A stretch of DNA of 50,384 bases, from contig JAAYCS010000028.1 of assembly GCA_012729655.1 (NCBI GenBank), positions 1 to 50,384 on the forward strand, written 5' to 3'. Below, in pieces: positions 1-50,384 of the stretch. Positions within the stretch are counted from its first letter, which is position 1, and every line of letters begins with the position of its first letter. Below the pieces are notes generated by a model. The model had not been told where the DNA came from and searched no databases. It saw only the letters and a list, made by a program, of their open reading frames with translations. Both the position numbers and the translations under genes were made by a program. This DNA is from Desulfovibrionales bacterium. Its GTDB lineage: Bacteria > Desulfobacterota > Desulfovibrionia > Desulfovibrionales > Desulfomicrobiaceae.

Positions 1-1
1 C

Positions 2-97
2 AAGGTCGTCTCGCGGGTGGAACCCAACAAGTACAAGATCAACTTCCCCGGCTTCGGCCTGAAACTCATCATCGAGGATTTCGTCGAGCTGGAATGA
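2..97 (+). CDS. C-terminal end of an unidentified protein (partial)
   Basis: Only the last 31 codons are present; the start lies outside the window. The frame is open from base 2 to a TGA at 95-97, and the tail ends FGLKLIIEDFVELE. This short basic and hydrophobic tail resembles the small Tudor-like C-terminal module of UvrD/PcrA helicases, but that is a weak impression from 31 residues. It faces the SulP gene across a shared hairpin terminator. The full gene would have to be read upstream to name it. Confidence 0.5.
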   Translation, partial: KVVSRVEPNKYKINFPGFGLKLIIEDFVELE

Positions 98-126
98 AAA
101 AGGGGCCCCGGCCATGCCGGCGCCCC
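97..126 (-). terminator. Intrinsic terminator, probably bidirectional
   Basis: A 25-base hairpin (102-126) has arms GGGGC-C-CCGGC and GCCGG-C-GCCCC with one mismatch and a 3-base loop. Read on the minus strand it is followed by five T (97-101), so it best fits the end of the SulP gene. It can also stop transcription of the convergent partial gene. Confidence 0.75.
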
Positions 127-157
127 ATTCTCATGCGGTGAAAATGCCCTCTCCCGG

Positions 158-2278
158 TCAGCAGACCATGGCCTTGACGTGGGCGAAAAGGGCGTCGTCC
201 TCGACCTGCGTCCCCAGTCTGTGCAGAATGGCTTTCAGAGCCTGGCATTCCGTGGCGAAGATGTTCTCGTCACCGATGCGTTTGTACAGGCTGGTGGCGC
301 GCATGACGTCCAGGACCTGTTTCTTGAGGCCCGAAAAGACGGGCTCCACGCCAGCCTCCCTGAGCTGGCCGACCAGGCTCTGCAGCATCTCTTCCCCGGA
401 AGAATCCAGGAAATTGATGGCGTCTCCGATCACCAGCAGGAATTTGGTTTCCTTGTGGTCGGCCACGGCCTTGAGTACCGCGTCCTCGAAGTGCGCCACG
501 TTGGCAAAATAGAGGGACCCGTCGAAGCGCATGACGGTGACCAGGTCCGAGGTGGCCAGTGTGGGATGGACGTGCACGTCGCGCAGGGTGCCGTCGGCGT
601 AGCGGCCGAGGATGGCCACGCGCGGGGCCATGGTCCGGTAGAGGTAGAGGCCGATGGACAGGGCCGCACCGACCATGATGCCGCGGTCCAGGTGCGGGGC
701 GGCCAGCAGGGTGACGACAAAAGTCACGGCAGCCACGATCCCGTCCCCGCGGTTGGCCTTCCAGCTGTGCATGAAGGCGTGGGGGGTGAGAAGGCCCGTC
801 ACGGCCAGGACGATGATGACAGCCAGCACGGCCTTGGGCAGATGGTAGAGCCAGGGCGTGAAGAAGAGCAGGGTGATGCCCACGAAGAGGCCGTTGAAAA
901 CCATGGCCAGGCCGGTTTTGGCCCCGGCCTGCAGATTGATGGCCGACCCGGTGAAGGATCCGCAGGCCGGGTAGGACTGGAACAGGGAGCCCCCGATGTT
1001 GGCCAGCCCCTGGCCGATGAGTTCCTGGTTGGGATCGACGTGCTGCCTGGCCTTGCTGGCCATGGCCTTGGCCATGGAAATGGACTCCATGAAGGCCACC
1101 AGGGCAATGATCAGGGCCGCGGACATGAGCTGCAGGGCGGCATCGAGGTTCATGGCCGGCAGGCGCAATGAAGGCAGTCCCCCCGGGACGACGCCCACCA
1201 CTTCGCCTCCGCCCGTGAGCTTCATGACCCCGTCTTCGATGCCCTTGATGTGCCAGGCCCGGTTGTCCGTCTTCATGTCGACCGGGACGGCCCCCAGCTG
1301 GTAGAGCCTTCCCGCCTCCTCGCCTTCTGGGCGCACGAAGCGCAATTGCCGCACCCCGCGCAGGAGCTCGTTGTGCCGTTTCTCCAGGGAGCGCATGTCC
1401 AGGCGGGCCAGCTCGACCCGGTGCCGCAGCCCGGCGGCCACCCAGGCCTGGTCGTGCTTCTCGGCCTGCCTCTGCAGCGACGAAAGGGCGGAGATGTCGG
1501 CCGCGACCAACTCCATCCTCTGCAGGCTCTCCTGGTACTGGGCGACCAGTTCGCGGGCCTGGGGCGTTTCGATGTCCGACAGCTCCGCCGTGCCTCGCTG
1601 GTCGTAGCCGACGAGACCGCTGACCAGGGTGGCGATGACCACGGCGACGAGGACGCTGGCCTTGGACAGGGCAGGGATCTTTTTGATGCCGATCAGGAGC
1701 GTCAGGCCCAGCACGCTCATGCCCAGGGTCGGCAGATGCGTATGCGGGAGGAGCCAGAGCATATCCCAGACGTCTTTCAGAAAAAAATCGCTGCGGCCTT
1801 TGGGGATGCCCAGGAGCTGATCCAGTTGGGACAGGCCGATGATGATGGCGGCAGCGTTCATGAAACCGAGGATGACCGGGTGGGAAACGAAATTGACGAT
1901 GGTCCCCAGCTTGAGCACGCCCAGCAGGAGCTGGATGAGCCCGACCAGGAAGGTCAGCAGCAAGGCCAGGCCGATGTACTCCGGGGTGTTGGACACGGCC
2001 AGGGGGCTGACGGCTGCCGCGGTCATGAGGGAAACGATGGCCACGGGTCCCGTGGCGAGCTGTCTGGAAGATCCCCACAGGGCCCCGACGATGGCAGGTA
2101 CGAAGGCCGTGTACAGGCCGAAGTAGAGTGGCAGACCCGACAGCTGGGCATAGGCCATGGCCTTGGGCACGAGGACCAGGGCGCCGGTGACGCCGGCCAT
2201 CAGGTCGGCCCGCAGCGTCAGCGCACTGAGCGGAAACCAAGCGAGAAAAGGAAAGAATCGCAGAAGCCTGACCGACAT
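158..2278 (-). CDS. SulP-family anion permease with STAS domain and coiled-coil insertion
   Basis: A 706-residue inner membrane transporter of the SulP/SLC26 family, expected to move sulfate or another small anion such as bicarbonate. The N-terminal signature region (LVPKAMAYAQLSGLP) and the following hydrophobic helices fit the family, and a cytoplasmic STAS domain fills about the last 130 residues (VTVMRFDGSLYFANV, LVIGDAINFLDSSG). I chose the ATG at 2278 because AAGGA lies 8 bases upstream; an in-frame ATG 20 codons earlier lacks such a site. Unusually, residues about 232-363, between two membrane helices, form a charged, largely helical insertion (ARELVAQYQESLQRMEL and beyond) that most SulP proteins lack. 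It follows the universal stress gene in the same direction with a 152-base gap. The exact substrate cannot be read from sequence. Confidence 0.93.
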   Translation of the reverse strand: MSVRLLRFFPFLAWFPLSALTLRADLMAGVTGALVLVPKAMAYAQLSGLPLYFGLYTAFVPAIVGALWGSSRQLATGPVAIVSLMTAAAVSPLAVSNTPEYIGLALLLTFLVGLIQLLLGVLKLGTIVNFVSHPVILGFMNAAAIIIGLSQLDQLLGIPKGRSDFFLKDVWDMLWLLPHTHLPTLGMSVLGLTLLIGIKKIPALSKASVLVAVVIATLVSGLVGYDQRGTAELSDIETPQARELVAQYQESLQRMELVAADISALSSLQRQAEKHDQAWVAAGLRHRVELARLDMRSLEKRHNELLRGVRQLRFVRPEGEEAGRLYQLGAVPVDMKTDNRAWHIKGIEDGVMKLTGGGEVVGVVPGGLPSLRLPAMNLDAALQLMSAALIIALVAFMESISMAKAMASKARQHVDPNQELIGQGLANIGGSLFQSYPACGSFTGSAINLQAGAKTGLAMVFNGLFVGITLLFFTPWLYHLPKAVLAVIIVLAVTGLLTPHAFMHSWKANRGDGIVAAVTFVVTLLAAPHLDRGIMVGAALSIGLYLYRTMAPRVAILGRYADGTLRDVHVHPTLATSDLVTVMRFDGSLYFANVAHFEDAVLKAVADHKETKFLLVIGDAINFLDSSGEEMLQSLVGQLREAGVEPVFSGLKKQVLDVMRATSLYKRIGDENIFATECQALKAILHRLGTQVEDDALFAHVKAMVC

Positions 2279-2351
2279 GAGACTGTTCCTTGCCAGATGA
2301 TTCGAAGAAGAGGCCAGGCCCCTGAAACGCACCTGCAAACCTCTTCTGAAA

Positions 2352-2381
2352 ACTATCCTGTTGAAAACGGAGCCTGTTCAA
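2352..2381 (-). promoter_or_regulatory. Possible sigma-70 promoter for the SulP gene
   Basis: On the minus strand TTGAAC (2376-2381) and GATAGT (2352-2357) are separated by 18 bases, a plausible -35/-10 pair in the 152-base gap before the SulP start. The match is only partial and read-through from the stress gene is equally possible. Confidence 0.3.
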
Positions 2382-2430
2382 AATTCGTTCCGGCGAGCAA
2401 CGCAGTCCAGAGCGGATTTTGGAAGGGCTC

Positions 2431-3282
2431 CTAGGCGGTGACCACCAGCACCGCGCAATGCGCCCAGCCGCAGACCTCCTTGGTCACCCGGCCCGTGAAC
2501 ATCCTCGGCAGGGGGCTGCTGTTCACCCCCCCGATCATGATCATGTCCACACCCCGCTCCTCGGCGGCGCGCACGATGATATTCGAGGGGTGGCCGACGG
2601 CGGCCACGGCCTCGAAGTGGAGGTGGGGCCATTTCTGCCGGCCCTGGCTGCAGATGTCCCCGACCATCCGCCGGGCCGCGTCGAGCCCGCTTTGCCGTTT
2701 GGCCACAGCCACGAAGGTCAGCCGCTCCAGCGTCACGCAGCACATTCCCAGGCTCATGGCCTCCTCGACGGCCAATCGGCTGCTGGGGGAGTCGTCGACA
2801 GCCACGAGCACGTGGCTCCCGGTGATGAGGGCCTCGCTGGGGACCACCAGAACCATGGGGAAGCCCAGCCCGATGACCTTGGCCGTCATGCTGCCGACCA
2901 TCAGGTAGAGACGGCCGGCCCGGCCATGGCGGCCCATGAGAATGACATCGGCCCCCCGCAAGCGGGCCTGCTCGATGATGGCGTGTTCGGGGACAGAGGA
3001 ACCCACCACCACGGTATCGCACTCCACCCCGCTGTCCCTGGCCATTTTCCGGATCTGCTCAAGATACGGAGTGATCTCCTGCTGCTTGCGGATGACAAAG
3101 GAATTGGCTGATTTGAGGGATTCGGACTCGATTTTGACCACATGCAGAACAACCACGCGGGCGGAGCAGGACTGGCCGAAGAAAATGGCTTCCTGCAAAG
3201 CTCCGTCGCTGAAGCGGGACCCGTCCGTGGACAGGAGCAGGGTCTTGGCCTCTCCCAGGAGGCTGGTGGAAAATCTGTCCAT
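2431..3282 (-). CDS. Universal stress protein, tandem UspA domains
   Basis: A 283-residue soluble protein with two UspA folds. Domain 1 (about residues 12-145) carries the ATP-binding loop pattern G-x2-G-x9-G-S/T in GRHGRAGRLYLMVGSMT. Domain 2 begins near HVLVAVDDSPSSRLAVEEA, and its equivalent loop is degenerate (GGVNSSPLPRMFTGRVT). USP proteins bind ATP or dimerise under starvation or envelope stress; the specific role is unknown. A GTG start 15 codons upstream is possible but has no ribosome site, whereas the ATG at 3282 follows GGAA. It may be co-transcribed with the downstream SulP gene; USP-transporter pairing is common and suggests modulation of the permease, which is inference. Confidence 0.9.
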   Translation of the reverse strand: MDRFSTSLLGEAKTLLLSTDGSRFSDGALQEAIFFGQSCSARVVVLHVVKIESESLKSANSFVIRKQQEITPYLEQIRKMARDSGVECDTVVVGSSVPEHAIIEQARLRGADVILMGRHGRAGRLYLMVGSMTAKVIGLGFPMVLVVPSEALITGSHVLVAVDDSPSSRLAVEEAMSLGMCCVTLERLTFVAVAKRQSGLDAARRMVGDICSQGRQKWPHLHFEAVAAVGHPSNIIVRAAEERGVDMIMIGGVNSSPLPRMFTGRVTKEVCGWAHCAVLVVTA

Positions 3283-3502
3283 GTGCGTTCCGGCGTTGAG
3301 GGTTGTGATGTTGGGCAACGCTAGCACCGGCTGGATGTCAATTCAAGGGTTGCACCGGAATGCACAAGGGGCCTGAACACCGTCCTGGACCGGAAGACCG
3401 CACTCCACGGCCGCGGCGGCATGGTCTGGGTTTGACGAAGAAAATCGCGGGGGATACGTGTAAAGTTCAGATTCGGGCAGAACAGCGAACCAAGGACCCC
3501 TC

Positions 3503-4477
3503 ATGACCCCGCACATTATCGGCACCGTCCGTTCCCACCTCCTGACCCGGGAGGAATGCCCCAAATACGGGGAGGCAGGGTTGCCTCCGGTGTGGGTCGA
3601 GCTGCGACCCGAATTCGAACCCGCCGCCACGGATCTGCAGGTCGGGGATGCGATCCTGGTCCTGACCTGGATGCATCAGGCCGACCAGAGCGTCCTGCGC
3701 TGTCATCCCAAGGGCAACCGCGACCTGCCCCTGCGCGGCATCTTCTCGACCCGCTCCCCGGATCGGCCTACGCCCATCGGGCTGCACTCGGTACGCATCA
3801 CCGGCCGCGAGGGTCTGCGCCTGCAGGTCCACCCCCTGGAGGTCATCGACGGTACGCCCGTCATCGACATCAAGCCGGACAATGCCTGTGGGCCAGGGCA
3901 GAGCGATTTTCCGGCCCTGGTCAATCCGGACATGGGACAGGCCATCCTGCAGGCCGGGCGGGACGGCTGGATGCGCGGCCTGTTCGCAGGGTTCAACGGC
4001 AACATCAGCATGCGCCAGGGAAGCCGCGTGGTCATCACGGCCGCGGGCAGCGCCAAGGGGCATCTCGGAACCCGGGACCTGGCCGTGGCCGACCTGGACA
4101 GCGGAAAGACGCTGTCCTCGGCCCGCCCCTCTTCGGAGTTGGCAGTGCATCTTGAAGTGTACCGGAACCAGCCCAAGGCCCAGGCGGTTGTGCATACCCA
4201 TCCCCCAAGGCTCATCGGGCTGTCCCTGCGCGGGGACGGTCCGTTGCTGAACCTGCCGCTTTTCGAGGGTCATGTTTTCGCCGCCAAGTTGACCCGCATC
4301 CCGGCGTTCGCCCCCGGCACGTCCGAGCTGGGGAGGGCAGTGGGCCTGGCCAGCCGGGAATTCGGGGCCGTGTTCATGGACAACCACGGCTTGGTCTGCT
4401 GGGGCGAAACCATGACCCAGGCCCTGGGCCTGTCCGAGGAATTGGAGAGTCTGGCCGTTATCGCCTGGCAGCGCTGA
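3503..4477 (+). CDS. TrmO-like tRNA methyltransferase fused to class II aldolase
   Basis: One 324-residue frame contains two unrelated domains. Residues 1-138 match TrmO/TsaA (YaeB), the SAM-dependent enzyme that methylates N6 of t6A37 in tRNA: IGTVRS at 6-11, TRSPDRPTPIGLHSVRI at 83-99 and DGTPVIDIKP at 116-125. Residues about 145-324 match the class II aldolase/adducin fold: GNIS at 166-169, catalytic-type glutamate E212 in SSEL, zinc ligands H231 and H233 in HTHPPR, and H295 in DNHG. Both halves keep their signature residues, so both may be active. The frame is continuous with no sign of a frameshift between domains. The aldolase substrate (a sugar phosphate, or methylthioribulose phosphate as in MtnB) is unknown. 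The linker is only about six residues. Confidence 0.9.
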   Translation: MTPHIIGTVRSHLLTREECPKYGEAGLPPVWVELRPEFEPAATDLQVGDAILVLTWMHQADQSVLRCHPKGNRDLPLRGIFSTRSPDRPTPIGLHSVRITGREGLRLQVHPLEVIDGTPVIDIKPDNACGPGQSDFPALVNPDMGQAILQAGRDGWMRGLFAGFNGNISMRQGSRVVITAAGSAKGHLGTRDLAVADLDSGKTLSSARPSSELAVHLEVYRNQPKAQAVVHTHPPRLIGLSLRGDGPLLNLPLFEGHVFAAKLTRIPAFAPGTSELGRAVGLASREFGAVFMDNHGLVCWGETMTQALGLSEELESLAVIAWQR

Positions 4478-4649
4478 CCATTCGTCCGTTTTTTTGACCT
4501 TGCCAAGCCCCTGTTCATCGCGTATGTGCCCTGGGCATTTCCCAAAGGGCTTTACCCCTCTGCGACCCGTCTTTTACGCGCTTTCGCCCCCAGATCCGGT
4601 TTTTTCCGAAATGCATCTCCCGTCTTGGACAGTCGGCCTCATGGTGAGG

Positions 4650-4669
4650 GCCCGGTTCCAGAGCCGGGC
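4650..4669 (+). other. Hairpin in the leader of the DEAD-box helicase gene
   Basis: GCCCGG (4650-4655) and CCGGGC (4664-4669) pair around an 8-base loop, 40 bases before the helicase start. The whole 231-base gap 4478-4708 contains no gene. Long structured leaders are typical of cold-shock helicase mRNAs, so this may be part of such a leader; there is no T run, so it is not a terminator. Confidence 0.35.
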
Positions 4670-4708
4670 AATTCTGACTGCGAGGCCCACGGCTCGCGAG
4701 GAAGCATC

Positions 4709-6316
4709 ATGACCAGTTTTTCCGATTTGGGTCTGTCCGACCTGACCATCCAGGCTCTGTCCCGCAAGGGGTTCGAAGAGCCCACCCCCATTCAGATCAA
4801 GACCATTCCGGCCGTATTGGCCGGGGTCAATGACATCGTGGCCCAGGCTCAGACCGGGACGGGCAAGACAGCCGCCTTCGGTTTGCCGCTGCTGGAACTT
4901 CTGGATGAAGGCCTGCGCAGCGTGCAGGCCCTTGTCCTGACCCCGACCCGCGAGTTGGCCATCCAGGTGGCCGAGGAAGTCAATTCCCTGCGCGGCGGGC
5001 GGGCCGTGCACATCGCCCCCATCTATGGGGGGCAGTCCATGGAGATCCAGCTCCGCAACCTCAAAAGGGGTGTGTCCGTGGTCGTGGGCACTCCGGGCCG
5101 GGTGCTCGACCATTTGCGCCGGGGCAGCCTGGATCTTTCAGGCATTCGCTTTTTGATCCTGGACGAGGCAGACGAAATGCTGAACATGGGGTTTCTCGAC
5201 GACGTGCGCGAGATCATGGAGCAGACCAATGCCGACAAGCGGACCATGCTCTTCTCCGCCACCATGCCGCCCGAGATCCTGCGCATCGCCAAAAAGTACA
5301 TGGGCGAGTACCAGGTCATCCGGGCCGTGTCCGAGCAGCTCACGGCCGACCAGACCGACCAGATCTATTTTGAGGTTTCCGCCAGCGACAAGTTCGAGGC
5401 CCTTTGCCGGATCATCGACATGGAAGAGGACTTCTACGGGCTGGTCTTCGCCCGGACCAAGATCGACGCCGATGCGGTGGCCCAGCGTCTGATGGAACGG
5501 GGCTATGACGCCGACGCCCTGCACGGGGACATTTCCCAAAGCCTGCGCGAAAAAATTCTCGGCAAGTTCAAGAAGCGGCTGGTGACCATCCTGGTGGCCA
5601 CGGACGTGGCCGCCAGGGGCATCGACGTGCATGACCTGACCCACGTCATCAACTTTGACCTGCCCCATGATCCGGAATCCTATGTGCACCGCGTGGGTCG
5701 CACGGGGAGGGCGGGGAAGGAGGGCATCGCCATCACCTTCATCACGCCGTCGGAATACAGGCGCCTGCAGTTCATCAGCAAGCAGGCCAAGACCGACATC
5801 CGCAAGGCGCGTCTGCCCAAGGTCAGCGATGTCATCAAGATGAAGAAGGATCGCATCAGGACGGAACTCAGGGCCATCGTGGCCACCGAGCCTGAGCTGG
5901 AATTTCTGGGTATGGCCCAGGAGCTGCTGGAGCAGAGCAAGCCGCGCGAAACCCTGGCCGCGCTGTTGCAGTACATGTTCCAGGAGGAGCTGGACGAGTC
6001 CAACTACAAGGAGATCGAAGACGCCTTCGTGGTGGACAAGAAGGGCAAGACCAGGCTCTTCGTGGCCCAGGGACGCAAGGATGGTCTGACCCCCAAACGC
6101 CTGCTGACCTTCCTGGACGAGAACTGTCATATTCCGTCCCGCAAGGTCTGGGACATCCAGATCATGGAGACGTTCGCCTTTGTCTCGCTGCCGTTCCAGG
6201 AGGCGGAGAAGGTGCTTTCCATGTTCAACCGCAGAGGCAAGGACGGCGGCCTCGTCTTCACCAAGGCCAAGGGAAGACCCACCGCCCCTCCGGTCAGAAA
6301 AGAGCAGCACACCTGA
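4709..6316 (+). CDS. deaD: DEAD-box ATP-dependent RNA helicase, DeaD/CsdA type
   Basis: A 535-residue RNA helicase with all core motifs in order: Q motif (FEEPTPIQ, 22-29), Walker A AQTGTGKT (46-53), PTRELA (79-84), DEAD (152-155), SAT (183-185), then the second RecA lobe with ATDVAARGIDV and HRVGRTGRAG. After about residue 380 comes a basic linker and a DbpA/CsdA-type RNA-binding domain in the last 75 residues, including IPSRKVWDIQIMETFAFVSLP. DeaD proteins unwind structured RNA in ribosome assembly and in cold adaptation. The start is the ATG at 4709 preceded by GAGGAA; the frame is open for a further 60 codons upstream, but these do not resemble the family. The unusually long leader supports cold-type post-transcriptional control (inference). 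Confidence 0.95.
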   Translation: MTSFSDLGLSDLTIQALSRKGFEEPTPIQIKTIPAVLAGVNDIVAQAQTGTGKTAAFGLPLLELLDEGLRSVQALVLTPTRELAIQVAEEVNSLRGGRAVHIAPIYGGQSMEIQLRNLKRGVSVVVGTPGRVLDHLRRGSLDLSGIRFLILDEADEMLNMGFLDDVREIMEQTNADKRTMLFSATMPPEILRIAKKYMGEYQVIRAVSEQLTADQTDQIYFEVSASDKFEALCRIIDMEEDFYGLVFARTKIDADAVAQRLMERGYDADALHGDISQSLREKILGKFKKRLVTILVATDVAARGIDVHDLTHVINFDLPHDPESYVHRVGRTGRAGKEGIAITFITPSEYRRLQFISKQAKTDIRKARLPKVSDVIKMKKDRIRTELRAIVATEPELEFLGMAQELLEQSKPRETLAALLQYMFQEELDESNYKEIEDAFVVDKKGKTRLFVAQGRKDGLTPKRLLTFLDENCHIPSRKVWDIQIMETFAFVSLPFQEAEKVLSMFNRRGKDGGLVFTKAKGRPTAPPVRKEQHT

Positions 6317-6347
6317 GCGGGCCGGGCATTTTTCTGGGCGATCCATG

Positions 6348-6380
6348 AAAAACGCCGCATCCCGGATCCGGGATGCGGCG
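6348..6380 (-). terminator. Intrinsic terminator between helicase and rubrerythrin
   Basis: A perfect 28-base palindrome (6353-6380, centre GGATCC) is followed on the minus strand by five T (6348-6352). It terminates rubrerythrin and, being symmetrical, probably also slows the convergent helicase transcript. Confidence 0.85.
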
Positions 6381-6412
6381 ACAGAACCCAATGCCCGAGG
6401 AAAGGCCTGTAT

Positions 6413-6907
6413 CTAGGCCACCTTGTTGTACGCCTTGGGCGCAGCTCCGCAGATGGGGCATTTGTCCGCGGGCTGACCCTCGTGAATATGGCCGCACACG
6501 CTGCAGACATAGTAGTCCACAGCCGGGAGGTCCCCCAGCATCTTGGCCGCCTTGGCGTACAGGGTGGCGTGGCACTCCTCGGCCTTGTTGGCAAAGACGA
6601 AATAGCGCTCGGCGGCTTTTTCGCCTTCGGCCTGGGCGTCGGCGATCATTTCCGGATACATGGATTTGAATTCGTAGGTTTCCCCGGCCACGGCCTCTTT
6701 CAGGTTCTCGGCCGTGGTACCGATCCCCTTCATGAGCCGCAAATGGGCATGGGCATGGATGGTTTCCGCCTCTGCCGCGGCGCGGAACAGTTTGGCAACC
6801 TGGGACAGCCCGTCCTCTTCAGCCTTCCTGGCAAAGGCGAGATATTTGCGGTTGGCCTGGGATTCTCCGGCAAAGGCAGTCTTCAGATTGTCGGTTGTCT
6901 TACTCAT
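6413..6907 (-). CDS. rbr: Rubrerythrin
   Basis: A 164-residue non-heme iron protein that reduces hydrogen peroxide in anaerobes, working in the cytoplasm with a rubredoxin or NADH-linked donor. Residues 1-130 form a ferritin-like four-helix bundle with the expected glutamate/histidine ligands (ESQANRKY, EAETIHAHAH, ETYEFKSMYPEM, EECHATLY). The C-terminal rubredoxin-like domain binds one iron through CSVCG and CPICG. The ATG at 6907 sits 7 bases after AAGGAG; a TTG immediately upstream is in frame but too close. It is monocistronic with its own terminator and a symmetrical AT-rich operator upstream. Confidence 0.96.
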   Translation of the reverse strand: MSKTTDNLKTAFAGESQANRKYLAFARKAEEDGLSQVAKLFRAAAEAETIHAHAHLRLMKGIGTTAENLKEAVAGETYEFKSMYPEMIADAQAEGEKAAERYFVFANKAEECHATLYAKAAKMLGDLPAVDYYVCSVCGHIHEGQPADKCPICGAAPKAYNKVA

Positions 6908-6927
6908 CAATGTTCTCCTTTTATTAT

Positions 6928-6954
6928 TTATTAGGAATTATTCTTAACTAATAA
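6928..6954 (-). promoter_or_regulatory. Candidate PerR/Fur-family operator upstream of rubrerythrin
   Basis: TTATTAG (6928-6934) and CTAATAA (6948-6954) are exact inverted repeats around a 13-base spacer that itself contains GAAT-T-ATTC. The element lies 21-47 bases upstream of the rubrerythrin ATG in a distinctly AT-rich stretch. PerR control of rubrerythrin is known in Desulfovibrio; assigning this site to PerR is inference. Confidence 0.6.
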
Positions 6955-7143
6955 AAGAATTTTTCAGACCTTGCAAGAGAAAACCCTGGCTTTTCCCCGT
7001 CCCCATCGCCTCCGATCACAGCACCACAAAAATCATTCCCGGAAAAATGGAATTCCCATTTTTCCAACTCCACGCACCAGCACATCGGGCCATCCCCTGC
7101 AGGCAGGCCTGCAAATTCCAGCAGAAAAAGTGGATAAATTGTC

Positions 7144-7171
7144 TTGACGACAAAGTGAACGATCGTTAACT
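7144..7171 (+). promoter_or_regulatory. Promoter and TetR-type operator of the efflux operon
   Basis: A near-perfect 18-base dyad AGTGAACGATCGTTAACT (7154-7171, 16 of 18 symmetrical) ends 8 bases before the TetR gene. TTGACG (7144-7149) and TTAACT (7166-7171) could serve as -35 and -10 with a 16-base spacer, so a bound repressor would cover the promoter. If so, transcription would begin at about 7178-7180, at or next to the ATG, which fits the absence of any ribosome-binding site there. Confidence 0.65.
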
Positions 7172-7179
7172 AGCGCGCC

Positions 7180-7776
7180 ATGGCAAAACGTATGACAACG
7201 ACAATTCGGCGTGAACAGATTGCCGAGGCAGCTCTCGCACTGGTGGCGGAGCAGGGCGTCGGCGCTCTCACCGCGCGGAACGTGGCCAGGTCCGTTGGCC
7301 TGACACCCCCGGCTCTGTACAGGCATTTTTCCGGGGGGAAGGCCGATATCCTGGCCAGTGTCCTGGATCTGCTGGATGACGTCAAAACCAAGGCCATAGG
7401 CATGGCCATCAAGGAACCGGGTTCGGCGTTGACCAAATTGCGGCGCTGCTATGATCTGCATGTCAGCGTCATCCAGCGATATCGGGCATTGCCCAACCTG
7501 CTCCTTTCCGACTCGTTGTGGATTGAGGAGCCACACCTGCGGGAGAGATTGCAGTCCGACCACATGCTGCACCAGGCGCAGGTTTCCGCAATCATCCGGC
7601 AAGGGCAGGAGGACGGGGAAATCCGTCGTGACATCGACGCTGACCAGATTTTCATCCAATTTCTGGGTCAGTTCCTGACCATTGCCATCCTCTTCAGCCG
7701 GAGGGGAGACATGATAGACCCCAAGACCCAGGCCGAGGCCAACTGGAAAATGTTCCTCCGGGCCGTTTCTCCCTGA
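7180..7776 (+). CDS. TetR-family repressor of the RND efflux operon
   Basis: A 198-residue transcription factor. Residues about 10-55 form the TetR DNA-binding domain (IAEAALALVAEQGVGALTAR, then VGLTPPALYRHFSGGKADIL), followed by an all-helical ligand domain of normal size. It is the first gene of an efflux operon and presumably binds the dyad at 7154-7171, releasing it when a pump substrate binds. The start at 7180 has no Shine-Dalgarno; the next in-frame ATG (codon 5) has none either, so a leaderless message is likely. The gap to the fusion-protein gene is 64 bases and contains the short palindrome TGTGCGCACA (7799-7808). Confidence 0.92.
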   Translation: MAKRMTTTIRREQIAEAALALVAEQGVGALTARNVARSVGLTPPALYRHFSGGKADILASVLDLLDDVKTKAIGMAIKEPGSALTKLRRCYDLHVSVIQRYRALPNLLLSDSLWIEEPHLRERLQSDHMLHQAQVSAIIRQGQEDGEIRRDIDADQIFIQFLGQFLTIAILFSRRGDMIDPKTQAEANWKMFLRAVSP

Positions 7777-7840
7777 TTTTTTTGACCAGAAGTGAAGTTG
7801 TGCGCACATCGTTCGCAGCAATCAGCGCAGGAAGGAAAGA

Positions 7841-8989
7841 ATGAAAAAGATACTTGTCTCCGTTGCCGTGCTGGCAGTCGTCTCCCTTGGATATCTGGCC
7901 TGGAACAAACCATCCCAGGCCGATCAGCCCACCCCGGCCGCGGCCAAACCAGTCCCCGAGGTGGTCGTGGTGACCATGCAGGAGCGGGAGGTCCGGCTGA
8001 CGTCTGAACTGCCTGGACGCACGGCTGTGTACCAGGTGGCTGAAATCCGGCCCCAGGTCGGCGGCATCATCCAGAAGCGGGTCTTCGCCGAGGGCACGGA
8101 AGTCAAAAGCGGACAACTCCTGTACCAGATCGATCCCGACACCTACGAGGTGGCCGTGGCCCGGGCCACGGCCGCGGTGGCCAAGGCCAAGGCCGAACTG
8201 GAGCCTGCCCGCCTCAAGGCTGTCCGCTATGCCGAACTGATCCGGACCAAAGCCGTCAGCCAGCAGGACCATGACGAGGTCCAGGCCGCCCTGGCCCTGG
8301 CCAAGGCCAATGTCTCCTCGGCCCAAGCCGAACTGGAAGCAACCCGCATCGATCTGCAGCGGACCAAGGTGGTCTCGCCCATCAGTGGACGCATCGGCCG
8401 TTCAGCCGTGACCCCCGGGGCCCTGGTCACCGCCAATCAGGCTCAGGCCCTGGCCACGGTACAGCAGCTCGACCCCATCTATGTCGACCTGACCCAATCC
8501 AACGTGGAACTCTTACGCCTGAAGAGGGCTCTGGAATCCGGAGCTGTACAGGCCTCCGGGACGTCGGCAACAAAGGTCCGCCTCATCCTCGAGGACGGCA
8601 CGGACTATGCGCATGATGGCACCCTGCAGCTGGCCGAGGCCAGCGTGGATCAGGGGACCGGATCCGTAACCCTGCGGGCCGTTTTTCCCAACCCCAAGCG
8701 GGACCTGCTGCCCGGCATGTACGTGCGGGCCATTGTCGAGGAGGGTGTGCTGTCCGCAGCCATGCTCATCCCGCAGCAGGCCGTGGTCCGCAACGCCCAG
8801 GGTCAGGCCATGGCCATGGTCGTGGACGCCGGGGATATCATCGCCGCCCGCCCCCTGCAGCTGGACCGCGCCGTGGGCGGTGACTGGATCGTGCGTCAGG
8901 GCCTGGCCGCCGGCGACCGCGTGGTGGTCGAGGGTCTGCAGAAGGCCCGTCCGGGCACCCAGGTCCGTATTCGCCAGTCCGCCAACTAG
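7841..8989 (+). CDS. RND efflux membrane fusion protein, AcrA/MexA type
   Basis: A 382-residue periplasmic adaptor joining the inner membrane pump to the outer membrane channel. An N-terminal hydrophobic segment (residues 4-20) acts as anchor or signal; no lipobox cysteine is seen. The lipoyl half-motif RPQVGGIIQKRVFAEGTEV is followed by an alanine-rich helical hairpin (about residues 95-165), the second lipoyl half (VVSPISGRIGRSAVTPGALV) and the beta-barrel region (FPNPKRDLLPGMYVRAIVEEG). The ATG follows GGAAGGAAAG. It lies between the TetR gene and the pump gene, all on the same strand. Confidence 0.95.
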   Translation: MKKILVSVAVLAVVSLGYLAWNKPSQADQPTPAAAKPVPEVVVVTMQEREVRLTSELPGRTAVYQVAEIRPQVGGIIQKRVFAEGTEVKSGQLLYQIDPDTYEVAVARATAAVAKAKAELEPARLKAVRYAELIRTKAVSQQDHDEVQAALALAKANVSSAQAELEATRIDLQRTKVVSPISGRIGRSAVTPGALVTANQAQALATVQQLDPIYVDLTQSNVELLRLKRALESGAVQASGTSATKVRLILEDGTDYAHDGTLQLAEASVDQGTGSVTLRAVFPNPKRDLLPGMYVRAIVEEGVLSAAMLIPQQAVVRNAQGQAMAMVVDAGDIIAARPLQLDRAVGGDWIVRQGLAAGDRVVVEGLQKARPGTQVRIRQSAN

Positions 8990-9085
8990 TTTTACTTCAG
9001 GCTACTGAACCCGCTCCCCGTTGCCCCGGCCCAGCCGGGACGGGAACGGATTCCGCGCCCCCAGCCGGAAAGAGAAGGAGATATC

Positions 9086-12000
9086 ATGGCTCATTTTTTC
9101 ATCAACCGGCCGGTCTTCGCCTGGGTTCTGGCCATCACCACCATGCTGGCCGGCGTCCTGTCCATCTTCGGCCTGCCCATCTCGCAGTACCCGCCCATCG
9201 CCCCGCCGTCCGTGGCCATCAGCGCGACCTATCCCGGCGCGTCGGCCAAGACGCTCGAAGACGCGGTGACCCAGGTCATCGAGCAGAAGATGAAGGGCAT
9301 CGACAACCTCGACTACATGTCCTCGACCAGCGAATCTTCGGGCCAGGCCACCATCACCCTGACCTTCAAGGCCGGCACCAACCCCGACATCGCCCAGGTC
9401 CAGGTGCAGAACAAGCTGCAGCTGGCCATGGCCCTGCTGCCCCAGGAAGTGCAGGCCCAGGGCGTGCAGGTCACCAAGGCGGTCAAGAACTTCGTGCAGG
9501 TCCTGGGCTTCGTGTCCGAGGACGGGTCCATGTCCAGGGCGCAGCTGGCCGACTACGTGGCCGCCAATGTCCTGGACGGCCTGAGTCGCGTCGAGGGCGT
9601 GGGCGAGGTCACCCTGTTCGGGTCCCAGCACGCCATGCGCATCTGGCTCAACCCCGACAAACTGCACACCTACAGCCTGACCCCAACCGACGTGGCCGCG
9701 GCCATCAGGGCCCAGAACGCCCAGGTCTCGGCCGGGCAGCTGGGCGGCCTGCCCTCGGTGGAGGACCAGCGCATCAACTTCACGGTCAGCGTCCAGGACC
9801 GCCTGCAGACCCCGGAGCAGTTCCGGGACATTCTGCTGAAGGTGAACACAGACGGATCCACCGTGCGGCTGGGCGACGTGGCCAAGGTGGAGCTGGGAGC
9901 CGAAAACTCCCAAGTCGTGTCCCGATTCAGCGGCCAGCCGGCTGCAGCCACGGCCATCAAGCTGGCCACCGGGGCCAACGCCCTCAAAACCGTGCAAGCC
10001 GTTGACAACTATATTAAAAGTATCAGTCCGACCTTCCCGGTCGGCATGAAGGCGGTGGTTGCCTTCGACACCACACCCTTCGTACGCATCTCCATCGAGG
10101 AGGTGGTGCGCACCCTGCTCGAAGCCGTGGCCCTGGTCTTTCTGGTCATGTACCTCTTCCTGCAGAACTTGCGCGCCACCCTCATTCCGACCATCGCCGT
10201 GCCCGTGGTGCTCCTGGGCACCTTCGGGGTGCTGGCGGCCTTCGGCTTCTCCATCAACACCCTGACCATGTTCGCCATGGTCCTGGCCATCGGCCTGCTG
10301 GTGGACGACGCCATCGTCGTGGTCGAGAACGTGGAGCGCATCATGCACGAGGACGGCCTCTCGGCCAGGGACGCAACCCACCTGTCCATGACCCAGATCT
10401 CCGGGGCCCTGGTGGGCATCGCCCTGGTGCTCTCGGCAGTCTTCGTGCCCATGGCCTTCTTCGGCGGCTCTACCGGCGTGATTTACAGGCAGTTTTCCAT
10501 CACCATCGTCTCGGCCATGGTGCTTTCGGTTCTGGTGGCCTTGATCCTGACCCCGGCCCTGTGCGCGACCATGCTCAAGCCGGCCAAGTCCGGACAAGGC
10601 AAGCGCGGCTTTTTCGGGTGGTTCAACCGTGGTTTTGACCGCACGGCCAAAGGCTATCAGGGACTGGTCGGCGGTATGACCCGGAATTGGGGACGATCCC
10701 TGGTTCTGTTCGCCCTCATCCTGGGCGGCATGATCTTCCTTTTTCAGCGCCTGCCCACGGGATTTTTGCCCGACGAGGATCAAGGCATCCTCTTCGTGCA
10801 GGTCCAGTTGCCCATCGGTTCGACCCAGGAGCGCACCCTGGATGTGTTGGAGCGCATTGAACATCACTTCCTGGAAAGTGAAAAGGATGCCATCGAATCA
10901 CTCATGGCCGTGGCCGGCTTCAGTTTTGCAGGCAGCGGCCAGAACACGGCCATGTGTTTTGTTCGTCTCAAGGACTGGAGCCAGCGCAAGAGCCCCGGTC
11001 TCAGGGTCAAAGCCGTTGCAGGGCGGGCTATGGCCGTATTCTCACAGTTCCGTGACGCACAAGTTTTCGCGTTTTCACCACCCGCTGTCCTGGAACTTGG
11101 CAACGCACAGGGTTTCGATTTCGAACTGCAGGACAGGGCGGGCCTGGGCCATGAAAAGCTCACGGCCGCCCGCAACCAACTCCTGGGCATGGCCAGCCAG
11201 CATCCAGATCTGGCCATGGTCCGGCCCAACGGCCTGGACGACACGCCGCAGTACCGCATCGATATCGACTGGGACAAGGCCAGCGCCCTGGGTCTGGCCG
11301 TGTCCGACGTAACCAGCGTCATCGCCACGGCCTGGGGCAGTTCCTATGTGAACGATTTTCTGGACAAGGGCCGCGTGAAAAAAGTCATCATGCAGGGCGA
11401 GGCGCCCTACCGCATGATGCCGGAGGATCTTGGCCGCTGGCACGTGCGCGGTCGTGAAGGCCAGATGGTGCCCATGTCCAGCTTTGCCACGGCCCACTGG
11501 ACATCAGGCTCGCCCCGTCTGGAACGCTACAACGGCGTTCCGGCCATGCAGATCCTCGGCATGCCAGCTCCGGGCAAGAGCTCGGGCCAGGCCATGGCGA
11601 CCATGGAGAGTCTGGCCGAACAGCTACCCGAGGGCATCGGCTATTCCTGGACCGGCCTGTCCTTTCAGGAACGCCAGGCCGGATCGCAAACACTCATGCT
11701 CTACACGCTCTCCATCGTGGTGGTCTTCTTGTGTCTGGCGGCTCTGTACGAAAGCTGGAGTCTGCCCGCGTCGGTCATCCTGGTCATACCCATCGGCGTG
11801 CTCGGCGCCCTGGCGGCCGTCAGCCTGCGCGGTCTGACCAACGACGTGTACTTCCAGGTCGGACTGCTGACGACCATGGGCTTGGCGGCCAAAAACGCCA
11901 TCCTCATCGTCGAGTTCGCCAAAAGCCTGACCGAATCCGGCATGGAGCTCATGCAGGCCGTGGTCGAGGCGGCCCGGCAGCGCCTGCGGCCCATTCTCAT

Positions 12001-12244
12001 GACCTCCCTGGCCTTTGCTCTGGGCGTGCTGCCCCTGGCCCTCAGTTCCGGGGCGGGATCCGGAGGGCAGAACTCCATCGGGACGGGTGTCATCGGCGGC
12101 ACCATCGCCTCCACCATCGTCGGTTCCCTGCTCATTCCGGTCTTCTTTGTCATTGTGGCCCGGCTGGGCATCTCCCGCAGGAATCCGAAAAACACCACAT
12201 GCCGAGCCATCATTCCGGGAGGCCACCCATGCGAAGAAGACTGA
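9086..12244 (+). CDS. RND multidrug efflux pump, AcrB/MexB (HAE-1) type
   Basis: A 1,052-residue proton-driven inner membrane pump of normal family length. It begins [14 protein letters not shown] as HAE-1 pumps do, has twelve predicted helices in two repeats, and carries the paired acidic residues of helix 4 in [18 protein letters not shown]. Large periplasmic loops follow helices 1 and 7. The ATG at 9086 follows AAGGAG. It overlaps the outer membrane factor gene by 16 bases, so the two are translationally coupled. Substrates are probably hydrophobic or amphiphilic drugs, bile-like compounds or solvents; the sequence does not say which. Confidence 0.97.
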
Positions 12245-13647
12245 TTCTGATCCTTATGCTCATGATTCTGACTGGTTGCGCCAGTTTGGCCCCTGAGCGG
12301 GAGCGTCCGGACATGCCGGTGCCTGGTGACTGGCTCGAGCGGGCCCAATTCAACGCCACCGGGAGTGACGTGGGGCAACTGGGCTGGCGTGACGTTTTCC
12401 TGGACCCGGCCCTGCAGGAACTCATCAGCACTGCCCTGAACGAGAACAGAAGCCTCAGGCAGGCTGCCCTGGCCATGGACAAGGCCATGGCCCAGTTCGG
12501 AATCGCCCGCGCCGACCGTATTCCAAACGTGGACGCTTCGGGCCGGACATCGACGACCCGGTTCCCTGCTGATTTGCGCAGCGGGATCGAGGGTATCGAC
12601 CGGCAGTGGAGTGTGGGTCTGGGGGTCACGTCCTTTGAACTGGATTTCTTCGGGCGGGTGAGGAACCTGGAGGAGTCGGCCCTGGAACAGTATCTGGCCA
12701 CGGAAGAAGCCCGACGGGCGGTACACATCAGTCTGGTATCGCAGATCGCCCGGGTGTATTTGGCCTTGGCCGGGGATCGCGAGAATCTGGCCTTGTCCCG
12801 GGATACCCTCAGAAGCCGTCAGGCGAGCCTTGACCTGACCATGGCCAAGCTGGCCAACGGTCTGGCCACGGAACTGGAACGCCATCAGGCGGAGGAAGTC
12901 GTGGCCGTGGCCCAAGCCGAGGTCGCCCGTCTGAAGGCCCAGGTGGCCATGGATGAAAACGCCCTGGCCGTCCTGGTCGGGGTTCCGGTATCGGGTCTGA
13001 AGCTGCCGGCCCAGGTCATCGACGACGTGGCCGTCAGGGAATCCATCGCCCCTGGTCTGCCCTCGGATCTGCTGACCCGACGGCCGGACATTCTGGAAAC
13101 AGAACATCTGCTCTGGGCCGCCGGGGCCGAGATCGGGGCGGCCAGGGCCGCTTTTTTCCCGCGCATCGGTCTGACCACCACGGCCGGCCTGGTCAGTCTG
13201 GAGCTGACAGATCTCTTTGACTCGGCCCAACGGACCTGGGCTTTCGTGCCAAGTGTGACCATGCCCATCTTTGACGCGGGGCGGAACAGGGCCAGGCTGG
13301 ACGCAGCCAAGGCGGAACAGAAGATCCGCATTGCCCGGTACGAGCAAATCATTCAAAACGCGTTCCGGGAAGTGGCCGATGCCCTGGCCAAAAATCAGGG
13401 GTACGCGGGACAGGTCGAGGCCCAAGCCCGGCGCGTGCACAGCGCCGGGCAGAGCAGAATCCTGGTTGATCAGCGCTATCAGGCGGGACTCGAAAGCGCT
13501 TTTGCGGTGCATGACGCCGAACGGACCCTGTTTGCGGCCCGCCAGGACCTGCTGTCCGTCCGTCTGGCCCGGAAGTTCACCCTGGTGGAGCTCTTCGCTG
13601 CCCTGGGCGGAGGCTGGGAGGAGAAAGGAGGCCTTTCGGCATATTGA
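12229..13647 (+). CDS. Outer membrane efflux lipoprotein, OprM/NodT type
   Basis: A 472-residue outer membrane factor forming the exit duct for the pump. The signal peptide ends in the lipobox LTGC (cysteine at about residue 17), followed by two TolC-like repeats. Recognisable family segments are [39 protein letters not shown] and [14 protein letters not shown]. The ATG at 12229 lies inside the end of the pump gene and follows GGGAGG. It is the last gene of the operon and is followed by a strong hairpin. Confidence 0.95.
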
Positions 13648-13703
13648 TCAGGGGGTCGATCTTTCATGGGCCGGCCCATTCGACCGCCAACGGTGGATGA
13701 AGG

Positions 13704-13749
13704 AGATCCGATCATGGTCAGCACGTCCAGCCATGATCGGATCTCTTGT
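13704..13749 (+). terminator. Terminator-like hairpin after the efflux operon
   Basis: Perfect 14-base arms AGATCCGATCATGG (13704-13717) and CCATGATCGGATCT (13731-13744) enclose a 13-base loop and are followed by CTTGTTTTCCC. The T run is imperfect, but the position 57 bases after the last operon gene fits termination. The rest of the 230-base gap to the next gene holds nothing I recognise. Confidence 0.7.
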
Positions 13750-13877
13750 TTTCCCATATGCCACGTCCGTGGATGTGGAGGACCTGTATACCCGACCGCG
13801 GTTCGAATCACTTCCCATGAACGGTTTTTTGGGTTGAGTCGGAGTGAAGCCAGATAAAAAAGCGTGTGGGAGTGGGG

Positions 13878-15212
13878 TCAGCCCAACCCCAGGCGCTTGA
13901 GCTTTTCGCGCAGGGTCTTGCGGTCGATACCCAGGATCTCGGCGGCGCGGGTCTTGTTGTCCCCTGTTCCGGCCAGGACGCAGCGGATATGTTCGGCCTC
14001 CACTTCGGCCAGGGTCTTTTCCCCGAAGCGGTGTCGGCTGATGGTGAAGCGCATGGTTTCCGGCAGGTCGGTGATGTCGATGTCATCCCCTTCCCCGATG
14101 ATGACAAGCCGTTGCAGCAGATTTTCCAGTTCCCGCACGTTTCCCGGCCAGGGGTAGTGCATAAGGGCCGTCAGGGCTTCGTCGGTCAGGCGCGGTGCGG
14201 GCCGGCCCATGTCCGAAGCGAATTTATTCAGAAAATGATTGGCCAGGAGCAGGATGTCGTTCCCACGCTCAGCCAGGGATGGCAGGCGGATTTCGATGAC
14301 ATGAATGCGGTAGAAGAGATCTTCCCGGAACAGACCCTGCTGGACCAGCTGGCGCAGATTCTGGTGCGTGGCCGCAATGATGCGGGTATCCACGGTGCGG
14401 GTCCGCGACGATCCGACCATGCAGAACTCCTTGCTCTGCATGACCCGCAGCAGCTTGGCCTGCAGACTGGGGCTGGCATCCCCGATCTCGTCCAGAAAAA
14501 TGGTCCCTCCGTTGGCGATCTCGAAAAATCCGGCCCGGCTGTCCCTGGCGCCAGTGAAGGCGCCCTTGACGTGGCCAAAGAGCTCGCTTTCCAGGAGCGT
14601 GTCCGGGATGGCCGTGCAGTTGACAGGCACGAAGGCCGAGGCTCGGCGGTCGCTGTTGTAGTGCACGGCCCGGGCCACCAGCTCCTTGCCCGTGCCCGAC
14701 TCCCCGGAGATGAAGACGTTGGCGCTGGTCTGGGAGGCCTTGCGGATCAGGTCGAAGACCGTGCGCATTTCCGGACACTCCCCGATGATACCGTGGGTGG
14801 CAATCTCCTGTGTTCCGGCGTGCACCGCCCGTCGCCTGGCCTGCTTGTCCAGGATCCGCCGCACCACGGCGAGGAGTTCCTCCCCGGTGAAGGGCTTTGC
14901 CAGATATTCACCTGCCCCGTCGCGCATGGCCTCCACGGCTCCGGAAATGGACGGATAGCCAGTGATCATCATGATTTCCGTATCCTTGAAGTTCTCGCGC
15001 ACGTATTTGATCAGGTCCAGGCCGCTGGATTTTGGCATCTTGAAGTCTGTAATGACCAGATCGACGCTCACGGCATCGAGGAAGTCCCCGGCCTCCTCCA
15101 CGCTGCCGCAGGTATGGATCTGATAGCCGGCTCCGTTGAGATGACGCGAGATGACTTCCAGGGTTGCCGGACTGTCATCCACGGCCAGAATCGTCATTCT
15201 TTGTTCTTGCAT
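13878..15212 (-). CDS. Sigma-54-dependent response regulator, NtrC family
   Basis: A 444-residue activator with receiver, AAA+ and DNA-binding domains. The receiver (about 5-120) has acidic pocket VDDS, phospho-acceptor in VITDFKMPK and the lysine in LAKP. The AAA+ domain (about 140-380) has Walker A GESGTGKE, the sigma-54 contact loop GAFTGA, and Walker B IFLDEIGD. The C-terminal Fis-type helix-turn-helix reads TRAAEILGIDRKTLREKL. The frame is open 38 codons further upstream into the kinase gene; I chose the ATG at 15212, which follows GGGAAGAA and leaves a 16-base gap after the kinase stop. It is the cognate partner of that kinase and the likely activator of the sigma-54 promoter at 19807-19822. 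Confidence 0.95.
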   Translation of the reverse strand: MQEQRMTILAVDDSPATLEVISRHLNGAGYQIHTCGSVEEAGDFLDAVSVDLVITDFKMPKSSGLDLIKYVRENFKDTEIMMITGYPSISGAVEAMRDGAGEYLAKPFTGEELLAVVRRILDKQARRRAVHAGTQEIATHGIIGECPEMRTVFDLIRKASQTSANVFISGESGTGKELVARAVHYNSDRRASAFVPVNCTAIPDTLLESELFGHVKGAFTGARDSRAGFFEIANGGTIFLDEIGDASPSLQAKLLRVMQSKEFCMVGSSRTRTVDTRIIAATHQNLRQLVQQGLFREDLFYRIHVIEIRLPSLAERGNDILLLANHFLNKFASDMGRPAPRLTDEALTALMHYPWPGNVRELENLLQRLVIIGEGDDIDITDLPETMRFTISRHRFGEKTLAEVEAEHIRCVLAGTGDNKTRAAEILGIDRKTLREKLKRLGLG

Positions 15213-15228
15213 GTCGTGTTCTTCCCGT

Positions 15229-16728
15229 TCAATCCTGTGCCGCCGAGGCAGGATCGGCGCAGGGAAACGTGATCTCGAACCGCGTTCCCCGACCCGGTTC
15301 GCTGACCACGTCGATGATCCCGCCATGGGCGGAGACTATGCCGTGCACCACGGCCAGACCCAATCCGGTTCCCTGGTCAGAATCCTTGGTGGTGAAGAAG
15401 GGATTGAAGATCTGCCGCAGCACCTCGGTCTCCATGCCCACGCCGGAGTCTTCCACCAGGAGATAGACGTCGTGGTTGAAGGACAGAGTGCGGATGGTCA
15501 AGGTTCCCCCGTCGGGCATGGCATGAATGGCGTTGACCATGAGGTTGACCATGACCTGTTTCAGGTGCTGGGGGTCGCCCATAATGTCCGGCAAGTCCTC
15601 GCTCAGGTCCAAATGGATGCCAATGTTGTTCCTCGCCGCACCCGTTTCGATGAAATACAGGGTGTCCCGGATGACCTGATTCATGTCGACCATGCTCTTC
15701 TGCAGCGGAACCTGGCGGCCAAAGATCATCAGCTTCTTGATGATTTCCCGGCTGTGCAGGGCGGACTTGACGATATTGTCCAGATCCCTGGACACTTGGG
15801 AGGGCAGGTCGGGGGTCTGCGCGGCCAGTTGCGCGAATCCCAAAATATTGGCCAGGGGTTCGTTCAGTTCATGGGCCACGCCCGCCGCAAACTGGCCGAT
15901 CTTGGCCAGACGGTCGGCATGCTGAAGTTGGCGCTCCAGGTTTCTTTTGGTGTCCATGGCCTCGCGCTTGGTGATGATCCAGCCCACGTGCTTGGCCAGG
16001 GCTGAAAGGAGCTCACATTCAGTGGGCAGAAAGGCATGGGAAATCCCGTCCTGGGTGGCACCTTGGAGGCTGACGCTCAGATGTCCCCGTTTGACCTTGT
16101 GCACCATCACGCTCTGCTCCATGCGGGAATGGGCCTCGGGGGCGTATTGTCCGCTGAATAGGGAATGGCCGTCCAAAACCAGGCGTACTCCCGTGAATTC
16201 GGGATACTGGAAAGAGGGGGGGATGAGGGCCAGGATCTCGTGCAGAATGTCCGGCAGGTCGCTGTCCATGTTGGCCACGATCCTGTTCATGGCGTGCAGG
16301 CAGGAGAGCTCTTTGTTCAGGGCCATGAGGCGGTCCTGTTCATGCATCAGCTTTCGTTGGCGTTCGACGTGGGCGGTCACGTCCTGACCTACGCACAGGA
16401 CGCTGACCAGTCGGCGTTGGGAATCGAACAAGGGCTTCATGTTCCAGTCGATATAGACCGTGCGGCCATCCTTGGTCCGCAGAGAACCCTTCATGAGGGA
16501 CAGGCGCCCCCGTTCGGCAATGCCGGCGAATTCGGCCTTGGCCTTGGCCCGATGTCTCTGATCTACGCAGGTTTCAAACCAGTCCAATCCGGCGATCTGG
16601 CTGGTCAAGTATCCGGAAACCACCTCGAACCGGGAATTGCCGTGGATGATCCGCCCGGTTTCGTCCAGGGTGATGACGATGCCGTGGCTCAATTCCATCA
16701 CGGCATTGTAGTATTCGGAAAGGTTCAT
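15229..16728 (-). CDS. PAS-domain sensor histidine kinase
   Basis: A 499-residue kinase with no obvious membrane helix, so it probably senses in the cytoplasm. An N-terminal PAS domain (about 1-120; VITLDETGRIIHGNSRF) leads through a coiled linker to a GAF-like region (about 150-275). A HisKA domain follows with the phospho-acceptor histidine in GVAHELNEPLANILGFAQL, then an HATPase domain with N box LMVNAIHAMPDGG, G1 VEDSGVGM and G2 GTGLGLAVVHG. This arrangement is typical of NtrB-like partners of NtrC regulators. The ATG at 16728 follows GGGGGGCAC. An intrinsic terminator lies just upstream, so the kinase-regulator pair may be expressed at a lower level than the genes before it. Confidence 0.93.
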   Translation of the reverse strand: MNLSEYYNAVMELSHGIVITLDETGRIIHGNSRFEVVSGYLTSQIAGLDWFETCVDQRHRAKAKAEFAGIAERGRLSLMKGSLRTKDGRTVYIDWNMKPLFDSQRRLVSVLCVGQDVTAHVERQRKLMHEQDRLMALNKELSCLHAMNRIVANMDSDLPDILHEILALIPPSFQYPEFTGVRLVLDGHSLFSGQYAPEAHSRMEQSVMVHKVKRGHLSVSLQGATQDGISHAFLPTECELLSALAKHVGWIITKREAMDTKRNLERQLQHADRLAKIGQFAAGVAHELNEPLANILGFAQLAAQTPDLPSQVSRDLDNIVKSALHSREIIKKLMIFGRQVPLQKSMVDMNQVIRDTLYFIETGAARNNIGIHLDLSEDLPDIMGDPQHLKQVMVNLMVNAIHAMPDGGTLTIRTLSFNHDVYLLVEDSGVGMETEVLRQIFNPFFTTKDSDQGTGLGLAVVHGIVSAHGGIIDVVSEPGRGTRFEITFPCADPASAAQD

Positions 16729-16781
16729 GTGCCCCCCAGGCTCCTGGCCTTCCTAGCAAAGGCTTGTGCATGGGTCCAAAC

Positions 16782-16812
16782 AAAAAAACGCGGCCCCCAA
16801 GGGGACCGCGTT
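16782..16812 (-). terminator. Intrinsic terminator inside the TauE/two-component locus
   Basis: Arms at 16787-16798 and 16801-16812 pair over 12 positions (one G-U type pair) around a 2-base loop, followed on the minus strand by seven T (16782-16788). It lies between the membrane-protein gene and the kinase gene, so it splits the locus into a highly expressed front and a read-through tail. Confidence 0.88.
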
Positions 16813-16839
16813 GCAAAACGGGGAACAGGTTTCTGTGGC

Positions 16840-17541
16840 CTAATGCCCGCTGATCTTCAGGCCCCAGCCTTCGAAGACGAACAGGATGGCGAAGCCATAC
16901 CACATGGTATAGATGACATAGAACACCAGGGAAAAGATGACGATGCCAATCTTGTTTTTGATCTGTTCCGGCACGACCTTGTAATAGTTGTAGGCCGTTT
17001 CCACCACCTTGGAATTGACATTGAAGGCGACTTTGGCCTGGGCAAAGGCCTCCTGTTTTTTCAATTCCTTGTCGAAGCCGCCGAGGATCTTGTACCAGTT
17101 GTACACGGCCTGCCTGTCGTCCTTGCCCGCCAATGCCGGATACTTGGCCTTCAGGGCCGCGCTGTCGTTGTTGTACAGCTTGTCCGCATCATTCAGACAT
17201 GCGTTGAGGATGGCAACATAGTCGCCGTTGATGGTCAGTGCCTTGCCCTGGGCCGAGGCCGTCCCTCCGGCGGCAGTGATGAGGGCCACGCTGTCGGCGG
17301 CCTGGGCTTCATCTTCCATGTTCATGGTTACCTTGACATTGTAGCCAGCCAGTGTCTTGGCCTCCTCCTTCAGGGCATCCACGTAGTGGGCCGACCCCTT
17401 GGAGATGGAGTTGTACAGGTTGTCCAGATAGGCCATGGCGTTATGCCCGTCGAAAAGCGGCTGGAACATGGCGAAGAGGACGATGAAGAAGAGCACAAGG
17501 AGGGCAATGCCCAGGTTGAATTCCTTCTTGTTATGAATCAT
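16840..17541 (-). CDS. Membrane protein with large periplasmic domain, TauE/SafE partner (function unknown)
   Basis: A 233-residue protein I cannot assign to a named family. One hydrophobic helix (about residues 9-27, IALLVLFFIVLFAMF) is followed by about 165 polar residues and a second helix (about 200-225, GIVIFSLVFYVIYTMWYGFAIL). This topology would place the central domain in the periplasm. That domain is rich in Ala, Lys, Asp and Tyr (LDNLYNSISKGSAHYVDALKEEA) and looks helical, as in ligand-sensing or substrate-capturing domains. The start follows AAGGA and lies 4 bases after the TauE/SafE stop, so the two are almost certainly co-translated. A role as a subunit or sensor for the permease is inference. 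Confidence 0.85.
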   Translation of the reverse strand: MIHNKKEFNLGIALLVLFFIVLFAMFQPLFDGHNAMAYLDNLYNSISKGSAHYVDALKEEAKTLAGYNVKVTMNMEDEAQAADSVALITAAGGTASAQGKALTINGDYVAILNACLNDADKLYNNDSAALKAKYPALAGKDDRQAVYNWYKILGGFDKELKKQEAFAQAKVAFNVNSKVVETAYNYYKVVPEQIKNKIGIVIFSLVFYVIYTMWYGFAILFVFEGWGLKISGH

Positions 17542-17545
17542 ATGA

Positions 17546-18823
17546 TCAATCCTTATACTTCAGTGTCTTGATATTCTTGAAAAACGCACTAAACACCCAG
17601 ATGCCGAACAGGGCGATGACGATGAAGAACAGGTACATGCCAACGGTGTCCATGCCCTTGGCCAGGCCAGCCCAGGAGGCAGGCAGGATTTCCATGCTGA
17701 CCAGTTTCTTGGGCAGGGCGAAGAACCGGTTCACGAAGCCAGCCATGACCGAGACGGCGAAGAAGCCGCGAATGGTGATACCTGGCACGACCTTGGTCAC
17801 CAGTGCCCCGATCTGGATGCCAACCAGGGACCCGAGCAGCATGCCCATGGCCAGGGTGTAGAAGATGAATCCGTAGATGGCGTACTGGGTGATGGCCCCG
17901 TAGCCGGCGGTGAACACGATCTGGAAGATGTCCGTGCCGACGGTGGTCAGGGAGGACACGCCCAGGATATAGACGAAGATGGGGAAGGTCAGAAAGCCCC
18001 CGCCCACACCCATGATGCCCGCGGCCATGCCGACCAGGGCGCCGGACAGGACCAGGAACAGCCAGGAAATCTTGCGGCCGCCCGGGATAAGGCCCTGGTC
18101 GAAGGTGACCATGGGCGGCAGGGTGATGCTCTGCAGTTTCTGGGCGATGCCCGTCATGGACGCGCCTTCTTTGGCGTCGTGGGCGCCACCCTTGACCCCG
18201 GCCTTCTTGGCGCTGAAATAGTCATACATGCCATAGAAACCCAGAAAGCCGAGCATGATCGTGTACACGACGGTAATGAATGTGTCGCTCAGCACCGGGT
18301 TGACGTTGTACAGAAAACGGTTGATGCCTGCGCCCACCGTCGTGCCGACGATGGCGCCGATCAGGAAGACGAAGGCCAGAGGCACCGAGACGTTGCCCAT
18401 CTTGCGGTGCAGGACCGAACCCATGATAGCCTTGGCGAAGATATGGAAGAGGTCCGTGCCGACGGCCAGAATACCCTTGACGCCGGCGCTCATAAGGGCC
18501 GGGGCGATGATGAAGCCGCCGCCCGCACCGATGCAGCCGGAGATCAGTCCCGCGCCGACGCCGACGAAGATGGACACCAGAAAGATGAACATGCTGTAGT
18601 AGGACGGGCTGTAGGCTTCCTTGCCGCCAATGGCGCTGGGCAGGGCTTTGCCGATTTCATCCGCAAAGGCCCATCCGCCCAGGACACAGGGGATGAGCAG
18701 CAGGGCGAGCAGCCAGATCCGCCGTTTATCGCCTAGAATCACGCGGGCGTTTTCCACTTCCCACCGGGCAAAGGACCGAGAGCCCTCTACCATGAATGAA
18801 CCCCATTGTTTGAAGAATCCCAT
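17546..18823 (-). CDS. TauE/SafE-family sulfite/organosulfur or anion permease
   Basis: A 425-residue inner membrane transporter. After an approximately 35-residue polar N-terminal extension and one extra helix come two TauE/SafE repeats, each with the glycine-rich signature: GAGLISGCIGAGGGFIIAPAL near residue 95 and GMAAGIMGVGGGFLTFP near residue 260. Family members export sulfite, sulfoacetate or other sulfonates, or take up small organic anions. The ATG is preceded by AGGAGG about 10 bases away. Its place between two response regulators and a two-component pair suggests its substrate is what the system senses. Which anion it moves cannot be decided from sequence. Confidence 0.92.
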   Translation of the reverse strand: MGFFKQWGSFMVEGSRSFARWEVENARVILGDKRRIWLLALLLIPCVLGGWAFADEIGKALPSAIGGKEAYSPSYYSMFIFLVSIFVGVGAGLISGCIGAGGGFIIAPALMSAGVKGILAVGTDLFHIFAKAIMGSVLHRKMGNVSVPLAFVFLIGAIVGTTVGAGINRFLYNVNPVLSDTFITVVYTIMLGFLGFYGMYDYFSAKKAGVKGGAHDAKEGASMTGIAQKLQSITLPPMVTFDQGLIPGGRKISWLFLVLSGALVGMAAGIMGVGGGFLTFPIFVYILGVSSLTTVGTDIFQIVFTAGYGAITQYAIYGFIFYTLAMGMLLGSLVGIQIGALVTKVVPGITIRGFFAVSVMAGFVNRFFALPKKLVSMEILPASWAGLAKGMDTVGMYLFFIVIALFGIWVFSAFFKNIKTLKYKD

Positions 18824-18863
18824 ACGTGTTACCGCCTCCTCTTTTTCTCAAGTCCTTAAGAAT

Positions 18864-19280
18864 TCATGCAGGTGGCACATCCAACCCGCTTTCCTCATCC
18901 AATTGTCTGCTCCGATCGCCAGCATCGCGGAGCTTGCGGACCAGGTCTTCCAGGTCCGCTGGCTTCATCAAGTAGTCGTAGGCTCCCATGGCCATGCCCG
19001 AGATGGCCGATTCCATGTCCGCATGGCCCGTCAGCATGAGAATCTGGACCAGAGGATGGCGCATTCTGATCTCGCGCAGGACCTGAATTCCATCCATGCC
19101 GGGCATGTTCACGTCCAGGACCACCACATCGACCGGATCGGTTTCGAGCTGGCCCAAACCTTCCGGGCCGCTGCCTGCCATCGTCACCACAAACCCTTTT
19201 CTGCGCAGTCGCTTGGCCAGGATCGCCGCAAACTGGGTTTCGTCATCGACAAGAAGAACCCTGATTGTGCCCGCGCTCAT
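18864..19280 (-). CDS. Single-domain response regulator (second of two)
   Basis: A 138-residue CheY-like receiver with no output domain. Pocket residues are in LLVDDE, the phospho-acceptor in VVLDVNMPGMDG, the threonine in MLTGHA and the conserved lysine in LMKP. The true start is the ATG at 19280; the frame continues upstream into the preceding gene but without receiver homology. The gap to the first receiver gene is 13 bases. Output-less receivers act by protein-protein contact or as phosphate sinks; possible partners are the kinase at 15229-16728 or the other receiver. Confidence 0.92.
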   Translation of the reverse strand: MSAGTIRVLLVDDETQFAAILAKRLRRKGFVVTMAGSGPEGLGQLETDPVDVVVLDVNMPGMDGIQVLREIRMRHPLVQILMLTGHADMESAISGMAMGAYDYLMKPADLEDLVRKLRDAGDRSRQLDEESGLDVPPA

Positions 19281-19293
19281 CTGGCCAACCCTG

Positions 19294-19725
19294 TCAGCCT
19301 CTGCGGCTGGCGAATTCGCGAACGCGCGCGTCGACGATTTTTTCTTCATGCCGACGCTTTTTCTCCACTGCTTCCTTGACCTTTTCCACCAGCACATCGA
19401 TGTTACAGGGTTTCATCAGATAGTCTGCTGCACCCAGGCGCATTCCGTCTATGGCGGACTCAAGGGTGCCGTGCCCGGTGAGCATGATGACCTCCACCAG
19501 GGGATGCTGCTGCTTGATGATCCGCAAAATCTCGATACCGCTCTGACCGGGAAGCTTCACGTCAAGGATGACCACCTCGATTTCGCCGTGCATCGCAAGC
19601 TTATGCATGGCCTCCTCGCCACTGCTTGCGTGAAACACCTCCATCTGGCGCATGGTCAGGCGTTTCTTCATGACGTCGATGAACTGCGCATCGTCATCGA
19701 CCAGCAAAATATTGGCGTCGGTCAC
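19294..19725 (-). CDS. Single-domain response regulator (first of two)
   Basis: A 143-residue receiver that starts with GTG at 19725, 7 bases after AAGGAGG. It has LLVDDD, the phospho-acceptor aspartate in VVILDVKLPGQSG, MLTGHG and LMKP. The last 25 residues are a charged helix (KEAVEKKRRHEEKIVDARVREF) and not a DNA-binding domain. It resembles the next gene, so the pair probably arose by duplication. It is the first gene of the locus, about 70 bases downstream of the sigma-54 promoter start point. Confidence 0.92.
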   Translation of the reverse strand: MTDANILLVDDDAQFIDVMKKRLTMRQMEVFHASSGEEAMHKLAMHGEIEVVILDVKLPGQSGIEILRIIKQQHPLVEVIMLTGHGTLESAIDGMRLGAADYLMKPCNIDVLVEKVKEAVEKKRRHEEKIVDARVREFASRRG

Positions 19726-19806
19726 ACTCCATCCTCCTTGACGATCTGGCCTGAGGCCGATCCCCCTCGGTCATACACCCCGGGCTCTCGGACTCCGGAC
19801 CTCAAA

Positions 19807-19822
19807 AGCAACGCCCGTGCCA
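19807..19822 (-). promoter_or_regulatory. Sigma-54 (RpoN) promoter of the TauE/two-component locus
   Basis: On the minus strand TGGCAC (19817-19822), five bases, then TTGCT (19807-19811) match the sigma-54 consensus TGGCAC-N5-TTGCW exactly. The start point would be near 19796, about 70 bases before the first receiver gene. The operon it drives encodes an NtrC-type activator, so autoactivation is likely. Confidence 0.88.
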
Positions 19823-19876
19823 ACAGAGCAGGACTGCGTGGCGGAATCGTCTCGCATACGTGCGGATGGTATTTTT

Positions 19877-19889
19877 TAACTATTTGATT
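19877..19889 (-). promoter_or_regulatory. IHF-type DNA-bending site
   Basis: On the minus strand AATCAA-ATAG-TTA matches the IHF consensus WATCAR-N4-TTR and sits in an A/T-rich tract (19871-19918), centred about 87 bases upstream of the predicted start point. This is the usual place for IHF between a sigma-54 promoter and its enhancer. Confidence 0.6.
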
Positions 19890-19995
19890 TTATGTATAAA
19901 AATAAATATAGAATTTTTGGCGGGTCAGGGCAGGGGGCCGGACGATGTCAAATCCGGAAAAAAAATTGAGTTGGGCTGGGGTGTTTTTCCCCACA

Positions 19996-20037
19996 GGAGC
20001 ATTTCGCCCCGTATGCTGGATTCTGCTCCAATGCTCC
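19996..20037. promoter_or_regulatory. Candidate upstream activator repeats for the sigma-54 promoter
   Basis: GGAGCATT (19996-20003) and AATGCTCC (20030-20037) are exact inverted repeats, and TGCTGG, TGCTCC, TGCTCC recur at about 20014, 20024 and 20032. The element lies about 200-240 bases upstream of the predicted start, a typical enhancer distance. Assigning it to the local NtrC-type protein is inference. Confidence 0.4.
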
Positions 20038-20068
20038 GTAAATATGGATAAAAAAATAACTTGCCATG

Positions 20069-20090
20069 CGCGGGGATCTTTTTCCCCGCG
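20069..20090 (-). terminator. Terminator-like hairpin after the methyltransferase
   Basis: CGCGGGGA (20069-20076) and TCCCCGCG (20083-20090) form a perfect 8-bp stem with a 6-base loop, 3 bases past the methyltransferase stop on the minus strand. A run of T follows after a gap of about ten bases. Confidence 0.6.
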
Positions 20091-20093
20091 TTG

Positions 20094-20942
20094 TCAGCCG
20101 GTTTCCTGAGTGCATGGGCCAGAATTTCCTGCCCCATGCCGTTGGCCCGAGAGTTCATCTGTCATGCGGTAGATCCAAACCGGCTTGTCGATCCGGTTTT
20201 TCAACACTGCCACGGGCGTGAGGCCGACAGCCTGGAATTCAAGACTGAGCAGGAGCGCCCCGGGGCGGAGTTCAGCCTGGGCCTTGCGGGCCGCCCGCTC
20301 CATGCTCTCAGGCCGCTGGAACATATAGACCATCTCGAAATCGCTCCAGTCCCCGCTCCACATATCCGCCCTGCGCACCGTGGCGAAGGGGCAACGTATC
20401 CCGCACAGAAGACGCAGAGCTCAGCTCCATTCCCACCCGATGAGCCGTGCCTCGGGGAAGATTCGGTGCAACTCGCGAAGACCGTCTCCCAGGCCGCATC
20501 CGGCGTCGAGAATGCGTGCCCCGCGGGGCAAGGGTGCGAAGGTTTGGATTCCGTCCAGAATGCCTTTGGGCGTGGGGAAAAGGGGCGCATCCTTCCATAT
20601 ATTTAATGGATAGCAGAGAATCAAAAAAACCATGGCCACGAGCCAGACCCAGGCCGGCATTTGGGAACCAATCTGCGTGGCGCAGAAGGAGAGGGGAAAG
20701 CCTCCGGCAACGCAGAGTCGTCTCCAGGGTGTGGTACCCCTCCGGCCTGTCCCCAGTCCAAATCCAGTGGCCAGAATGGCGCAAAGCCAGACAGGGGCGC
20801 CCAGGATGTACAGACCAGAAAAAATCCCCCAGGCTCCCACCCAGGCCAGAAGTGCTGGTACAGGCCAGAACATGGCGCCAGGGGGTTCGGTTTTGAACGC
20901 CTGTGCAGGGGAGGGAACAGTTTTCGCATTTGGCTGGGGCAT
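20094..20942 (-). pseudogene. Membrane-linked SAM methyltransferase interrupted by an in-frame TGA
   Basis: Reading from 20942, the frame gives about 120 residues with three hydrophobic segments, then DAPLFPTPKGIL and the SAM-binding motif ARILDAGCGLGDGLREL. It stops at TGA (20421-20423) just after LIGWEWS. Without any frame change the same frame continues for 108 codons as methyltransferase-like sequence (FATVRRADMWSGDWSDFEMV, QRPESMERAARKAQAELRPG) to a TGA at 20094. The continuity strongly suggests one gene broken by a point change, most simply TGG to TGA. The truncated 173-residue product would lack half of the catalytic fold. Selenocysteine insertion is possible in principle, but I see no convincing SECIS hairpin. 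The start is uncertain: neither 20942 nor the ATG at 20873 has a good ribosome site. Confidence 0.75.
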
Positions 20943-21062
20943 GGTTGGTTTGGATGTGGACGACTGCCCATGAGGTTAAGGAGACAACATTGGGGCTCGT
21001 TGATGCCGAGACATGACTTTTCTGTTGTGATCCGCTCGGATTTGTGCTGGTCTGCCGGCGTC

Positions 21063-21716
21063 ATGACACACCAAGCACCTTTTGAGATTCCGGTCGAGGA
21101 AGGCCTGGATGCGCAGGCCCGCGGCACACGAAATCCCCTGCGTAAACTCTACTACTGGACCCTGCATTGGGCCGCCACGCCCTATGCCCTGCCCGCCCTG
21201 GTGGTTCTGTCCTTCGCCGAGAGCTCTTTTTTCCCGGTCCCCCCGGATGTGCTGCTCATTGCCCTCTGTTTTTCCACGCCCACGCGGTGGTTCCGTCTGG
21301 CGCTGTGGTGCACCGTGGCCTCGGTAGCCGGAGGGGTGCTGGGCTACTCCATCGGCTGGGGCCTGTGGGATGTCGTGGGGCAAGCCATTGTCCGTTTCTA
21401 CCACGGCGAGTCCGTGGTCGAAGCCGTCCGGGTCTGGTACCGGGACTACGGTTTCTGGGGCGTACTCATCGCGGCCGTGACTCCCATCCCCTACAAGGTA
21501 TTCACCATCGCCTCTGGCATGATGCGTTTTGATGTGGCCCCTTTTCTGCTGGCTTCGGTGCTGGGCAGGGGCTTCCGGTTTTTTCTCGTGGCCGGCCTCA
21601 TCCGTCTGTTCGGAGCCAGGATCAGGCCCTTTCTGGACAAGCACTTCGAGTTGGCGGCCTCAGCCCTGGTCCTGCTCGCCATTCTGGGTTTTTTCGCCAT
21701 CAAGTATCTCAAATAA
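21063..21716 (+). CDS. YqaA-type (VTT/DedA-like) inner membrane protein
   Basis: A 217-residue integral membrane protein. Hydrophobic segments include ALPALVVLSFAESSFFPVPP, a glycine-rich helix (GGVLGYSIGWGLWD) and a re-entrant type region (WGVLIAAVTPIPYKVFTIASG) as in YqaA and other VTT-domain proteins. VTT proteins are implicated in phospholipid flipping or membrane homeostasis; the specific role here is unknown. The start is uncertain: ATG at 21063 lacks a clear ribosome site, and in-frame ATGs at 21003 and 20970 are alternatives. The AAGGAG at 20978-20983 would favour a start slightly downstream of it. Confidence 0.85.
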   Translation: MTHQAPFEIPVEEGLDAQARGTRNPLRKLYYWTLHWAATPYALPALVVLSFAESSFFPVPPDVLLIALCFSTPTRWFRLALWCTVASVAGGVLGYSIGWGLWDVVGQAIVRFYHGESVVEAVRVWYRDYGFWGVLIAAVTPIPYKVFTIASGMMRFDVAPFLLASVLGRGFRFFLVAGLIRLFGARIRPFLDKHFELAASALVLLAILGFFAIKYLK

Positions 21717-21766
21717 GGCCTACCTCGGGTATCGGGCCTCCGCGCTCCGAACCTCCTGCCATGTTC

Positions 21767-22072
21767 TCATTTCTTCAGACTTGGCCAGATTCTGGCCAAG
21801 GGGCGCAGGTTTTTCGTTTCCACCCAGGGGGCCGTGGTTGTGGCGTAGGCCTGAAAATGCGGCGTGCGGCGGTGCGTTTCGTAGAACGCCGGCGCGTCTT
21901 CATACGTTTCCACCAGGGTGAAGAGCGCAGGGTTGTCAGGGTCCTGCAGGATGTCAAAGCCCAGGCAGCCGGGCTCGAGGGCCAGGGAGTTCTCGCCCTG
22001 ACGGATGACCGCTTCGCGGAATTGGTTCACGAATTGGGCTCTGACCAGGACATCGACAATGACAACAAACAT
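21767..22072 (-). CDS. Antibiotic biosynthesis monooxygenase (ABM) domain protein
   Basis: A 101-residue ferredoxin-like-fold protein resembling YgiN-type quinol monooxygenases. The start MFVVIVDVLVRAQFVNQFRE, then LEPGCLGFDILQDPDNPALFTLVETYED and the conserved HRRTPHFQAY segment follow the family pattern. The ATG at 22072 follows GGGAGA. It is convergent with the YqaA-type gene. Substrates of single-domain ABM proteins are rarely known; quinol or aldehyde chemistry is possible. Confidence 0.88.
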   Translation of the reverse strand: MFVVIVDVLVRAQFVNQFREAVIRQGENSLALEPGCLGFDILQDPDNPALFTLVETYEDAPAFYETHRRTPHFQAYATTTAPWVETKNLRPLARIWPSLKK

Positions 22073-22227
22073 GACTGTATCTCCCTGATGCGGGTTGCAG
22101 GTCGAGGTTGGATAGATGTCTAACGCCGGGGCGTCCAATGGAGCCGGCCCGGCGGGCTGAACGTTTTGCCGACCCAAGTCAGTCGTCGCAGGGAAGGATG
22201 TCAGCCGCCATATTCCACATATCAGCT

Positions 22228-23487
22228 CTACGCCGAGAACGAAACCTTGAAACAGCTCCCTTTCGGCTGCATTTCAGAGGCGGTAATCGTCCAGCCGTTG
22301 CGCTCGCAGATGCGTTTCACCAGTGACAGTCCGAGCCCCAGTCCCAGCCCCCTGGTGGCCGTACCGCGCACAAAGGGCTCGAAGATGTGGTCCCGCTCGT
22401 GGGCGGGAATGCCCATGCCCGTGTCTTCGACCCGGAACCCGTCCCGCTCCAGGATGACGCGCACCGTTCCACTGGCCGTGTAGTGCAGCGCGTTGCGCAA
22501 CAGGTTGGCCATGGCCGTGCGCAGGAACGTCGGGTTGTGGCCGGCCGTGCCAGCCCCTTCGTCAATCAACTCGAAAGCGAGCCCCTTGGCGCGGATCGAC
22601 GGCCCCCACAGTTCGGCCTGTTCCCGCGCGACCTCGGCCAGCGTGGTCGTCTCGGCGGTTTCGGCCGGGCCTGACCGCGCGAGGAGCAGAAACGTCCGGA
22701 CCAGGTCGTTCATGTCCCGCGCGGCCCGGGCGATGCGTTCGACCTGCCCGCGCTGGGCGACCTGCAGCGGGTTTTCGAGCAGCAGCTCGCACGATGTGGA
22801 GATGACCATCAGCGGTGTGCGCAGCTCATGGCTGACATCGCTGGTGAAGAGGCGCTCGCGTTCGATGGACCTGCGGAGCTGGCCGAGGGTCGTGTCGAAG
22901 GCGGCGGCCAGATGCCCGATCTCGTCGTCCGCATAGCCCGGGGCCAGGGGGGCAGTGCGGGTGGCGAGCTGGTCGGGGTGCCGGACCTGTCCGGCGAGCC
23001 GTGCCACCGGCTCCATGACCTGTCTGGCCATGACCACGCCGATCCCCCAGGCGCAGACGATGCAGAGCAGAAAGCCCGCCAGAACCACCGAGAAAAGAAT
23101 CTCCTCCCTGTTTTCAAACTCCCGCTGGTCCTGCAGGAGCATGTACCGCGAACCGTTGACCTCCAGGACATAGATGTAGGCAGCCTCGTCCTCTTCCTCG
23201 ATCTCCGTGAACCCATCGGGATAGTCCGAGAAACGCTCCGGGATGGGGTGACTGGCCGAGTTCGAGGCAAAAAAGCGGGTTCGGGCGTCGAGCCGCGGCT
23301 CCCTGCCGGCCTTGATGTCCTCGTGGAGGACCATGTTCAGTTTGCCGTACAGCTCTTTTGAGATGAGCTGATCTTCGACAAAATGGACGACGGCCACGAT
23401 CCCCAGGGAAAAGGAGCCGCTGACGACCATCGTCATGAGCACGAAGGCGATGACGATGCGCTGGGAGAAGGGGAGTCTAGAGGTCAT
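22228..23487 (-). CDS. Membrane sensor histidine kinase (envelope stress type)
   Basis: A 419-residue kinase with two membrane helices (about 10-35 and 130-152) flanking a roughly 95-residue periplasmic sensor rich in acidic residues (FTEIEEEDEAAYIYV). A HAMP-like linker precedes HisKA with the phospho-acceptor in FTSDVSHELRTPLMV and an HATPase domain (NLLRNALHYT, VEDTGMGIPAHERDHIFEPF, GLGLGLSLVKRI). The start overlaps the regulator gene by 11 bases. It is divergent from the envelope-modifying genes that begin at 24264. An acidic periplasmic loop is reminiscent of metal- or cation-sensing kinases such as PmrB or ColS, which is a hint only. Confidence 0.94.
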   Translation of the reverse strand: MTSRLPFSQRIVIAFVLMTMVVSGSFSLGIVAVVHFVEDQLISKELYGKLNMVLHEDIKAGREPRLDARTRFFASNSASHPIPERFSDYPDGFTEIEEEDEAAYIYVLEVNGSRYMLLQDQREFENREEILFSVVLAGFLLCIVCAWGIGVVMARQVMEPVARLAGQVRHPDQLATRTAPLAPGYADDEIGHLAAAFDTTLGQLRRSIERERLFTSDVSHELRTPLMVISTSCELLLENPLQVAQRGQVERIARAARDMNDLVRTFLLLARSGPAETAETTTLAEVAREQAELWGPSIRAKGLAFELIDEGAGTAGHNPTFLRTAMANLLRNALHYTASGTVRVILERDGFRVEDTGMGIPAHERDHIFEPFVRGTATRGLGLGLGLSLVKRICERNGWTITASEMQPKGSCFKVSFSA

Positions 23488-24160
23488 CGGCCTTCTCCGC
23501 CAGACGGTACCCGATGCCGTGCACCGTGTGCAGCAACGGAGAATTGAAGGGCTTGTCCACGACCTGGCGCAGCTGGTGGATGTGGCTGCGCAGGCTGTCG
23601 CTGTCCGGGCAATCGTCGCCCCAGAGTTCGCGCTCCAGTTCCTCGCGGCGGACCACGGCCGGGCTTTTGCGCATCAGGATCTCCAGGAGCTTCAGCCCGA
23701 AAGGGTGCGGTTTGAGCGTTCTGTCCGCACGCCGCACCTGCAGGGTCTCCACGTCGAAGGAAAGGTCGCCGACCCGCAATTCATGGCCCCGTCCCCCCCT
23801 GGCCCGACGCAGCACGGCCTGGATGCGCGCGTGGAGCTCTGACAGGGCGAAGGGTTTGACGAGGTAGTCGTCGGCGCCGGTGCTGAACCCGCGGATGCGG
23901 TCGTCCAGCGTGTCGCGGGCGGTGAGCATGATGATCGGGACGTCGAGCCGGGCATCCTCGCGCAGACGTTTGCAGATCTGGTAGCCGTCGATGCCGGGCA
24001 GCATGACGTCCAGCACGATCAGGTCGTAGGCCTGGGTCACGGCCAGGTGCAGGCCTCCGAGCCCGTCCTGGGCGCAGTCGACGGTGTAGCCCTTGAGCTG
24101 GAGGTAATCGAGCACGTTGGCGAGGATGTCGGGGTTGTCTTCAACGATCAGGATGCGCAT
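23477..24160 (-). CDS. OmpR-family response regulator
   Basis: A 227-residue regulator with a receiver (residues 1-118; IVEDN, VLDVMLPGIDG, MLTARD, YLVKPF) and a winged-helix DNA-binding domain (about 128-222; KPHPFGLKLLEILMRKSPAVV, LRSHIHQLRQVVDKPF, VHGIGYRL). It is read first, with the kinase overlapping its end. The 103-base divergent region to the LtaS-like gene must contain both promoters, so control of that gene by this regulator is likely, by analogy with ColRS and PmrAB. Confidence 0.95.
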   Translation of the reverse strand: MRILIVEDNPDILANVLDYLQLKGYTVDCAQDGLGGLHLAVTQAYDLIVLDVMLPGIDGYQICKRLREDARLDVPIIMLTARDTLDDRIRGFSTGADDYLVKPFALSELHARIQAVLRRARGGRGHELRVGDLSFDVETLQVRRADRTLKPHPFGLKLLEILMRKSPAVVRREELERELWGDDCPDSDSLRSHIHQLRQVVDKPFNSPLLHTVHGIGYRLAEKADDL

Positions 24161-24263
24161 GGATGCGGACCTTGGATTGGGGATTCACGAATTTTTCACG
24201 ACAGCACGACATTCGGCTCACGGCCAGGGGCATAGCACGGGACAACACCACGGAGGAATGTAC

Positions 24264-26264
24264 ATGTCCCTTTCACGATATGCCCAGGTTCGCTGTTTGG
24301 CCATCATCCTGGGCGCCTGGCTGGCCGTTTTTTTTCTGACACGCCTCGTCTTGCTGGCAAGTCACCTAGGCGATGTCAATACCGGCGTGCTCGGCATGCT
24401 GGGTATCTTCGGCCTCGGCCTGGTCCACGACCTGAGTTTTCTCAGCTACGCGGCGCTGCCCGTGGCCCTGCATTTCGCCCTGTGCCCGGCATCGGCCTGG
24501 GAATCCGGGTGGCACCGGGGCCTGCTGCGAGGCCTGATGGGGCTCAGCCTCTTCGTCATGCTCTTCACGGCCGTCTCGGAATGGCTGTTCTGGGACGAGT
24601 TCGGCGTCCGCTTCAACTTCATCGCCGTCGACTACCTCGTCTATTCGAACGAAGTCATCAACAACATTCTGGAATCGTACCCCGTCTATCCCCTCCTGGC
24701 CATGCTCGTCGTGCTCTCGGCGGCCGGGGTCGCCCTGTCGGGCAAGGTCATGGACCGGGCCATTGGGGCGCCCCTGCTGTCGCGGCGCGGCCGCGGCCTG
24801 CTTTTCGCGGCCGTGGCCGGGGCGAGCCTGCTCGTGACCGTTTTCGCGGGGCAGGACTTCGCCGCAGGCGGAAGCACCACGCAACGCGAACTCGCGGCCA
24901 ACGGCCCGTTCCAGTTCTTTGCGGCGTTTCGCAACAACGAACTCGACTACTCCCAGCTCTACGCCACGCTGCCAGGTGAGGAAGTCGGGGCGCTGCTTCG
25001 CCGGGAGGTGGCCGAACCCGGCGCCCGCTTCGTCGGCGACGACCCCCAGGACATCCGCCGTGAAATCGACAATCCGGGTGCCTTTCGGCGGCTCAACGTC
25101 ATCGTCGTCACGATCGAGAGCTTGAGCGCGAAATATCTCGGCTGTTTCGGCGATACACGCAACCTGACCCCGAATCTGGACCGACTGAAGCCCGAGAGCC
25201 TCTTTTTCAGCAATTTCTTCGCGACAGGCACGCGCACGGACCGGGGCTTGGAGGCCATCACCCTGTCCGTGCCCCCGACTCCCGGACGGTCCATCGTCAA
25301 ACGCCTGGGCCGGGAAACCGGGTACGCGAGCCTCGGCCGGCAGCTGGAGGCGCGGGGCTACGACAGTGTCTTCCTGTACGGCGGACGCGGCTATTTCGAC
25401 AACATGAACGCGTTCTTCGGCGGCAACGGGTACCGCATCATCGACCAGACGAGTGTTCCCGAGGAGGAGATCACCTTCAAGAACGTCTGGGGCATGTGCG
25501 ACGAGGACCTCTACGCCCAGGCCCTGCGGCAGGCGGACATCGACCACGCCGTGGGCAAGCCGTTTTTCCTCCAGCTCATGACCACATCCAACCACCGTCC
25601 CTTCACCTATCCCGAAGGCCGCATCGTCATCCCGTCGGGGTACGGTCGGGAGGGGGCCGTCAAATACACAGACCACGCCATCGGCGCTTTCCTGGAAGAG
25701 GCGCGGCGCAGGCCCTGGTTCGGGTCCACGGTTTTCGTCATCGTTGCGGACCACACGGCGAACAGCGCCGGCAAGGAGGACCTGCCCGTGGAGAAGTACC
25801 GCATTCCCCTTTTCATTTTCGCACCAGGGATTGTCGAACCGCGTGAAGTGCCGACGCTGGCAAGCCAGATCGACTTGGCCCCGACCCTGCTCGGACTGCT
25901 GAACCTCGACTACACCTCGACCTTCTTCGGCCGGGACGTGCTGCGCGAGGATGCGGCCGGGGGACGGGCGCTCATCGGCAACTTCCAGCACCTGGGCCTC
26001 TTCGACGGGCATGATCTCGCCATCCTGAGTCCGAAAAAAGGGATGCGCCGCCACGACGACGCCCTGGGCCTGAGCGACGAGTCGGCCGGCAGCGCCCGTG
26101 ACGCCCTCGTGCGCCGCGACATCGCCTACTATCAGGGCGCGAGCCACATGTTCCAGCATGGCCTCCTGCGCTGGTCGTCAGAGACCCCGCTGAAGGGGGA
26201 CGACGGAGACGCGTCACCATCAGTCACAGCAATGTCCCCGCCACAGGCACGCAAGGAGGGCTGA
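24264..26264 (+). CDS. LtaS-like membrane sulfatase-fold phosphoglycerol/phosphoethanolamine transferase
   Basis: A 666-residue protein with about five N-terminal membrane helices (residues 1-230) and a periplasmic alkaline-phosphatase-superfamily domain. The metal site and catalytic threonine are visible in VTIESLSAKYLGCFGD, TPNLDRL, ATGTRTDRGLEAIT and VIVADHTANS. Relatives move phosphoglycerol or phosphoethanolamine from phospholipids onto glycans or lipid A. I use the ATG at 24264 after GGAGGA; an ATG two codons earlier overlaps the ribosome site. The gene overlaps the following glycosyltransferase (TGATG), giving tight coupling. The acceptor is not evident from sequence. Confidence 0.92.
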   Translation: MSLSRYAQVRCLAIILGAWLAVFFLTRLVLLASHLGDVNTGVLGMLGIFGLGLVHDLSFLSYAALPVALHFALCPASAWESGWHRGLLRGLMGLSLFVMLFTAVSEWLFWDEFGVRFNFIAVDYLVYSNEVINNILESYPVYPLLAMLVVLSAAGVALSGKVMDRAIGAPLLSRRGRGLLFAAVAGASLLVTVFAGQDFAAGGSTTQRELAANGPFQFFAAFRNNELDYSQLYATLPGEEVGALLRREVAEPGARFVGDDPQDIRREIDNPGAFRRLNVIVVTIESLSAKYLGCFGDTRNLTPNLDRLKPESLFFSNFFATGTRTDRGLEAITLSVPPTPGRSIVKRLGRETGYASLGRQLEARGYDSVFLYGGRGYFDNMNAFFGGNGYRIIDQTSVPEEEITFKNVWGMCDEDLYAQALRQADIDHAVGKPFFLQLMTTSNHRPFTYPEGRIVIPSGYGREGAVKYTDHAIGAFLEEARRRPWFGSTVFVIVADHTANSAGKEDLPVEKYRIPLFIFAPGIVEPREVPTLASQIDLAPTLLGLLNLDYTSTFFGRDVLREDAAGGRALIGNFQHLGLFDGHDLAILSPKKGMRRHDDALGLSDESAGSARDALVRRDIAYYQGASHMFQHGLLRWSSETPLKGDDGDASPSVTAMSPPQARKEG

Positions 26265-27880
26265 TGATCTCCGGACGCGCTCGAATCCTCCCTGTGCTGG
26301 GAGGCCTGATCGGCCTGACCATCCTGCTGTACGCCACAGTGTTCGCGCACCGCGGCGTGCTCGGCGTGGATATCATGGAGGCCCGCAACCTCATCACGGC
26401 CCGGGAAATGATCGAGACGGGACACTGGTTCCTGCCCACTCTGCACGGGGAGCCGCGCTTGGCCAAGCCGCCGTTGCCGACATGGCTCACGGCGGCGGCC
26501 ATGCTGATCGGCAACCACGGGCAGGACACGGATCTGACGGTGAACCGCATCCCCTCGGCCCTGGCCGGCGTGCTTCTCGCCGCTTCGCTCTTCGGGCTGA
26601 CCCGTTTCTGGACCAGAAGCACGACTGCCGCTGCGTGGGCCACGGCCTTTTTGACCACCAGCTACATGTTCGTGCTCATGGCCCGACGCAACAGTTGGGA
26701 CATTTATTGCCATGCTTTCATGTTGGCCGCGATATGGGGGCTGGCGGTGATCGTCGAATCCTCCTCGCCCAGAAGGAAGTTGGCCGTGGGAACAGGGCTG
26801 CTTCTCGGTTTGTCGGGCTTGAGCAAGGGGCCTGTCGGCTATTACGCCCTGCTGCTGCCCTTTGCCGTATCCCTCCTCTCGACAGGCGGCTGGAAAGGGG
26901 TCCGGACCCACGGCAAGGAACTGGGGCTGGCGCTGGGGATCGGAATCACGCTGTCATCCGTCTGGTTCGCGGCCGCTTGGCTGGCCATGCCGCACGATTT
27001 CTCACGCATGCTTGTCACGGAGCAGGGCGCCTGGTTCACGGAGCACACCAAGCCCTTCTGGTTTTATCTGCAATTTCCGCTCATGACGGGCATCTGGGCC
27101 CTGCTTGCGTGCGCCGCGCTGTGGCCGGGGCATGCGCGTCCACTGGTCGAGCCGCTGATGCCGTACTGGCGTCCTGTGCTGTGGAGCCTCGGCTGCGTCC
27201 TGCTGCTCATGCTCGTCCCGGAAAAGAAGGACCGGTATCTGCTGCCCGTTCTTGTCCCCCTGAGCCAGCTCATGGGCGTGTACATGACGGGTTTGCTGCG
27301 CGATCCGGAAAAAGGCGGACGCTTTGGGCGCGTGCTCGTTCAGGCGAACACCGTGATTTTCGGGCTTGCGTGCATTGGAATTCCGACTGCGCTGCTCTGG
27401 CTGCGGCCGCGATTTCCTGCCCTGGACGGCCCTGGGGTTGCAGCTGTGGCCACATTGTTCGCCCTTGGGGCTGCGGTCCTCTTCCTGCTGCATCGCCGCC
27501 AGCGTCTGACCGCCCTTTTCGCGGTCAAGTTCGTGATTCTTGGGTTGTGCCTCCTGGCATTGCCAGCCTTTGTCCGCCCGAATGCCGGGAATTTGTCCGT
27601 GCCGTTGACCGAAATCCGCTCTTTCGTGGCGGAGCGGCCGGTTATTGCCGACGGATTCCTGAAATTACAGGATTCGTGGATCATCGGGAAAAAACCGCTC
27701 GCGCAGGCAGATTGCGGCGCAAACGGACTTCCAGAATCGCTTTGTTTTGTTTCGCGAAAAAAATATCTGGTCATGCCGGATGCACTGAATGGCTATACGT
27801 CGGAAAATAGCCTGCACGTCTCCGATTTGTCCGGGGACGTCATACACCTGGTCAAACTCGAACGCCGTGACGAGAAATGA
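26264..27880 (+). CDS. ArnT-like GT39-family glycosyltransferase
   Basis: A 538-residue multi-helix membrane glycosyltransferase using a polyprenyl-phosphate sugar donor. The first periplasmic loop carries the acidic motif GVDIMEARNLITAREMIETG and LHGEPRLAKPPLPTWL, very like ArnT and PMT_2 proteins. Further on are GLSGLSKGPVGYYALLLPFA and EKKDRYLLPVLVPLSQLMG. ArnT adds 4-amino-4-deoxy-arabinose to lipid A; whether this enzyme uses that sugar is unknown, because no Arn synthesis genes are in the window. The start overlaps the LtaS-like stop and follows AAGGAGGG. Confidence 0.92.
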   Translation: MISGRARILPVLGGLIGLTILLYATVFAHRGVLGVDIMEARNLITAREMIETGHWFLPTLHGEPRLAKPPLPTWLTAAAMLIGNHGQDTDLTVNRIPSALAGVLLAASLFGLTRFWTRSTTAAAWATAFLTTSYMFVLMARRNSWDIYCHAFMLAAIWGLAVIVESSSPRRKLAVGTGLLLGLSGLSKGPVGYYALLLPFAVSLLSTGGWKGVRTHGKELGLALGIGITLSSVWFAAAWLAMPHDFSRMLVTEQGAWFTEHTKPFWFYLQFPLMTGIWALLACAALWPGHARPLVEPLMPYWRPVLWSLGCVLLLMLVPEKKDRYLLPVLVPLSQLMGVYMTGLLRDPEKGGRFGRVLVQANTVIFGLACIGIPTALLWLRPRFPALDGPGVAAVATLFALGAAVLFLLHRRQRLTALFAVKFVILGLCLLALPAFVRPNAGNLSVPLTEIRSFVAERPVIADGFLKLQDSWIIGKKPLAQADCGANGLPESLCFVSRKKYLVMPDALNGYTSENSLHVSDLSGDVIHLVKLERRDEK

Positions 27881-27946
27881 TTCGCCGTGGTTTGGATCAG
27901 GAAGGAAGTGCGTAGAGGAGTCGTAAGAAATCAAGTCGTGAGCATC

Positions 27947-28948
27947 ATGAACAAGCGAAACATATTTGTTGGGACGCTGACCTTGTTCGCGTTCGTCCTG
28001 GGAGCGCAGATCTTCGCGTGCTTGTCGGCCCATCATGCGCGGATGTCCGAATTTCCGCCGAATTTCGGGAACTTCATAGAGGTTCGCGCCGTCCTTGAAA
28101 ATTCCGGCGACGGGAGGCCGTACACCTTCGTGGTAGTCGGCGATCCTCGCAGCCCCGGGACATTCGAGGACCTGGCGCGGGATATCCACGTGGCGCATCC
28201 GGCCTTTGTCGTCATCCTCGGGGATTGGGTCGATGGGGCCAGCGGCGATTGGCATGCGTATTACCGTCAGAGGGCGGCTGGTTTCGGATTTGCCTGCCCA
28301 GTTTTTTTCACGCCGGGCAACCACGACGTGGACCCGAAGGGCTTTCCCCTGGAACATTTCGAGAAGGAGTACGGGCCGAGCAATTTTTCCTTTGCACACA
28401 ACGGCGACCTGTTCATTTTCATCAGCCATCTCGACAAGCGCTTCTCAAACCGCCAATCCCTGGAATACCTGGGTTCTTTCGATCAGAGGGAACTCGCCGC
28501 ATACCGCAATCGTTTCGTCTTCATGCACATTCCGCCCTGCGTTTCCCCGGACATCCAGGAGCGGCATACGGCCGACGAAAAGGAGTTCGAACGGGCTTTC
28601 GAAGCCCTCGGGATCGATTACGTCCTGGCCGCGGACTTTCACGGCTACAACCGGACCAGCTTGGGCAACGTCGAGTACATTGTCACGGGTGGGGGAGGCG
28701 CTCGGCTGCACGAGTCGCGAGGCAGGCAGTTCCATCATGCCGTGGGGCTGACCGTTGGACCCGGCATGGTTTCCGAGCGCATCATCCCCGCTTCGGCGCA
28801 TTTCAAGGTGCATGAATGGTTGGACATGAACCTGACCGTACATGTCGGACCATTTATTTTGAAGCACCACATTGTGTTCATTCTACTCAATATAATAACG
28901 GCGATTATCCTTTTTGCCGCAAAGAATCGTATTTTTAAGAATAGCTGA
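27947..28948 (+). CDS. Membrane-anchored metallophosphoesterase
   Basis: A 333-residue calcineurin-like phosphoesterase with an N-terminal helix (about 5-25) and a C-terminal helix (about 308-325, ILKHHIVFILLNIITAIILF). The dimetal motifs are present in order: VVGDPR, LGDWVDG, GNHDVD, FMHIPP and ADFHGYN, the last replacing the usual GHxH with D-F-H. The topology suggests the catalytic domain sits at the periplasmic face, but orientation is not certain. A GTG at 27887 could extend it by 20 codons; neither start has a strong ribosome site. Its place after an ArnT-like enzyme suggests lipid A or polyprenyl-phosphate dephosphorylation (inference). Confidence 0.88.
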   Translation: MNKRNIFVGTLTLFAFVLGAQIFACLSAHHARMSEFPPNFGNFIEVRAVLENSGDGRPYTFVVVGDPRSPGTFEDLARDIHVAHPAFVVILGDWVDGASGDWHAYYRQRAAGFGFACPVFFTPGNHDVDPKGFPLEHFEKEYGPSNFSFAHNGDLFIFISHLDKRFSNRQSLEYLGSFDQRELAAYRNRFVFMHIPPCVSPDIQERHTADEKEFERAFEALGIDYVLAADFHGYNRTSLGNVEYIVTGGGGARLHESRGRQFHHAVGLTVGPGMVSERIIPASAHFKVHEWLDMNLTVHVGPFILKHHIVFILLNIITAIILFAAKNRIFKNS

Positions 28949-28961
28949 TTCAAGGAGTCCC

Positions 28962-29249
28962 ATGAATTATTCGTCGCAGTGGCTGTTGCTCATGATAGGG
29001 TTTTGCGGACAATTCTTTTTCTTCATGCGTTTTTTCTGGCAGTGGATTGTCTCTGAAAAAAACAAAAAAAGTGTCATACCAACGAATTTTTGGTATTTCA
29101 GCCTAATTGGAAGCGTATTTCTTTTGGCTTATGCAATATTACGCCGCGATATTGTATTCATTGTCGGCCAATCGACCGGTTTCATCATTTACTTCCGCAA
29201 CCTTTTTCTTATTCGACGCGAGAAAAGGAAGGCCTGTTCTGCCTCCTAG
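28962..29249 (+). CDS. Lipid A biosynthesis N-terminal domain protein (LAB_N)
   Basis: A 95-residue membrane protein with three hydrophobic segments. The pattern FCGQFFFFMRFFWQWIVSEKNKKSVIP matches the LAB_N domain, found alone or at the N-terminus of lipid A enzymes and usually next to polyprenyl glycosyltransferases. The ATG follows AAGGAG, 13 bases after the phosphoesterase stop. Base composition is clearly lower in GC from about 28860 to 29220 than in the surrounding genes, a possible sign of transfer. The usual neighbouring DPM1-type GT2 enzyme is absent here. Confidence 0.85.
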   Translation: MNYSSQWLLLMIGFCGQFFFFMRFFWQWIVSEKNKKSVIPTNFWYFSLIGSVFLLAYAILRRDIVFIVGQSTGFIIYFRNLFLIRREKRKACSAS

Positions 29250-29352
29250 TCTGATTACGGCCGTTTCGTCCCGCCTGCGGTTCACGGAAAAATGCAGTTC
29301 GACCGTAATTTCCCGCAACTCTATGGTACCCAAGGTTTCCACCCCCTTCCCG

Positions 29353-30561
29353 CTATGTCGCGGCTCTGATTTTCGGGCGCACCGCCAGTGCGACGATGAC
29401 GGCCAGGAAGGCAACCGTGCCGCCGAGCACGAACGGCGCGCGCGAACCGATCAGGTCCCAGCACAGGCCGGCGGTGACGCTCCCGGCCAGCATCATGAGC
29501 CCCACGCCCATGTGGAAGATGCCCATGGCCGTGCCCTTGCGGTCCTCGGGTATGCGGTCGCGGATGAGCGCGCGGCCCACGCCTTCGGTCAGCCCCATGA
29601 ACAGCCCGTACAGGGCGAAAAGCCACCACACGTCGCCCATGCCCGCATTGGCCACGCCGAGATAGACGAAACCGTACAGCATCCAGCCCCCGAGGACCAT
29701 CCGCCAGCGGCCCACCCGGTCGCTCAGGATCCCGAGGGGGTAGGCGCTGAGCGCGTAGACGAGGTTGAAGAGCAGGTAGGCCATGATGGACTGCGTGTCG
29801 GACAGGCCAAGGTCCTTGGCGCGCAGGATGAGGAAGGTGTCCGAGGAATTGGCGAAGGCGAAGACCAGCAGCGGGGCCAGGGTCAGCCAGAAGGCCTTGG
29901 GCAGTCCGGACCAGGGCTTGCCGGCCAACGGGACGCGGGCCTGGGAAGGCGCGTAGGCCGGGGTCTTGGCTGCTTCGTGCAGACGGAAGGTCAGCCACAC
30001 GGCGGCAAGGCCCGGCACAGTCGCGATGAGGAAGCTGGTCCGGTAGTGGCCGGGAAGCAGAAAAAGGAGCATCGTGGCCAGCAGCACGCCGATCATGGCC
30101 CCGGCCGTATCCATCATGCGGTGGAAGCCGAAGGCCTGGCCGCCCTGGGAGGCGTCCACGGCGTCGGCGATCAGGGCGTCCCGGGCCGTGGTGCGCAACC
30201 CCTTGCCGGTGCGGTCCATGGCCCGGGACAGCAGGATCATGGGCCAGGAAAAGGCCAGGGCCATGAGCGGCTTGGATATGGCCCCCAGTCCGTAGCCCCA
30301 GCGGATGTACGGCACACGCCGGCCCAGCTTGTCGCAGTGCCAGCCGGAGGCGCCCTTCATCACGCTGACGATGACCTCGGCCAGACCTTCGATGGCGCCG
30401 AGCACGGCCACGGGAGCGCCGAGCACGGAGGTCAGGAAGAGCGGGACCACGGGATAGACCATTTCCGAGGCCACATCCATGAAGAAACTGACCCAGCCGA
30501 GGCGCTTGACCTCCTCGGGCAGAGCCGCGCGAGCTTTAAACGTGTCATATATGAATCCCAT
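29353..30561 (-). CDS. MFS transporter under fluoride riboswitch control
   Basis: A 402-residue major facilitator protein with about twelve helices. Family loops are seen in GWHCDKLGRRVPYIRWGYGL (helix 2-3), RAMDRTGKGLRTTARDALIA and DRVGRWRMVLGGW in the second half. It ends at 29353, convergent with the LAB_N gene across about 100 bases that hold no feature I recognise. I chose the ATG at 30561 because AAGGAG lies 6 bases upstream; the frame continues 23 codons further but that would run through the terminator stem. The leader contains a fluoride aptamer and a terminator, so the gene should be switched on by fluoride. The natural inference is fluoride export or response, but the transported compound is not known. 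Confidence 0.92.
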   Translation of the reverse strand: MGFIYDTFKARAALPEEVKRLGWVSFFMDVASEMVYPVVPLFLTSVLGAPVAVLGAIEGLAEVIVSVMKGASGWHCDKLGRRVPYIRWGYGLGAISKPLMALAFSWPMILLSRAMDRTGKGLRTTARDALIADAVDASQGGQAFGFHRMMDTAGAMIGVLLATMLLFLLPGHYRTSFLIATVPGLAAVWLTFRLHEAAKTPAYAPSQARVPLAGKPWSGLPKAFWLTLAPLLVFAFANSSDTFLILRAKDLGLSDTQSIMAYLLFNLVYALSAYPLGILSDRVGRWRMVLGGWMLYGFVYLGVANAGMGDVWWLFALYGLFMGLTEGVGRALIRDRIPEDRKGTAMGIFHMGVGLMMLAGSVTAGLCWDLIGSRAPFVLGGTVAFLAVIVALAVRPKIRAAT

Positions 30562-30601
30562 ATTGTTCTCCTTGGGTTGGGGGCGGACAAGTCGGCCCAA
30601 T

Positions 30602-30714
30602 AAAAAAACCACGTCTGAGCGTGGTTTCATTTGACCGCAAAATTCCTACCATCGCTGTTGCGAAAGTAGGAGTCATCGGCGGCTGTCGCGGTTCAAGGGG
30701 GACTCCATCCCCGA
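30602..30714 (-). promoter_or_regulatory. Fluoride riboswitch (crcB motif) with intrinsic terminator
   Basis: Read on the minus strand, GGGG-AUGGAGUC-CCCC (30697-30712) forms P1 with its loop. Next come GAACC, a 3-bp stem GCG-ACAGC-CGC, then CGAUGACUCCUAC ending at 30666. GGAGUC (30701-30706) pairs with GACUCC (30669-30674) as the pseudoknot that builds the fluoride site; GAUG and CUAC are conserved positions. Downstream a perfect 8-bp hairpin (30606-30613 with 30620-30627) and seven T (30602-30608) make an intrinsic terminator 40 bases before the MFS start. GUAGG further downstream could pair with the CCUAC of the pseudoknot strand, giving a competing fold. Fluoride binding should favour read-through. 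Confidence 0.9.
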
Positions 30715-30749
30715 ATCGAAAAGTATTCCGAACGAAATAACGAGTAAAG

Positions 30750-31154
30750 ATGAATTTTGTCGATCTGTCGGACGATTTCATCCAGGCCATCGCATTCGTC
30801 GGATTGTATATTCGGCCCCGGCCGTTCCCCGTGACTGGAAACGGCAAAGTCAATGTCTTCAAGAAGGATGAATCCAATATTTTGATTTGCTTCCTGATCC
30901 GCTTTCCCGCCAAGAATGGAAAATTTGACACGGAGGAAGTGGTGACAAGCAAAGGGTACCGGGAAATGTGGAAGGCCGAGGTGCTGCGCTACATGGGCAA
31001 GGTTGAGGAACTGACCGGAAAGAAGGTCACGCCGGCGAATCCGGCCGGGGCCATCACGACCGTCAACGCCCTGCCTAGTAGGTCAAACCATCCGCGCCGT
31101 CATGAAAATACTGCCCGGCAACATCCAGCAATTCGGAGCGTAATTCGTCGCTGA
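30750..31154 (+). CDS. Hypothetical small protein, doubtful 3' end
   Basis: A 134-codon frame with protein-like composition up to about residue 110 (FPVTGNGKVNVFKKDESNIL, GYREMWKAEVLRYMGKVEEL) and no known family. GAGTAAAG lies very close to the ATG, so the start is unsure. The last 80 bases overlap the end of the convergent HD-GYP gene and read as low-quality sequence; a shift of frame near 31070 would instead end at the double stop TAGTAG at 31076-31081. Its 5' end also overlaps the area where the riboswitch promoter must lie. It may be a small real gene, a decayed one, or noise. Confidence 0.4.
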   Translation: MNFVDLSDDFIQAIAFVGLYIRPRPFPVTGNGKVNVFKKDESNILICFLIRFPAKNGKFDTEEVVTSKGYREMWKAEVLRYMGKVEELTGKKVTPANPAGAITTVNALPSRSNHPRRHENTARQHPAIRSVIRR

Positions 31155-32409
31155 GTCGGTTGGCGTAGCGCTGGTACAGCGACTTTGCCTGACCCATGAA
31201 GACATCCAGGATTTCAGGGTCGAAATGGGTGTTGCGGCGGTGGTGAAGGATCTCCAGGGCCGCTTCGCAGCCCATGGGTTCCTTGTACGGCCGGACCGAT
31301 GTCAGGGCATCGAAGACATCGGCCACGGCAAAGATCCGGGCCAGCAAAGGGATGTCCTTTCCAGAAGTCCCCTGCGGGTAGCCTTTCCCGTCGTATTTTT
31401 CGTGATGACCACCGACGACTGCCTCGGCGTCGCGAAGCCACGTTGAGCGGGTCACCACATCCAGTCCATGGTTGACGTGCGTCTTCATGATTTCGAATTC
31501 TTCTGCCGTGAGCTGGTCCTTCTTGCGCAGGATATTGTCTTGAATGGCGATTTTACCGATGTCATGCAGGAATGCCCCCTTCACGAGGGACCGCATTTCT
31601 CCTGCATCCATTCCCAGTTTTTCGGCAATGCGCACTGCATAGAGGGTCACCCGGTAGTTGTGTTCATCCGTGCTGCTGTCCCGCTTTGCAATGACGCATC
31701 CGAGCAAAGAAAGAGTCTCCAGATTCGCAGTGATGAGATTTTGAGAAAATGCAGTAAGTCTGTTCACAAGTCGTACTATGACTGGGTAAAGCAATATTGT
31801 CGTCATGAATACCACAGCAATGACACCTAAAGCTGCCCTCAATACTGATTTGTTCATGCTTTTGATAACAGGTTCTGACGGAGCATAGACAACCTGTGTG
31901 TAAAGAGAAACGTCCTGTTTGATGTTTGTGATGGGCAGGACGGCATGCAAGAGCAAATGTCCGTCGATTTTCATGGTTTCCGACACCTGCTGCTTGGCCC
32001 CGGGCTCTGGTCGTGGAAGGGCGCGCATATGGTTCCGAACGGCTTCATGGTAGCCAAGGGAGGAGTCCGTGTATTCCTCGGCTCCGGGTATCCCCGGGAG
32101 ATAGAACCGGATATAGACGACATCCCCCAGTTCGTCTTTCTGCCGCAGGGCGGCCGACTCCTCGATGGCCTGGTGGAATGCAGAAGAGAAATTCCCCTTG
32201 CGTTCAGACTGGATCATCTGGGTGCGCGCCACAAGCTGCAGCAGGTCTTTCCTGGTTTCCGCCACAAAGGCCTGCTCCAGGCGAGTCTGCTCCATCATGT
32301 AGACAGCCACGGCCAGAAGCAGGGCTATGGCCACCGTCATCATGGCCAATCGGGCCACCAGAATCCGATAGGCGAATGTTTTCAAGGAAATTTTTCTTGC
32401 ATAACTCAT
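31075..32409 (-). CDS. HD-GYP domain cyclic di-GMP phosphodiesterase
   Basis: A 444-residue membrane sensor enzyme. Two helices (about 18-40 and 195-215) flank a periplasmic domain of about 150 residues, probably Cache-like. The C-terminal HD-GYP domain contains DEHNYRVTLYAVRIAEKLG, the metal motif HDIGKIAI, HVNHG, HHEKYDGKGYP and FDALTSVRPY, all needed for hydrolysis of c-di-GMP. The ATG at 32409 follows GGAG; the frame is open 61 codons further upstream without recognisable domain. It stands alone and probably adjusts motility or biofilm in response to an external ligand. Confidence 0.93.
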   Translation of the reverse strand: MSYARKISLKTFAYRILVARLAMMTVAIALLLAVAVYMMEQTRLEQAFVAETRKDLLQLVARTQMIQSERKGNFSSAFHQAIEESAALRQKDELGDVVYIRFYLPGIPGAEEYTDSSLGYHEAVRNHMRALPRPEPGAKQQVSETMKIDGHLLLHAVLPITNIKQDVSLYTQVVYAPSEPVIKSMNKSVLRAALGVIAVVFMTTILLYPVIVRLVNRLTAFSQNLITANLETLSLLGCVIAKRDSSTDEHNYRVTLYAVRIAEKLGMDAGEMRSLVKGAFLHDIGKIAIQDNILRKKDQLTAEEFEIMKTHVNHGLDVVTRSTWLRDAEAVVGGHHEKYDGKGYPQGTSGKDIPLLARIFAVADVFDALTSVRPYKEPMGCEAALEILHHRRNTHFDPEILDVFMGQAKSLYQRYANRLSDELRSELLDVAGQYFHDGADGLTY

Positions 32410-33125
32410 GGTGCGTGCTCCGGACAAAAACGTGCGTTTGCGTGGGGCCATCCGTATCTGTGCTGGGTTCCTGCCATGTTGGGGAGAATGTGGTGCAGTG
32501 ATGCATTCCAGTACATTTTTTCCGGACAGAGCGCATCCCTGGAGACCTCCCTGATGCACGCCACTGCCCTCCCATGCCGGGGAAATGCGCAAACAGACGA
32601 TGTGGCGGGAATGCGGCCGGACACTTGGCGGACCTGAATTCTGCGCCGCACGGATGATTCATGGCAGCAAGCCAGCCGATCCCGCTGTACTCAGGGTGAT
32701 CCAATCGCAGTCCCCAATCCGCTGACGAATCAAAAAACTTGAAGCGTGCACGGACGATGATCTGGTGGGGTGCCATGAAACTATCAGCTTCCGGGACACC
32801 ACTCCGGCAGGGATGCCCGCCACGATTCCTGTCCAGTGCCGTCGGGGATGCGCAGCGCCGAGGGCGAAATGCCGTCCCGCAATTCCTATTTCGTCTCCTC
32901 TGCAACCTGCCAGCTTGCCTGCTGTTGGGCTGGTCCAGAAATCATCATTCAATTCTTGCTGATACGTGTTTCTGTCGCTGCGAGACGGGTTGGTGCGTTT
33001 CTTGATCTGCACCGTGTCAACCTGTCCCGCACGATGCGTGCACGGAGGCTTTCCGGCTGGTCGTATTTGGCGCCTTGCGCAGGGACGATTCGGCCAAGGG
33101 CGCTCATGTGGAAGAAGGAGGAGTC
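32410..33125. other. Intergenic region without recognised gene
   Basis: About 715 bases lie between the HD-GYP gene and the DUF2092 gene, which are divergent. Several open frames cross it on both strands, but none has a ribosome site plus recognisable protein sequence. Composition is more even and less codon-like than the flanks. It may contain decayed coding sequence; promoters for both flanking genes must lie here. Confidence 0.5.
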
Positions 33126-33956
33126 ATGGAAATTTTCGGAGCATGGCGGATTTTTCTCTTATTTTGCCTTGCGTTGATGGCGGCGCTGACGACGTTCTTC
33201 ACCCCTGCGGCCTGGTCCGCCGAGAACGCGACGGCTCAGGGCGTCGCGGTGCAAAACCAGGAATTCAGGGCGCGCCTGCTGGACATGGCCGGACTCATCG
33301 GCGGCGCACAGGCCTTCAGCGTGACCATCCGCAGCGGGTACGACGCGATCCAGGCCGACGGCCAGCGGATCGAGTTCGGCGAGAAGCGCAGGGTCACGCT
33401 CCAGCGCCCCGACCGCATGCGGGTCGAGGCCGAACGCAGCGACGGCGACCGGGGGCTGATCCTGTTCGACGGCAAGGTGCTGACCGCCTTCAAGGCCGAC
33501 GACAACGTTTTTGCCCAGGTGGACAGGAATGCCACCGTCGACGAGATGCTCGTGTACATGGTCCGGGACCTTCGCCTGACCTTGCCCCTGGCCAGGATGT
33601 TCCACACCGGCTTCCGGGGCAGCCTGGAGAAGATGGTCACCTTGGTCAGTTTCGTCGAGGAGAATTTCCTGTTCGACGTTCCCACGGATCATCTGGCGGT
33701 CCGTTCCGAAAATGTCGATCTGCAGGTCTGGGTCGCCCAGGGCGAACGGCCCCTGCCGCGCAGGGCCGTCATCACCTACAAGAAGGAACCGGGCCAGCCG
33801 CAGTTCTGGGCCGAGCTGTCCGATTGGGATCTTTCGCCCGCGGTCACGGACGCGAGCTTTTCCTTCACGCCTCCGGCGGGCGCCGAAAAGATCCCGCTTC
33901 TGGCTCCCGCCAGGAAGAAGGGGGCCCTCCCCATGCAGGAAGGGGGTGCACAATGA
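33126..33956 (+). CDS. DUF2092 periplasmic protein (LolA/LppX-like)
   Basis: A 276-residue exported protein. The signal peptide spans about residues 1-31 (IFLLFCLALMAALTTFF, cleavage near WSA-EN). The mature part follows the DUF2092 pattern: LLDMAGLIGGAQAFSVTIRS, RVTLQRPDRMRVEAERSDGD, LILFDGKVLTAF and the C-terminal FSFTPPAGAEKIPL. The fold is expected to resemble LolA-type lipid or lipoprotein carriers; the ligand is unknown. The ATG follows GGAGGAG. Its stop overlaps the next gene (ATGA), so the two are coupled. Confidence 0.88.
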   Translation: MEIFGAWRIFLLFCLALMAALTTFFTPAAWSAENATAQGVAVQNQEFRARLLDMAGLIGGAQAFSVTIRSGYDAIQADGQRIEFGEKRRVTLQRPDRMRVEAERSDGDRGLILFDGKVLTAFKADDNVFAQVDRNATVDEMLVYMVRDLRLTLPLARMFHTGFRGSLEKMVTLVSFVEENFLFDVPTDHLAVRSENVDLQVWVAQGERPLPRRAVITYKKEPGQPQFWAELSDWDLSPAVTDASFSFTPPAGAEKIPLLAPARKKGALPMQEGGAQ

Positions 33957-34825
33957 GTGGCTTGAATCGAGTGGCAGCCATCATCGTGGCGCTCATGTTT
34001 CTGCTTTCGACGGCCATGACGGGATTTGTCGAAGCCCGGGGCGGAGCCCGAAGCGGCAGAGGACGCAGCGGAGGAGGCCGCAGCGGCGGGAGCGATTTCA
34101 CGCGGTCCAGCCCGGCCAGGGGAGGAGGATTTTCCTCCGGGTCCAGAAGCGCCGCCCGTCCGTCGACCCGGCAGTCCGGATCGGTGCAGCGACAGGCCCG
34201 GCCTGAAACCCGTCAGGCCGGCCCGGCGCAACGCGTGACCCAGTCCGGTACCCGGCAGCAGGCCGCCAGCCCGTCCACGCGGCAGGCGACTCGCCAGGAA
34301 GGCGCGACCCAACGGCAGGGGACGCGTCAGCAGGCCTCCTCGGAACGGCAAGGCCAGCGCCAGGAGACGTCGACGGACCGTCAGGCCCAGCGGGGCGAGA
34401 ATCGCGACGCGGCCCGCGACGACCGGCTCGAGGGTCAGGAGCAGCGGCTGGAAAACCGCGACGACGCCCGCGAAGACTGGCAGGAGCACATGGACGACTC
34501 CCGCGAGGATTGGCAGGACTTCGCCGAGGACGATTGGGACCACCATCATTATGACGATGGTTGGGACGACGATGACGACGAGCTCGGAGCCTTCGTCGTC
34601 GGCGCGGCCATCGGAGCGACCGTCGGGGTCATCGCCGGGGCGGCGTCGCAGCCGGACGTCACGCACGTGACCAACGTGACCTATGTCACGGCCCTGCCCT
34701 GCGCCGGCAACGAAGTCATCGTCAACGGCGTCAGCTACTACCAGTGCGGGACGACCTGGTACAACCGCGGGTATCAGGGCGGCAACGTCGTCTACATGAT
34801 CAGCGGTCCCCCGCCGGGCTATTGA
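33953..34825 (+). CDS. Exported Arg/Gln-rich low-complexity protein, partner of the DUF2092 gene
   Basis: A 290-residue protein with a signal peptide (about 1-28, ending VEA-RG). A Gly/Ser/Arg segment follows, then about 90 residues of imperfect Arg-Gln repeats (TRQ, RQQ and RQG units), an acidic stretch with REDWQ repeats and HHHYDDGWDDDDDE. Next comes a glycine-rich hydrophobic segment (GAFVVGAAIGATVGVIAGAA) and a C-terminal domain with two cysteines (LPCAGNEVIVNGVSYYQCGTT) resembling DUF6515-type tails. The charge-segregated layout suggests a surface or periplasmic polymer-binding protein; that is inference. The start overlaps the DUF2092 stop. Confidence 0.85.
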   Translation: MSGLNRVAAIIVALMFLLSTAMTGFVEARGGARSGRGRSGGGRSGGSDFTRSSPARGGGFSSGSRSAARPSTRQSGSVQRQARPETRQAGPAQRVTQSGTRQQAASPSTRQATRQEGATQRQGTRQQASSERQGQRQETSTDRQAQRGENRDAARDDRLEGQEQRLENRDDAREDWQEHMDDSREDWQDFAEDDWDHHHYDDGWDDDDDELGAFVVGAAIGATVGVIAGAASQPDVTHVTNVTYVTALPCAGNEVIVNGVSYYQCGTTWYNRGYQGGNVVYMISGPPPGY

Positions 34826-34947
34826 GCGGTGTCCAGGGATGCATAGGGCAGACCGGTCGCACCCGTAGCTGTCCGCTTCGAAGCGCGGGAGGCGACCACC
34901 GCTGAACGGGCGGGTTCCGTTTCAATCAAATCAGGAAGGATGGCACC

Positions 34948-36372
34948 ATGATACTCTTTTTCTCCAGCGTGGGGCTCTTGCTGCTCGGCTATTTCATCTA
35001 CGGCGCAATCGTGGACCGGGCCTTCGGCGTCGACCCGTCCAGGCCGACTCCGGCCGTGACCATGGCGGACGGCGTGGACTACATGGTCATGCCGAACTGG
35101 AAGATCTTCCTCATCCAGCTTCTGAACATCGCCGGCCTGGGGCCCATCTACGGTCCCATCCTCGGCGCCCTCTACGGGCCCGTGGCCCTGATCTGGATCG
35201 TCTTCGGCTGCATCTTCGGCGGGGCGGTGCACGACTACTTTTCGGGCATGCTGTCCGTGCGCTTCGAGGGCCGCGGCGTACCGGACATCGTCGGCCAGAA
35301 CCTCGGCAACGCCTTCAAGCAGCTCATGCGCGTGTTCTCCATCGTCCTCCTGATCCTCGTCGGGGTGGTATTCTTCCTCGGGCCCGCCGAACTGCTGGAG
35401 AGCCTGACCGGCATCGACCGCAACGTGCTCATCGGCATCATCATCGCCTACTATTTCCTGGCCACGATCCTGCCCATCGACAAGATCATCGGGCGCATCT
35501 ACCCGGTTTTCGGAGCGGTCCTCATCTTCATGGCCCTGGGGACAATCACCATGCTCATCATCAAGGGCTACGAATTCTTCCCCCAGAAGACCTTCGAGAA
35601 CATCAACCCCGAGGGCCTGCCCATGTGGCCGCTGATGTTCATCACCATCGCCTGCGGCGCGGTCAGCGGGTTCCACGCCACCCAGTCGCCGATGATGGCC
35701 CGCTGCCTGCCCAACGAGAAATACGGGCGCAGCGTGTTCTACGGCTCCATGATCGCCGAGGGCGTCATCGCGCTGATCTGGGCCACCCTGGCCATCTCCT
35801 TCTTCCACACCCCCGAGGCGCTGAATGCCGTTCTGGCCAAGGGCGGCCCCGGTCTGGTGGTCAACGAGGTGTCCATCAGCCTGCTGGGCAAGGTCGGCGG
35901 GATATTCGCCATCATCGGCGTGGTTGTGCTGCCCATCACTTCCGGGGACACGGCGTTCCGCAGCGCCCGCCTCATCGTCGCCGACATGCTCGATTTCTCC
36001 CAGAAGGAGCAGGGGAAGCGGCTTGTCATCGCCTTGCCCCTTTTCGCCATCGGCTTTCTCATCTCGCTGTCGGATTTCGGGCTGATCTGGCGCTATTTCG
36101 GCTGGGCCAACCAGACCCTGGCCGCAGTCGTGCTCTGGACCGCCGCCGTCTACCTGGCCAGGATCGGAAAAGCGCACTGGATCGCCACGGTCCCGGCGGT
36201 GTTCATGACTGCGGTGGTGGTCAGTTTCATCGCCAACTCGCCCATCGGATTCAACCTCTCGATCAACGTCGCGACCATCATCGGCATCGCCGTGACGATC
36301 GTCTGCACCGTCGCCTTCTTTGTGCACGTGCGACGCCTTTCCGTGCCGACTTCGGGGGTTGTCGGACAGTGA
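34948..36372 (+). CDS. cstA: CstA-family carbon starvation transporter, short form
   Basis: A 474-residue membrane protein matching CstA, a peptide/pyruvate transporter family. Hallmark segments are FQ-type loop DGVDYMVMPNWKIFLIQLLNIAGLGPIYGPILGA split across helices 2-3, GGAVHDYFSG, GAVSGFHATQSPMMARC and ITSGDTAFRSARLI. E. coli CstA is about 700 residues, so this is the short version lacking the C-terminal extension. The ATG follows AGGAAGGATGG. The 122-base gap before it has a small hairpin (CCGC-TTCGAAGC-GCGG type) and no other feature. Likely expressed on carbon limitation; no CRP site is evident. Confidence 0.92.
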   Translation: MILFFSSVGLLLLGYFIYGAIVDRAFGVDPSRPTPAVTMADGVDYMVMPNWKIFLIQLLNIAGLGPIYGPILGALYGPVALIWIVFGCIFGGAVHDYFSGMLSVRFEGRGVPDIVGQNLGNAFKQLMRVFSIVLLILVGVVFFLGPAELLESLTGIDRNVLIGIIIAYYFLATILPIDKIIGRIYPVFGAVLIFMALGTITMLIIKGYEFFPQKTFENINPEGLPMWPLMFITIACGAVSGFHATQSPMMARCLPNEKYGRSVFYGSMIAEGVIALIWATLAISFFHTPEALNAVLAKGGPGLVVNEVSISLLGKVGGIFAIIGVVVLPITSGDTAFRSARLIVADMLDFSQKEQGKRLVIALPLFAIGFLISLSDFGLIWRYFGWANQTLAAVVLWTAAVYLARIGKAHWIATVPAVFMTAVVVSFIANSPIGFNLSINVATIIGIAVTIVCTVAFFVHVRRLSVPTSGVVGQ

Positions 36373-36457
36373 TGGCCGGGGTCGAAAATTCAATGCCGGG
36401 TGGAAAGCGCCCCGCGCAGGCGGGGCTCCCGAAAAAGCAAACAAGAGGACGTCGATC

Positions 36458-36886
36458 ATGAAACGTTTCATTTTTCTCGTGGCCTTGCTGAGCGTCGCGT
36501 GCTTGAGCCCCGTCCTGTCCCACGCCATGGACTGCACCGGGCAGTGGCGCGGCACGGTCACCGAATCGACCAACAAGTGCAAGAACGACCTGGGCAAGGG
36601 CAAGCCTGGCGAATACACCCTGACCTTCATCCAGAAGGGCGAAGAAGTCGTGGGCATGGAAAACACGGTCAAACGGCCGTACAGGGGCGTCGTCAACCCC
36701 GAACGGCCGCAGTTCGTGCACCTGGTCGGCTCGTACGTGACCACCGGCGGGTTCGTCTCGGAAGCCGTGGACATCGAGTTCAAGAGCGAGACCACGGGAG
36801 TTGGGAAGTCCGTCTGGCGCTGGTCCAACGGCTATCTCTCCTGCGGCGGGAGTTTCACCTTCACCCTGGAGAAGGTCCAGCCCTGA
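36458..36886 (+). CDS. Small secreted protein of unknown function
   Basis: A 142-residue exported protein with signal peptide (1-22, LSHA-MD). The mature part has three cysteines (MDCTGQWRG, TNKCKNDLG, YLSCGGSF) and a beta-rich pattern ending FTFTLEKVQP. I do not recognise the family. The ATG follows AGAGGA and the gene lies 85 bases after the CstA gene on the same strand. Its last 25 bases plus one are repeated exactly 1.16 kb downstream. Confidence 0.8.
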   Translation: MKRFIFLVALLSVACLSPVLSHAMDCTGQWRGTVTESTNKCKNDLGKGKPGEYTLTFIQKGEEVVGMENTVKRPYRGVVNPERPQFVHLVGSYVTTGGFVSEAVDIEFKSETTGVGKSVWRWSNGYLSCGGSFTFTLEKVQP

Positions 36887-36887
36887 A
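36862..36887 (+). repeat. 26-bp direct repeat, copy 1 (end of secreted-protein gene)
   Basis: The final codons and stop of the small secreted protein, from CACCCTGGAG to CCCTGAA, recur without change at 38049-38074. Flanking bases are similar but diverged (AGTTTCACCTT here, TATTCCATCTC there; GTCGACCGG here, CGTCCACCGG there), so the original duplication was longer. Confidence 0.85.
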
Positions 36888-36935
36888 ACCAGCATTCCAT
36901 TGTCGACCGGAGAAGGGACAGGATTTTCCCGTCCG

Positions 36936-37889
36936 TCAGCCTTCCAGATCCGGCCAGAGATAGAGCGCGTTGTCGCGGTCCATGGAGGCCATGAAGACGG
37001 CCAGGCGTTCTTTGTCCCCGAGTACGCACTCATGGAAGCGAATGAACTTGCCGGCCTTGGATTTGACGCCGAAATCTCCGACGTGCATTTCCACGAGCTC
37101 CAGCCGGACATGGTTCTGCGGCGCCAGGAGGATGTCGCAGATCTCCTGGAGACATTTCGCCGGATCCCATTTGGCCGATAGGGACGAGAGCCTGTCCAGC
37201 AGACTCCGCATCTCCTGCGAGCCCTGGGAAATCTTGGAGTGCAGCGAAGGCGGCGCGGCAAAGGGTCCGCTCTCCCTCAGGGCATAGCCCAGGGTTTGCA
37301 TCTGGGCCTTGAGCAGTTCCTCGGAGCGGTGGAGTTCGCCCCGCATCGTTTCATCCCGGCGCAGAAGCTCTGGCGCCAGGTCGGCCAGGAAGAGGACCAC
37401 ATTCTCCGTCAAGATATCCCGCAGTTCGGCCAGCGACGGGGCTGCGGCCGAGAAGTTGTGGTCCAGGAATTCCACCGCGTCCTGCATGACATCCCTGCGG
37501 ACCATCTCCCCTTCGATTTCCGTCCCGAAGATGACGTATTCCCTGCGGTGCATGGTCAGGAGAAAGACGCATTCGCGCACCTTGGGGTCGGTGAAGACCT
37601 GCCTGATTTTGGACGAACTGCGCAGAGCGTCCAGGGCGTCCTTGCGGTTGTCGAAGATAATGGGGCCCAGGGTGCTGCCCGTGGCCCGCTTGCGGTCCAG
37701 GACAAAGGGTTCGCCCAGGGCGTCGATCATGCCCCTGGTGTAGGCGCAGGCCGCCTGCACCGCCTCGGCGAGCATGGCCGAACATTTCGTGTCCGAGATG
37801 TCGATGGCATTGTCTTCGGCGATGCGCCGCACGAGCCGCTCAACGACGGGATCGGCTGTCCGTGTGGAGTTCCTGGAGAAGAATTTCAT
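36936..37889 (-). CDS. Hypothetical cytoplasmic protein
   Basis: A 317-residue soluble protein with no signal or membrane segment. No domain is recognised. Segments suggest a helical regulatory or sensor-like fold: LAEAVQAACAYTRGMIDALG, LRSSSKIRQVFTDPKVRECV, REYVIFGTEIEGEMVRRDVM, then a long helix (LLRRDETMRGELHRSEELLK). The C-terminal part is beta-rich (NHVRLELVEMHVGDFG). The ATG at 37889 follows GGGGGG and an 18-base palindrome; a frame extension of 12 codons upstream is unlikely. It is opposite in direction to its left neighbour and lies exactly between the two copies of the 26-bp repeat. Confidence 0.75.
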   Translation of the reverse strand: MKFFSRNSTRTADPVVERLVRRIAEDNAIDISDTKCSAMLAEAVQAACAYTRGMIDALGEPFVLDRKRATGSTLGPIIFDNRKDALDALRSSSKIRQVFTDPKVRECVFLLTMHRREYVIFGTEIEGEMVRRDVMQDAVEFLDHNFSAAAPSLAELRDILTENVVLFLADLAPELLRRDETMRGELHRSEELLKAQMQTLGYALRESGPFAAPPSLHSKISQGSQEMRSLLDRLSSLSAKWDPAKCLQEICDILLAPQNHVRLELVEMHVGDFGVKSKAGKFIRFHECVLGDKERLAVFMASMDRDNALYLWPDLEG

Positions 37890-37900
37890 GGCGCCCCCCT

Positions 37901-37918
37901 GCCGGGACGCGTCCCGGC
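37901..37918. repeat. Perfect 18-bp palindrome before the hypothetical gene
   Basis: GCCGGGACGCGTCCCGGC lies 11 bases upstream of the ATG at 37889, next to its ribosome-binding site. It could be an operator or a leader hairpin that hides the ribosome site. No T run follows. Confidence 0.5.
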
Positions 37919-38048
37919 CATTCAAAGCGATGATCTTTACGGTCGGTCTGGGTTTTCCCCGCCGCGGCGCCTCCGGCAGGGCCTACACGCAGGTCCGTGT
38001 TTTCCGGGCGTGACGGCGAGCTGTAACGCAGGGCGGGTATTCCATCTC

Positions 38049-38074
38049 CACCCTGGAGAAGGTCCAGCCCTGAA
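38049..38074 (+). repeat. 26-bp direct repeat, copy 2 (gene-end remnant)
   Basis: Exact copy of 36862-36887, here without any gene attached; it encodes the same FTLEKVQP-like tail and stop in a dead context. The 409-base region between 37890 and 38298 otherwise contains only the palindrome and no recognised gene. Confidence 0.85.
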
Positions 38075-38298
38075 CACCGGATCGTCCACCGGGTGAGCCG
38101 CAGATTATTGGATTCCGCCGATTTTAAGGGCATCGGCTGGTTCGCATCCCTGTCCCCCTCCTCTAGGCTGGACATGATGGTCGCCACGCTGTTCGGCACC
38201 TACCCCACCGGTCTCGCCTGCAAATTCTGACGCGGCAGTCCGCCACATGGGGAAATTGGGCCTTTCCCTCCCTCACGGTCAAGAGAGCGGGGCCTTTG

Positions 38299-39776
38299 TC
38301 ATGCGTGTTCCCGACTCCAGTCCATGACGTGAAAGCCCCAGCCGGGCAGATCGACATAAAGGCCCCGGTCGCTCATCTCTCCGCCGTCGCGGACGTAAGC
38401 GCTTCCGTCCAGATCCACCAGACGCCATGCCGCGCCGGCGACGTCATTCCCGAAACCAGCGACCAGGGCCTGCGCCGGAGCCGGGGAGAAGTTGACGACC
38501 ACCAGGCAACGGGCCTCGTCCGTTTCCCAGATCCAGGCCAGCAGGTTCTCGCAGGTCATGTTGTCGGGCCAGCCGCGGCATTCCAGCAGACGCCACCGGC
38601 CGCGTCTGCAGCCGTTCTCGCGCAGGCGGGCGAGCAGGCCGCGATAGAAGGCGAAGAGTTCCCCGTCGGGTTCCTCGTCCGGGCGGCGGGCCAGGAACAC
38701 GGGCAGGCGCACGCGGCGTCCGTCGAGCTGTCCCTCGTGGACCAGGGCCGCGCCGGGCAGGGTCAGGGCGACGACCGCGGCGGCGCGGTCCGCCCCCCGG
38801 CCGAAGACCGAGGCGGTTCGGGGCTCGTCATGGTTTTCGATGAAGCGGACAAGGCGCTGCTGATAGTCGAGTCCGGCCTTGAGGTGGGAGCGGATGGCTG
38901 CCGGGGCGTCATGTTCGAGCCGGTCGTAGAGACGCTTGTCGTAGCAGAAGTCGAAGCCCTGCTGCTGCAGCTCCCACTCCAGGTCCCAGTAGGCTTCGGC
39001 CATGAAGACGAAGCCTGGTGCGGCCCGTCGCACGGCCGGGACGACCTCCCGCCAGTAGTCGGCCTCCGGCCGTTCGCCGGCACGTTTTTTCCAGGTCCTT
39101 TCGAACACGTCGTTCAGCAGGAGCATGGCCATGTCGCAGCGCGCTCCGTCGCACTGCCCGGCGATGTCCGTCAGGGTGTCGATGGCGGCCCGGCGCAGGC
39201 CGGGGTCGAAGGCGTTCAATTGGAGCACGTCGGGCCAGGCCGGGAAGTAGGGGTCACGGCCGCAGGCGAAGACGCGCCCGCCGATCTCGATGAAGGACGA
39301 CGGGTCGCAGACCAGATCTTTAGCGCTGCCCTGGATGAAGTACTCGGGGTGCTCCCGCGTCCAGGGGTGGTCCGGGGCCACGTGGTTGGGCACGAAGTCG
39401 AGAATCAGGCCCATGCCCCGCTCGGCCAGGGCCGCGCGCGCCGCGGCCAGCCCTTGCGGGCCGCCGAGGTGCGCGTCCGCGACGTAGCGGCGGATGCAGT
39501 AGGGCGAGCCGACGTTGTCGGCGGCGTCGAAGCCGGGCAGGGCGCGGCGGAAGTCCTCCAGCAGGCCGGCGTTGCGCATGGAGACCTCGATGCCCGCCGG
39601 GCTGCGCTCCCAGACGCCCATGAGCCAGACGGCGTCGAAGCCCAGGGACGCGATGTCGTCCCACTCCCGTGCGGGGATAGTGCCGAGGTCCACCGGCTGC
39701 CGGTGTTTTTGCGCCAGCTCCCGCAACCAGACCCAGGTGTTGATCTCGTAGATGACAGGGTTGTTTTCCAAGTGTT

Positions 39777-39780
<4 letters not shown>
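38299..39780 (-). CDS. GH13 alpha-amylase-family glycoside hydrolase
   Basis: A 493-residue (beta/alpha)8 enzyme. The four GH13 regions are visible: LDFVPNHVAPDHPW (I), DGARCDMAM with the nucleophile aspartate (II), FMAEAYWD with the acid/base glutamate (III) and FIENHDEPR (IV). A C-terminal beta domain follows (LLAWIWETDEARCLVVVNFS). There is no signal peptide, so it works in the cytoplasm on alpha-glucans, maltodextrin, trehalose or a glucosyl solute. It overlaps the GH63-like gene by 4 bases (ATGA), so both are made together. Confidence 0.93.
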
Positions 39781-42521
<2,741 letters not shown>

Positions 42522-43020
42522 GACAAAAACTCCTTCCCGCAGGCCCTGCCTGCAGGTGGGTTGCGACCGCTGCCGCGGATTGTCCGGGGCCGGGTCGACG
42601 AAAGTGCTCCTGTCGTTCTGCGAGGGTGTAGCAAAAAGCATGCATTTTGTGTGGCGTGTGCGGGAGGGGGGCGGAGGTGAACGACTTTATCACCTCATAC
42701 ACCAATTCAGTGACAAGGGACAAGACCATTCGACAGTCGAGCGTTTTTCACCAGTCACATCTCGCGGGCCGTCGGCGCGTCACATCTTCTCGATCGTCAA
42801 ACGTGCGGGACGTTATTTCGTCCCTGGGTTGAAGGGGTTCCGGTGCCCTGTGGCCCGCACTGACGAAAAATGGTGCGCTGCGGGCCATGTCGGAGACGGA
42901 TACCGTTCCGACCGACGTGGTATGCAATTTGATATGGACTGAAGACAGCCACGCCCGCGGCGACCGGCGGCGCGGCTCTCGGTCCCGAGTTGCGGAACAT
43001 CCAACCAAGGAGAGGCAATC
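42522..43020. other. Divergent intergenic region
   Basis: About 500 bases separate the GH63-like gene from the Rap1a/Tai-like gene. I see one short hairpin (GGGACG-TTATTT-CGTCCC, 42807-42824) and no convincing gene. Promoters for both directions must be here. Confidence 0.5.
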
Positions 43021-43401
43021 ATGAAAGGCAAGGCGATGATGGTGGCCCTGGCGGTGCTCCTGATGCTTCCGGCCCTGGCCGGGGCGGTCACGGAGAAGGA
43101 TTTCGAGGTCAAGACGACGCAGAACCTGATCGATCTGTGCACCGTTTCCCCCAAAGACCCCCTCTACAACCAGGCGGTGAACTTCTGCCACGGGTTCCTG
43201 GTCGGGGCCTATCAGTACTATGTGGCCGCAGCGGCCGGTCCCGACGGGGTCAAGCTCGTCTGCTTCCCCGAGGCTCCCCCGACCCGCAACGAGGCCATCG
43301 GGAAGTTCATCGAGTGGGCCAAGGCGCATCCCCAGTTCATGGGGGAGAAGCCCGTGGAAACTGAGTTCCGGTTCCTGATCGAGACCTGGCCCTGCAAGTG
43401 A
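43021..43401 (+). CDS. Rap1a/Tai-like small exported protein
   Basis: A 126-residue periplasmic protein. Signal peptide 1-22 (MMVALAVLLMLPALAGAV). The mature domain has the family features TTQNLIDLCTV, AVNFCHGFLVGAYQYY and the closing WPCK, with four cysteines that can form two disulfides. Rap1a/Tai proteins include immunity proteins against peptidoglycan amidase effectors, but many members are unattached to any toxin, and no effector gene is seen nearby. The ATG follows CAAGGAGAGG. Confidence 0.8.
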   Translation: MKGKAMMVALAVLLMLPALAGAVTEKDFEVKTTQNLIDLCTVSPKDPLYNQAVNFCHGFLVGAYQYYVAAAAGPDGVKLVCFPEAPPTRNEAIGKFIEWAKAHPQFMGEKPVETEFRFLIETWPCK

Positions 43402-43468
43402 CGGCGTGCGAGACGGGAAACCCATGAACAAACGGCATGATTTCATGCACAGCTCCAAGGAGATAACC

Positions 43469-43744
43469 ATGAAACGGATCATTCTTGTCCTCATACTGGC
43501 CATCGGTCTCGGCCTGTCCGGCTGCTCAGGGATGTCGGACACCCAGCAGCGCACCGTCACCGGCGGCGCCATCGGCGCCAGCGCAGGCGCCCTGATCGGC
43601 GCCGTGAGCGGGCACACGGTCATGGGCGCGGCGGTCGGCGCGGCCGCAGGAGCCGCTGGCGGCTACATCTACGACCAGAACCAGAAGTCCAAGGAAGCCT
43701 CTTACCAGAGCGGCTACAACGCCGGCCAGAAGGCCAACAAGTAG
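43469..43744 (+). CDS. Glycine-zipper lipoprotein
   Basis: A 91-residue outer membrane lipoprotein. The lipobox is LSGC (cysteine near residue 17). The core is a glycine zipper (GGAIGASAGALIGAVSGHTV, then GAAVGAAAGAAGGYIYDQNQK) and a short polar tail. Such proteins associate with the outer membrane and peptidoglycan, often under stress control. I use the ATG at 43469 after AAGGAGATAACC; the frame is open 21 codons upstream. It lies 67 bases after the Rap1a/Tai-like gene and is probably co-transcribed. Confidence 0.88.
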   Translation: MKRIILVLILAIGLGLSGCSGMSDTQQRTVTGGAIGASAGALIGAVSGHTVMGAAVGAAAGAAGGYIYDQNQKSKEASYQSGYNAGQKANK

Positions 43745-44148
43745 GAGATCTTCCGACACGTGTCGGTGTTTGACAGCCCATGCACTCCCACATGCACTCC
43801 CCAGGGCGTGCGGGCAGCGTCGACGTCTTGTTCGCGTTGCGGCTGCGAGGGAAGGTATTCGAGTCCCGATGGTTTGTCTGCGCCATGCAGCAGGCAGGCA
43901 CAGGTATGCCGAATTGTCTTACCAGCGACGGCGCGTTGCGGCCGACCGCTCCCTGCGTATGACGCAAGCCGTTTTCTCCTGCGGTCCCTTGCTCGTGAAT
44001 CGATTTCATGTCATTGAAAACTCATATTGAAATGTGTTCTCACGATGTTGAACCGGGTGCGCCCGGCTTCTTTTCGAGCCCCCTGCATGGATCTCGCACT
44101 CCGCAGCCTCGGCTGCGCAAATGGAATAACCAAACGCAGTAATCATTC
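43745..44148. other. Intergenic region with terminator-like hairpin
   Basis: About 400 bases before the sigma-54 activator gene. CCGGG-TGCG-CCCGG (44053-44066) followed by CTTCTTTTCG is terminator-like on the plus strand, and GCAGCC-TC-GGCTGC forms another small hairpin near 44110. AT content rises at 44000-44050. No gene or sigma-54 promoter was found. Confidence 0.45.
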
Positions 44149-46077
<1,929 letters not shown>

Positions 46078-46378
46078 TCGGGAGGACGGCATTTCGTCCT
46101 CTGTATTTCATATCGTCTCGCTCTCTGCGCCGCTCCTGTCAGGACTCTTCCGAATCATCATCATGTTTTCATGAATTCAGCCTGTTGCGTGTCGAATACG
46201 CGTGATGACGCATTGTGCACGTTCTTTGCTGACATCACAGGCTATCTGGGAGTTTTTGCCTCAAAGCGAGCGATCTCCCAGGGTAGCTTAAGGTCCAGAA
46301 TAGTTTTTCGTTCCTGGATCTGGAGTTGGAAATTTCCCCATAGTCTTTCTTGGTGCACATTTTGAAAGGATTGCTGAC
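46078..46378. other. Intergenic region with two inverted repeats
   Basis: GAGGACG-GCATTT-CGTCCTC (46082-46101) lies just after the activator stop and may terminate it, though the T run is poor. A second structure pairs GCTA and CTGGGAG (46241-46252) with CTCCCAG and TAGC (46275-46287) around a 22-base loop. TTGCTGACAT occurs twice, at 46226-46235 and at 46371-46380, where it ends in the next start codon. No gene is recognised. Confidence 0.5.
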
Positions 46379-46717
46379 ATGAACCTCGCCGTCATCAAGA
46401 TCTACCCAGCGGCCGGTTATGCCCCGGCCATCATCGATGTGCTCGAGTCCATGAAAGCCGCTCTCGGGGCCGCCGCGGACTGCAAGGACTGCTCCGTCGC
46501 CTTCGAGACCGGGGAGGACGGGGCCATTGTCTATACGGAGATATGGTTGTCGCAGGAGGCCCATGAGAACCATCTGCGTTCGGCCATTTTCTCGCGGATG
46601 CTGGAGGCCATGGAGTTCTCGCGCAAGCGCCCAATCGTCGAGTTTTTCACCGTCACCGAGGCCGGCGGGATGGAGTTCATCGAGCGGGCGCGGACGGGGA
46701 CGATGGCCGGGCTTTGA
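46379..46717 (+). CDS. Small ABM/dimeric alpha-beta barrel protein
   Basis: A 112-residue soluble protein with the ferredoxin-like repeat layout of ABM-type proteins: AVIKIYPAAGYAPAIIDVLE, CSVAFETGEDGAIVYTEIWL, the helix SQEAHENHLRSAIFSRMLEA and a last strand RPIVEFFTVTEAGG. The ligand or reaction is unknown. The ATG follows AAAGGA. It precedes the DUF3313 lipoprotein by 52 bases and is probably in the same unit. Confidence 0.75.
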   Translation: MNLAVIKIYPAAGYAPAIIDVLESMKAALGAAADCKDCSVAFETGEDGAIVYTEIWLSQEAHENHLRSAIFSRMLEAMEFSRKRPIVEFFTVTEAGGMEFIERARTGTMAGL

Positions 46718-46769
46718 TCCGGCGGAGGAAACACGTCGTATGTTCATTTCAACCCAACAAGGAGTCCAT

Positions 46770-47450
46770 ATGAAGAAGATGCTCATCCTCGCCGTCATGC
46801 TGTCCCTGTGCGCCTGCGCCACGAGCGGGAAACAGTCCACCACGGATTTCAACCCAGCCGACCACTTCCTCGGCGCCGACTACGCCAAGCTGCAGGCCGT
46901 CCCGGAACTGAAGGGCGGGCTCGGCTGGCGGAGCCCCGAGTTCAAAGCCAAGGACTACACGGCCATGTACATCGAGCCGGTGAAGCTGTGGAACGCCGAG
47001 AACATGGTCAAGGATTCGGGCCTGAAGATGGACGACCTGAATCTGCTGGCCACGTATTTCCATGACGTGCTGACGCGCGTGCCTGACGGGCAGAAGCTGC
47101 AATTGGCCGCCCAGCCGGGCCCCGGCGTCATCGCCGTGCAGGCGGCGGTGGTCGAGGTCGAGGCCAGCAGCCCCGTGTCCAACGCCCTGACCTCCGTCAT
47201 TCCCGTCGGCATCCTCCTGTCCGCGGGCAAGCAGGTGGCCACGGGTCAGGCCATGGGCGTGGGCAAGTGCGCCGTGGAGGTCAAGTTCGTCGATGCCATG
47301 ACCGGCAAGAATCTGGTTCTCTTCGCCGACACCAAGGTCGGCAAGAAGTACAGTTCCTCCGGGTTCACCAAGACCGGCCAGACCGAGGAGGCCATGAACG
47401 AATGGGCCGCCCTGCTCAAGGAGCGCATCGACGTTCTGTGGACGAAATAG
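46770..47450 (+). CDS. DUF3313-type lipoprotein
   Basis: A 226-residue outer membrane lipoprotein with lipobox LCAC (cysteine near residue 14 or 16). The mature part follows the DUF3313 pattern: YTAMYIEPVKLWNAENMVKD, a middle strand region (GPGVIAVQAAVVEVEASSPV), and FVDAMTGKNLVLFADTKVGK near the end. The function of the family is unknown. The ATG follows AAGGAGTCC. A strong terminator lies about 200 bases downstream. Confidence 0.85.
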   Translation: MKKMLILAVMLSLCACATSGKQSTTDFNPADHFLGADYAKLQAVPELKGGLGWRSPEFKAKDYTAMYIEPVKLWNAENMVKDSGLKMDDLNLLATYFHDVLTRVPDGQKLQLAAQPGPGVIAVQAAVVEVEASSPVSNALTSVIPVGILLSAGKQVATGQAMGVGKCAVEVKFVDAMTGKNLVLFADTKVGKKYSSSGFTKTGQTEEAMNEWAALLKERIDVLWTK

Positions 47451-47656
47451 GTGTTCGTTGGCCGTCAAGTCGTCGCAGGCGGCATTGCCCCGCCGGGACG
47501 TTTTGCGATTCGGGTTCCGGTCCGCAACGTGGAAGGAGAGGTTCCTGTCCGCCGGGTGCGTCGTCCGGGTGATGGACCGGGACCGCCAGATGTCGGCACC
47601 CTCCTGACCTTCGGCGAGATAGTGGACGGCCACGAAACGGAACTGGTATTTAACAC

Positions 47657-47693
47657 ACTGGCGGCGCAGGATACGATGCGCCGCCAGTCTTTC
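47657..47693 (+). terminator. Intrinsic terminator after the DUF3313 gene
   Basis: Perfect 12-bp arms ACTGGCGGCGCA (47657-47668) and TGCGCCGCCAGT (47677-47688), 8-base loop, then CTTTCC. It lies in the 387-base gap 47451-47837, which otherwise contains no gene I can support. Confidence 0.8.
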
Positions 47694-47837
47694 CTCCTTC
47701 CCGGACGGGCGCGCGAAGTTTCGCGTGCCCGCTGCATCGATGTGCGGGACAGGGCTCGCGAAACAGGCGTCGCCGTCGCCCGGCAAAGGCGGATGGCACT
47801 TCGGAAACGGGATTGATTCCCTAGCAAGGAGACGTAC

Positions 47838-49067
47838 ATGGCCAGAATCGGGAGAGTTTTCGACTCGACGCGCTTTTCCCAGACGATCAGGTGTATGGCA
47901 CACATGGGTGTTGCCGCCTCCTTCCTGTCGGTCCTGATCGTTGCGGGGGGGTGTCAGCAGAAGGAGCAGGCCGGGCCTCCACCGGTTCCGGTGGTGGAGG
48001 TGGTGAAGGTCGTCCAGCAGGACGTGCCGATCTTCAGCGAATGGATCGGCGTCCTGGACGGGTCCATCAACGCGGTCATCCGCCCGCAGGTCACGGGGTA
48101 TCTGGTCAAACAGAACTACGTCGAAGGCGACATCGTCAGGAAAGGGCAGGTCCTCTTCGAGATTGACCCGCGCACCTTCCAGGCCGAGGTCAAGCAGGCC
48201 CAGGCCGCCCTGGAACAGGCCAAGGGCGAGTTGGCCGCGCAGGAGGCCTCCGCCGCCACGGCCCGGGCCGACCTGGCCAGGATAAAGCCGCTGGCCGCCA
48301 AGAACGCCGTGTCCCAGAAGGATCTCGACTACGCCATCGGGCGCGACCTGGTGACCAAGGCCGCGGTGGTGACCGCCAAGGCCGGCATCGCCGTGGCCCA
48401 GGCCAACCTGGAAAAGGCCCAGCTGGAGCTGGGCTTCACCAGGATCACCTCGCCCGTGGACGGCGTGGCGGGCATCGCCAAGGCCCAGCTGGGCAACCTG
48501 GTCAGCCCCAGCATGCAGGAGGAGTTGACCTCCGTCTCCGCCCTGGACCCCATCAAGGCCTACATCAACGTCAGCGAGCAGGAGTACCTGCGGGCCAGGA
48601 CGGCTGAAAACAGGGCGACGGACGCCCCCCTGCAGCTGGTACTGGCCGACGGCAGCGTCTATCCGCACCAGGGCAGGATGGCCCTGGCGGACCGCCAGGT
48701 CGACCCGGCCACGGGCACCCTGAAGATCGGCACCGTCTTCGCCAACCCGGAAAACCTCCTGCGGCCCGGCATGTTCGGCAAGGTCAGGGCCGTCCTGCAG
48801 ACCAAGTCCGGCGCCTTGATCGTGCCGCAGCGCGCGGTGACGGAAATGCAGGGCAGATACCTCGTGGCCGTGGTCGCCGCGGACAACAAGGTCGATGTCC
48901 GTCCGGTCCAGGTTGGCCAGAAGATCGATTCGGGCTGGGTCATCGAGAAGGGGCTCAATCCCGGAGAGGCGGTGGTCGCCGAGGGCACCCAGAAAGTCAG
49001 GCCGGGGATGAGCGTGACGCCCAAGCCCTTCGAACCCGCGGCCCCGGCGCCCGCCAGCAAGGGGTAG
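47838..49067 (+). CDS. RND efflux membrane fusion lipoprotein (second system)
   Basis: A 409-residue adaptor with a long N-terminal region and lipobox VAGGC (cysteine near residue 39), unlike the anchored first-system homologue. The lipoyl halves are RPQVTGYLVKQNYVEGDIV and ITSPVDGVAGIAKAQLGNLV, split by a long helical hairpin (about residues 100-195). The beta-barrel region reads FANPENLLRPGMFGKVRAVL. The ATG at 47838 follows CAAGGAGA. The pump gene starts 5 bases after its stop. A promoter must lie after the terminator at 47657-47693. No local regulator gene precedes it. Confidence 0.94.
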   Translation: MARIGRVFDSTRFSQTIRCMAHMGVAASFLSVLIVAGGCQQKEQAGPPPVPVVEVVKVVQQDVPIFSEWIGVLDGSINAVIRPQVTGYLVKQNYVEGDIVRKGQVLFEIDPRTFQAEVKQAQAALEQAKGELAAQEASAATARADLARIKPLAAKNAVSQKDLDYAIGRDLVTKAAVVTAKAGIAVAQANLEKAQLELGFTRITSPVDGVAGIAKAQLGNLVSPSMQEELTSVSALDPIKAYINVSEQEYLRARTAENRATDAPLQLVLADGSVYPHQGRMALADRQVDPATGTLKIGTVFANPENLLRPGMFGKVRAVLQTKSGALIVPQRAVTEMQGRYLVAVVAADNKVDVRPVQVGQKIDSGWVIEKGLNPGEAVVAEGTQKVRPGMSVTPKPFEPAAPAPASKG

Positions 49068-49072
49068 GCGCC

Positions 49073-50384
49073 ATGGCACGATTCTTCATCAACCGGCCCA
49101 TCGTGGCCATGGTCATCTCCATCCTGATGCTCATCGTCGGCATCGTGGCCATGCTCGGGCTGCCCACGGCGCAGTTCCCGAACATCGTCCCGCCCGAGAT
49201 CAAGGTTTCGGCCACCTACACCGGCGCCGACGCCCTGACCCTAGAGCAAGCGGTGGCCACGCCCATCGAGCAGGAGATGTCGGGCGTGGACAACATGAAC
49301 TACATGTACTCCACCAACGCCAACAACGGCGAAACGAAGCTGACCGTCAACTTCGACGTCAAGACCGACCCCAACACCGACCAGCTCCTGGCCCAGATGC
49401 GCAAAGGGCAGGCCGAGGCCAAGCTGCCGTCGGAAGTGCGCGAGTACGGCGTGAAGGTCGAGAAGTCGACCTCCTCGCCGCTCATCATGTTCGGCCTCTT
49501 TTCGCCGAACGGCACCTACGACAACATCTTCCTGGCCAACTACTGCTACATCAACATCAACGACCAGATGACCCGCATCAAGGGCATCGCCAGCGTCACC
49601 GTCTTCGGCGCGGGGCAGTACGCCATGCGACTGTGGGTCAAGCCCGACCAGCTGGCCAAGCTGAACATCACCATCCCCGAGATCATGAACGCCATCAAGG
49701 CCCAGAACACGGTCAACCCCGCCGGGCAGGTGGGGTCCGAGCCGGTTCCGGCGGGACAGGAGTTCACCTACACGGTCCGGGCCCAGGGACGCCTGCAGTC
49801 CGAGGAGGAATTCGGGGCCATCATCCTGCGCGCCAACCCGGACGGGTCCGTGGTGCGCGTCAGGGACGTGGCGCGCATCGAACTGGGTGCCCAGACCTAC
49901 AGCCTGGAGGGCCGCCTGCAGGGCAAGCCCGCCGCGCTGATCGCCCTGTACCAGATGCCGGGCACCAACGCGGTCGAGGCTGCCGACGGGGCCAAGGCCC
50001 TCATGGCCACGCTCAAGGAGCGCTTCCCGGCGGACCTGGACTACGTCGTCTCCCTGGACACCACCCTGGCCGTGACCGAGGGCATCAAGGAGATCCAGCA
50101 CACCCTGTTCGAGGCCCTGGCCCTGGTCATCATCGTGGTCTTCATCTTCCTGCAGGGCTGGCGGGCGACGCTCATTCCGCTCCTGGCCGTGCCCGTGTCC
50201 CTGGTCGGCACGTTCATGCTCTTCCCGCTGCTGGGGTTTTCCATCAACACCCTCTCCCTCTTCGGCCTGGTCCTGGCCATCGGCCTGGTCGTGGACGACG
50301 CCATCGTCGTGGTCGAGGCGGTGGAGCACCACATCGAGCACGGCCTCTCGCCCAAGGAGGCCACCTTCAAGGCCATGGAGGAGG
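49073..50384 (+). CDS. RND efflux pump, HAE-1 type (partial, runs off the window)
   Basis: The first 437 codons are present with no stop. It begins ARFFINRPIVAMVISILMLI and continues with TYTGADALTLEQAVATPIEQ, the porter-domain segments, and helices 2-4 with the proton-relay pair in [21 protein letters not shown]. It starts 5 bases after the adaptor gene stop and is co-transcribed. It differs clearly in sequence from the pump at 9086-12244, so the two systems are paralogues with probably different substrates. Confidence 0.95.
   Translation, partial: MARFFINRPIVAMVISILMLIVGIVAMLGLPTAQFPNIVPPEIKVSATYTGADALTLEQAVATPIEQEMSGVDNMNYMYSTNANNGETKLTVNFDVKTDPNTDQLLAQMRKGQAEAKLPSEVREYGVKVEKSTSSPLIMFGLFSPNGTYDNIFLANYCYININDQMTRIKGIASVTVFGAGQYAMRLWVKPDQLAKLNITIPEIMNAIKAQNTVNPAGQVGSEPVPAGQEFTYTVRAQGRLQSEEEFGAIILRANPDGSVVRVRDVARIELGAQTYSLEGRLQGKPAALIALYQMPGTNAVEAADGAKALMATLKERFPADLDYVVSLDTTLAVTEGIKEIQHTLFEALALVIIVVFIFLQGWRATLIPLLAVPVSLVGTFMLFPLLGFSINTLSLFGLVLAIGLVVDDAIVVVEAVEHHIEHGLSPKEATFKAMEE

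Follow-up and report, generated by a model that had tools for sequence, protein, structure and literature searches.

We propose, with a confidence somewhat better than even, that the TSUP-family protein TauE and its neighbour P233 form a two-subunit permease for a sulfur oxyanion of sulfate respiration, which in Desulfomicrobium would be under sigma-54 control. The window, a stretch of 50,384 nucleotides from a Desulfovibrionales bacterium, groups with Desulfomicrobium, a genus name that, like the phylum names given for relatives, we infer from the named loci. Every element listed in a preliminary description of this DNA (a sigma-54 site, two receivers, TauE, a two-helix protein, a PAS kinase and an NtrC-type activator) was found, the six genes in the order RR1-RR2-TauE-P233-kinase-activator and all on the minus strand. 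The features of the locus are as follows.

20072..20087 (-): palindrome GGGG-N8-CCCC, predicted activator site 1
19996..20010 (-): degenerate palindrome GGGGCGAAATGCTCC, predicted activator site 2, within a conserved upstream block
19978..19992 (-): predicted activator site 3, palindrome GGGGAAAAACACCCC
19807..19822 (-): predicted sigma-54 promoter TGGCACGGGCGTTGCT, kept in 14/14 genus genomes examined
19294..19725 (-): RR1, single-domain receiver, 143 aa, GTG start
18864..19280 (-): RR2, single-domain receiver, 138 aa; start set at 19280, open frame from 19397
17546..18823 (-): TauE/TSUP permease, 425 aa, by the PF01925 profile
16840..17541 (-): P233, 233 aa, TM helix, extracytoplasmic domain and TM helix; TauE partner
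16787..16812 (-): terminator-like hairpin with T run, 11 pairs, in the P233-kinase gap
15229..16728 (-): PAS-HisKA-HATPase sensor histidine kinase, 499 aa
13878..15212 (-): NtrC-type sigma-54 activator, 444 aa, with receiver, AAA+ with GAFTGA and Fis-type HTH
13701..13747 (no strand): 18-bp inverted repeat, possibly a two-way terminator (z -5.4 on plus, -3.4 on minus), between convergent efflux genes and the activator

TauE belongs to the TSUP family, scoring 123.8 bits against PF01925 (cut-off 32.6). It is one of seven PF01925 matches in the genome, and PF01925 was its sole match at E up to 0.001, with no PF00939 or SulP domain found. The clade to which it belongs is tight: a clade profile scored 654-724 bits in 35 of 61 genomes, the next TSUP protein reaching 162 bits, and 47 relatives are 51-92% identical to the window protein with a mean column identity of 66% (the TauE alignment, A2, omits L043, L052, L061, L063, L077, L078, L080 and L082). 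A known fold could not be assigned to TauE, the structure model having a pLDDT of just 71 and the PDB yielding nothing at E up to 0.001, and the GTD motif was discarded as a clade marker since it is also common to other TSUP proteins.

P233 has two hydrophobic segments, residues 5-33 and 197-224, both matched by helices (5-26 and 198-226) of a structure model with a pLDDT of 92.4. Its alignment (A1, without L042, L077, L078, L080 and L082, which are truncated or have no enclosing frame) contains six invariant polar residues, D40, N44, K48, S50, E181 and N185. Assignment to a known domain was rejected, there being no clear relative in Pfam, NCBIfam or the PDB: the best PDB sequence match had an E value of 0.11 and the best fold match 0.19, and a Pfam search with 52 P233 members gave nothing better than E 0.0024, the 25 weak matches listed falling into many unrelated kinds.

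The clade of TauE and P233 were found in the identical 35 of 61 genomes, neither alone, and separated by 6-64 nt. Wherever a unique locus offered 500 nt or more upstream, P233 lay immediately 3' of the TauE clade, in 87 cases out of 87 (duplicates in P233 DNA were removed from this and the other locus counts, 78 and 82). Moreover, two congeneric genomes have a divergent TauE and P233 fused in one continuous frame, the two versions being 75% identical; the TauE portion falls among distant TSUP proteins (E about 1e-45), outside the tight clade. Since co-occurrence and adjacency are strict and a fusion occurs, it is likely that the two proteins form a physical complex in the inner membrane, in which TauE would be the carrier and P233 would contribute a second subunit, with its extracytoplasmic domain placed next to the carrier.

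Conservation of the neighbourhood outside close relatives, by which the preliminary description was to be judged, holds for TauE-P233, mostly accompanied by receivers, and fails for the six genes as a set: the exact set is local and the TauE-P233 core wider. We surveyed 82 unique loci that extend 1.5 kb downstream, recording the first probe match up to 1 kb after P233. The six genes were rejected as a widespread unit, as a kinase came first in just 17 of them, all from Desulfomicrobium, its sister genus or Pseudodesulfovibrio (L034). Elsewhere the first match was a PPDK_N/PEP-utilizer protein (30 loci), Usp (7), a receiver (2), a TauE piece (1) or nothing (25); no PEP/pyruvate barrel was found in the dikinase-like protein of these other lineages. 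Two receivers, kinase and activator occur together in 12 of the 14 kinase-bearing loci of the genus (with a single receiver in L089, and L088 truncated). Within the module the receivers are among the more broadly conserved components, with receiver matches of any kind, single-domain or not, upstream of TauE-P233 in 51 of 78 loci and none in the other 27.

Within the genus, control by sigma-54, as proposed in the preliminary description, gains support from a conserved promoter and upstream GGGG/CCCC palindromes, all predicted from sequence. With up to two mismatches the promoter pattern is not commoner than chance in the window (21 matches against 26.5 expected from shuffles), and TGGCACGGGCGTTGCT at 19822-19807 is the sole zero-mismatch site among these 21. 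What raises it above chance is its conservation across the genus: TGGCAY-N5-TTGC lies about 50-97 nt upstream of RR1 in all 14 Desulfomicrobium genomes whose upstream DNA is available (12 complete regions together with L029 and L092, with L030 and L095 counted once as one contig), and before RR1 in none of three sister-genus loci (L097-L099). In a wider count such sites were present in 21 of 90 upstream regions, where plain shuffles gave a mean of 0.08; 16 of these rows are Desulfomicrobium (duplicates included) and 5 are others, so that the site is largely confined to the genus.

Two palindromes are found in 11 of 13 upstream regions of the genus, and an equivalent of site 1 lies about 350 nt upstream of RR1 in the other genus genomes except, by the strict pattern, L089 and L092; the copy at 20072..20087 could alternatively be a hairpin terminating the preceding gene. 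In the window alone, one mismatch allowed, there are 4 palindrome matches against 1.4 expected, a number reached by 5 of 100 shuffles. As to other possible targets, the genome contains 4 exact matches to GGGGNRAAANNNCCCC, of which one is that in the window; the reversed control has 1. The palindromes are absent upstream in L034, where the activator is 66% identical. A -24/-12 element together with upstream palindromes conserved within the genus is what is expected of a sigma-54-dependent operon.

The further claim that the activator boosts its own operon is weakened. A single self-activating operon of six genes would run from its structural to its regulator genes without a terminator, and it is doubtful here because a predicted terminator-like hairpin stands between the genes for the permease and those for kinase and activator. 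All 14 Desulfomicrobium loci checked have such a hairpin between P233 and the kinase, a count made without a shuffled control, and terminator-like sites over the whole region show no excess (5 against 5.7 in shuffles). In addition, G006 and G011, both of this genus, encode an 80% identical activator located away from TauE-P233, and G006 keeps it without any TauE-P233.

All three receivers (RR1, RR2 and that of the activator) have the phospho-acceptor Asp, the Thr and the Lys, the kinase has its H, N, G1, F and G2 boxes, and the activator combines a receiver, an AAA+ domain with GAFTGA and a Fis-type HTH, as an NtrC-type protein should. The kinase is predicted to be cytosolic since hydropathy revealed no hydrophobic segment. 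We envisage, from the conserved sites, that RR1-RR2-TauE-P233 would be transcribed from the sigma-54 promoter with the local NtrC-type protein bound at the GGGG/CCCC palindromes and phosphorylated by the PAS kinase. The hairpin after P233 may hold the kinase and activator low through partial read-through, which would damp any positive feedback, and the receivers probably target the permease or accept phosphoryl groups.

The earlier link to a sulfur anion is favoured by co-occurrence with DsrA of dissimilatory sulfite reductase and by DASS-type genes nearby in other lineages. In the window's phylum DsrA was detected in 68 of 72 genomes with P233 and 75 of 225 without (OR 34, p 1.5e-21), and in the Nitrospirota set in 36 of 40 and 48 of 158, respectively (OR 20.6, p 3.8e-12), both calculations ignoring shared ancestry; 75 and 48 genomes, respectively, are thus DsrA-positive and without P233. 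In the window's phylum, the four P233-bearing genomes that lack DsrA above the cut-off are 62-80% complete, and two of the four such Nitrospirota-set genomes carry DsrA in split pieces. Of the 16 genomes behind the named loci, 13 have DsrA above the cut-off. DASS-type genes were detected near the pair by Pfam in L048 and L070 and around G324, G249 and G029, and by tblastn also in L057 and L103, with a fragment in L045; the window's six genes contain no DASS domain. In 20-kb flanks DASS occurs in 3 of 10 genomes, all three known beforehand from tblastn and with no random expectation set. The substrate is most likely sulfate, sulfite or thiosulfate, and uptake seems likelier than export; the export proposed in the preliminary description gains no support from these data, none of which bear on direction.

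An exporter of sulfite, or of sulfite derived from sulfonates, in line with the family name and the preliminary description and guarding the cell during sulfite build-up while the PAS kinase senses an intracellular signal, is possible rather than probable. The DsrA link suits sulfite as well as sulfate, the kinase is predicted to be cytosolic, and PF01925 includes the Cupriavidus necator TauE, called a 'probable sulfite exporter' in the available text of PMC5840216 and PMC4287615. However, the neighbouring transporters, where present, are DASS proteins, which the part of PMC11887813 at hand treats as sulfate importers. That the pair carries some anion without sulfur that sulfate reducers can use, such as lactate, acetate or bicarbonate, with DsrA reflecting lifestyle and not substrate, is improbable: nine sigma-54 operons of D. 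vulgaris encode TSUP/PSE carriers without known substrate, two of its PSE carriers being co-regulated with lactate genes (PMC4641369, available portion), but the pair tracks DsrA in two phyla, occurs also in sulfate-reducer-like Firmicutes and has DASS and CBS genes near some loci. That TauE-P233 is mainly a sensor (transceptor) signalling to the PAS kinase and receivers would agree with a kinase lacking a membrane segment and with the receivers and kinases that accompany the pair in many lineages, but is quite unlikely given that in genus g12 (L110-L115) no kinase, receiver or activator matches accompany the pair within stretches reaching up to about 6 kb to each side, and that Firmicutes L048, L057 and L068 lack receivers upstream of it.

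The preferred reading, a two-subunit sulfur-oxyanion permease, matters since sulfate entry in sulfate reducers is unsettled, and TauE-P233 is a specific, testable candidate. D. vulgaris without its three annotated sulfate permeases is described as persisting in sulfate-reducing growth (PMC7531388, in part), and TSUP proteins as abundant in sulfate reducers without assigned function (PMC5840216, in part). Because the partner protein accompanies TauE in sulfate reducers of several phyla, and the two are here apparently turned on by a phosphate-relay regulator, the pair is a candidate sulfur-anion transporter of sulfate respiration. As a speculative and rather doubtful extension, TauE-P233 might be a new two-subunit TSUP class and a main sulfate (or sulfite) uptake system, its activity set by phosphorylated single-domain receivers and elsewhere by the dikinase-like protein; the growth of the D. 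vulgaris mutant implies a transporter of this kind.

Among known systems, YeeE-YeeD (TsuA-TsuB), described in the available part of PMC11073785 as a thiosulfate uptake system whose adjacent partner YeeD is essential and decomposes thiosulfate, resembles TauE-P233 in joining a carrier, for YeeE known to transport a sulfur anion, to an adjacent partner. Unlike YeeD, P233 is predicted to be membrane-anchored and extracytoplasmic, and no sequence relation to YeeD was found, since none of the 52 P233 members matched a Pfam family of that kind. The DASS sulfate-transporter clusters, which according to the accessible text of PMC11887813 carry Cache kinases and CBS proteins, share receivers, kinase, CBS-like and DASS genes with the TauE-P233 locus of G249 and CBS and DASS genes with L048, and a dCache kinase lies before the receivers in L034 and after them in L036; that text, as far as available, names no TauE or partner. 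The sigma-54 operons of D. vulgaris, as outlined in the accessible part of PMC4641369, include DVU0132-0133 with a TSUP carrier and DVU0617-0616 with DVU0619, whose function is left blank; by description they are like the window in their sigma-54 promoters, activators of the two-component type and, for DVU0132-0133, TSUP carrier. Likewise by description, TSUP clade B of sulfate reducers (DVU2958, Adeg_0175 and Dret_2118; PMC5840216, available part) is conserved across sulfate-reducer phyla as the window clade is. Compared with other TSUP carriers, the clade of the window stands apart by its tight bit-score range and its constant two-helix partner, which suggests that TSUP carriers can require a second subunit.

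The preliminary description had proposed a self-activating six-gene sigma-54 locus that senses and exports a sulfur oxyanion or related anion. The promoter site and the six genes in a single direction were indeed found, on the minus strand of the window, in this order:

19822-19807, minus strand: sigma-54 site
next, minus strand: RR1, a single-domain receiver
next, minus strand: RR2, a single-domain receiver
17546-18823, minus strand: TauE, a TSUP permease (PF01925)
16840-17541, minus strand: P233, a protein of 233 residues
next, minus strand: PAS histidine kinase
last, minus strand: NtrC-type activator

All catalytic and phospho-acceptor motifs checked in these proteins are intact. Hydropathy predicts two membrane segments in P233, in agreement with the two helices first described, and none in the kinase. 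The window genome has seven PF01925 matches and one P233, and its near relatives include the Desulfomicrobium contigs L028 and L030. Putative efflux-pump genes (7841-13647, plus strand) converge with the activator; their RND and outer-membrane labels come from sequence appearance, the membrane-fusion protein alone having been scanned. A second kinase and response-regulator gene adjoining a sulfatase-domain protein gene lie at 22228-24160 (minus strand) and 24117-26264 (plus strand).

P233 is the partner of a tight clade of TauE. Of 61 genomes, namely the window genome and 60 relatives, 35 carry both a member of this clade and P233, always adjacent, and none has one alone; across the 61 genomes the clade scores 654-724 bits with the next TSUP protein at 162 bits. 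Divergent versions of both proteins also exist: two genomes of one genus encode them in a single uninterrupted reading frame, and three genomes of another (L126, L127, L130) have them side by side. It is very likely that the permease and P233 form a unit. The P233-like protein of L126 carries a long lysine-rich tail. TSUP proteins of a different subtype, whose two repeats both carry GTD motifs, do not adjoin P233 (L002, in the window genome, and L036:13192-14226). Among 52 members of the P233 family nothing better than E 0.0024 was obtained against Pfam, the window P233 had no NCBIfam match at E 0.001, and the best PDB hits stood at E 0.11 by sequence and E 0.19 by fold. In the structure model (pLDDT 92.4), helices 5-26 and 198-226 lie at the two ends of a helical domain into which a small alpha/beta unit is inserted. 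The best conserved stretch, FYVIYTMWYGFAI, lies in the second membrane helix, and there are polar invariant residues besides.

A P233 scan of named genomes yielded 55 loci in records labelled as Desulfobacterota-type bacteria, Nitrospirae and Firmicutes; stretches from other relatives were then added, and 92 loci were left once identical copies had been removed. In all 87 loci whose sequence extends 500 nt or more upstream, TauE lies directly 5' of P233. Where 1 kb before TauE was available, one to three receiver matches preceded it in 51 of 78 loci and none in 27. The gene following P233 also varied.

First match within 1 kb after P233 (82 loci)
PPDK_N/PEP-utilizer protein: 30
kinase: 17
universal stress protein: 7
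receiver: 2
TauE piece: 1
none of the probes used: 25

Since TauE is constant while the receiver and downstream genes vary among loci, the widely kept core is TauE-P233, often with receivers, and the PAS kinase and activator are a local addition of Desulfomicrobium, its sister genus and Pseudodesulfovibrio L034. The gene order originally described is thus conserved widely in its TauE-P233 part but only locally in its kinase-activator part (17/82); the activator was present in all 17 of these loci. Elsewhere a kinase match often lies 5' of the receivers (e.g. L037, L038, L056, L100, L101, L117, L118, L120), and the sole receiver-preceding kinase scanned, that of L034, has a dCache domain. The PPDK_N/PEP-utilizer protein often found after P233 is roughly 850-900 residues long (e.g. 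L038:7707-10412); in the one protein scanned with Pfam, the last ~300 residues had no match and no PEP/pyruvate barrel was found. A 53% identical piece lies at a contig start in the window genome (G000:C118). In L060:129-4367 a single TauE has one P233 copy on each side, with a universal stress protein gene behind each copy.

The sigma-54 site is kept in 14/14 Desulfomicrobium genomes with upstream DNA, and sites were rare outside the genus (5 of 21 positive rows; 90 rows scanned). Two GGGG-N6..9-CCCC palindromes lie about 350 and 254 nt 5' of RR1; both are present in 11 of the 13 Desulfomicrobium genomes with full upstream DNA and one in the remaining two, and one occurs in two of three sister-genus loci. 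None was found upstream in L034, L100 or L101, and within the window the palindrome count is weakly above chance. We consider local sigma-54 control highly probable; that the receivers act on the permease is rather doubtful.

The single sigma-54 operon first envisaged retains its conserved promoter, but a terminator-like GC-rich hairpin with a T run sits between P233 and the kinase, ahead of the kinase-activator pair, in 14/14 Desulfomicrobium loci. Its stems vary in sequence with pairing retained, and it recurs in two sister-genus loci. Terminator-like sites showed no excess over the whole region in a general scan, in which this hairpin had the longest stem. Given the hairpin, the two regulators may be expressed by weaker read-through or from a transcript of their own. 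In genome G011 the activator (80% identical; L163) lies away from TauE, adjoining histidine-biosynthesis, rhodanese/YgaP-like and MFS genes, and the RR1-TauE-P233 locus retains the sigma-54 site and one palindrome. Genome G006 keeps the activator orthologue (L162) and lacks TauE and P233; similar genes surround this activator, with no TauE nearby, Pfam labels having been assigned for L163 only.

As raw genome counts that ignore shared ancestry, P233 is associated with the dissimilatory sulfite reductase marker DsrA. In the window's phylum (297 genomes; P233 in 72, DsrA over the cut-off in 143), DsrA occurs in 68/72 genomes with P233 versus 75/225 without. In 198 genomes of the phylum of the L062 genome (Nitrospirota, going by its record title), P233 occurs in 40, and DsrA exceeds the cut-off in 36/40 versus 48/158. 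It does so too in 13/16 genomes behind the named P233 loci. We propose that the substrate is probably a sulfur oxyanion, with uptake somewhat favoured over the export originally suggested.

Genes of the DASS symporter family, with a Na_sulph_symp domain, are close to the pair in L048 and L070, and tblastn placed others near it in L057, L102, L103, L117 and L119, with a fragment in L045. Pfam confirmed such genes around G324, G249 and G029 (the genomes of L117, L119 and L102, respectively). A DASS gene was found in 3 of 10 genomes given 20-kb flanks, these three being already known as DASS-positive.

A search among the texts of mainly open-access papers found no description of a P233-like TSUP partner, and text searches of PMC10102598 and PMC3333781 gave no mention of TauE. 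Magnetosomes of D. magneticus RS-1 require a TauE homologue (PMC4287615); this is not a TauE-P233 pair, since the downstream gene is on the opposite strand. A highly expressed tauE homologue of A. fulgidus was guessed to import sulfite (PMC3949148). A paper of 2025 reports a DASS sulfate-transporter cluster of 30.5 kb that also encodes two-component systems and CBS proteins, related clusters occurring in 26 species in all, and Cache-domain kinases; its section on the cluster does not name TauE (PMC11887813). TSUP abundance and a conserved clade B in sulfate reducers were already known (PMC5840216), as was the control of D. vulgaris TSUP operons by sigma-54 (PMC4641369).
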